Shown here: in pieces, positions 1 through 33,316 of the stretch
Layout: each line of letters begins with the position of its first letter
How positions within the stretch are numbered: position 1 is the stretch's first letter
Origin: a virus
Virus record (IMG/VR): IMGVR_UViG_3300037346_000162
Coordinates: 1 to 33,316 of that record
DNA length: 33,316 bases
Reading direction: 5' to 3' (one strand)
Position numbers and translations under genes: made by a program
Notes under the pieces: model-generated
Told to the model about the DNA's origin: nothing
What the model saw: only the letters and a program-made list of their open reading frames with translations
The model's database searches: none

Positions 1-2
1 AC

Positions 3-932
3 AATGACCACGAAAATGAAGTGCGTGATCTTGAGGATGAGTATGGTGATGATGACGGTGATGACCGTGTTCATTGCCACTCGTACAAGCCGAATGCAAA
101 CTTCCTCAATGATGACGGGACTAACAGTCACTACCGTGCTGTTGATTCCAAGTCGTTGTACATGGGGTTTGAGTTGGAGACCGAGTATGTTCGCAAGAAC
201 AATCGCAATTCATCTCTTGATGCTGGTTCAAGTTTCATACTTGACACCATCAACACCGATGGTTCGGAAGATGTTGTGTACCTAAAGCAAGATGGTTCAA
301 TCACTCATGGGTTTGAGATTGTATCTCACCCCATGACATTGGGGTACGCAATGAATCACTTCAGGTGGTCAGGCATTGAGGGTCTCAAGTCGCTTGGCTA
401 CGATGCGTGGAAAGCGAGTTCATGCGGATTACACATTCACCTGTCTCGTTCTGCGTTCGTTGACGAGTATCACTTGATGCGCTTCTTCCTACTCATACTC
501 AAGAACAAGCAATCGCTTGTTCAGTTTGCAGGGCGTGAGTCAAGTTACGCAAAGTTTGACATGGACGCATTCTTCAATGCGTACCACGATTACGATACCG
601 ACAAGACAGTGCGTGGTGCCACACTTGCCACACATGCCAAGCAGTATTCACACAACGGAGACCGTTACACGGCAATCAACCTACAGAATGTCAATACCAT
701 CGAGTTGCGATTCTTTCGCCCCTCGCTGTTGTCGTCCACTGTCAAGGCTTGTTTGCAGTTCTGTGACGCTTCATTCAATTACACCAAGTCAATCACAACT
801 CAGGATGTGGTATCTCGCCAAGCAATCCAGTTTGGTTCGTTCCACTCATGGGTTCGCTCTCAGGGCAACAAGTACCGCATTCTTGACGAGCGTATCGTTG
901 AGCGTTGCGTTACTCGTGGTGAAGACGCTTGA
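3..932 (+). CDS. Amidoligase, glutamine-synthetase/GCS-like fold (5' end outside window)
   Basis: Likely ATP-dependent carboxylate-amine ligase forming amide or peptide bonds. The frame is open to the left edge, so the true start lies outside; residues here are counted from the GTG at 21. Visible superfamily motifs, in order: GFELETE (49-55) on the first metal-binding strand; a DGS...GFEIVSHP segment (91-104); CGLHIHLS (135-142); and YTAINLQN followed by TIELRFFRPS (216-235). This order of acidic strand, HxH strand and N...T-E-x-R strand is what I know from the amidoligase families related to glutamate-cysteine ligase. The N-terminus is very acidic (runs of D and E at 4-15). It is followed 84 bp later by a class II glutamine amidotransferase, a pairing known from phage and bacterial amidoligase operons. 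The substrate is unknown; wall or lipid peptides and protein tails are all possible. Fold confident, reaction inferred. Confidence 0.8.
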   Translation, partial: NDHENEVRDLEDEYGDDDGDDRVHCHSYKPNANFLNDDGTNSHYRAVDSKSLYMGFELETEYVRKNNRNSSLDAGSSFILDTINTDGSEDVVYLKQDGSITHGFEIVSHPMTLGYAMNHFRWSGIEGLKSLGYDAWKASSCGLHIHLSRSAFVDEYHLMRFFLLILKNKQSLVQFAGRESSYAKFDMDAFFNAYHDYDTDKTVRGATLATHAKQYSHNGDRYTAINLQNVNTIELRFFRPSLLSSTVKACLQFCDASFNYTKSITTQDVVSRQAIQFGSFHSWVRSQGNKYRILDERIVERCVTRGEDA

Positions 933-960
933 TAAGCTGATACACACATATCAGTTTCTA

Positions 961-980
961 ACAACAAACAAACAACAAAT
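961..980 (+). promoter_or_regulatory. A/C-rich leader (ACAAACAAA type), representative copy
   Basis: An A/C-only stretch containing ACAACAAACAAACAACAAA precedes the amidotransferase gene. Closely similar G/T-poor leaders, usually joined to an AAGGAG ribosome site, precede the genes starting at 2152 (2131-2145), 2490 (2463-2482), 3285 (3254-3277) and 4470 (4445-4463). Such sequence cannot pair with itself and would keep the ribosome site open. The role is inferred. Confidence 0.45.
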
Positions 981-983
981 AGC

Positions 984-1002
984 GTGGGGGCTATGCCCCC
1001 AC
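984..1002 (+). promoter_or_regulatory. Perfect GC-rich hairpin immediately before a ribosome site
   Basis: Arms GTGGGGGC and GCCCCCAC enclose a TAT loop, an 8-bp perfect stem. It is not followed by a T-run but by AGAAAGGA and the ATG at 1017, so it is a poor intrinsic terminator and a better candidate for an RNA-processing, stabilising or translation-control stem. Confidence 0.5.
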
Positions 1003-1016
1003 AGAAAGGACACAAT

Positions 1017-1982
1017 ATGTGTCTACTTACACTAATACCCGACTATGTCAATCCTGACCTAAGTCGTTTCAAGATTGCTGCGGAATCTAACCCAGATGGT
1101 TTCGGCTTTGCCATATCAACTGGCAAGAAGATAATCACAGCACACGGCATGAAGTTTGAGGAGGTTGCCAACAAGTTCACGGACTTGCGCACAACCGAGC
1201 AAGGTCCTGCCATATTCCACTTCCGTTGGGCAACGCATGGAACGGAGACAATTGATAACTGTCATCCATTCACTATCGGTCAAGACCGTGAGACCGTGCT
1301 TGGTCACAATGGAATCCTTCCAGTAGAAATTAAGGCTGGTGATACTCGTTCGGATACAAAGGTATTTGCAGAAGATATCTTCCCATATGTTGGTGGTATT
1401 GCTTCACTTGATGACAGTGATTACTTCATCAGGTTGGCTAACTGGGCTAAGGGTTCCAAGTTGGCTTTCCTAACTGTCAATGATGATGCTAAGTATGACT
1501 GGTACATCATCAACGAGGCAAATGGTCACTGGGACCAGGACATGTGGTGGTCTAACTACTCATACGAAGAGCGTGTTTACAAACCATCTACTTATCCTTA
1601 CGCTGGTATTTACAGCGAGGCCTGGGACTACAGCTACACATCTTTGCATAAAGATGAGGCTGTCTACACCCCAACCGACGACTACGACGATGAGGCAAGC
1701 ATCATCTTTGATGAGACATTGTCGAAACTCAATGTGTTCATGACCACAATAGATGAACATACCGATTTGCTTGAGTGCTACACATGCGCTTTTGCAGACA
1801 AGGTTGCAACAAACAGTTTGCATGCTTACTGTCCGGCGTGCGAAGCATGCTTGTTCTGCGGTGCGCACACTGACTGTGGGTGCTGGGACACGCTTGATGA
1901 GCACAACATTGACTACTACAACCCACATCATGCGTGGGTCAATCCAAACAAATACACAACAACACACCCAAGTTACTACTAG
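1017..1982 (+). CDS. Class II glutamine amidotransferase with C-terminal cysteine-rich (zinc-ribbon-like) tail
   Basis: N-terminal-nucleophile amidotransferase that should release ammonia from glutamine. I chose the ATG at 1017 over an earlier in-frame ATG at 984 because it puts Cys at position 2 (MCLLTLI), the nucleophile exposed when Met is removed, and because AAAGGA lies just upstream. Family motifs: FRWATHGTE (69-77), NCHPF (81-85), GHNGIL (96-101) and GDTRSDTKVF (108-117). The catalytic domain ends near residue 175; an acidic, tyrosine-rich linker follows to about 250. The tail holds a dense Cys cluster: C254-C257, C272-C275-C278-C281 and C287-C289, a likely zinc-ribbon pair. No synthase domain is attached, so ammonia is presumably passed to a partner, most simply the preceding amidoligase. 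Total 321 aa. Catalytic domain confident; zinc binding inferred from spacing. Confidence 0.85.
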   Translation: MCLLTLIPDYVNPDLSRFKIAAESNPDGFGFAISTGKKIITAHGMKFEEVANKFTDLRTTEQGPAIFHFRWATHGTETIDNCHPFTIGQDRETVLGHNGILPVEIKAGDTRSDTKVFAEDIFPYVGGIASLDDSDYFIRLANWAKGSKLAFLTVNDDAKYDWYIINEANGHWDQDMWWSNYSYEERVYKPSTYPYAGIYSEAWDYSYTSLHKDEAVYTPTDDYDDEASIIFDETLSKLNVFMTTIDEHTDLLECYTCAFADKVATNSLHAYCPACEACLFCGAHTDCGCWDTLDEHNIDYYNPHHAWVNPNKYTTTHPSYY

Positions 1983-1991
1983 GAGGTAGTC

Positions 1992-2183
1992 TTGAAACAC
2001 AAAAATAGAATGACTGCAGAGCAGTTGAAAGCATACGAGTACTGGAAGAACGCCTTACAGCGTTCTTTCGGTGCTCATGGCATAACACTTACAGAAGTCG
2101 AGTTTGAAACACTCGCTAAACAAGAAAAAAACACAAACAAAGGAGACAGCAATGGAAACTTACAAAAGCGTTCAGATATATAA
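1992..2183 (+). CDS. Small hypothetical protein, 63 aa
   Basis: Not recognised. The TTG start at 1992 is supported by AGGAGG at 1981-1986, 5 nt upstream and overlapping the stop of the amidotransferase gene, so the two are probably coupled. The product starts MKHKNRMTAEQLKAYEYWKN, is helix-prone and hydrophilic, with aromatic residues spaced for an amphipathic helix. Its last 11 codons overlap the next gene, whose own AAGGAG site sits inside this frame, so the tail may be a by-product of the overlap. Confidence 0.6.
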   Translation: MKHKNRMTAEQLKAYEYWKNALQRSFGAHGITLTEVEFETLAKQEKNTNKGDSNGNLQKRSDI

Positions 2184-2433
2184 ACTGGCACCACGATTTG
2201 TCGGAGATCATCAAAGTCGTGATCTCTTCTCCGATGATGCCGAGATCATCAAGTGGGGCAAGACGCAGGTGCAAATCAAAATGAACCTGCTGGACTACAA
2301 CGAACTGCTGGACGATGCCCGCTACTACGCAGACCAAATCGGCGAAGGCACATTTAATGCAGAGATGAGTGGGGTGTGCAAGTCAGCAGCAGCAGTTGTC
2401 AGGCAACTGATTAAGCAAGGCGCACCACAATGA
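2152..2433 (+). CDS. Hypothetical protein, 93 aa
   Basis: Not recognised. The ATG at 2152 is chosen over an upstream in-frame ATG at 2104 because AGGAG at 2141-2145 follows an ACAAACAA leader and is correctly spaced. The product is soluble, alpha/beta in appearance, with a charged central part (DDAEIIKWGKTQVQIKMN) and a helical C-terminus around YYADQIGEG and a single Cys. It sits in a run of small early genes; no motif assigns a function. Confidence 0.75.
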   Translation: METYKSVQIYKLAPRFVGDHQSRDLFSDDAEIIKWGKTQVQIKMNLLDYNELLDDARYYADQIGEGTFNAEMSGVCKSAAAVVRQLIKQGAPQ

Positions 2434-2486
2434 GCATCACACAGATAAAGCAGTTATTAACCACACAACAAACAAAAAGGAGATAG
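2430..2486 (+). CDS. Possible 18-aa peptide linking two genes
   Basis: An ATG overlaps the previous stop as ATGA and opens an 18-codon frame (MSITQIKQLLTTQQTKRR) whose stop TAG lies in the ribosome site AGGAGATAG of the next gene at 2490. This arrangement would carry terminating ribosomes onto the next start. It could be a coupling peptide or chance; there is no independent ribosome site. Confidence 0.3.
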   Translation: MSITQIKQLLTTQQTKRR

Positions 2487-2489
2487 CAA

Positions 2490-3008
2490 ATGACATCAAT
2501 ACAACTACGTACAGAGTCAATAGACATACCGGTTACATTTACATCGGAGCAGTTACACAGCCTGTTTGACCAATCACTCACAGAATTGATTGACGGTCGT
2601 GTTGCTCAGGCAATTGTTGACCAAGCACCAGACACATTAGCGATTACAGATAGTTTGTGTGCCAACACTCGGTTCAATCGCAACATGCGAGAAGCACTGA
2701 TGGAACACATTGACTATCATGAAATCAGAACTACTGTTCTTGACAGTCTGTCCTATTCGGAGATTGTTGCACACATAGAGGATTCTTCACCTATGTACAC
2801 AAACGACAATCTTGTCAGGGGACTTACACGCTCAAGTCGTTTTCAGACCCTTGTTCGAGAGTCTGTTCGTGGTATACTCAATACCACAGATATAAACGAA
2901 AAAATAGATGCAATAGTTCAGGCAAGAACTGCAAACTTGGCAAATGAAATTGCCGAGAAAGTTCTAGCCATCATCGGTAACCGACTAGCAGGAGGTATAG
3001 ATGTATAA
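2490..3008 (+). CDS. Hypothetical protein, 172 aa
   Basis: Not recognised. Start supported by AAAAGGAGATAGCAA directly before the ATG. The sequence opens with a short beta-rich stretch (TSIQLRTESIDIPVTFTSEQ), after which it looks almost wholly helical, with regularly spaced Leu/Ile and Asp residues and segments such as SYSEIVAHIEDSS and NEKIDAIVQARTANLANEI. That suggests a helical bundle or oligomerising protein. One cysteine, no membrane segment. It overlaps the WhiB start by 8 bp, and AGGAGGT near its 3' end is the WhiB ribosome site. Confidence 0.75.
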   Translation: MTSIQLRTESIDIPVTFTSEQLHSLFDQSLTELIDGRVAQAIVDQAPDTLAITDSLCANTRFNRNMREALMEHIDYHEIRTTVLDSLSYSEIVAHIEDSSPMYTNDNLVRGLTRSSRFQTLVRESVRGILNTTDINEKIDAIVQARTANLANEIAEKVLAIIGNRLAGGIDV

Positions 3009-3288
3009 GGAAGCACCTTTCAGTATCTACACACCAACATTCTTCAAGAATGCATTGTGTAAGGGGGCACCACAATCGTGGTTCTTTCCTGAGTTCAGTG
3101 GCAACCATAGGGCAATGCGTAATGCAAAGCAAATGTGTAGCACCTGTTCAGTATCAACACAGTGTTTGGAGTACGGCAAGAGAACAGGCTCTAGCGGTAT
3201 ATGGGGAGGGTTAACACTCTCCGAAGGAAGAAATAGAAAAAGAGTTAGTAAGAAAACAAACCAACAACAAAAAAAGGAATCAAAATGA
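3001..3288 (+). CDS. whiB: WhiB-family (Wbl) iron-sulfur transcription regulator
   Basis: A 95-aa Wbl protein. Family hallmarks: four cysteines at 20, 46, 49 and 55 (C...C-x2-C-x5-C) for a [4Fe-4S] cluster, the turn GIWGG at 66-70, and a basic C-terminus (RNRKRVSKK) that in this family contacts DNA. Wbl proteins act by binding the principal sigma factor of actinobacterial RNA polymerase; phage copies can compete with or mimic host regulators. Start ATG with AGGAGGT 5-6 nt upstream, overlapping the previous gene by 8 bp; the stop overlaps the next gene as ATGA. Position inside the early operon suggests control of host or phage early/middle promoters. Assignment firm; targets unknown. Confidence 0.93.
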   Translation: MYKEAPFSIYTPTFFKNALCKGAPQSWFFPEFSGNHRAMRNAKQMCSTCSVSTQCLEYGKRTGSSGIWGGLTLSEGRNRKRVSKKTNQQQKKESK

Positions 3289-3761
3289 AATATGACACAA
3301 TCAAAGCAGTTGATGCACACATCACAAAACAAGGATGGACAACAAACTCATTCAGTGCACCAAAAGCAACACTCTATGGAATCGATTCAATCGGTGACTT
3401 GGAGCCAATAGTGGACATCATAGACTCACAAGGAGATGTGTACGAACTATTGGAAGATGTTGAGAATGCATCAAAACTCACTACGTACAGTGGCTTCGCC
3501 GTGTCAACATGCGGATGGGCTGCACCACTCAAAGAAAATGGTGAAGAAAATGATGTAGCACCATCAAAGCACCCTGAGCGCAAAAGGGTTCGACTCCTGA
3601 CTCTGTGCAAAGGTATGAAATTGGAATTACTAATACAGTTTGAGGGTGAAGATGATTTTTCCTTTGATGACCCTGTTGGGGGTTCATTGGCAGTAGCCAT
3701 GAAACAAATGTGGGCAATATCACGAGTAATGAAGAACATAAAGGAGAAAGCAAGTGAATAA
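3285..3761 (+). CDS. Hypothetical protein, 158 aa
   Basis: Not recognised. Translationally coupled to WhiB by an ATGA overlap, with AAAAAGGAATCAAA before the ATG. Alpha/beta protein: the first half holds an acidic stretch (IVDIIDSQGDVYELLEDVEN), the middle has GFAVSTCGWAAPL followed by a charged loop, and the C-terminus is a predicted amphipathic helix (SLAVAMKQMWAISRVMKNI). No catalytic motif or membrane segment found. Co-transcription with WhiB is the only functional hint. Confidence 0.8.
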   Translation: MKYDTIKAVDAHITKQGWTTNSFSAPKATLYGIDSIGDLEPIVDIIDSQGDVYELLEDVENASKLTTYSGFAVSTCGWAAPLKENGEENDVAPSKHPERKRVRLLTLCKGMKLELLIQFEGEDDFSFDDPVGGSLAVAMKQMWAISRVMKNIKEKASE

Positions 3762-3981
3762 TAAATTGGAACCAACCCTAGAAATAACACTAACGCTCTC
3801 AGAACTGAGGGCAGTAGTGAAGTCACTATCCATCGGCGTAGACCAACTGGCTAAAAAAATCCAGCGTCTTGGCGATGGTCGCAGGGCGGACTCAACACAC
3901 AATGAGTTCACCGAACTTCTATCTGCAAAGCAAGAGATGGAAGATGTCATGTCAGCCGCACTACAAGGAGATAAAATTTGA
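3754..3981 (+). CDS. Small helical hypothetical protein, 75 aa
   Basis: GTG start with AAGGAG 7 nt upstream; overlaps the previous gene by 8 bp. The product is acidic and helix-rich with heptad-like Leu spacing (ITLTLSELRAVVKSLSIGVDQ, then a basic hinge and FTELLSAKQEMEDVMSA), consistent with a short coiled coil. It ends with a TGA that overlaps the TTG start of the transglycosylase, so the two are likely coupled. No known family recognised. Confidence 0.7.
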   Translation: MNNKLEPTLEITLTLSELRAVVKSLSIGVDQLAKKIQRLGDGRRADSTHNEFTELLSAKQEMEDVMSAALQGDKI

Positions 3982-4364
3982 TAGCGAAACTAGCAATCTC
4001 ACTTATTCTGTTTACGGGGGGCTACCAGCCCCCCGTTTCAGCTCCCCACACCGCTTTGTGTCCGCAGTATTGGCAGACAGCAGTAGGCCAGGGGTTCAAC
4101 ATAATGCAACTAGAAAAACTAGATGCAATTATGTGGCGAGAAAGCAGATGCCTAACGATGAGTTTCAATCCCAAAGACCCGATGGGTGGTTCTAGGGGAT
4201 TGATGCAAATCAACGGGTTCTGGACTGACTGGCTTCGCTCTAGAGGCATCCTAAGCCACGCTGAGGACCTTTTTAAGCCCGAAGTGAACCTGAGAGCCTC
4301 ATTGGCAATTCACAACTACTCACACGCCAAAAATAAGAATGGGTGGCATCCGTGGAGAATGTAG
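3978..4364 (+). CDS. Secreted lytic transglycosylase / lysozyme-like (SLT) enzyme
   Basis: Peptidoglycan-cleaving enzyme of the lysozyme-like superfamily. Start TTG at 3978 with AAGGAG at 3965-3970. Residues 1-22 form a short signal-like segment (MIAKLAISLILFTGG, then small residues to about A22), so it appears to be exported. The SLT core follows: catalytic Glu55 in WRESR, GGSRGLMQIN (70-79), aromatic Trp82 and Trp85, and NLRASLAIHN (104-113) ending in GWHPWRM. Total 128 aa, a minimal SLT domain. Two Cys (28, 58) could form a disulfide outside the cell. It lies in the early + arm rather than the lysis or tail modules, so a role in remodelling host wall during infection is possible. A second lytic enzyme lies at 9554-10078. 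Confidence 0.85.
   Translation: MIAKLAISLILFTGGYQPPVSAPHTALCPQYWQTAVGQGFNIMQLEKLDAIMWRESRCLTMSFNPKDPMGGSRGLMQINGFWTDWLRSRGILSHAEDLFKPEVNLRASLAIHNYSHAKNKNGWHPWRM
4014..4036 (+). promoter_or_regulatory. Perfect 10-bp hairpin inside the signal-peptide coding region
   Basis: Arms ACGGGGGGCT (4014-4023) and AGCCCCCCGT (4027-4036) enclose an ACC loop. It lies 36 nt into the transglycosylase gene and is followed only by TTTCAG. The stem is strong enough to slow ribosomes or polymerase at the end of the export signal. It resembles the stems at 984-1002 and 4405-4432. Confidence 0.5.
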
Positions 4365-4367
4365 GTG

Positions 4368-4376
4368 TGCTACAAT
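4368..4376 (+). promoter_or_regulatory. Candidate extended -10 promoter element
   Basis: TGCTACAAT matches the extended -10 pattern TGnTAnAAT and lies right after the transglycosylase stop, in the largest gap of the + arm. No convincing -35 is seen (the region 17 bp upstream reads ATCCGT), as is usual for extended -10 promoters. It would drive the replication block starting at 4470. Confidence 0.4.
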
Positions 4377-4393
4377 GGGGGGGAAAGGGGGGG
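4377..4393 (+). other. Symmetrical G-tract (G7-A3-G7)
   Basis: Seven Gs, three As and seven Gs on the + strand. It would fall at the start of a transcript from the candidate promoter just upstream. Two long G-runs could form part of a G-quadruplex, or be a polymerase slippage or regulatory site. Function unknown. Confidence 0.4.
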
Positions 4394-4404
4394 CACCACA
4401 GTTC

Positions 4405-4432
4405 ACGCTTACGCCCCCTCGGGGCGAAGCGT
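4405..4432 (+). promoter_or_regulatory. GC-rich hairpin in the leader of the replication operon
   Basis: Outer arms ACGCTT and AAGCGT and inner arms CGCCCC and GGGGCG enclose a CTC loop, with one bulged A at 4411: 12 bp in all. The downstream sequence is ATAGATATC, not a T-run, so it is a weak intrinsic terminator. It may be a processing stem or may partly terminate upstream transcription. The next start is 37 nt downstream behind an ACAAACAAAGGAG leader. Confidence 0.5.
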
Positions 4433-4469
4433 ATAGATATCATTCACAAAACAAACAAAGGAGAAAACG

Positions 4470-5336
4470 ATGAGAATAAATAACAGAGAGTCAGCATTGA
4501 CGCAAGTGTTCGTTCGTCAGTCGTGGTTAGGAGATGCTTTGATGTGTCCAGAGCGTGCGAGGCTTTCAGCCCTGCACCCTGAGATGCGCAAAGAGAATGA
4601 CTCAGCAATGATGGGAACGGCTGTGCACGCAGGTATTCAGTCCGTGCTCGAAAGTCAGATTGAACCGGCAGACATTGCAGAGTTTTCTGTAACGTCATTC
4701 AGAGCAACTGAATACAAGATGATGAAAGACGAAGGCAAGTCAATCAACATCACCAACACAGACCCAAAGAACTGGGACAAGCACATTGCCTCAATGGCAA
4801 ACGCTTGGGTTACAGACATCATGCCCCACGTTCGTGAGGGTGGAATACCTGAGTTCAAGTTTGAGACAAAGATTTGTGAGGTGACTACCGAACAGTTTGA
4901 GTACGAACTTTGGTACGAGGGAACGATGGACTACTTCCACCCTGATGGTATTTGGGACTGGAAGACTGCTGCTCGTAGGTATTACGAAGCAGAGAAGCAG
5001 TCAAAGAACATCCAATCCTCTGTGTACGCATTGTCCGCTGTAGCACTTGGACTGACCGAGTTTGATGTAAAATTCAACTTCGGTGTAATGATTCGCAATG
5101 CTTCATCCACTGGACAGATTGTGACCGTAAATAGAACTGCTGGTCACGGTGAGTGGATTAAGCAACAAACGATTTCACTCGTAAACACTTTGTTTGCGAT
5201 GAAAGCAAATCTTCCATCAGAACGATGGTTGATGAATGACCAGCACTTCCTCTGTTCGCAGAAGTGGTGTCCAGTATGGTCGCTATGCAAGGGGAGTCAT
5301 ATCGGCTCCGACAACAATGCCGAGGAGGCAAACTAA
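4470..5336 (+). CDS. Cas4/RecB-family PD-(D/E)XK exonuclease with likely Fe-S cluster
   Basis: DNA-end processing nuclease of the RecB/Cas4/AddB superfamily, 288 aa. Motifs in order: C26 in CPERARL; GTAVHAG (49-55) with His53; the catalytic strand EGTMDYF (150-156) with Asp154; DWKTA (163-167) with Asp163 and Lys165; and Gln182 in IQSSVYALSA, the RecB QxxxY-type motif. Three C-terminal Cys (262, 267, 273, in CSQKWC and SLCKG) together with C26 give the four-cysteine arrangement of the iron-sulfur Cas4/AddB branch. Start ATG with AAAGGAG upstream. First gene after the 4365-4469 gap and next to a helicase, so it likely serves phage replication or recombination. There is no Cas1 or CRISPR array in the window, so CRISPR adaptation is not implied. 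Confidence 0.9.
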   Translation: MRINNRESALTQVFVRQSWLGDALMCPERARLSALHPEMRKENDSAMMGTAVHAGIQSVLESQIEPADIAEFSVTSFRATEYKMMKDEGKSINITNTDPKNWDKHIASMANAWVTDIMPHVREGGIPEFKFETKICEVTTEQFEYELWYEGTMDYFHPDGIWDWKTAARRYYEAEKQSKNIQSSVYALSAVALGLTEFDVKFNFGVMIRNASSTGQIVTVNRTAGHGEWIKQQTISLVNTLFAMKANLPSERWLMNDQHFLCSQKWCPVWSLCKGSHIGSDNNAEEAN

Positions 5337-5770
5337 TGGATAAGGACAGAGCAATTATCACACAGGTCTGTGCAAAGATTGCATCGGACATGACAGACAA
5401 AAGTACGGATGTGGACACACGACTTGGTGAGTTCGCAACCTTATTCTCAACTATCAGCGACATCTTGATGGATTCCATCTACGGTGCAACGCCAGTCATC
5501 AACATTGCTGAACAGAACAGCAAAGTAATCAGCATGGTCAAAGAAGCATTCAACGCAGAGGAAGTGTTTTCATCGAATCAAACTTCGGGTGAACTCGCTG
5601 TCAAGGGTGCACAACACGGACCATTACCAGATTGGCTTATCAAAGCGTGCAAGCGTGACGGTGTAACACTTGTGTACGACAACCGTGACGGTCTTGTCGC
5701 AAATCCAAAGCGACCATCCTTCAAGGCAGTTGATGCCGAGAAGGCTTACTGGCCACCACGGAGTCGATAA
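5336..5770 (+). CDS. Hypothetical protein in replication block, 144 aa
   Basis: The ATG at 5336 overlaps the nuclease stop as TAATG and has GAGGAGG upstream, so it is preferred to the longer in-frame start at 5264. The N-terminal two thirds look helical. The C-terminal part holds a compact motif, PLPDWLIKACKRDGVTLVYD, then DNRDGLVANPKRPSF and a WPPR ending. I have the impression this ending recurs in actinophage proteins but cannot name a family. Its place between nuclease and helicase suggests a replication accessory, possibly a helicase loader or DNA-binding partner; that is inference from position only. Confidence 0.8.
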   Translation: MDKDRAIITQVCAKIASDMTDKSTDVDTRLGEFATLFSTISDILMDSIYGATPVINIAEQNSKVISMVKEAFNAEEVFSSNQTSGELAVKGAQHGPLPDWLIKACKRDGVTLVYDNRDGLVANPKRPSFKAVDAEKAYWPPRSR

Positions 5771-6786
5771 TGAGACTAACCGCAGAGCAGATTTCTGCGG
5801 GCTGGGAATCGGTGGGGCGACCACAAGTCGCTCCACCTTCCGAGTATCGGATGTACTCACCACTCTCTGAGGCTGCTGACTCTTTCGTAAGATGGGCTCA
5901 GTCACCTCAAGAGCGAGTGCATTTAGGTATTGCTCGCATTGACGCAGAGATGCGTGGTATCGCCGCAGGCGAAGTAGCAATGATGTTGGGCTTTGCGCAT
6001 GGTGGTAAGACACTCTTACTCCTACACGCATTGCGTCACAACCGTGACAAACACATTGCTATGTTCATTCCTGACGAGCCACGACAACTCGTATTAACAA
6101 AACTCACCTGCATGCATCATCGTATTGATGCACGAGAACTGGAAGCACGAGTAGCCGCCGATGACAAAGATGCCATCGAGTTGCTACGCAGAACAGCCGA
6201 GGAAGATTTCCCAAACCTTGCCGTGTTTGACCAGCCACTAACTTCATCCGACATGGAACGTGCCTATAACGAGGTATGCGATGTGTGGGGTCAAGCACCT
6301 GAACTTGTAGTCGTTGACTATTTGGATTTGGTAGAAGCAGGAGAGACTGTGCCCGACAAGGCAAACTTCATCAAATCATTCGGGCGTAGACACGATGTTC
6401 CAATGTTGGTTCTACACCAAACATCACGCACCGCAGGTGCGGATGGAAAGAAGATGACGATGAGTTCAGGATCGTATGGCGGTGAACAACAAGCAACACA
6501 AATCATTGGTGTTCGTCGCAAAAAGTACGAGATTGCTGCAGAGATTCACGAACTCACGCAGAAGCTTGACCGCTCTCACTCAGAGCGAGGACAAGACAGA
6601 TTGGACTTCTTGCGCCATGAACTTCGTGTTCATGAGTACACGGTCACAATCAATCTGTTGAAGAACAAGAGACCAGCAGGACAACTTGTGGATGACATCG
6701 ACTTTGAGTTGGATGTTGCCACTGGTCGTCTAACAGACCTAAGCGGTGCCTTGCCAGACCAATACCACCAGGAGTCTGCTTTCTAA
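5770..6786 (+). CDS. DnaB-type replicative helicase core (RecA-like ATPase)
   Basis: Hexameric-helicase-type ATPase, 338 aa. Walker A is GFAHGGKT (74-81); Walker B is LVVVDYLDL (179-187) with Asp183; HQTSR (216-220) matches the sensor/H4 region; KNKRP (298-302) matches the arginine-finger/H4 end of the DnaB family. About 60 residues precede the ATPase core, so the full DnaB N-terminal primase-interaction domain is absent. A charged insertion (250-290) lies between H4 and the finger. Coupled upstream (TAATG) and downstream (TAATG at 6784-6788) to the primase gene. It should unwind the phage replication fork together with that primase. Confidence 0.88.
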   Translation: MRLTAEQISAGWESVGRPQVAPPSEYRMYSPLSEAADSFVRWAQSPQERVHLGIARIDAEMRGIAAGEVAMMLGFAHGGKTLLLLHALRHNRDKHIAMFIPDEPRQLVLTKLTCMHHRIDARELEARVAADDKDAIELLRRTAEEDFPNLAVFDQPLTSSDMERAYNEVCDVWGQAPELVVVDYLDLVEAGETVPDKANFIKSFGRRHDVPMLVLHQTSRTAGADGKKMTMSSGSYGGEQQATQIIGVRRKKYEIAAEIHELTQKLDRSHSERGQDRLDFLRHELRVHEYTVTINLLKNKRPAGQLVDDIDFELDVATGRLTDLSGALPDQYHQESAF

Positions 6787-7682
6787 TGAACGATGCAATA
6801 GAAACATTCATGGATTTATTCCAAGGTAGAACTGATGCATACGGAAGTTGGGAAGGAGGCTGTGTTCGTAAAACATTGTCGTATGACAACTTTGCTAGAC
6901 ACCTTTACGGAGAGGAACTTATCGGGGTGTATCCACTCCTCGATAACTCCACTGTAATGTGGGGGTGTTCGGACATTGATGTTGATGACATTGACTCAGC
7001 ACGAAACCTGCAGATGTCTCTACACACCAAGGGCATTCCATCGTTCGTGGAGCGAACGGTCAAGGGTTTCCATGTGTGGGTGTTTGCAACTGAGTGGGTG
7101 CCAGCACCAGTTATGCGCAGAGCGTTTTTGTCTGCACATGAGGCGATTGGTTTACCACCCAAGGAAGTAAACCCCAAGCAGGAAGAAGCAGTAGGTCTAG
7201 GCAACTATGTCAGGCTTCCGTATCCGAATGGTGTGAACTCAGAGCCTGAGGTGCGTTACATCATGACCCATGATGACGCACCAATGAAGTTTGACTCATT
7301 CCTAAAGATTGTGTCAGCACAAAGGGTCACCGCAGAGATGCTTAGACCACTAGCAGAGAAGTACAGGGTTAGACAAAGGGCAACACTTGAATTGACTTCG
7401 GTATCGGCGTCGGTTCAGGAAGCTCTCGATTCCACGAATGGTTACATCGCCAACATATGGCGCAATGGTCCGTTTGAGAATCGTGACCGCTCAAACACTC
7501 TTTGTAAAATGGTGCACTTGATGCACGACTCTGGTGTTCCAATGAACTACGCTTACATCATCTTGAAAGATGCCGACAGACGATGGGGTAAGTTTCACCT
7601 CAGAGTTGATTGCGTTGAGCAACTGGTGAAGATAGTGGAAGACATTTACGGAACCGACACGACGCAAGGATTTAGAGCATGA
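6786..7682 (+). CDS. Archaeo-eukaryotic-type primase (AEP / Prim-Pol-like)
   Basis: Likely replication primase, 298 aa. The first strand of the catalytic site reads WGCSDIDVDD (59-68), giving the DxD metal pair Asp63/Asp65; VKGFHVWVF (92-100) gives the sxH-type motif with His96; and NPKQ...GLGNYVRLPYPNG (129-149) is the third conserved block. I associate this combination with AEP primases of the kind found in phages and TOTE-type conflict systems. The C-terminal ~130 residues look helical (KMVHLMHDSGVPMNYAYII) and may bind template or helicase. It is coupled to both the helicase and the RusA gene, supporting a primosome. Whether it also extends primers as a polymerase cannot be told here. Confidence 0.8.
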   Translation: MNDAIETFMDLFQGRTDAYGSWEGGCVRKTLSYDNFARHLYGEELIGVYPLLDNSTVMWGCSDIDVDDIDSARNLQMSLHTKGIPSFVERTVKGFHVWVFATEWVPAPVMRRAFLSAHEAIGLPPKEVNPKQEEAVGLGNYVRLPYPNGVNSEPEVRYIMTHDDAPMKFDSFLKIVSAQRVTAEMLRPLAEKYRVRQRATLELTSVSASVQEALDSTNGYIANIWRNGPFENRDRSNTLCKMVHLMHDSGVPMNYAYIILKDADRRWGKFHLRVDCVEQLVKIVEDIYGTDTTQGFRA

Positions 7683-8038
7683 AGAGCAAGTACCAGCAAG
7701 TTTTTAAGGTGAGACCCAAAACAAAAGGTAGACCACGAATGACAAGATTCGGAAAGGCGTACACACCAAAAGAAACTGTTGAGTACGAAAAAGAGATTGC
7801 TTCGCTCTATAAAGGTCCGATGTTCGTTGATGAACTACTGTCAATGAAACTACGTTTTACAGTTGAAGGAACAGAGTTGCTTCTCGAAAAGTTGGAAATA
7901 AATCCAAATGTAAAACCAGTAAAATCAAAACTCACTGGTGACATTGACAACTATGCAAAGTCAATCCTTGATGCGCTCAACGGCGTAGCATACGCCGATG
8001 ACAAGCAGATTGTTTCTCTGTATTTGGAGAAGGCATGA
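7679..8038 (+). CDS. rusA: RusA-family Holliday-junction resolvase
   Basis: Resolvase that cuts four-way junctions, 119 aa, the usual RusA length. Family motifs: KGRPRM (16-21), AYTP (27-30) with the following TVEYEKEI, and the catalytic block GDIDNYAKSILDALNG (87-102) with Asp88 and Asp90, followed by AYADDKQI (104-111) with Asp107 and Asp108. Start ATG overlaps the primase stop as ATGA. It would clear recombination and replication junctions before packaging. The stop overlaps a 20-codon frame at 8035. Confidence 0.93.
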   Translation: MKSKYQQVFKVRPKTKGRPRMTRFGKAYTPKETVEYEKEIASLYKGPMFVDELLSMKLRFTVEGTELLLEKLEINPNVKPVKSKLTGDIDNYAKSILDALNGVAYADDKQIVSLYLEKA

Positions 8039-8097
8039 TTCGCATATCATTGTTCATTTTTAGTGTAGCACTCATAACACTGTTGTTTGTCTCGTGA
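8035..8097 (+). CDS. 20-residue hydrophobic single-span peptide
   Basis: ATG overlaps the RusA stop (ATGA) and the stop TGA overlaps the GTG start of the next gene (GTGA), so the frame fills the gap exactly. GGAGAAGGC precedes the ATG. The product MIRISLFIFSVALITLLFVS is one basic residue followed by an uninterrupted hydrophobic helix, long enough to span a membrane once. Small toxic or membrane-modulating peptides of this kind occur in phages. The role is unknown; it may only be a coupling frame. Confidence 0.55.
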   Translation: MIRISLFIFSVALITLLFVS

Positions 8098-8519
8098 AAC
8101 CAATATCAAAACCATTTGACAGGAATCTGTACAACGCAGATGACTCAGCCAAAGACATATTTGTTGATTGGCTCAGGTCAAAATATTTTGAAGCAGAGAT
8201 AAACCCAGACCAATATGGAATTGATGTACTGAGTAATTGGTGTGGTGATGACACTGGTGTTGAGGTGGAAGTCAAGCACAACTGGCGTGGTGCAAAGTTT
8301 CCATACTCATCGGTTCACTTTGCCTCCAGGAAGTACAAGTTCCTAGAGGGAACAAAGCATGTTCGCTTCGTGATGTTTAATCACGAGCGAACGCACATCC
8401 TTGTTGTTGAGGGAAAAGAGTTCAACAAACTTATAACCAAGAACACCATATACACAGATGGTGAATCGTTCTTTGAAATACCAGTTAAGAATTGTAAGAT
8501 AATAAGTCTTGAGGAATAA
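8094..8519 (+). CDS. PD-(D/E)XK nuclease-like protein, 141 aa
   Basis: GTG start coupled to the preceding hydrophobic peptide. The central sequence YGIDVLSN (41-48) followed by GVEVEVKHNW (55-64) fits the D...ExK pattern of the restriction-endonuclease fold: Asp44, then Glu59 and Lys61 on the next strand. An N-terminal helix (DSAKDIFVDWLRSKYF) would carry the supporting acidic residue. The rest is beta-rich. It may be a second nuclease of the replication block, for example a junction or modification-dependent cutter. Assigned from motif spacing only. Confidence 0.6.
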   Translation: MKPISKPFDRNLYNADDSAKDIFVDWLRSKYFEAEINPDQYGIDVLSNWCGDDTGVEVEVKHNWRGAKFPYSSVHFASRKYKFLEGTKHVRFVMFNHERTHILVVEGKEFNKLITKNTIYTDGESFFEIPVKNCKIISLEE

Positions 8520-8892
8520 AGACATCCCACTTACGCCGGAATCGGTAGGAAGAATCCGTAGCACTCGTCGTCCAGAAACGCCCATTGAAGCGTTGATGAT
8601 GTCTGGAGGTCGTGATGTTGTTGAAGAATCTGTACAAGAATTACAGCCACTAAGAGAGGCAGTCGCAGACTGCATTGATTTACTCAGCGAACAAGACAGG
8701 TTCATAGTTGATGCTCTCAACTCAGAGATGGTCTCACTTGAAGAACTAGGTTCAAGGCTCGGAGTAACAAAAACACATGCATGGAGATTGCGCAATGCCG
8801 CTTACGCTCGGCTAGAGTTGCATCTCCAAGAACACCCAATCATTCGAGAAAGGCTCGGCTTTGACGACGAGACAGATTACAGTGGGATTTGA
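8509..8892 (+). CDS. Sigma-70 region 4-like DNA-binding protein
   Basis: 127 aa. Residues 49-107 read as a sigma region 4: LREAVADCIDLLSEQDRFIV, then a helix-turn-helix SLEELGSRLGVTKTHAWRLRNAA (76-98), then a basic/Leu helix (YARLELHLQEH). No region 2 is present, so it cannot be a complete sigma factor. It may be an anti-sigma/co-sigma or a stand-alone region-4 regulator. Start TTG overlaps the previous stop by 11 bp (TTGAGGAATAA), with a weak ribosome site. Together with WhiB, which targets host sigma region 4, it suggests that the phage redirects host RNA polymerase; the link is inferred. Confidence 0.75.
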   Translation: MRNKDIPLTPESVGRIRSTRRPETPIEALMMSGGRDVVEESVQELQPLREAVADCIDLLSEQDRFIVDALNSEMVSLEELGSRLGVTKTHAWRLRNAAYARLELHLQEHPIIRERLGFDDETDYSGI

Positions 8893-9037
8893 TGTTGAAG
8901 TTAGCCCCAACACGGTTGCTCGTATACTTGCGGCGCATTACGGCGACGTTACTGTGGGTCAGGGAGTACAAGAAAACGGTCTGCCACAAGGGTTCATATA
9001 TGTTGCTAATAAGAAAAGGAAGAAAAAACATGAATGA
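8861..9037 (+). CDS. Small hypothetical protein, 58 aa
   Basis: This short frame fills a gap the long frames leave open. The TTG at 8861 has GAGAAAGG about 8 nt upstream; a GTG at 8882 is an alternative. The product begins MTTRQITVGFDVEV, has a helical middle (NTVARILAAHYGD), then VGQGVQENGLPQGFIYVAN and a very basic end (KKRKKKHE). Composition is protein-like. It overlaps the sigma-like gene by 32 bp and the next gene by 8 bp, in the style of its neighbours. Preferred over the other frame starting at 8889, which reads as an unnatural Leu/Arg string before its internal ATG. Confidence 0.55.
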   Translation: MTTRQITVGFDVEVSPNTVARILAAHYGDVTVGQGVQENGLPQGFIYVANKKRKKKHE

Positions 9038-9308
9038 TGAAAATGATTGGATATACAAAATCATTCCATCAGACGAAGTTGATTCAATGAATGTGAACGC
9101 AGAACGAATTGAACGCAACATGACAAGTGGTGTCAGTGTTGTTATGAGTGCCGACAATGAGTCGGCTATTGAGATGTGTCAATACTGGCAGAGATGCCTG
9201 ATGGGAGACCCAATGGCTTGGCTTCGTATCAGTTCATTCATGTCTGGAATCATTAGTACGCTAGAGTTACATTTATACGATGAAGGGGTAAATCCATATG
9301 AGGAATAA
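9030..9308 (+). CDS. Hypothetical protein, 92 aa
   Basis: The ATG at 9030 with GGAAG about 8 nt upstream is chosen over an in-frame TTG at 8889. Acidic, helical protein: DENDWIYKIIPSDEVDSMN, then SVVMSADNESAIEMCQYWQR and a C-terminal helix (SSFMSGIISTLELHLYDEG). No known motif. Its last 11 bp overlap the next gene as ATGAGGAATAA, nearly the same junction as at 8509-8519. Confidence 0.75.
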   Translation: MNDENDWIYKIIPSDEVDSMNVNAERIERNMTSGVSVVMSADNESAIEMCQYWQRCLMGDPMAWLRISSFMSGIISTLELHLYDEGVNPYEE

Positions 9309-9702
9309 AAAGGTAAAATCAATTTGGCCATTAGTCGCTGTTCACTGGCGTGATGCCTTTGATGGTGAAAATGGTTGGACAGAAATTGAGAAATATGACC
9401 CAAAGGAAGTAACAGTTGTTACTGTTGGTTACTTGTGGGCAGACTGCTTGCGTGGTTATATAACCATCGTCAACTCATACTGCCCTGATGAAATGCCAGA
9501 GCCAAAGACTGTTGGTATGCCTGTTCACATTCCTGTTGGAATGGTGATTGACATTACTGTTCTGGAACAGCCGTTTGCACTGCTGGAGGACTTTGAGGAA
9601 TCAGAAGATTCTGAAAAGCATTCCGCATCTTCTTTGGATTATCAGCCATCTCAGGCGATATTTCACAGTGTAGCCAATCCCCACCCGGAGCACCTGCAAT
9701 AG
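9298..9702 (+). CDS. Hypothetical protein, 134 aa; 3' end overlaps the endolysin gene
   Basis: Last gene of the + arm. Residues 1-90 look like a compact beta-rich domain: AVHWRDAFDGENGW (14-27), VTVVTVGYLW and YITIVNSYCPDE. Small phage proteins with this HWxDAF...GW start are familiar to me but have no known role. The final ~49 residues (from about LLEDFEE) are read across DNA that, on the opposite strand, encodes the end of the endolysin, including its catalytic His. The tail is acidic then low-complexity and probably not part of the fold. Confidence 0.7.
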   Translation: MRNKKVKSIWPLVAVHWRDAFDGENGWTEIEKYDPKEVTVVTVGYLWADCLRGYITIVNSYCPDEMPEPKTVGMPVHIPVGMVIDITVLEQPFALLEDFEESEDSEKHSASSLDYQPSQAIFHSVANPHPEHLQ

Positions 9703-10078
9703 TTTTTTTCTTGTATGGCGACCAAGCGTTGCGGTCACATCTAAAGCCTCTACCGAATGGCTTTGGGAAGTAATCCAATATTGCTTCCAGCCCCAGAAGT
9801 TCAGAGTTAGTTGTAAGGATGTTCGCAATACGAACAGCCTCACGCCTTCCGTTCTTCTTGCCCTTGTTTGGCGGCATGTGCCTGTACGATAAGTCAACGG
9901 CACGACCAGTTGCGTGAACACTCAGGCTCTCCTTGGCCTTCATGTTGCGAACACCAAAGTCTCCATTGTTCCACAAAGCACCATCGGAGAGTTTGATTAC
10001 CTCTTCGATGAATACCTTCATTCCTGGGCGCAAGCTTTTTGCCTGACCATCTTTGTTGCCTGTGTAGTGACGTTTCAT
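9554..10078 (-). CDS. Endolysin, M15-like peptidase (D-Ala-D-Ala carboxypeptidase / L-Ala-D-Glu peptidase type)
   Basis: Zinc peptidase that should cut peptide stems of the host wall at lysis, 174 aa. The metal site is visible as SVHATGRAVDLSYR (53-66) with His55 and Asp62, and GGDWLHCEIS (132-141) with His137, matching the HxxGxAxD and WxH motifs of the M15/VanY fold. No signal peptide is seen, so it needs a holin, a candidate for which lies at 30608-30853. It is the last gene of the - arm; its start overlaps the stop of the giant gene by 1 bp. Its last ~49 codons overlap a + strand gene. Confidence 0.85.
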   Translation of the reverse strand: MKRHYTGNKDGQAKSLRPGMKVFIEEVIKLSDGALWNNGDFGVRNMKAKESLSVHATGRAVDLSYRHMPPNKGKKNGRREAVRIANILTTNSELLGLEAILDYFPKPFGRGFRCDRNAWSPYKKKTIAGAPGGDWLHCEISPEMADNPKKMRNAFQNLLIPQSPPAVQTAVPEQ

Positions 10079-13000
10079 TATTCTCCCTCAAGTGTTCTTT
10101 GCTTTGATACGACCTTTTGCGCAAGTGTCTTGCGTCTAGCAAGTTCGCTAAGCATGTTTCTTTCAGTGTTCTGTTTTACTGGAAGACCAATATAACCATA
10201 CAATGCGTTCAACCTTTGCGCACCAGTAACATCGCTCTTAGATGGGACAAGCCTTTCGGCTTGACCCAGTGTAGGAATCAAACTTGTCAAAGCGTAATAA
10301 GCCTTTTCGCTCACAAACTTATTGCCCTCTGAGTTTGTTTGACCATATCCAAGCATTTGCAATAACGGCTGAATGACTTTAGAACTACCACCACCAACCT
10401 GCACTGGATTGTCAGAAAATGATTGTCCAGTAAAAGACTTCCTGTTCATCATTACTTCAAGTGGAACTCTAAGCAATGGGTTAACGTTTCCAAAGTACTT
10501 TGATGGGTTTACAAACTCTTCAGCCTGTTGCTGAAGTCTGTTGAATCCCAAGTCTGGTGTTGCGTACAAGTCTGTTCCAAATGGAAGCTTAAAAGCACCA
10601 GCCTTAACCATCCATTCAGGAACAATGTCTCCCTCGTTTTTGTCTTCGGTCATGTTTCGCTTAATCGAGTTATAGATTTGATATGACCTTGGGTTTGTCC
10701 ACATGTTCTGTAATTGCATTGGGAAGTTCCTAGATGTCCACATCCAAAACGGAACAATCTGTCGCATTACCGAGTCAACAGTTGAGATGTCTTGGTAGTC
10801 AATTAGATATCGCTTTACTCTTGCTGATGCCTGCTGTGGTGTCATGCCGCTAGCCACACCATCGTATGCAAGAACAAATCGTGAATGCTGTTCAATCCAG
10901 CGACCCTTCTCTTTCATAAACTTTGTACCGAACGGTGTGACCTCACTCAAGAAGTCATTAATCATACCGCCACCGCTTGCAGCGGCTGCCTCAACAGCAC
11001 CACGAACAACTTCTTGCTCAGCGGATGGTAATGTCTTAATCCACTGGTTGACATCGAGATTACTCTTTGATGCCTCAATCCACTGCCTGCTGAAATCAAG
11101 ACCTTTCATCATTGTTGCTGGGTTCCCTCCAGCGGCAAACAACATAAATGCGTTAGATATTGCGTTGCGAACATGGAAGCCAGGACTCAAAGTTGCATAC
11201 GCTTTGAAGAAGCGTGTGTAACGACCAACATACTTCTGAAATTGTTCTGCAATAACAGGGTCACCAACTCTGTGAACGTTCTGGAAGATGTCTGCAACTT
11301 CTTTTCTCACACCTATTGTCGGGTAGAACTTGCTTAACTCAACAAAGCCATCATCAAAAGAAACAAGCATTTGCACCTGACTTGGTGCAAATGGTTGACC
11401 CGGCATACCAGCAATCTGTTGTGGTGTTAGTCCCTTCATCCAAGAAGCAGCAAGTGCTTCCTGCTGGGCCACATCGAGACCAATGTTTGCCTCTAGGTAA
11501 AGAGACTTCTGTTCAAGATACTTTGCAACCACACGCCTAAGTGCAAGTGGAGTTTCTTTACCACCGCTTAGCTGATTAAGCATGTAGCGACCCTCTTCAA
11601 TAAATGACTCTGCTTCAGCCATCCAAGAGTTATCTAAGTTTGCCTTTATTGCTTTCTTGGTTTTATCAGATTCAAACAATGGCCGTATATCTTTCTTGGT
11701 TTTGTCAAACGCCTTTGTTAAATTCTTAACACGAAGAATATTAAGTTCAATCTGTGAAATATCTTTTGGACCCCAAGCATCAAAGTCAAGAGATGTTTCG
11801 TATGCAGTCTGTGCGTCAGCAACAGCCTGCTCAATCTTTGCAAGTTTGGCATCTGCTTTACCAATTTTTTTGAATGCAGATTTTAGATTCTTTCCATCAA
11901 ACAATTCATCTTGTGCCCTAACAAGTTCAAGGCCAAGTCGAATTTGAGCAACTGCCAAATCCTTTGAAAGATTGGTTTCAATATCTAAACCTTGTTTCAA
12001 GAACAAGTCAGACAGTGCATTAAACTCTGTATACTCCTGATACTTTCCAGACCACTCAAGCTTTATTATTGAATTACGAAGTTCGGTCATCTTCGCTTCG
12101 CCGGCTGCAACAACAGCAGAACGACCGGCAACAACCTGTGAACGAAGTTCCTCGTTTACCCTAAAGTTCCTTGGTCCAAGAGCTGGTCTTGAATCTCTGA
12201 CAACAGCAACCTCTTCTTTAACACGACGATTGAAAAGATTTTCCAAGTCAGAACTCTTAGCAGAAACTTGTTTCTGTCTAATGAGTTTCTGAATACGCTT
12301 ATTTCCTCTAATGAAGTTTTTAATCTCTTGTTCAGTTCTTCCCTTGAACTGACCAGGCTCAAATCCAAGTTCAGTAATAATCTTTCTACGTATGTTTCTT
12401 TCTGTTATCCCGTCAATACCTTCGTAGGTGCTTGCTGGAGGTCTTAGTCCAGCAGATGTTTTTTCTGCTTGAGCAGCAATCTGCAAAGAGGTTTTTCCAG
12501 TTGGTTTTACACTACCCTGAACAAGTAATTCATTAATTTGATTTTGTAGATATTCTATTTCGTCAGATGTTTCCATTACCCGTCTGTCGGAAATACCAAT
12601 TTGTTCTTCAAGTTCTGAAATTCTAGATGCTCGAAGTCTTTCTCCTTGAGATTTTAAGTCCATTGCTTCTTTGTAGATGTTTTGTGCTTCCAAAGATGTG
12701 TACTTTGGAATCTTTTCACCAGTTCGTGCAGCTTCACGAATTTGCTCATCAGACAATTTTGCTGCACGCTCACCAAATGGTGCAGTTGTTTTTGTTCTTG
12801 CGTATTTTGTTGCAACAGATTGACGAGCACTTGCATCTGGTTGGCGCATCATTTCTTGAATCATGGATTCAGAAATATTTGCCTTTTCTGCTTCAACCTT
12901 TTGAAGATGATAAAACTCTGGAGAAGATTCAAAACGCTTTCTTAGACCGTCTTTTCTTACAGAAACAACAGTGTCTGTTTCAAATATTCTAAGCAACCTG

Positions 13001-16000
13001 TTGTCCTTAATATAATACATTGCATCCGGTGAAGAATCTGGCCCTTGGTCAGTCAGTGACTTCATTATTCTTTCTAATTCTTTTTTTGAACCAGCTTTTG
13101 ATGAAGAGACACGGTTATAAAGTTCATCAAACTTTTCATATGCATCAGCCTTGAAGTCATCAAGATTAAATTCACCGTTAAGACCACGTTCAAAAGCAGC
13201 AATCTTTTGGTCAAACTCTCTAACCTTTCTACCTTGCTTAAATGCAACAGCACGTTCTTTTCTTAGTATTTCAATTTGATTTGAAATGTATGAACGAACA
13301 TTACCCAATGCATATTCATCAGTTGGTGTAAGTTTGTAAATACCGTCATTCCACAAAGAAAGCCACTCTAATGGCGTAAACAAACCAGATGCTCTTGCGG
13401 AAGATGCTGAATAGTTTGCAAGTTCCATTGCAAACTCCTGCTCACCAAGATGTCTAACTGCCCTGGCATTCATCGGCTGTGACTGCAACTTCTTTAATCT
13501 GTTTATTGATGGCTGTATCTTTAGCTTTGCAGCTTTTGCTGCAGAGCGTATGTTCGCTCTACGAGCATTTAGTTCAACCAACCTATCGCTCGTCTGACTC
13601 CTGATTGCAGAAAGTGTAGGTTCATTTGGCGGAACAATGTTTGGGTCTTCATACAAAGATTTTAATGCCGCTTTTTTTCCTGCATTAATTTGTCTACGTT
13701 CAAGAGTGCTGGCAACACCAATTAACTCTGCCGCTTTTTCATCCAATGAGTCTGCCAAAGCAGACGAACCATTCAGGTCGGCATTGTATGCCCACGAACC
13801 TGAAATCCATCTACCACTAAAGTCGTAAGAACCAGCACGACCAGCCAAAAGTGCCTCTGCGCTCACAGCAGGGTCATCACTAAGAACAGCAAGACTGTTT
13901 AGTCTTTGGGTTACTCTGTTCTTTGTTTTTCCAAAATAGGATTGCGATACTGGAATTTCCTTAAAGGTTCTTTTTGGTCGTTCCATTACTTTGCCACCAG
14001 ACTTGATTCCAACAGGTTGGTCTGGGTCTATAGATGTTTTTGCACCACCAAGCATCTCTGAAAAGAAGTCATCAACAGAACGATTGCCACCGTTGATTGC
14101 ATCTGAAACAATTGCTGGGAAGCCGTAGTGCTCTCCCATTCCAACAACTCCCTTTAACCCAACAGATTTAGACGGAACTGCTGCAACTCGTTCAGAACGT
14201 TTTGCTGCAGCCTGCTGAACGGTACGAGCCCTTTCGATATCGCTTATTATATTATCGTAACGCTTTCTAATGTTTTTAACCTTTGAAGACCTTTGCATCA
14301 ACTTGTTTAATTCACCAGAAGAGCCAGTTGCACCAGAAGTAAAAGAATCCAACTCTGGAGCCATTGAACCAATTCGCTGAGACAAAACATCACCAAGTTC
14401 TTGTCCAGAAACCGATCCAGAAACCGATTGTCTTGGTTCTGTTGTGGCAAGATTTGCTACACGCAACTTCTCATTGTATACACCTTCTGCAACATTGAGA
14501 AATTCTTTTCTTGATACAGTTTGTTCTCTAGTAGCAACAAAAGGTCCACCAGAAGTTTCTTGAATCCTAATTCCATCAAAGTAACTTATAATTTCTTCTA
14601 TGGCAAACTCGTATTCTTTTTTAGCCTTCAACCTTGCAGCTTTTAAATCTGCTTCGATAGAAATCTGCTTTTTTCCTTTTGATGCCAGTTTATTTTTTGA
14701 AACTCTTATGTCTTCTTTTCCTTCAATAAAGTTAAGTAACTTTTGAAAGTTTCCCTGATAAGAATCAATAACACCACCTTGTTGATACGTAGAAGATGAT
14801 GAAATATTCATACCCTGCAACTCAGCGTAATCAATTGGATTTCCCAGTGTGTCAAACACTGGACCACTAGGAGTTGTGACCGGATGAGCGCTCCTGGTTA
14901 GACCTCTTGAGTATTCTTGATATACACCAAGTTCTTTTGCAATCTGTAATGCATCTTCAATTAATTGTTCAGAGCGTTGGTCGCTATAAAACTGTCGTGT
15001 TGTTCTTGCGCCACGAGCCTTGCCCCAGATTGCTTCAATCTCTGGGAAAAATTCTCTAATCAAACGTTGTCGGTCCGAAGCAATTCGATGTGCTTCAAGT
15101 TCAGCAGCATTGGCTGTTGAACTTGGTGGGTCAATCTCTCTAAACAGTTTACTTAGTTCCTGTTTTAATGATATTGACTTGCTGTCTGATAAATCAACAA
15201 CAGATTTAATCTCCCTCATAAGTGTTTCTGCTTCTGTAAACCTAGAAAGAAATTTTCCCAATCCAACTTTTTCATCTGCTGTAACCCTTGAAAGAATTGT
15301 TTTATACATTTGAGGGGTGACCTCAAATCCGCTTAACGACAATAACTCAGCAGTTCTGCCAACGAGTATGCTCGTCTGTCTGTGAACGTAGTATTCAGAA
15401 ACTGCGTCAGCAAGACGCAAGTTTTGCTCAAGTATATTTCCAGTTTGACCAATTCTGTCAACATAATTTTTTTCAGGTTTTGGAAGAGATTTTCCAATTG
15501 ATTTCATTTCCTCAATTAATTTATTTTGCTTTGTTTCAATTTCTGATAAAACAGCGTTGTCAATACTGTAGTGAGACCATCTCTGAGTTGTTGGTAAGTC
15601 ATACATTGCTGTTATTGCTTTTGCATTGTCATCAATTTCCTGCTTTAATGAAATATATCTTTTTGTTCTTGCATCTGCAGAAGCACGAGCAATATCTTTT
15701 GGACCAGCTGGTTTTTCCTTGGTTCCAATCTTTACACCAGTTCTTGTCACTTCTGCCCTAAGAGATTCGACACGAGCAACTGTGTCCGCTTCTTCCATCA
15801 TTGCAATTAAATTTTCGTATCGAGCACGAGTTGGTGCATCGTTAATTAGGTCTATTGCAAAGTCTCTTCCAGCATTAGATGCAATTTTGTTGTCACGTGC
15901 AATTAACCATAGTGCAGTTTGACGGAGTTCTTCTTGGTTCTGACCAAGAGTAACTCCGTTGTAAATCCTGTTTTTAATTCCACGAACAAAAGTTCCATCT

Positions 16001-18681
16001 TTATCTGTATAGTCTTCTAGAAATATTTTAGACAACCTTCTTGGAGACATTGTTGCAGAGTCTCCAGAGTTTGCTATTTTTACAATTCTTGAAAACTCAG
16101 CAAACCTTTCACCGTCTTTGAAAATGTTTGTCATAAATGTTTCTGTAAGTCCACCACGACCAGTTGAACTTCTAACCGAACCAGGAATCAAACCAAGCCT
16201 AGATTTTGGGTCAGTAGCAATTGTAATGAGTCTGTCAAAAAGATTATCTCCAGTAGTGACCATTCCGTCAATGTTGCTACCAAGTATCAACTCGACTGTG
16301 TCCGCCATCTGGTCGGCATGAGCCAAAGATGAATCGTAACTGTTCATCTTTTGCGAAAGAGTTTTAACTCTTCGCTCAAGCATGTTTAGTGTTGAGTTGA
16401 TTGTTCGTTCTTTTCCTTCAAACAAAACAGTTCCAACCTCGTTGGCATTCCTTGGACCACGAACGTTTCTAACCTCAATACCTGATATCAAATCTTGAAT
16501 TGTCGAAATAGTTTTCAACAATTCATTATCAACAGACTTAGATTCCAAAACAAGATTATCAATCACAACGTTTCTATCAACAAACATTTCATTGAATGCG
16601 TCAACTGCAGCCTGTCTTTCAGACCTAGCAACGACAAGTTTTTCAACTTGTTTACGCAAATTATTTACTGTATCTTCAATTGGTTTTGTTTGATTAGCAA
16701 CAGCTGTTAAGTTTTCAAACATGTCTGGAAGTCTTCCAACAGTTCCTTTTCCGCTTGGTGTTAATACTGCAAACTTTTCCAATTCTTGTTGAACATTATT
16801 AATGGCTTCCGTTAAAGCAACTCTAGTTTTTTCACCAGTTGAAACAACATTTTTCATTTTAGATTTAACAGCTTTGTCTACAACATCCAAATAATTGTCA
16901 GTTACTTCTGCGCCAATAACTCCACGTTGAAATACATTAAGTTCAATTCCTTTTTGCATTGAGTGAGCCATACCAATTTGACTTGAGTAATGGTCTCCAT
17001 ACTTTTTCAATACAGACATAACATCTGTTTCAAAAAAGTTTTCAGTCATTCCTTCAACAACAGGAACACCATTTACAATCTTTGGATTCTTTGCAAGATA
17101 GTTAAGTCTGTCAACACCCTTGTCAATATCAGACTGAGTTAGTTCGTGACCAAACCACTCACTCTTAACCTTCAATTGACGTGAACGAAAACTTCCAGCA
17201 GGGTCTGTTGGGTCATACTTCAGGTACTGTCTAATTTGCTCACCACGAGCATTGACATCTTCGGCAAGCCTTTCGGCTGCCTCTGTTCTTACGTGTGGAA
17301 AGAAATCCTTTTGCTGACCAAGAACAAAGTTCGGTTCAACCATTCTGATTGAGTTTTCTACATCTGTGTGTAGTTGTTTCCAAAACGGAACATACTTGTC
17401 GTAGGCAAGTTGTTCTGCTGGTGTCATTGGTCGTGGCCAGTTTGGAGTTCCATCAGCAGCCACTGCTGGTGTGTCCAAGAACTTATAAATATCTGGACCA
17501 GCGTTAACAACATCTGGGTCCCCCATCATTCGCTGTACATTTTTTGCGTAAACATCTGCTGCCATGTTTGTGTTTGCACGCTCAGCAAAGTGCATTGCTT
17601 CTGTTTGAACAAGTAGCGATGCCTTCTCTGCACTGATGCTTGGGTCTCCACGCCTTAGAGCAGCACGAGAAGCCTTGAGCGACTTGTTTGCTGCAGTTCC
17701 CCTAGGTGTAATTGCTTCCTGTATTCGAGCGGCACCAGGAACATTCTTAAGAACACCAAGTCTTGCTCCAACAAGACCAGACTCAAGCATGTTTGCAATT
17801 GGTCCGCTGAATGGAACTTTAACCCTAGAGCCTAGATAGTAAATACCATTCTCAGATAGACCAATTCTCTTGGCGAACTTAACTCCCTCATCTCCGTATC
17901 CAGCGTCAAGCCTGCGGAACGCACGCTTGCCATCCCTTGCCACTGCTTGAACAAGTGCGTCACTTCCGCCCATTCTTTTGGTAAGACCAGCAAGCGCAGT
18001 AGCACCTTCACGACCAGCAACATTCTTTACACCACCAAGTGCAGCCCTTGTTGTAAGCGGCTTGCCAAACGCATCAAAAGCACCAGCAACCACAGCTTTC
18101 TTAACAACAGTTGAACCAAGCGTTGCGTATGTAAGAGGGTCTAAAGCAACGTCACCAACAAACCCAATTACACGACCAAGAGCTCCCTCCATTGGGAATG
18201 CAGTTCCAAATCCGTATGTTGTATCTGATGTCTGATTAAACCAGTCACCAAATGAAGCCTTAGTGTTTTTGTCGGTGTCAAGAATATCTAAAAGTTCACG
18301 AACACCAGAAATAACTCCACGACGTGGAATATCAATAATGCTCAAAGCACCAAGTGCTGTTTTTGTAATTGGGTTATTAAGAACAGCAGAACCAACCGAC
18401 CCAAGTGCACCAGGCTGTTCAGTTGCTCCAGAACGAATTTCTTGAAGCCTTTCAGCAAGTGTTGGAAACTCTGTTGACTTGTTCTTTGTGTAACTGGTTA
18501 GTTTTGACTGTGCTTTTCTTACATCTTTAGATAATCCAGATTGTGTAGTTGTTGTTGCAAGTCGTTCGGCAAGTGTGGGTTGTTGAGCAAATGCGGCTCT
18601 ACCCGGCAGGGTTGGCCGCACACTCTGTTGTTGTCCAGATAGTTGTATTAGCTTCTTGAGGATTTCTTGTTCTCCAGCCAC
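10078..18681 (-). CDS. Giant internal virion protein, 2867 aa
   Basis: The largest gene of the window, at the position where T7-like phages carry the ejected core protein gp16, but about twice that protein's length. GTG start at 18681. Residues 1-90 are polar and carry PTLAERL twice (35-41, 73-79). A second block with small hydrophobic segments (GRVIGFVGDVALDPLTYATL, 169-188) follows. The middle (about 600-2300) is mostly long charged helices with coiled-coil character (for example QVEKLVVARSERQAAVDAFN). The last ~450 residues form a different domain with SPGFHVRNAISNAFMLFAAG, then PFWMWTSRNFPMQLQNMW, as I recall from giant structural/polyvalent proteins of other phages. No SLT, protease or other enzyme motif was found. 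I see no cysteine in the whole chain. It probably sits in the capsid core and helps DNA entry; this is inference from order and size. Confidence 0.8.
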   Translation of the reverse strand: MAGEQEILKKLIQLSGQQQSVRPTLPGRAAFAQQPTLAERLATTTTQSGLSKDVRKAQSKLTSYTKNKSTEFPTLAERLQEIRSGATEQPGALGSVGSAVLNNPITKTALGALSIIDIPRRGVISGVRELLDILDTDKNTKASFGDWFNQTSDTTYGFGTAFPMEGALGRVIGFVGDVALDPLTYATLGSTVVKKAVVAGAFDAFGKPLTTRAALGGVKNVAGREGATALAGLTKRMGGSDALVQAVARDGKRAFRRLDAGYGDEGVKFAKRIGLSENGIYYLGSRVKVPFSGPIANMLESGLVGARLGVLKNVPGAARIQEAITPRGTAANKSLKASRAALRRGDPSISAEKASLLVQTEAMHFAERANTNMAADVYAKNVQRMMGDPDVVNAGPDIYKFLDTPAVAADGTPNWPRPMTPAEQLAYDKYVPFWKQLHTDVENSIRMVEPNFVLGQQKDFFPHVRTEAAERLAEDVNARGEQIRQYLKYDPTDPAGSFRSRQLKVKSEWFGHELTQSDIDKGVDRLNYLAKNPKIVNGVPVVEGMTENFFETDVMSVLKKYGDHYSSQIGMAHSMQKGIELNVFQRGVIGAEVTDNYLDVVDKAVKSKMKNVVSTGEKTRVALTEAINNVQQELEKFAVLTPSGKGTVGRLPDMFENLTAVANQTKPIEDTVNNLRKQVEKLVVARSERQAAVDAFNEMFVDRNVVIDNLVLESKSVDNELLKTISTIQDLISGIEVRNVRGPRNANEVGTVLFEGKERTINSTLNMLERRVKTLSQKMNSYDSSLAHADQMADTVELILGSNIDGMVTTGDNLFDRLITIATDPKSRLGLIPGSVRSSTGRGGLTETFMTNIFKDGERFAEFSRIVKIANSGDSATMSPRRLSKIFLEDYTDKDGTFVRGIKNRIYNGVTLGQNQEELRQTALWLIARDNKIASNAGRDFAIDLINDAPTRARYENLIAMMEEADTVARVESLRAEVTRTGVKIGTKEKPAGPKDIARASADARTKRYISLKQEIDDNAKAITAMYDLPTTQRWSHYSIDNAVLSEIETKQNKLIEEMKSIGKSLPKPEKNYVDRIGQTGNILEQNLRLADAVSEYYVHRQTSILVGRTAELLSLSGFEVTPQMYKTILSRVTADEKVGLGKFLSRFTEAETLMREIKSVVDLSDSKSISLKQELSKLFREIDPPSSTANAAELEAHRIASDRQRLIREFFPEIEAIWGKARGARTTRQFYSDQRSEQLIEDALQIAKELGVYQEYSRGLTRSAHPVTTPSGPVFDTLGNPIDYAELQGMNISSSSTYQQGGVIDSYQGNFQKLLNFIEGKEDIRVSKNKLASKGKKQISIEADLKAARLKAKKEYEFAIEEIISYFDGIRIQETSGGPFVATREQTVSRKEFLNVAEGVYNEKLRVANLATTEPRQSVSGSVSGQELGDVLSQRIGSMAPELDSFTSGATGSSGELNKLMQRSSKVKNIRKRYDNIISDIERARTVQQAAAKRSERVAAVPSKSVGLKGVVGMGEHYGFPAIVSDAINGGNRSVDDFFSEMLGGAKTSIDPDQPVGIKSGGKVMERPKRTFKEIPVSQSYFGKTKNRVTQRLNSLAVLSDDPAVSAEALLAGRAGSYDFSGRWISGSWAYNADLNGSSALADSLDEKAAELIGVASTLERRQINAGKKAALKSLYEDPNIVPPNEPTLSAIRSQTSDRLVELNARRANIRSAAKAAKLKIQPSINRLKKLQSQPMNARAVRHLGEQEFAMELANYSASSARASGLFTPLEWLSLWNDGIYKLTPTDEYALGNVRSYISNQIEILRKERAVAFKQGRKVREFDQKIAAFERGLNGEFNLDDFKADAYEKFDELYNRVSSSKAGSKKELERIMKSLTDQGPDSSPDAMYYIKDNRLLRIFETDTVVSVRKDGLRKRFESSPEFYHLQKVEAEKANISESMIQEMMRQPDASARQSVATKYARTKTTAPFGERAAKLSDEQIREAARTGEKIPKYTSLEAQNIYKEAMDLKSQGERLRASRISELEEQIGISDRRVMETSDEIEYLQNQINELLVQGSVKPTGKTSLQIAAQAEKTSAGLRPPASTYEGIDGITERNIRRKIITELGFEPGQFKGRTEQEIKNFIRGNKRIQKLIRQKQVSAKSSDLENLFNRRVKEEVAVVRDSRPALGPRNFRVNEELRSQVVAGRSAVVAAGEAKMTELRNSIIKLEWSGKYQEYTEFNALSDLFLKQGLDIETNLSKDLAVAQIRLGLELVRAQDELFDGKNLKSAFKKIGKADAKLAKIEQAVADAQTAYETSLDFDAWGPKDISQIELNILRVKNLTKAFDKTKKDIRPLFESDKTKKAIKANLDNSWMAEAESFIEEGRYMLNQLSGGKETPLALRRVVAKYLEQKSLYLEANIGLDVAQQEALAASWMKGLTPQQIAGMPGQPFAPSQVQMLVSFDDGFVELSKFYPTIGVRKEVADIFQNVHRVGDPVIAEQFQKYVGRYTRFFKAYATLSPGFHVRNAISNAFMLFAAGGNPATMMKGLDFSRQWIEASKSNLDVNQWIKTLPSAEQEVVRGAVEAAAASGGGMINDFLSEVTPFGTKFMKEKGRWIEQHSRFVLAYDGVASGMTPQQASARVKRYLIDYQDISTVDSVMRQIVPFWMWTSRNFPMQLQNMWTNPRSYQIYNSIKRNMTEDKNEGDIVPEWMVKAGAFKLPFGTDLYATPDLGFNRLQQQAEEFVNPSKYFGNVNPLLRVPLEVMMNRKSFTGQSFSDNPVQVGGGSSKVIQPLLQMLGYGQTNSEGNKFVSEKAYYALTSLIPTLGQAERLVPSKSDVTGAQRLNALYGYIGLPVKQNTERNMLSELARRKTLAQKVVSKQRTLEGE
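18445..18579 (-). repeat. Duplicated PTLAERL motif in the giant protein's N-terminus
   Basis: The heptapeptide PTLAERL is encoded at 18559-18579 and again at 18445-18465 (residues 35-41 and 73-79), separated by a basic, Thr/Lys-rich spacer. It may be a repeated docking motif for a capsid-core partner or scaffold. Confidence 0.5.
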
Positions 18682-18683
18682 AG

Positions 18684-19880
18684 TTACTTCAATCCCTTAG
18701 CCGCCATTAATTTTTGAATGAGTCCAATGTTTGCTGGTGTGTATCCAGATTTTTCCATACCTTGTGAAATCTTCTGGGCAGTTAGTTCCATGATTCTTTG
18801 TTGTTGCGAAACTGGGTCACGAAGATTACGTGCTGCAATTTGAGTAACTTGTCCACCTGTATTTCCAACATTCAATTGTTTGGCTGGTGCTCCAGCCAAC
18901 TCTCGAAGATAATCAACTTGAGCCTTGTTCATTGCTGTTGACCTTTGTTCAACGATTGATGTATTGGGGTTCTCTTGAGACCTAAGAATTGCTGCTTTTG
19001 TTGCCGCAGCATCTCTTTTCTTTTTGTCCTCTTTAGGACTGTCTGGATTAAACATGTCTTTTGCAACACCACGAAACAAATTACCCAAACCACGACCATA
19101 TCCAGTTATTCCTAAAGCGCTTGAAACTGGATTATTTACAAATTCATTAAATCCAATTTGGCTTACTTGACCAAATGTTTGTGCCTGGTCCTTGGATGGG
19201 TCAAACGGAGCAAGTTCCTGCCAAGGCTTATTTGACTTCTTCCATTCAGAAAGAATTTGATTCTTATAAAAATCAATTTGTTCCTTGCTTCCAGGCTTGT
19301 AAGAGACAGCATTGTTATTTGGGTTTGCAACGTTAACATCAGAAATTCTTTTATTAACATTTGATTGTTCCGATTGAATACGAGAAAGCATTGATTGAAA
19401 CACCTCTGGAGCAATCTGGGTTGGGTCGTAACGCTCATCCGCACTGGGAAGGTTCATCCTTGTGAATGCATCCTCTTTTGGCTTCAACAGGTATTCGTTG
19501 TACTTTTCTTTTTCTGCCGCAATAGCGTCAGCCACATCGAAAAGCACCTTCTCTTCATTTTCTGGTATTGCACCAGATTCAATCAAACCAAGAATGTTTC
19601 TTTTGACAGTAGAGATTGGAGCGCCATCGTTTATCTCACGAGCAATCTGAGACTCAAAAGACCCTTGGTCGGCAGACGACAATAGAGCATAAAGGGTTGG
19701 CTGATACTTTTGTTTTTCTTGTTCTGTACTCAATTTTGGTTGTTCGTTGTATGTTCCAGTAACAGCACCAAAAATGTCATTACCAAGAAGGTTCAAGTCT
19801 GAAGCAGACGTTGAACCCTTGTTGTTCATATTTCCAACAAGTGCTGCAATAATGTCCTGAATAGTCATTTCATTTGCCAT
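18684..19880 (-). CDS. Putative internal virion protein, 398 aa
   Basis: Not recognised by motif. ATG with AAGGA about 11 nt upstream (spacer ATATATATTGT). Polar and rich in Asn, Gln and Lys, with an acidic N-terminal half (EKEKYNEYLLKPKEDAFTRM) and a Gly-rich central stretch (SSALGITGYGRGLGNLFRG). A very basic patch (KEDKKKRDAAATKAAILRS) and a helical C-terminus ending NIGLIQKLMAAKGLK follow. No cysteine. It lies directly before the giant gene and after two Ala/Gln-rich proteins, the order in which T7-like phages encode core proteins gp14-gp16. Role inferred from order. Confidence 0.75.
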   Translation of the reverse strand: MANEMTIQDIIAALVGNMNNKGSTSASDLNLLGNDIFGAVTGTYNEQPKLSTEQEKQKYQPTLYALLSSADQGSFESQIAREINDGAPISTVKRNILGLIESGAIPENEEKVLFDVADAIAAEKEKYNEYLLKPKEDAFTRMNLPSADERYDPTQIAPEVFQSMLSRIQSEQSNVNKRISDVNVANPNNNAVSYKPGSKEQIDFYKNQILSEWKKSNKPWQELAPFDPSKDQAQTFGQVSQIGFNEFVNNPVSSALGITGYGRGLGNLFRGVAKDMFNPDSPKEDKKKRDAAATKAAILRSQENPNTSIVEQRSTAMNKAQVDYLRELAGAPAKQLNVGNTGGQVTQIAARNLRDPVSQQQRIMELTAQKISQGMEKSGYTPANIGLIQKLMAAKGLK

Positions 19881-19897
19881 ACAATATATATCCTTCG

Positions 19898-21109
19898 TTA
19901 CTTCTTCTTGGCTTTAGACAAACTTGGGAATTGCTTAGCAACCTGAGCTTTTGTAGCCTCTGGGTTGTTAGCGGCAAAAGCCTCAACACGCTTAACAAGC
20001 GTCTTATTTGTTGCGTTAGAAACCTGACCAAGCAACTCTGTGACCGCAGGTGACTTTGTCGCCGCAGCAGCAGTTGCTGCATTTTCGGGGTTGTCAGCCT
20101 GTGGAACAGTGGCATCTATAATTGCTTGTTTGGCATCAGATTTGGCAGCTCCACGACTCTTGGCAATATCAAACTCTCCAGAGTTTATTGCTGCAAGCAA
20201 CTCGTTGAGTGATTGCTGCTGTTGCTGTGCAGCATTTGACTCATACCCAGCACGCTGTGCTCCAAGACTTGTTGTTGCATAGTTTCTACCCATCTGTGAT
20301 TCTGCCAACCTAGACATGTCAGATTGCTGTGCAACCCTAGACAAAACATCATTCAATGATTGGAATGCATCTGAACCAAGTTGCCCAGAAATATTTTCTG
20401 CGGCAACTTGTTGTCCAACTGGACTTTGGTCAACACCATATGCAGACATGTATTGTTGCATTGCGTTCTGACTTGGGGTAAAGTTTGACTGATAACCAGA
20501 GTATGGATTGTTTGGATTCTGTTTTAGATATTCATCTAAAGCACCGTATCCAGTGTTCACCATTCCCTGTGCGGTGTCGTAACCCTGACCAATGTTCCTA
20601 ACTCCAGTATCGTATGTATCTTGAATTGACTGTGTTGAACTGGTGTTTTGCCTTTGAAGCAAACCCAACAAAGCATCGTATGGTTCATTGTACGAACCCT
20701 GATTATATTTTTCTTGTAACTGACGAAGTTTTTCAATTGCTATTGCATTTTCACGTTCATATTTATCACGTGCAAGTTTTTCTGTTGATGTTGCAGATGT
20801 GCCACTTCCAGAACCTGAACCACCAAAATTGTAACCATTAAATGCTTCACCAATTCCAGAACCAAGACCCGAAAGAACACCATTAGCATTAGCCTCTGAT
20901 TCTATTTGTGCAGCTTTTTCAAGTTCTGCTCCACTCACAAATGGGAGCATTGATGCGTTCATCTCTGCATTTCTCTGATTTTGCTGAACGCTATATCCAG
21001 CACTAATTGGCTTTGGCGTGTATGCAACAACTGGTTTGTTGCTTTTTGACGAAGAGTATCCAGCCGGTGCTTTTGTTGGATTATCTGTTGGGTATCTATG
21101 AACAGCCAT
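19898..21109 (-). CDS. Putative internal virion protein, Ala/Gln/Ser-rich, 403 aa
   Basis: Not recognised by motif. The start overlaps the previous stop as TAATG. N-terminus polar with repeated Tyr/Ser/Lys; a Gly/Ser linker (GGSGSGSGTSATS, about 96-108) separates it from a helical segment (KYERENAIAIEKLRQLQEK). The central part is Gln/Asn/Gly/Tyr-rich (TYDTGVRNIGQGYDTAQG). A helical stretch with NAAQQQQQSLNELLAAINS follows, and the C-terminus is Ala-rich and basic (SLSKAKKK). No cysteine. Composition and place fit an ejected core protein such as T7 gp14/gp15, but no sequence link was seen. Confidence 0.75.
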   Translation of the reverse strand: MAVHRYPTDNPTKAPAGYSSSKSNKPVVAYTPKPISAGYSVQQNQRNAEMNASMLPFVSGAELEKAAQIESEANANGVLSGLGSGIGEAFNGYNFGGSGSGSGTSATSTEKLARDKYERENAIAIEKLRQLQEKYNQGSYNEPYDALLGLLQRQNTSSTQSIQDTYDTGVRNIGQGYDTAQGMVNTGYGALDEYLKQNPNNPYSGYQSNFTPSQNAMQQYMSAYGVDQSPVGQQVAAENISGQLGSDAFQSLNDVLSRVAQQSDMSRLAESQMGRNYATTSLGAQRAGYESNAAQQQQQSLNELLAAINSGEFDIAKSRGAAKSDAKQAIIDATVPQADNPENAATAAAATKSPAVTELLGQVSNATNKTLVKRVEAFAANNPEATKAQVAKQFPSLSKAKKK

Positions 21110-21546
21110 TACGCATAACTCCCTGCTCGATATTTAAGAATATTTTGTGCATCATCTTGAATCTGTTGTGCTTTATCTGCTTCAAGTTCTGCAAGAGATG
21201 AATTAAATTGTGTGCGTGCTTGGTTTTCTTGCAAACCAAATCCATAGTTTTGTTCGTCTAGGCTTCTTTGAAGTTCAGAAATTTGCTGAACTCTGTTCTT
21301 TGCAAAGTCTTGCATTGCTTTTGCAAATGCACCAGAACGTATATTTGGTGAAACCAAATTACGACGACCATAACCAGCAACCATCTGCGGTGCTTGTTTG
21401 TCAAAGTTTTGATTTAGTGTTACTAAATCTCTGTTGCCTCTTTGTTTAGAAAGAAAATTGCTGTATGCATTCATTGCACCAGTAGCACCGTAGTTTTCTA
21501 CAAGTCCACGCCTGCGAGCCTCAAATGCGCTTGGATTGTAAGCCAT
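21109..21546 (-). CDS. Putative small internal virion protein, 145 aa
   Basis: Not recognised. ATG overlaps the previous stop (TAATG). Starts MAYNPSAFEARRRGLVENYG, then basic and aromatic residues (GYGRRNLVSPNIRSGAFAKA), followed by a long charged helix (QISELQRSLDEQNYGFGLQ; LAELEADKAQQIQDDAQNI) likely to be a coiled coil. No cysteine. First of four consecutive putative core proteins. Could alternatively be a minor tail component. Confidence 0.7.
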   Translation of the reverse strand: MAYNPSAFEARRRGLVENYGATGAMNAYSNFLSKQRGNRDLVTLNQNFDKQAPQMVAGYGRRNLVSPNIRSGAFAKAMQDFAKNRVQQISELQRSLDEQNYGFGLQENQARTQFNSSLAELEADKAQQIQDDAQNILKYRAGSYA

Positions 21547-21719
21547 TATTTTCTCATTGCCTTTTCGTAAGTGTTCTGTTGTGGGCGATTCTTTAGTTCT
21601 TCAATCTCTTTATTCATGCGTTCAAACTCAGACACAAGCGAGTTAACAATAACCCGAATCGACGTTGCGTCAGAAGACGTCAACGTTGTAAGTGCTGGAA
21701 TCTGAAGTTCGTATCTCAT
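21546..21719 (-). CDS. Small coiled-coil protein, 57 aa
   Basis: A frame of under 60 codons that fits exactly between its neighbours: the ATG overlaps the upstream stop as ATGA, and its stop overlaps the next ATG as TAATG. The product begins MRYELQIPALTTLTSSDATS and continues as an amphipathic helix (IRVIVNSLVSEFERMNKEIE, then LKNRPQQN). Coupling on both sides makes it credible. It may be a small adaptor between fibre and core proteins; function unknown. Confidence 0.75.
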   Translation of the reverse strand: MRYELQIPALTTLTSSDATSIRVIVNSLVSEFERMNKEIEELKNRPQQNTYEKAMRK

Positions 21720-21994
21720 CCAAATACCTGTGAACCCAAAACAACCTGGTCGTTTTGTGCAATAAGTGAGGGTACTTCAGATTCTAATTTTGCATAAGTT
21801 ACAGAACCATCGGCAATCTTAGTGGTTGTAACTGCGTTTGTTGCAAGTTTGACTGCAGTAATTGCTGATGTGTCAATATTTGTCCCATCCGAAAGTCCAT
21901 CAACATATAGTTGAACTGCGGCAAAGTTTGCGTTTACAGTTGATGCGGAAGCAATCGTTCCGTTAACAAATGTGTGTGGAATAGAAATAGCCAT
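21716..21994 (-). CDS. Small tail-fibre-like protein, 92 aa
   Basis: The sequence carries the fibre/collar pattern common in aquatic phages: HTFVNGTIASASTVNANFAA, a short YVDGLSDGTNID link, then a repeat-like beta section (AITAVKLATNAVTTTKIADG; SVTYAKLES). This is normally the N-terminal, virion-attached part of a long fibre; here it stops at 92 residues. The ATG overlaps the stop of the nozzle gene (TAATG), consistent with attachment near the tail. Either a short fibre base or a degenerate fibre gene. Confidence 0.7.
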   Translation of the reverse strand: MAISIPHTFVNGTIASASTVNANFAAVQLYVDGLSDGTNIDTSAITAVKLATNAVTTTKIADGSVTYAKLESEVPSLIAQNDQVVLGSQVFG

Positions 21995-23613
21995 TATCCA
22001 GTAACCTTTCGTGTATTGAATTTGTAAGCAATGCTGTCAATTCCCCAGAACAATCCAACTGGTCCGGTAAAAAGCAATTGCACACAACGAGCCAAACCAA
22101 GATTTGAACCACGAACAACCTGTGCACCAGCAGCCTCTACGCCCCAAACCCCAACACCCCAGTATCCTTCGCCCCAAAGCATTCCTGCTGCAGACGCTTC
22201 AAGTTGAATGTTGAAAGTCTTTCTTTCGTTTCCAACTGCTTCTTCAAAGTTGTGAAAAACCTTTACGTTTATTTGTCTAGCTGTGTCTGTCTGCTTAACA
22301 ACAATATCTGGTCTACGCCACATCTTCTTCATTGAATAAGAACGACCATCAACCCATCCAGTTCTGTAATAGGTTATAAAATTTGACTCAACACTTGCAA
22401 TTAAATCTGTTTCTTGTTCATACATATCAACACGCAACACTCTTGGGAGTGTTGCGTGTATTGCAATTGCAATTGATGTACCATTTGAGTTTGTAAAATC
22501 TGTTCCACCAACAACAGCAACATCATCTGCGGTTGAATGTTTAATCCATGCACCATCACGAATAGTGGGGTCGTACACAAGGTTTGTAGTCAGATTTGTT
22601 GCAGATGTCGTGGTTGAGTATGGCAATGCAATCCATACACGCCTATTCATGTAGGAGACAGAAACTTTATCTAATTGAGAATCATTAATTTGACCAAGAG
22701 GAAATATTGAACGAATGTTTTCAGATAGGTCAACAATGCTTGTTCCGTTGTAGTAGTAAATACCTTTGGGGTGAACATAGAAGTAAACACCAGTTTCAGC
22801 AACTGCCATATGGTGATGACTAGAAACTCCAATTGTTGAAGATAGTTCGACAATTTGAAAATCTGCTGACTCATAACCATAAACAACATACATTGCCCTT
22901 GGCTTAAATACGACCAACTGTCCAGCAACAGTTGCCATACCAGTTATTCCGCTTCCACCACCCTCAAAGTCAATGTAATCACTTTCCAACCAGTCCTCAG
23001 GCAATCCCTCGTGCGACCAACGAACACGATTTGGATAAGCAACTGCATTCTCTGTTGTGTGTGCTGCAAACATTTTGTTTGCGTGAACAAGTAAATGTTC
23101 GGCAGTTGGCATCTTGCCACCAATAGGTGAGTTGTATGCCTGCCAATCATTTGGGTTTGTTCCCGATGCTGTGAGCGCTGTTGCATAGGTGTTTGCTGTT
23201 AGCCACTTGTAACCACCGCTACCTGCTGTTCCAACAGACATGTACATTGTTTTACCCCACTGAGCCAAACAGGCTCCGTGGGAAGATGTACTTACAATAT
23301 CATTACCAGATGAGTATTGCAATGTTGAAAAGTTTGCACCTGTTGATTTGTAAACCTTGTTTGATGCTGTCAACATAATTGTCAGTGTGTCACCAGAAAA
23401 GTTATACAACTTCTCTGGATTCCAAGAACCAGTGTGGCTAATTGCTGTTGAATTTATTTCACGCATTGCACCACGACTAAATAAACCACCACGTGGGTCA
23501 ATCTCCACATTCAACATATCTGGTGACTCGTTTCGGGCGAGCTGAAACTGGTCTGCCCTAAGATTTAGACCACCAGTAAAGTCGTCGTAGCGTTCAACAG
23601 ATACAGCACTCAT
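21994..23613 (-). CDS. Tail nozzle / tail tubular protein B-like
   Basis: 539 aa. I use the ATG at 23613, which overlaps the adaptor stop as ATGA, rather than the upstream GTG at 23646. The sequence is beta-rich throughout: it opens with RYDDFTGGLNLRADQFQLAR, then repeated blade-like segments such as AGQLVVFKPRAMYVVYG and ETGVYFYVHPKGIYYYNG, ending in a Trp/Gly-rich section (MLWGEGYWGVGVWGVE). Propeller-like domains of this kind form the nozzle in short-tailed phages (T7 gp12 family). The place right after the adaptor supports this. Two cysteines only. Confidence 0.8.
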   Translation of the reverse strand: MSAVSVERYDDFTGGLNLRADQFQLARNESPDMLNVEIDPRGGLFSRGAMREINSTAISHTGSWNPEKLYNFSGDTLTIMLTASNKVYKSTGANFSTLQYSSGNDIVSTSSHGACLAQWGKTMYMSVGTAGSGGYKWLTANTYATALTASGTNPNDWQAYNSPIGGKMPTAEHLLVHANKMFAAHTTENAVAYPNRVRWSHEGLPEDWLESDYIDFEGGGSGITGMATVAGQLVVFKPRAMYVVYGYESADFQIVELSSTIGVSSHHHMAVAETGVYFYVHPKGIYYYNGTSIVDLSENIRSIFPLGQINDSQLDKVSVSYMNRRVWIALPYSTTTSATNLTTNLVYDPTIRDGAWIKHSTADDVAVVGGTDFTNSNGTSIAIAIHATLPRVLRVDMYEQETDLIASVESNFITYYRTGWVDGRSYSMKKMWRRPDIVVKQTDTARQINVKVFHNFEEAVGNERKTFNIQLEASAAGMLWGEGYWGVGVWGVEAAGAQVVRGSNLGLARCVQLLFTGPVGLFWGIDSIAYKFNTRKVTG

Positions 23614-24305
23614 TGTCCAAGTGTTGCTCCAAGCGTCTGCAACCAACGACGCATAGTTGGATACTGACGACCAGCAGACATAATAACTGGCTGTGCACTT
23701 GATGCTTTCATCAAGTCACGGCGAGCAAGACCAACACCCTCTTCAAATGAGCGCATGTACATTGCCGATAGTTCTGAATCTTCTTGCCTTTGATAGACAC
23801 GAGCAAGCACAAAGTAGGGAAGGAGTGCATGAAAGAACTCATCTAGGTCAATTGTTTCTTCTGTGTTTGACAGCCAAGTGTACAAAGGGTTGCGGTAGGC
23901 ACGAACAACCATTGGGTAAACTGCATCTGGTCGTGGCCATAGTTGCAACTTCTTATTCCAAAAAGAAAAGAAATATGGTCGGCTCGGAACATCTGTGTTC
24001 CCGAGCCAAATCTCTTCTGCGTTGTCGTACGGAATCAAGGTAAGACGAGCACCTGAGGTGCTCGAATCAATCACAGAGATAATCTCACGGATATCACCAA
24101 TTGTTGCAATCGTGTATTCCAGTTGATTGACAACTGTGTTGAATGTGTGAGATGACTGAAGATACGGCCAACGACGCTCAAGCGAGTAGATACGCTGAAA
24201 ACCCTCACGAGCAAACTGGTCAACAATAGAGTCTGGCAAGTCAAGTTCGTCCAGGTCTGCCATATTCCTGACCTGAGTGCGTAGTTGGGTTAGCGTTATG
24301 CTCAT
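23610..24305 (-). CDS. Head-tail adaptor / tail tubular protein A-like
   Basis: 231 aa. Helical start (ITLTQLRTQVRNMADLDELD; SIVDQFAREGFQRIYSLE), then a beta section typical of podovirus adaptors: RWPYLQSSHTFNTVVNQLEY, IGDIREIISVIDSS and FSFWNKKLQLWPRPDAVYPM. A C-terminal helical pair follows (FFHALLPYFVLARVYQRQED). This matches the T7 gp11-type ring protein that joins portal to nozzle. The ATG overlaps the previous stop as ATGA. Confidence 0.82.
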   Translation of the reverse strand: MSITLTQLRTQVRNMADLDELDLPDSIVDQFAREGFQRIYSLERRWPYLQSSHTFNTVVNQLEYTIATIGDIREIISVIDSSTSGARLTLIPYDNAEEIWLGNTDVPSRPYFFSFWNKKLQLWPRPDAVYPMVVRAYRNPLYTWLSNTEETIDLDEFFHALLPYFVLARVYQRQEDSELSAMYMRSFEEGVGLARRDLMKASSAQPVIMSAGRQYPTMRRWLQTLGATLGQ

Positions 24306-24514
24306 TTAGCCTGCCCTTGTGAACGTAGGTGTCCAATGCAGAAATCTGTACCCCGTGCCTTTGGACCTTCGCAGGTATCCTCATTGGCCGTACAGCGATT
24401 GCGACCAATGTATGGCGCAGAAGGCGGTGCCATTTTGGCACCTGCTGTCGGGGCAAGTCGGATACCAACCACAGGTTGTCCGTACATAGAGTGGGCTAGT
24501 TTGGCATTTTTCAT
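24302..24514 (-). CDS. Small hypothetical protein with cysteine motif, 70 aa
   Basis: Starts MKNAKLAHSMYGQPVVGIRL. The C-terminal part contains RCTANEDTCEGPKARGT and CIGHLRSQG, giving C-x6-C then C-x2-H, a possible zinc site. It sits between the capsid and adaptor genes, so it may be a minor capsid or assembly protein. The frame stays open upstream of the ATG for 12 codons, right up to the stop codon of the preceding gene, without another standard start. Confidence 0.65.
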   Translation of the reverse strand: MKNAKLAHSMYGQPVVGIRLAPTAGAKMAPPSAPYIGRNRCTANEDTCEGPKARGTDFCIGHLRSQGQAK

Positions 24515-24550
24515 ATACCAATAGCCCTCATTGTTACATATGTAGCGGAA

Positions 24551-24697
24551 TTACTTGTTTTTGTAAAGAGCTTTTACTGGACGCTTGTTTAAATCCTGTG
24601 AAGCATTCTTGCTTTTTCCTGCTGGAGTCTTCTTTACCTTTGCACGACCAGCAGCAGCAGATTTAGTTTTGTTTGAGCGATACATGTTATTTTGCAT
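24551..24697 (-). CDS. Small basic protein, 48 aa
   Basis: ATG with GAGGAAT upstream. Starts MQNNMYRSNKTKSAAAGRAK and continues Lys-rich (KVKKTPAGKSKNAS; KRPVKALYKNK). Strongly positive and Ala-rich, with no hydrophobic segment. Such peptides can be DNA-binding or capsid-internal. It is the first gene after the capsid terminator, so its expression relies on readthrough or its own promoter. Confidence 0.6.
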   Translation of the reverse strand: MQNNMYRSNKTKSAAAGRAKVKKTPAGKSKNASQDLNKRPVKALYKNK

Positions 24698-24736
24698 TAT
24701 TGGATTCCTCTGTTTGATGATTTAATTTTCAGAACA

Positions 24737-24770
24737 AGAAAAGGGGAGTGGAGTGTGGCCTCCACCCCCC
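24737..24770 (-). terminator. Rho-independent terminator after the major capsid gene
   Basis: On the - strand, arms GGGGGGTGGAG and CTCCACTCCCC enclose GCCACA: an 11-bp stem with one G-U pair, followed by TTTTCTTGTT. It begins about 23 nt after the capsid stop. The strongest terminator in the window. Confidence 0.88.
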
Positions 24771-24792
24771 GATTCAATTTAGGTTAATTAAC

Positions 24793-25734
24793 TTAGGCGG
24801 TCTTTTCCGTGAGTTTGCCCTGCTTGGCACAGTTACGTACCGTCAGGTTGCCGTAGCACATGATGAGCGCATAGCGAGCATCGGTGTCTTCTGGCTTAAT
24901 GAACTCAGTCTGCGAGAACCACTTGTTGGAGTGACCCACCAAGGTGATGTACTTGCTGTTGAGGAAGTAGAACACGCCTTCGGTGCAGTGCACGTCGTAC
25001 ATTACTGGAGCAGCCTTGAACAACAGGTTCTGGAATCCAGCATCTGCAGTCTTGGTGTCCGTGTAACGCAACTGTGGTTGCAACAGGGCTTCGTACTTCT
25101 CGAACAATGTCTGCGTTGTCAACAGCGTGTCTGGGTGGTCATTACCAACCGAAACGTTGTTGTAAATCGTAGACATCTGTGCAAGGGTCAAAGCACCAGC
25201 GGTGTTTTCTTCCTTTGAACGCCAGAACTCGTTACCAGAGGTTGCACGGTTAATGCCACCAACGGTGCCGGATGCTTCAACCAAGTTTGCAAGGCCGTTC
25301 CAGTCTTTTCCGCTGTTGCCAGTTCCGTCTGCAAAAAACATCTGATTGAACGACTCACGCATTGACTCTTCTGCCTGCATAATCTTGGCTTCGAGCAAAT
25401 TAATGATTTCTTGTTCACCGTTGTTTTTGGCTTCTTCAATGCCGCTGATTGCGATGGAAGCAGCGTACTGCTTCCAGTCGTACTCTGCTGCCGAGATGCC
25501 TTCTTGTGGAGTCAAAGCAAGCGAGTCGTATCCACTGTAGGAAGCAACTGTTGAGTTCTGACCGTAGATGAGTGGTTCGACAATCTTCGTACCGCCGTTA
25601 ATCATACGGATGCGACCCTTGTCCATCAGGGTGTAGGTGAGTGGGCGTGCGGTGAATACGTTGTCTGTCAGTTGCGAACGGTAGTTGGCAAGAGTTGTTG
25701 ACAGAAGCGCATCAAAGTTGGCGTTTGCGGCCAT
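24793..25734 (-). CDS. Major capsid protein (HK97-fold type)
   Basis: 313 aa. Identified by place (after scaffold, before the terminator) and by sequence. N-terminal arm MAANANFDALLSTTLANYRS, then FTARPLTYTLMDKGRIRMIN, EPLIYGQNSTVASYSGYDSL and ISAAEYDWKQYAASIAISG, typical of HK97-fold E-loop and spine regions. A long charged helix follows (NGEQEIINLLEAKIMQAEES), and the C-terminal domain ends in YGNLTVRNCAKQGKLTE. Ribosome site AAGGAGAAAATATT is strong, and a terminator directly follows, as expected for the most abundant late product. Confidence 0.88.
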   Translation of the reverse strand: MAANANFDALLSTTLANYRSQLTDNVFTARPLTYTLMDKGRIRMINGGTKIVEPLIYGQNSTVASYSGYDSLALTPQEGISAAEYDWKQYAASIAISGIEEAKNNGEQEIINLLEAKIMQAEESMRESFNQMFFADGTGNSGKDWNGLANLVEASGTVGGINRATSGNEFWRSKEENTAGALTLAQMSTIYNNVSVGNDHPDTLLTTQTLFEKYEALLQPQLRYTDTKTADAGFQNLLFKAAPVMYDVHCTEGVFYFLNSKYITLVGHSNKWFSQTEFIKPEDTDARYALIMCYGNLTVRNCAKQGKLTEKTA

Positions 25735-25759
25735 AATATTTTCTCCTTGGGGTTAAATG

Positions 25760-26551
25760 CTAAACGCTATGTTGCCGTTTTGCGGCTTCATATGCGTCTC
25801 GCAATGATGTGATTGGTTTAGCTGATACATCGGCGCTAGATGCTGATGAGCCATTACTTACAACCGATGCTTGACGTTTTGCTTGAGTAACCTGCGTTTG
25901 TTCCTGAGCCTTCTTCTCACGAAGATGGCGAACAGCCGAAGCGTCCTCATACAACCTGTCAAACGCCACTTGCTTGTAAACTGCTTCCAAATCAGATGAA
26001 CCCAAGGCAAGAGCCTTGGCTACAACTTCACTGGCATCAAAATCCGAGCCGTATCGTGTTTGCAGAGACTGAACAGTGTGTTCCAACTGGTCCATCGCCT
26101 TTTGTTGTTCAAAAGCCGCTAGACGCTGGTCTAACTGTCGGTACTGTTTCTCCATTGGGTCCATGTACAGTTCCTCTTCTTCAGAGGGTTGCTGTGCAAC
26201 ACCGTAATGCTGTGAAAGCAGCGCCAAAGTACCGTTTGGGTCATTCTGCAAGGCTTCTTGCAAGGCAACACCATATTGTACTTGTTTCCGTTGCTCACTG
26301 AGTTCCTGTGTCTTGCGGGTATAGTCCGCCTGACGCTGGTAGCCAGAGAGCGCCTCCCTGAGTGGCACTCTGACCTCTTCTCCGCCAACAGACACAGAAA
26401 CATATTTGTCTCCGTATTCATCAACTGGAAGAAGTTCAATTTGCTCTTCAGTTAGGTTGTCAACTACATCTAAAACTTCCTCAACTTGTCCTAAGTCTTG
26501 TGACTCAGGGGCTAATTCCGTACCGACTTCATTGCTATTCATATCGCTCAT
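25760..26551 (-). CDS. Capsid scaffolding protein
   Basis: 263 aa, acidic N-terminus (MSDMNSNEVGTELAPESQ; QVEEVLDVVDNLTEEQIELL), then VSVGGEEVRVPLREALSGYQ and RQADYTRKTQELSEQRKQ, a signature I know from phage scaffold proteins. The middle is a Gln-rich coiled coil (KQYRQLDQRLAAFEQQKAMD) and the C-terminus a basic helical hook (SLRDAYEAAKRQHSV) that should bind coat protein. No cysteine. GGAGG upstream of the ATG. Lies between portal and capsid, as expected. Confidence 0.85.
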   Translation of the reverse strand: MSDMNSNEVGTELAPESQDLGQVEEVLDVVDNLTEEQIELLPVDEYGDKYVSVSVGGEEVRVPLREALSGYQRQADYTRKTQELSEQRKQVQYGVALQEALQNDPNGTLALLSQHYGVAQQPSEEEELYMDPMEKQYRQLDQRLAAFEQQKAMDQLEHTVQSLQTRYGSDFDASEVVAKALALGSSDLEAVYKQVAFDRLYEDASAVRHLREKKAQEQTQVTQAKRQASVVSNGSSASSADVSAKPITSLRDAYEAAKRQHSV

Positions 26552-26595
26552 TTTTTCGAGTCCTCCAAGGTTGCTCTACTAGTATGTTTTTATCG

Positions 26596-28431
26596 TTACA
26601 TTCCTTGTGGTGGCATTCCGCCACCCTGCATCTCTTGCATCAATTGTGCTAATACCTCTGGTGGTAACTGGGCTAATTCTGGTGGTAAACCACCACCCAT
26701 TCCCTGTTGCATGTCTGGTGGCATACCCTGTGGCATCTGTTGTGGCATTGCACCAGCCTCCATTGGAGGTGGTGCACCCTGTGGGGTTATTGGCTGTGGG
26801 GGAAGTTCGGGTTGCATAACAAACGATGCTGCGTTTTTGATTCCAAAGCCATACTGAAGTACGTAATTGGCAAGTTTGGGCATATCAATAATTCCAGTAC
26901 CAACGAACGGAGCCATAGCGTCCACAACCTGCATTGCCATTTGACGACGGAATGATTCGTTGATTGGCTGGGTAGAACCACCCTCAACCTCAAAGTCAAA
27001 CTCACCTTGAATGTAATCACGGTCAAAAGACAGCCAAGCCTGTTGTGCGTCTGAGCCGGCAATTCTGATTGCCTGCTCACCAGTCATAAACTGTTGAGCA
27101 AGAGCAATTAGTCGCCTTGCTGTGGCTGCAATCCCCAGTTCAATAATTGCCAACTTATCCGCAGACCTAGCATTTGCCGCATCTTGAATAATTCCAGCCT
27201 CAGTTGCTGTCCTTCGAATTTCGGGCATAGAACCACGCTGATACTCCGAAACACCAGACACTCGGTCAATATCTGATGAAATCAGATTTGACTGGTTGTA
27301 GAACTCTGGTGGACTGATTACTGCTGGCATCGGTGTTATTACCCCACCGATTGGTTCATCTGAAATAACTGGAACCATGACGTTGTCCTCGTCGGATTCA
27401 AGAGCAGAACGACCATCAGCATCAAATGCAGATTCCTTGTACAGCCATTTCCTGGAGAATCGCTTTCTGTGATTCATCATTTGGGTTCGTGTTTGATTGA
27501 GTTCCATTTGCAATGGTTCAATTGCTTCCAATTCACCCATTGGGTAAAAGTGGTCTGGAACGTCATAGTTGGACAACATTACAAACGGATGTCCAAACGA
27601 GAATGGAATCTCTACTGGTGCGACAAGAAACTTGTCGCTTCCATCACAGAATACCGACATCATTCCACGGTCAATGTCGTAATATTCCCAAATCTCAACA
27701 TAGGCATCATCATCACCCTCGCTTCGCCTTGGGCGAAGATTGCCACGGAAGTCATCGGCACCCCACTTGGAATAATGCGATGGGGCTGCTTCATTTCGTG
27801 CGGTTGCGTTGTAACGCTTATCTTTTTTAACTTCCTTTAGTGAACGCCTTACCCTTTGTGCAATCCAACGCATGTCCATTGGAGATGTTGCATCAGCATC
27901 AACAAATACGTCAAATGGGGAAATACGCTCAACGAATGGTCGGTCTTCAGTAATAATCATTTCTGATTCAGATATTGACTCTGGTGCATTTGTTGCAAGT
28001 TCATCAGCGGTTTCGTATGGCTCATTCGTTTTTTCAACAAACCGATAACCAGTCTTAATCCAACCATGTCCACAAATAAGCATGTCCTTTACTGCACGAC
28101 GAAATTCTTTCTGACAGTCATAGTGTCTCCACCAATAGTTGACAATTGCTTCGGTCACAACAGCGTTGGCTGCTTTGTCAAAGTTCTTTGCTGAAACAGT
28201 AATCTTTGGATAGTTAACAGAAACACCAGGGGCGATTACGTTGATTGTGGCAAAAGCAATGTTTACCAATAACTGGTCATCTTCTGTACTTGCCTTGTAA
28301 TGCTTGCCACGGTACATGTCAATCATGCGTGACCACAAGTCGTCGTAGCGTTCTTCACGCCTCCAACGGCGTGACTGTTCAATCTTGTCTCGATAACGCT
28401 TGATGTATTCGGAATTAGATGTTCTAGCCAT
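26596..28431 (-). CDS. Portal protein
   Basis: 611 aa. The N-terminal half has portal-type sequence: IEQSRRWRREERYDDLWSRM, NIAFATINVIAPGVSVNYPK, and FRRAVKDMLICGHGWIKTGY. The middle contains VEIWEYYDIDRGMMSVFCDG and a long stem helix region with QMELNQTRTQMMNHRKRFSR. The C-terminus is Pro/Gly/Met/Gln-rich (QGMPPDMQQGMGGGLPPELA) and probably disordered or a scaffold/core contact. The place between terminase and scaffold agrees. The start MARTSN is encoded by an 18-bp sequence repeated at the start of the preceding gene. Confidence 0.88.
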   Translation of the reverse strand: MARTSNSEYIKRYRDKIEQSRRWRREERYDDLWSRMIDMYRGKHYKASTEDDQLLVNIAFATINVIAPGVSVNYPKITVSAKNFDKAANAVVTEAIVNYWWRHYDCQKEFRRAVKDMLICGHGWIKTGYRFVEKTNEPYETADELATNAPESISESEMIITEDRPFVERISPFDVFVDADATSPMDMRWIAQRVRRSLKEVKKDKRYNATARNEAAPSHYSKWGADDFRGNLRPRRSEGDDDAYVEIWEYYDIDRGMMSVFCDGSDKFLVAPVEIPFSFGHPFVMLSNYDVPDHFYPMGELEAIEPLQMELNQTRTQMMNHRKRFSRKWLYKESAFDADGRSALESDEDNVMVPVISDEPIGGVITPMPAVISPPEFYNQSNLISSDIDRVSGVSEYQRGSMPEIRRTATEAGIIQDAANARSADKLAIIELGIAATARRLIALAQQFMTGEQAIRIAGSDAQQAWLSFDRDYIQGEFDFEVEGGSTQPINESFRRQMAMQVVDAMAPFVGTGIIDMPKLANYVLQYGFGIKNAASFVMQPELPPQPITPQGAPPPMEAGAMPQQMPQGMPPDMQQGMGGGLPPELAQLPPEVLAQLMQEMQGGGMPPQGM

Positions 28432-28432
28432 T
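28415..28432 (-). repeat. 18-bp direct repeat at two gene starts
   Basis: TTAGATGTTCTAGCCATT occurs at 28415-28432 (start of portal) and at 28558-28575 (start of the 47-aa gene). It encodes the first codons MARTS of both proteins, giving two unrelated genes the same translation start. Confidence 0.85.
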
Positions 28433-28574
28433 ATTTTTTCTTTTCTTTTGTGTGCTTCAAAACTTTACTTGAAGCAGTATGGGTGGCACCAGTGTGAACT
28501 TGACCGTTCATTTTGTGTGTTGCACCCCTATATTCTTTACCGTTCGGTAAATAGTGTTTAGATGTTCTAGCCAT
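28431..28574 (-). CDS. Small basic protein, 47 aa, sharing its start with portal
   Basis: Frame of 47 codons with AAAGGA upstream of the ATG; its stop overlaps the portal ATG (TAATG). Starts MARTSKHYLPNGKEYRG, then GATHTASS and a lysine-rich end (KHTKEKKK). Hydrophilic and strongly basic, with no known motif. Exact fit between neighbours and a good ribosome site support it. Possibly a small packaging or capsid-internal protein; the role is unknown. Confidence 0.7.
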   Translation of the reverse strand: MARTSKHYLPNGKEYRGATHKMNGQVHTGATHTASSKVLKHTKEKKK

Positions 28575-28576
28575 TG

Positions 28577-28774
28577 TTAATCCTTTTTACCCTCGTGCCA
28601 ACCAATATGGTGGTCAATTTTGCTTCCAATTTGGTCAACCTTAATTCCAATAACTTTTAACAGGTCTCTTCCTTCTTCGTGTTGTTTTGTATTTTCTTTT
28701 CTAAGTTTCTGCATGACCACCACAAGTGGACCCGATATGAGTGCAACAAGAATCGGGACGACAATAATCTCCAC
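28577..28774 (-). CDS. Small membrane protein with cytoplasmic coiled coil
   Basis: One N-terminal membrane span (IIVVPILVALISGPLVVVMQ) followed by a charged helix (KLRKENTKQHEEGRDLLKVI; KVDQIGSKIDHHIGWHEG). I prefer the GTG at 28774, just after the upstream stop, because GGA lies 8 nt before it; a TTG at 28795 would add seven residues but lacks a ribosome site. Proteins of this layout occur near packaging and lysis genes of actinophages. It may be a lysis accessory or anchor; unproven. Confidence 0.7.
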   Translation of the reverse strand: MEIIVVPILVALISGPLVVVMQKLRKENTKQHEEGRDLLKVIGIKVDQIGSKIDHHIGWHEGKKD

Positions 28775-28775
28775 A

Positions 28776-29003
28776 CTAAATCCAGCGGCTTCCAACTGGC
28801 TCTGCTTTTATTCCAGCCTCTGCTGCTTGGCGTTCCTGCTCTCTTGCACGTTCACCAATTGTTGGGCCATGAAAGTCATCTTTGCCGTATGTAAATCCAA
28901 GATTAATTGAGCGAATATGGCATTTGAAACAAATTGAACCACGACGTGGTAGTTCATCAGCCTCAAATTCGGTTAAACAGTCAAGACAGCGGAAGTTCTT
29001 CAT
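28776..29003 (-). CDS. Small zinc-ribbon protein
   Basis: 75 aa. Two CxxC knuckles: CLDC (6-9) and CFKC (25-28), separated by TFE-type charged residues and PRRGSI, a classic zinc ribbon. The second half is LGFTYGKDDFHGPTIGERAR, then acidic/basic residues and EPVGSRW. I recall similar proteins beside the terminase in other actinobacterial and aquatic phages. It is next to terminase, so packaging or DNA end binding is plausible. Confidence 0.75.
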   Translation of the reverse strand: MKNFRCLDCLTEFEADELPRRGSICFKCHIRSINLGFTYGKDDFHGPTIGERAREQERQAAEAGIKAEPVGSRWI

Positions 29004-29021
29004 AGATATAAGCTTGATTCG

Positions 29022-30608
29022 TTACTCTCTTGAATTAAATGCTCCGATTGGAGTCTTTTTTGGTTTTTTTTCCTTAATAATGAATTGTTCCCACCACCCC
29101 AAGGTATTCCTTGGTGGTGCTGGGTCAAATCTATACTCAGGAAGCCATACATACTTTAGCATCTGATTTGTGATTGCCAACGACATAACCCTGTCATCAT
29201 GTGGTGAGCCATGCATCTTGCCATTTGATTCACGCACAAATGTTCGTAATTCTGCCATGGTCAATGCGTCATATATTGAGATTCCCTCATCTCGAATTGC
29301 TGCATTCAACTCGTCAATTGCCAAAGGCTTAGAAACCGATGTGGTTCTCCAGCCCATTGTTTCACTGGCAACTGGGTTTCTTGCATTCATCTTCCTTTGG
29401 CGGTAAGTGTTCTTGTATCCAACCCTCTGTAGCCCTTTAATGGTTGTTAAACCGTGGTTGTTTGACTCAACCCCAACTAGGGCGTGGTTATAGTAATAAC
29501 CAAGCCCGCTAAGTATCTCTTCGCCAAATAGGTCTGGGTCAACATGTCCGTGCCAGTGGGCAACAAGCATCCCAGTGTCTGCTGAAATGACATGGGCAGA
29601 ACTGTAGTCACCGTGACCAAGACCTTCCGCAACGTCTGCACCAATTACGTAGTTTTCATGCAGGTTTGGGAAATCCCAAACTGCCAATCCACCGCCATCG
29701 TTTATGAAGTCGTATACATTCCTGCCATAACCTTTTCGTAGGTATCCACGGTCTGGCTCAATTGGTTCAATCGCCCTAATTGCCTCTAGGTCAAATACTG
29801 GGCGACCAGAACGGATAAAGGCTTCTTCTGCGTTGTCTGGATACTCCTGAGCCAATTGCCAATCTGGTAAATCTCTCTTCTTTGCCGCATACCAATCATC
29901 ATCACGGTCTCCAGCCGACCATGGGAAGAAGATTCCCTCAAATCGGTTTGTCTTGTTCTGAGAGCCAACCCACAGGGTATGGAATATGTTGCCCTCTCCA
30001 TTTGCCGTGCTCAAACAGATAACACGACCACCAACGTCGGCAATTGGTTCAATAGATGCCCATGCTTCCTCGGGGTTTGGCAAGAACGCCATTTCGTCAA
30101 TAACCACTCGGTATACCGATTCACCACGAGCAGGGTCATTACCAGATGGCAATGACTCAATTGCAGAGTCATTGGCAAACACAATCTTTAATTGGTTATC
30201 CGAAAGCAATTCAGGTCCACGGACTCGCATCCATGGCGGAAGCATCTTATATCCATACTTTGTTTTCTGAAGCAACTTGGATGCCTCACGCTCTGTGCGT
30301 GAGAGCATAACTATGAATCGGTCAGCCCAAAAGAATGTTTCCCAAAATGTGAACGCAGAAGCCAGAGTCGAGAATCCAATCTGACGGGCTTTGAGCACAA
30401 TGCTGTATCGTGACTCAATCCAAACACGGACAGTTTCTTCTTGCGCATCACGCAGGGCAAACTTAATACGCCCACGTTCAGGGTGTCTAATTGTCCAGTG
30501 TGTAGAACAGAAGTAAGAAAAGGCGGCAACAAGCTCTTCTGTGGTCGCTTCATCGCCACCCTTACACTTTCGCCACTCCTTCTCGTTGAGAAGGTCAACT
30601 AGTTCCAC
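29022..30608 (-). CDS. terL: Terminase large subunit (packaging ATPase-nuclease)
   Basis: 528 aa. ATPase half: Walker A-like KARQIGFST (73-81), Walker B YRVVIDEMAF (166-175) with Asp171 and Glu172, and motif III STANGEG (200-206). Nuclease half: GADVAEGLGHGDYS (323-336) with Asp325, VGVESNNHG (378-386) with Glu381, and GSPHDDRVMSLAI (467-479) with Asp471/Asp472, the RNase H-like metal site. Full family length. GTG start overlaps the holin-candidate stop by 1 bp. No small subunit was recognised in the window; it may lie beyond the edge or be one of the small genes. Confidence 0.95.
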   Translation of the reverse strand: MELVDLLNEKEWRKCKGGDEATTEELVAAFSYFCSTHWTIRHPERGRIKFALRDAQEETVRVWIESRYSIVLKARQIGFSTLASAFTFWETFFWADRFIVMLSRTEREASKLLQKTKYGYKMLPPWMRVRGPELLSDNQLKIVFANDSAIESLPSGNDPARGESVYRVVIDEMAFLPNPEEAWASIEPIADVGGRVICLSTANGEGNIFHTLWVGSQNKTNRFEGIFFPWSAGDRDDDWYAAKKRDLPDWQLAQEYPDNAEEAFIRSGRPVFDLEAIRAIEPIEPDRGYLRKGYGRNVYDFINDGGGLAVWDFPNLHENYVIGADVAEGLGHGDYSSAHVISADTGMLVAHWHGHVDPDLFGEEILSGLGYYYNHALVGVESNNHGLTTIKGLQRVGYKNTYRQRKMNARNPVASETMGWRTTSVSKPLAIDELNAAIRDEGISIYDALTMAELRTFVRESNGKMHGSPHDDRVMSLAITNQMLKYVWLPEYRFDPAPPRNTLGWWEQFIIKEKKPKKTPIGAFNSRE

Positions 30609-30853
30609 TAGAGCTTCTTGGCAACTGCCTTTTTGGGTGCAGCCTTCTTCTTGGTCGTCAACTTAAGTTGCCGACCATAGCGGCTATCTTTCGGGTCAAG
30701 CCACGAATACACAACAGGAAGCAACGCTGCACCAGCAGCGTTCAACAACATCTTCGGGTCTGTCACACCGCTCATATACAGTGCGGCGCTTGCGGCAGCA
30801 GCCGTTTTAACCCATGATTTCAACATTGCTTGATTATCTGAACTTAGTCTCAT
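30608..30853 (-). CDS. Holin candidate
   Basis: 81 aa with two hydrophobic stretches, AAAASAALYMSGV (18-30) and LLNAAGAALLPVVYSWL (36-52), separated by a short polar turn (TDPK). A WLDPKDSRYGRQ motif and a Lys/Ala-rich cytoplasmic tail (KKKAAPKKAVAKK) follow. This layout and the LDPKDSRYGR motif resemble actinophage holins. It would let the endolysin at 9554-10078 reach the wall. The ribosome site is weak (AATTAGCC before TATATATATG), so expression may depend on coupling to the upstream gene. Confidence 0.65.
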   Translation of the reverse strand: MRLSSDNQAMLKSWVKTAAAASAALYMSGVTDPKMLLNAAGAALLPVVYSWLDPKDSRYGRQLKLTTKKKAAPKKAVAKKL

Positions 30854-30862
30854 ATATATAGG

Positions 30863-31129
30863 CTAATTGTTCCCTAGTGGTGGTTGCTCTTCATCAACTA
30901 TCGGTACAACAAGTACTGGTGCAACATATACTGGTGCAATAAAATCCTGTGCAGTCTCATCATAGGTGTATCCCACACCTGCATAGGTATGATTCTCTAC
31001 ACCGATAAAAGTTTCAATCCAGCGACCCGCATATCGTTCAGGGTTTGCTTGTAGGAAGTCACGCTGAACGACAGCAACATGGGTGACCACATTGTTGTCA
31101 TCAATCTGTGCAAAATATTGTGCGCTCAT
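30863..31129 (-). CDS. Small virion-associated hypothetical protein, 88 aa
   Basis: Starts MSAQYFAQIDDNNVVTHVAV, continues with RYAGRWIETFIGVENHTYAG and VGYTYDETAQDFIAP, then a Pro/Val-rich tail ending PIVDEEQPPLGNN. Short proteins of this form accompany fibre genes in many aquatic phages. The ATG overlaps the stop of the glycine-rich gene as ATGA. A degraded copy of its last codons is found after the gene at 32502-32693. Confidence 0.7.
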   Translation of the reverse strand: MSAQYFAQIDDNNVVTHVAVVQRDFLQANPERYAGRWIETFIGVENHTYAGVGYTYDETAQDFIAPVYVAPVLVVPIVDEEQPPLGNN

Positions 31130-32043
31130 ACCCTGAACCTGACATAAACAATTCCTGAACCACCTGAGCCACCACCGCTGTAACCACCACCGCCACCACT
31201 AGCAGTGTTTGCTGATGCAGAACCACCAGAGCCACTACTTGATGTTCCTGCTCCACCGACCGAAGAGCCACCAGCACCACCGCCACCAGCAACACGACCA
31301 CCACCTCCACCACCAGCCTTGAATAGTGCAGAACCTGAAATAAAAGTACTGACATCAACACCAGCGCCACCATTGCCCGTACTTCCTCCACTGTCACCAA
31401 CACCACTAAAACCACCACCGCCACCGCCACGATTTCCACCGCCAGCAGGGTTTGCGAATGCAGTGTCACCAAGTCCAATACCACCTAAGTTGCCTTGCTG
31501 AAGCACTTTCACGGTTGAACTTATACCATCAGCAAAGTATCCATTGTTTCCGCTTCCCGAGCCACCTGTCTGCGATAAAGGCTGACCACCGCCACCGCCA
31601 CCGCCACCGCCTCCAACAGCCTGAACTACAGTACCAATCAAAGCCTCTAAACCTTTAGTGTTTCCTGCGCCACCAGCACCAATACTCACAGCGTAGGTTG
31701 CGGCAGCAAGATACAACGTTGTTTGAACCCTGCCACCAGCACCACCGCCACCACCAGCATGAAAGGTGTTTACACCACCGAAACTCCCTGCTATTCCCGA
31801 ACCACCACCGCCACCGCCTGCGAACATCATCACATCAAACAAACCACCTGTTGACACAACAAGGTTTGCATCAGTTGAAAATGTGAGAAGCGTGTACGCC
31901 GTAGAACTAACAGTGATAGATGACGATGACCCACCAGTAGCAATACCATAACCACCAATAACACCAATCCCCGTAGGTGCAGGCTTACCAAAACCACCGA
32001 CAGAGGGCTGTTGAATGTTTGTTCGCTGACCGAAGCGTGACAT
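31126..32043 (-). CDS. Glycine-rich tail/adhesin protein
   Basis: 305 aa. Residues 1-70 form a normal beta domain (GYGIATGGSSSSITVSSTAY; TLLTFSTDANLVVSTGGLFD). The rest is packed with Gly runs, including ten in a row, alternating with short polar or aromatic loops, and ends GGSGIVYVRFRV. That ending and the poly-Gly layers resemble the polyglycine sandwich of receptor-binding adhesins (T4 gp38 type). Likely contacts the host surface; loops between Gly runs would set specificity. Confidence 0.8.
   Translation of the reverse strand: MSRFGQRTNIQQPSVGGFGKPAPTGIGVIGGYGIATGGSSSSITVSSTAYTLLTFSTDANLVVSTGGLFDVMMFAGGGGGGSGIAGSFGGVNTFHAGGGGGAGGRVQTTLYLAAATYAVSIGAGGAGNTKGLEALIGTVVQAVGGGGGGGGGGQPLSQTGGSGSGNNGYFADGISSTVKVLQQGNLGGIGLGDTAFANPAGGGNRGGGGGGFSGVGDSGGSTGNGGAGVDVSTFISGSALFKAGGGGGGRVAGGGGAGGSSVGGAGTSSSGSGGSASANTASGGGGGYSGGGSGGSGIVYVRFRV
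31585..31614 (-). repeat. GGTGGC hexamer repeat coding ten glycines
   Basis: Alternating GGT and GGC codons encode Gly10 in the adhesin. Slippage by whole hexamers would add or remove Gly pairs without a frameshift. Confidence 0.6.
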
Positions 32044-32047
32044 TTAG

Positions 32048-32410
32048 TTAAACCGTAATTCGGTTGACATACCCATGAACAACAATAGATGTACTAGTAG
32101 CGGCAAAAGCACGAACAACCAAAGGAGTAGCATTACCCTTAATGAGCAAGCCAGCAGAAATTAAATACAAACCATTCTCAGCCACAATAGTGTATTCAAT
32201 GTCGTCACTACCTGCGGTAGTTCCACCCCACTGAACAGTCAACTTGCGGTTAGATGTGTCGTAGTTAACCGCATACAACCAAATTTCATCCAAAGTTGTT
32301 GCCGTACTAGAACCAGTATGAATAAGAGTTCCCGCCGATGCCGTGGCGGAGACAAGGATGCCACGCCCATCAGTTGAACCGCTAAGAATAGTTTTGCTAA
32401 ATGTTGCCAT
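32048..32410 (-). CDS. Small beta-rich virion protein, 120 aa
   Basis: Starts MATFSKTILSGSTDGRGILV; the sequence alternates strands such as IHTGSSTATTLDEIWLYAVN, LTVQWGGTTAGSDDIEYTIV and VVRAFAATSTSIVVHGYVNR. No cysteine and no membrane segment. GAAAGG lies 8 nt before the ATG. Small jelly-roll-like proteins of this type occur beside fibre genes and may be capsid decoration or tail-tip proteins. Family not certain. Confidence 0.75.
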   Translation of the reverse strand: MATFSKTILSGSTDGRGILVSATASAGTLIHTGSSTATTLDEIWLYAVNYDTSNRKLTVQWGGTTAGSDDIEYTIVAENGLYLISAGLLIKGNATPLVVRAFAATSTSIVVHGYVNRITV

Positions 32411-32426
32411 ATATATAGAACCTTTC

Positions 32427-32468
32427 GTTCCCTAGAAGTGGTTGCTCTTCATCAACTATCGGTGCAAC
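32427..32468 (-). pseudogene. Remnant of the 3' end of an 88-aa-gene-like copy
   Basis: This 42-bp stretch matches 30869-30910 at 39 of 42 positions, and read in frame gives VAPIVDEEQPLLGNE, the C-terminus of the 88-aa protein. It follows the stop of the 63-aa gene in the same frame and has no start of its own. The flanking CATATATATAG is also shared (32408-32418 and 30851-30861). Confidence 0.75.
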
Positions 32469-32501
32469 AATCAGCCAACGAAATAGCGTTGCACGACTCG
32501 C

Positions 32502-32693
32502 TCACAGTGCGGATATTTCGTCGGCTGTTAATCCAAGGGCGGCAAGTTTTGCTTCGGCGCTTTTCTTGGCGGCGGATTGTGCGGCGGCGGCGGCTACTTC
32601 TTTGCTGTCGTCGGTAATTATGAGGTAGTTGGCGTGTTCTGCGTCGGTCATTTCTCGTACAGTGTCGCCGTCTTGAATATTAGGTTTTGTCAT
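32502..32693 (-). CDS. Small fibre-associated protein, 63 aa
   Basis: The ATG at 32693 has AAGGAT upstream and is preferred to longer frames that would run into the preceding gene. Starts MTKPNIQDGDTVREMTDAEH, then an Ala-rich helix and AKLAALGLTADEISAL. The LAALGLTADEIxAL ending and the MTD.E region are typical of small tail-fibre assembly or chaperone-like proteins found after fibre genes. It likely helps the large protein encoded just before it. Confidence 0.7.
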   Translation of the reverse strand: MTKPNIQDGDTVREMTDAEHANYLIITDDSKEVAAAAAQSAAKKSAEAKLAALGLTADEISAL

Positions 32694-32703
32694 TGTGTAA
32701 TCC

Positions 32704-33316
32704 TTAACTGTTTTGGTAGCCGTAAACACGAATAACGCCGCCCGTAATATTTGCGCCGCCTGCAACGGTGATGGTAAATGCCGTGTATTGTGTCGTATTA
32801 GGCAGTACGCCCTGATAACCCATACGACCGTTAAGGTTTGACATATTGTAAGCGACACCGCCCATCACATAAGTATGTTTCGCAAGGTTCGGATTTCTTG
32901 CCTCAAAATTGAGCATTAGAAGATCCGTACTAAATTCGCCTATACCCGCAAAAGACGATCTACTTGTTGCGCCAACGCCGCCAACAACGCCACTTTGAGC
33001 GTAGACGTAAGCCCAATTATATCCCGATGTTGTAGCCCCGAAAGTTAGATTTAAACCGTTGTTCGCAACTGAGCCGACACCACCTGAGACAATAATTTTG
33101 TAGTTGTCATAAGTAGAACTAAACACATCAGACACCACGACCGAATCAACTGCGGTACCGATAGTTTGCGCCGTAATTAAAGTCAAGCCAGCCGCCGCTG
33201 TGACCGCTGACGGGAAGTAGATGGATACGCCAGCCGAAGTAAAATACAATGTGCCCGAACCGTTTGAGGGTACAGCCAGCGAACCAGCCGAAGCAACAGT
33301 CGCTGTTCCTGCCGTA
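32704..33316 (-). CDS. Tail fibre / receptor-binding protein, C-terminal part (start outside window)
   Basis: The frame is open to the right edge, so this is the C-terminal ~204 residues of a longer protein. It begins with low-complexity Ala/Ser/Gly/Thr sequence (VASAGSLAVPSNGSGTLYFT) and leads into a beta domain: VVVSDVFSSTYDNYKIIVSG, GLNLTFGATTSGYNWAYVYA, HTYVMGGVAYNMSNLNGRMG and FTITVAGGANITGGVIRVYG. This SxYDNYKI... ending domain is common at the tips of phage fibres and would be the receptor-binding head. A separate TTG-started short protein is less likely because the open frame has similar composition upstream. Confidence 0.75.
   Translation of the reverse strand, partial: TAGTATVASAGSLAVPSNGSGTLYFTSAGVSIYFPSAVTAAAGLTLITAQTIGTAVDSVVVSDVFSSTYDNYKIIVSGGVGSVANNGLNLTFGATTSGYNWAYVYAQSGVVGGVGATSRSSFAGIGEFSTDLLMLNFEARNPNLAKHTYVMGGVAYNMSNLNGRMGYQGVLPNTTQYTAFTITVAGGANITGGVIRVYGYQNS

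Follow-up and report, generated by a model that had tools for sequence, protein, structure and literature searches.

A Two-Gene Amidoligase–Amidotransferase Pair with Conserved Cysteine Domains in Environmental Phages

The left end of the viral contig analyzed here encodes an amidoligase followed by a stand-alone class II glutamine amidotransferase (GAT), and we consider it fairly probable (about 0.7) that the two proteins together form an amide synthetase that depends on glutamine and ATP. A two-part machine that moves glutamine nitrogen had been proposed in a first-pass annotation, and the proposal gains support because the catalytic motifs are invariant, the predicted folds are as expected and the adjacency of the two genes is essentially obligatory. 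The gene pair and a proposed role in wall modification or superinfection exclusion are already known. In the open literature that was searched, three features appear to be undescribed: the eight-cysteine tail of the GAT, the cysteine finger of the ligase, and the reduction to two genes seen across many environmental phages. This statement is provisional, since Iyer 2009 and Mageeney 2012 lay outside the comparison.

Results

The analyzed stretch, referred to in the following as the window, is the whole 33,316-bp IMG/VR virus contig, and its left end is the end of the record. Both open reading frames were found on the plus strand, at 3–932 and 1017–1982. The carrier is a virus of bacteria, and its host is probably actinobacterial, as suggested by a WhiB match (E = 7.4e-13) in the window.

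The amidoligase

The frame at 3–932 is open at the start of the contig, and the N-terminus of the protein is therefore missing. Roughly 40 residues are lost from the window copy, a segment that carries a cysteine finger in relatives. It matched PF12224 (Amidoligase_2) with 30.3 bits, above the cut-off of 22 (E = 4.9e-7), as well as PHROG 16683 (E = 2.6e-30), and 64 of 67 relatives matched PF12224 at E ≤ 0.01. When the 67 sequences were aligned, the GxExE, GFEIV and GLHIH motifs, an Asn and the TxELRF positions were invariant or nearly so; the invariant residues were G94, E96, E98, E146, H185, H187, R262, N267, E275 and R277, in the numbering of the full-length relative L005. In the window, the amidoligase motifs lie at 165–185 (GFELETE), 285–299 (KQDGS), 309–332 (GFEIVSHP), 423–440 (CGLHIH), 663–689 (RYTAINLQN) and 696–716 (TIELRFF).

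An AlphaFold model was built on L005, which is about 71% identical to the window copy, with a pLDDT of 88.7. Its Foldseek matches in the PDB were GS, YbdK, plant GCL and the depupylase Dop, with E-values between 5e-5 and 1e-3. The TM-scores were modest (0.33–0.42), and all matches with E below about 0.03 belonged to the GS/GCS superfamily. The first-pass annotation had described an amidoligase-like protein at this edge and had named the lack of a GS/GCS-like fold as grounds for giving up its proposal; instead, the profile match lies above the cut-off and the predicted structure resembles GS, YbdK and GCL. Taken on profile, motifs and predicted structure, the protein is a member of Amidoligase_2 with a GS/GCS-type fold.

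The glutamine amidotransferase

The GAT most plausibly starts at ATG 1017, rather than at GTG 984. The ATG is preceded by AGAAAGGA, and this start yields a protein beginning M-C-L-L, i.e., with an exposed Cys2. The protein carries the motifs FHFRWATHG, NCHPF and GHNG, and its closest curated model was GlmS (TIGR01135, E = 1.8e-8). Against PF13230 it scored 21.9 bits, 1.1 below the cut-off of 23, and 66 of 68 relatives matched this profile at E ≤ 0.01. Residues C2, R70, N98, G99 and D113 were invariant in the 68 aligned GATs and H74 was at least 90% conserved; the catalytic residue set is that of GlmS.

In the structural model, residues 1–183, comprising the catalytic domain, had a pLDDT of about 97, followed by a low-confidence linker at about 194–220 and then by an ordered stretch of ~75 residues with eight cysteines. 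The fold matches were the GlmS, PurF and EgtC glutaminases, the best being the GlmS glutaminase 1xff (E = 4e-7). No synthase domain was found in 1017–1982. On motifs, closest curated model and modeled fold, the protein is a class II (Ntn, Cys2) glutaminase-type amidotransferase, in agreement with the earlier description of a stand-alone Ntn enzyme (Cys2, WATHG, NCHPF, GHNG).

Cysteine-rich domains on both proteins

The eight-cysteine tail that had been reported for the GAT is present and conserved in relatives. It forms a C-terminal domain, residues about 222–300 (1680–1916, plus strand), that is predicted to be ordered and is a putative two-zinc module, with cysteines at C254, C257, C272, C275, C278, C281, C287 and C289. 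The pattern C-x2-C-x10-18-C-x2-C-x2-C-x2-C-x4-8-C-x-C occurred in 161 of 162 intact viral GATs, many of them from overlapping or closely related loci; the scan patterns used to collect the loci excluded the tail. In the unselected alignment of 68 GATs, seven of the eight cysteines were invariant and C287 was at least 90% conserved, and all eight were invariant in a diverse subset of 21 sequences picked among tails that fit the pattern. This conservation argues that the tail is no chance cluster. The tail was also found in gp106 of mycobacteriophage Marvin and in a Nocardia locus, and was absent from the OM43 phage MEP402, from ctgrD200 and from clostridial GATs.

The tail had been called an unrecognized fusion. 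Searches against Pfam and PDB zinc domains gave weak partial matches to rubredoxin/zinc-ribbon knuckles, none of them convincing, and its assignment to a known zinc domain was rejected. The distribution among viral sequences indicates that the tail is general in its family and no one-off fusion. The spacing of the cysteines resembles that of RING-type domains, a likeness of spacing alone.

N-terminal CxxC fingers are present in most full-length amidoligases; the closest relatives have a single CxxC...C unit, others at least six CxxC. Bacterial amidoligases carry LIM-like and double-zinc-ribbon-like domains (PF00412, E = 1.1e-4). From the cysteine patterns, we infer that both the GAT tail and the ligase finger would bind zinc.

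Adjacency of the two genes

Using either the amidoligase or the GAT as the sole seed, scans of viral contigs gave 178 viral loci. The amidoligase and the GAT stood side by side and in the same order in 177 of these, with a median gap of 13 nt; the exception, L139, ends inside the amidoligase at the contig end. The possibility raised beforehand that the genes might never be neighbors in relatives thus failed. Among bacterial genomes, mostly Clostridia, the pair was adjacent in 52 of 80 loci, and about one third of the bacterial amidoligase loci were without an adjoining GAT.

The clostridial and LUZ24 GATs are of a different lineage from the window-type GATs. Either amidoligases have therefore acquired class II GAT partners on more than one occasion, or one GAT has replaced another. 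Recurrent pairing with quite different class II GATs is what a dependence of the amidoligase on a GAT would predict, and it provides the best comparative argument for a joint function. A mirror-tree comparison of the two genes was uninformative: their correlation (r = 0.86) did not exceed that with other phage genes.

Some relatives (L038 at 3134–3940, also L030, L033, L043 and L047) have a second, shorter amidoligase upstream, which keeps the catalytic motifs and is without a zinc finger or a GAT of its own. The bacterial pairs are repeatedly found beside serine recombinases or integrases (L204, L219, L201, L205, L256 and others), which suggests that these pairs are cargo of mobile elements; 45 of the 80 bacterial loci have a recombinase-like gene family only a few genes away. 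In Pseudonocardia sp. TRM90224 contig36 (L183), an amidoligase domain lies inside a frame that is open across the whole 12.7-kb locus (>4,223 aa), possibly a giant multidomain protein.

The stretch between the two genes (933–1016, plus strand) contains two hairpins and a leader. The first hairpin overlaps or directly follows the amidoligase stop in the window, L029, L106, L115, L133 and others. It is followed by a CAA/ACA-rich unstructured leader. The second hairpin, of the form GTGGGGGC-loop-GCCCCCAC, stands immediately before the ribosome-binding site in the window, where it is GTGGGGGCTATGCCCCCAC (about 984–1002), and in L115 and L133. Together, the hairpins and leader may control the relative translation of amidoligase and GAT.

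Gene neighborhood

Neighborhood counts were made from 96 non-redundant viral groups. The recurrent downstream families were WhiB (43 groups), a nuclease (35), a DnaB helicase (32) and an SLT-like lysozyme (30). In the window, the WhiB-like regulator lies at 3001–3285, the SLT-like (lytic-transglycosylase-like) lysozyme at 3978–4361, and an archaeo-eukaryotic (TOTE-type) primase domain, next to a DnaB helicase, at 6786–7679. A 2,867-aa protein is encoded on the minus strand at 10081–18681, beside structural genes, and had no Pfam match. No PADLOC match to known anti-phage defense was found.

The first-pass annotation had suggested that genes further to the left, for example an ATP-grasp enzyme, might complete a pathway. 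The record ends at that point, and none of the upstream genes in the 96 groups was comparably conserved, the only frequent families being many genes away on the opposite strand. Further pathway enzymes were also not detected in relatives. A COOH-NH2 ligase (PF14395) was found in none of 25 related records, the window record, itself a fragment, lying outside this search; the same search does detect LUZ24 and tf. A gamma-glutamyl cyclotransferase (PF06094) was found in none of 26 records, with LUZ24 and tf positive. The search for a RimK-type ATP-grasp gave none in 26 records, but found the control tf weakly and missed LUZ24; a search with the PF13535 ATP-grasp profile was also negative. These records are linear contigs, possibly incomplete. 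With neither COOH-NH2 ligase nor cyclotransferase in its relatives, the window pair looks like a minimal two-gene version.

Comparison with known systems

The pair is carried by LUZ24-like, phiEco32-like, OM43 and Marvin phages. Marvin gp105/gp106 (JF704100; 19 Mycobacterium phage records) have the same order, amidoligase then GAT, and are 36% and 39% identical to the window pair. Marvin gp106 has the same eight-cysteine tail and gp105 has N-terminal cysteines, and the pair is annotated merely as "glutamine amidotransferase domain protein" or hypothetical. Marvin is a 65-kb Mycobacterium phage, whereas the genome type here is ~40 kb.

In LUZ24, as in the window, a PF12224 amidoligase (gp18) is the immediate upstream neighbor of a class II GAT (gp19), and profile alignments of the LUZ24-type with the window-type proteins gave E = 3e-6 and 1e-5. 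The LUZ24-type GAT differs in having 510 aa and another cysteine end, and the LUZ24-type amidoligase is without the N-terminal finger. Moreover, the "peptidoglycan modification" cassette of LUZ24, tf, phiEco32 and RIO-1 adds a COOH-NH2 ligase, a RimK-type ATP-grasp and a gamma-glutamyl cyclotransferase. The OM43 phages MEP401/MEP402 and ctgrD200 have the same adjacent pair (PMC10580990), with a GAT that is without the eight-cysteine tail. Clostridial loci (e.g., L204, L219) share the gene order, and the N-terminus of their amidoligase bears a strong cysteine domain (LIM/double zinc ribbon), but their tail-less GAT is of the GATase_6 type, another lineage, and recombinases lie nearby. In GlmS/PurF, GatD–MurT and LtsA/AsnB, glutaminase chemistry likewise feeds a synthetase; the window GAT, in contrast, is without a fused synthase, and its partner is a GS/GCS-fold ligase instead of a Mur ligase or an asparagine synthetase.

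Discussion

In the proposed amide synthetase, the GAT would hydrolyze glutamine through its N-terminal Cys2, as expected from its family, and release ammonia. The amidoligase would use ATP to convert a carboxylate into an acyl phosphate, like glutamine synthetase and glutamate-cysteine ligase do; the ammonia would presumably be transferred and attack the acyl phosphate to form an amide. The zinc-type domains at the C-terminus of the GAT and the N-terminus of the amidoligase would most likely dock the subunits or hold the acceptor. Our leading guess for this acceptor, held tentatively, is a cytoplasmic peptidoglycan precursor peptide; a host protein or a small acid are alternative guesses. Points that speak against the amide-synthetase reading are the modest TM-scores, the GAT score just short of the PF13230 cut-off, the bacterial amidoligase loci with no adjoining GAT, the second amidoligases of some relatives and the undistinguished mirror-tree correlation. 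No biochemistry or tested function for amidoligase–GAT pairs was found in the open literature.

A specific version of the amide-synthetase reading is that the D-isoglutamate or diaminopimelate carboxyl of a peptidoglycan precursor peptide is amidated, changing lysis or blocking superinfection. The actinobacterial enzymes for diaminopimelate amidation, LtsA/AsnB, also use a class II GAT, and a lytic-transglycosylase-like gene lies nearby in the window and in 30 of 96 relatives. Wall peptides had been the example given in the first-pass annotation, and such a target and a superinfection role are long-standing guesses: PMC10580990, PMC5498523 and PMC11318856 propose modification of the wall or exclusion of superinfecting phages, with reference to Iyer 2009 and other work. 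The first two give this proposal (Iyer 2009/Hardies 2013) for cassettes of the phiEco32 and RIO-1 type, which contain both enzymes. However, neither a wall-binding domain nor an export signal was seen, the zinc domains are left unexplained, and little about the target can be read from the clostridial copies near recombinases; we regard this version as plausible but more probably wrong than right. Alternatively, the pair may modify a host protein or a nucleic-acid-associated factor, the zinc domains recognizing a macromolecule and the ligase amidating or amino-acylating its side chains. Both partners have conserved zinc-type domains, including the LIM-like and double-zinc-ribbon-like domains of bacterial amidoligases, and the protein-modifying Dop, with the same fold, was among the structure matches. 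Yet the GS/GCS fold is broad and zinc domains can be purely structural, and we think this reading unlikely.

It appears quite unlikely that the pair has an auxiliary metabolic role, whether by producing a small metabolite rich in nitrogen or by aiding nitrogen recycling, as suggested for Phage-ZRK32 and Marvin (PMC10945688, PMC10580990), as just two genes are conserved and no further pathway genes were detected in the relatives tested. A role in DNA modification (Gat-QueC type) was dropped, with no QueC-like gene among the scanned window and relative genes, which were part of the ORFs. Enzymes with the GAT fold can act as amide hydrolases, and EgtC was among the fold matches (E about 2e-4), so that the GAT might be an EgtC-like hydrolase that donates no ammonia, the pair making and breaking an isopeptide bond. 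We consider this very unlikely: the matches to the GlmS glutaminase fold were much stronger, R-x-x-T-H-G and H-N-G, the motifs of the glutamine site, show little or no variation, and EgtC is not known to have a neighboring ligase of the amidoligase type.

Returning to the two-protein amide synthetase, one form of it, which we put forward as a doubtful though specific idea, would be guided by zinc: the unclassified eight-cysteine module of the GAT and the finger of the ligase would bind one another, or else a macromolecular acceptor, delivering ammonia to a specific host target, in a system distinct from the larger wall cassettes.

Amidoligase–GAT pairs are scattered through phages and through clostridial loci near recombinases. 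The family found here is the simplest form, two genes that are always together, and is therefore the easiest to express and test, and the strictly conserved cysteine domains offer a way into the question of how the two enzymes come together or select a target.
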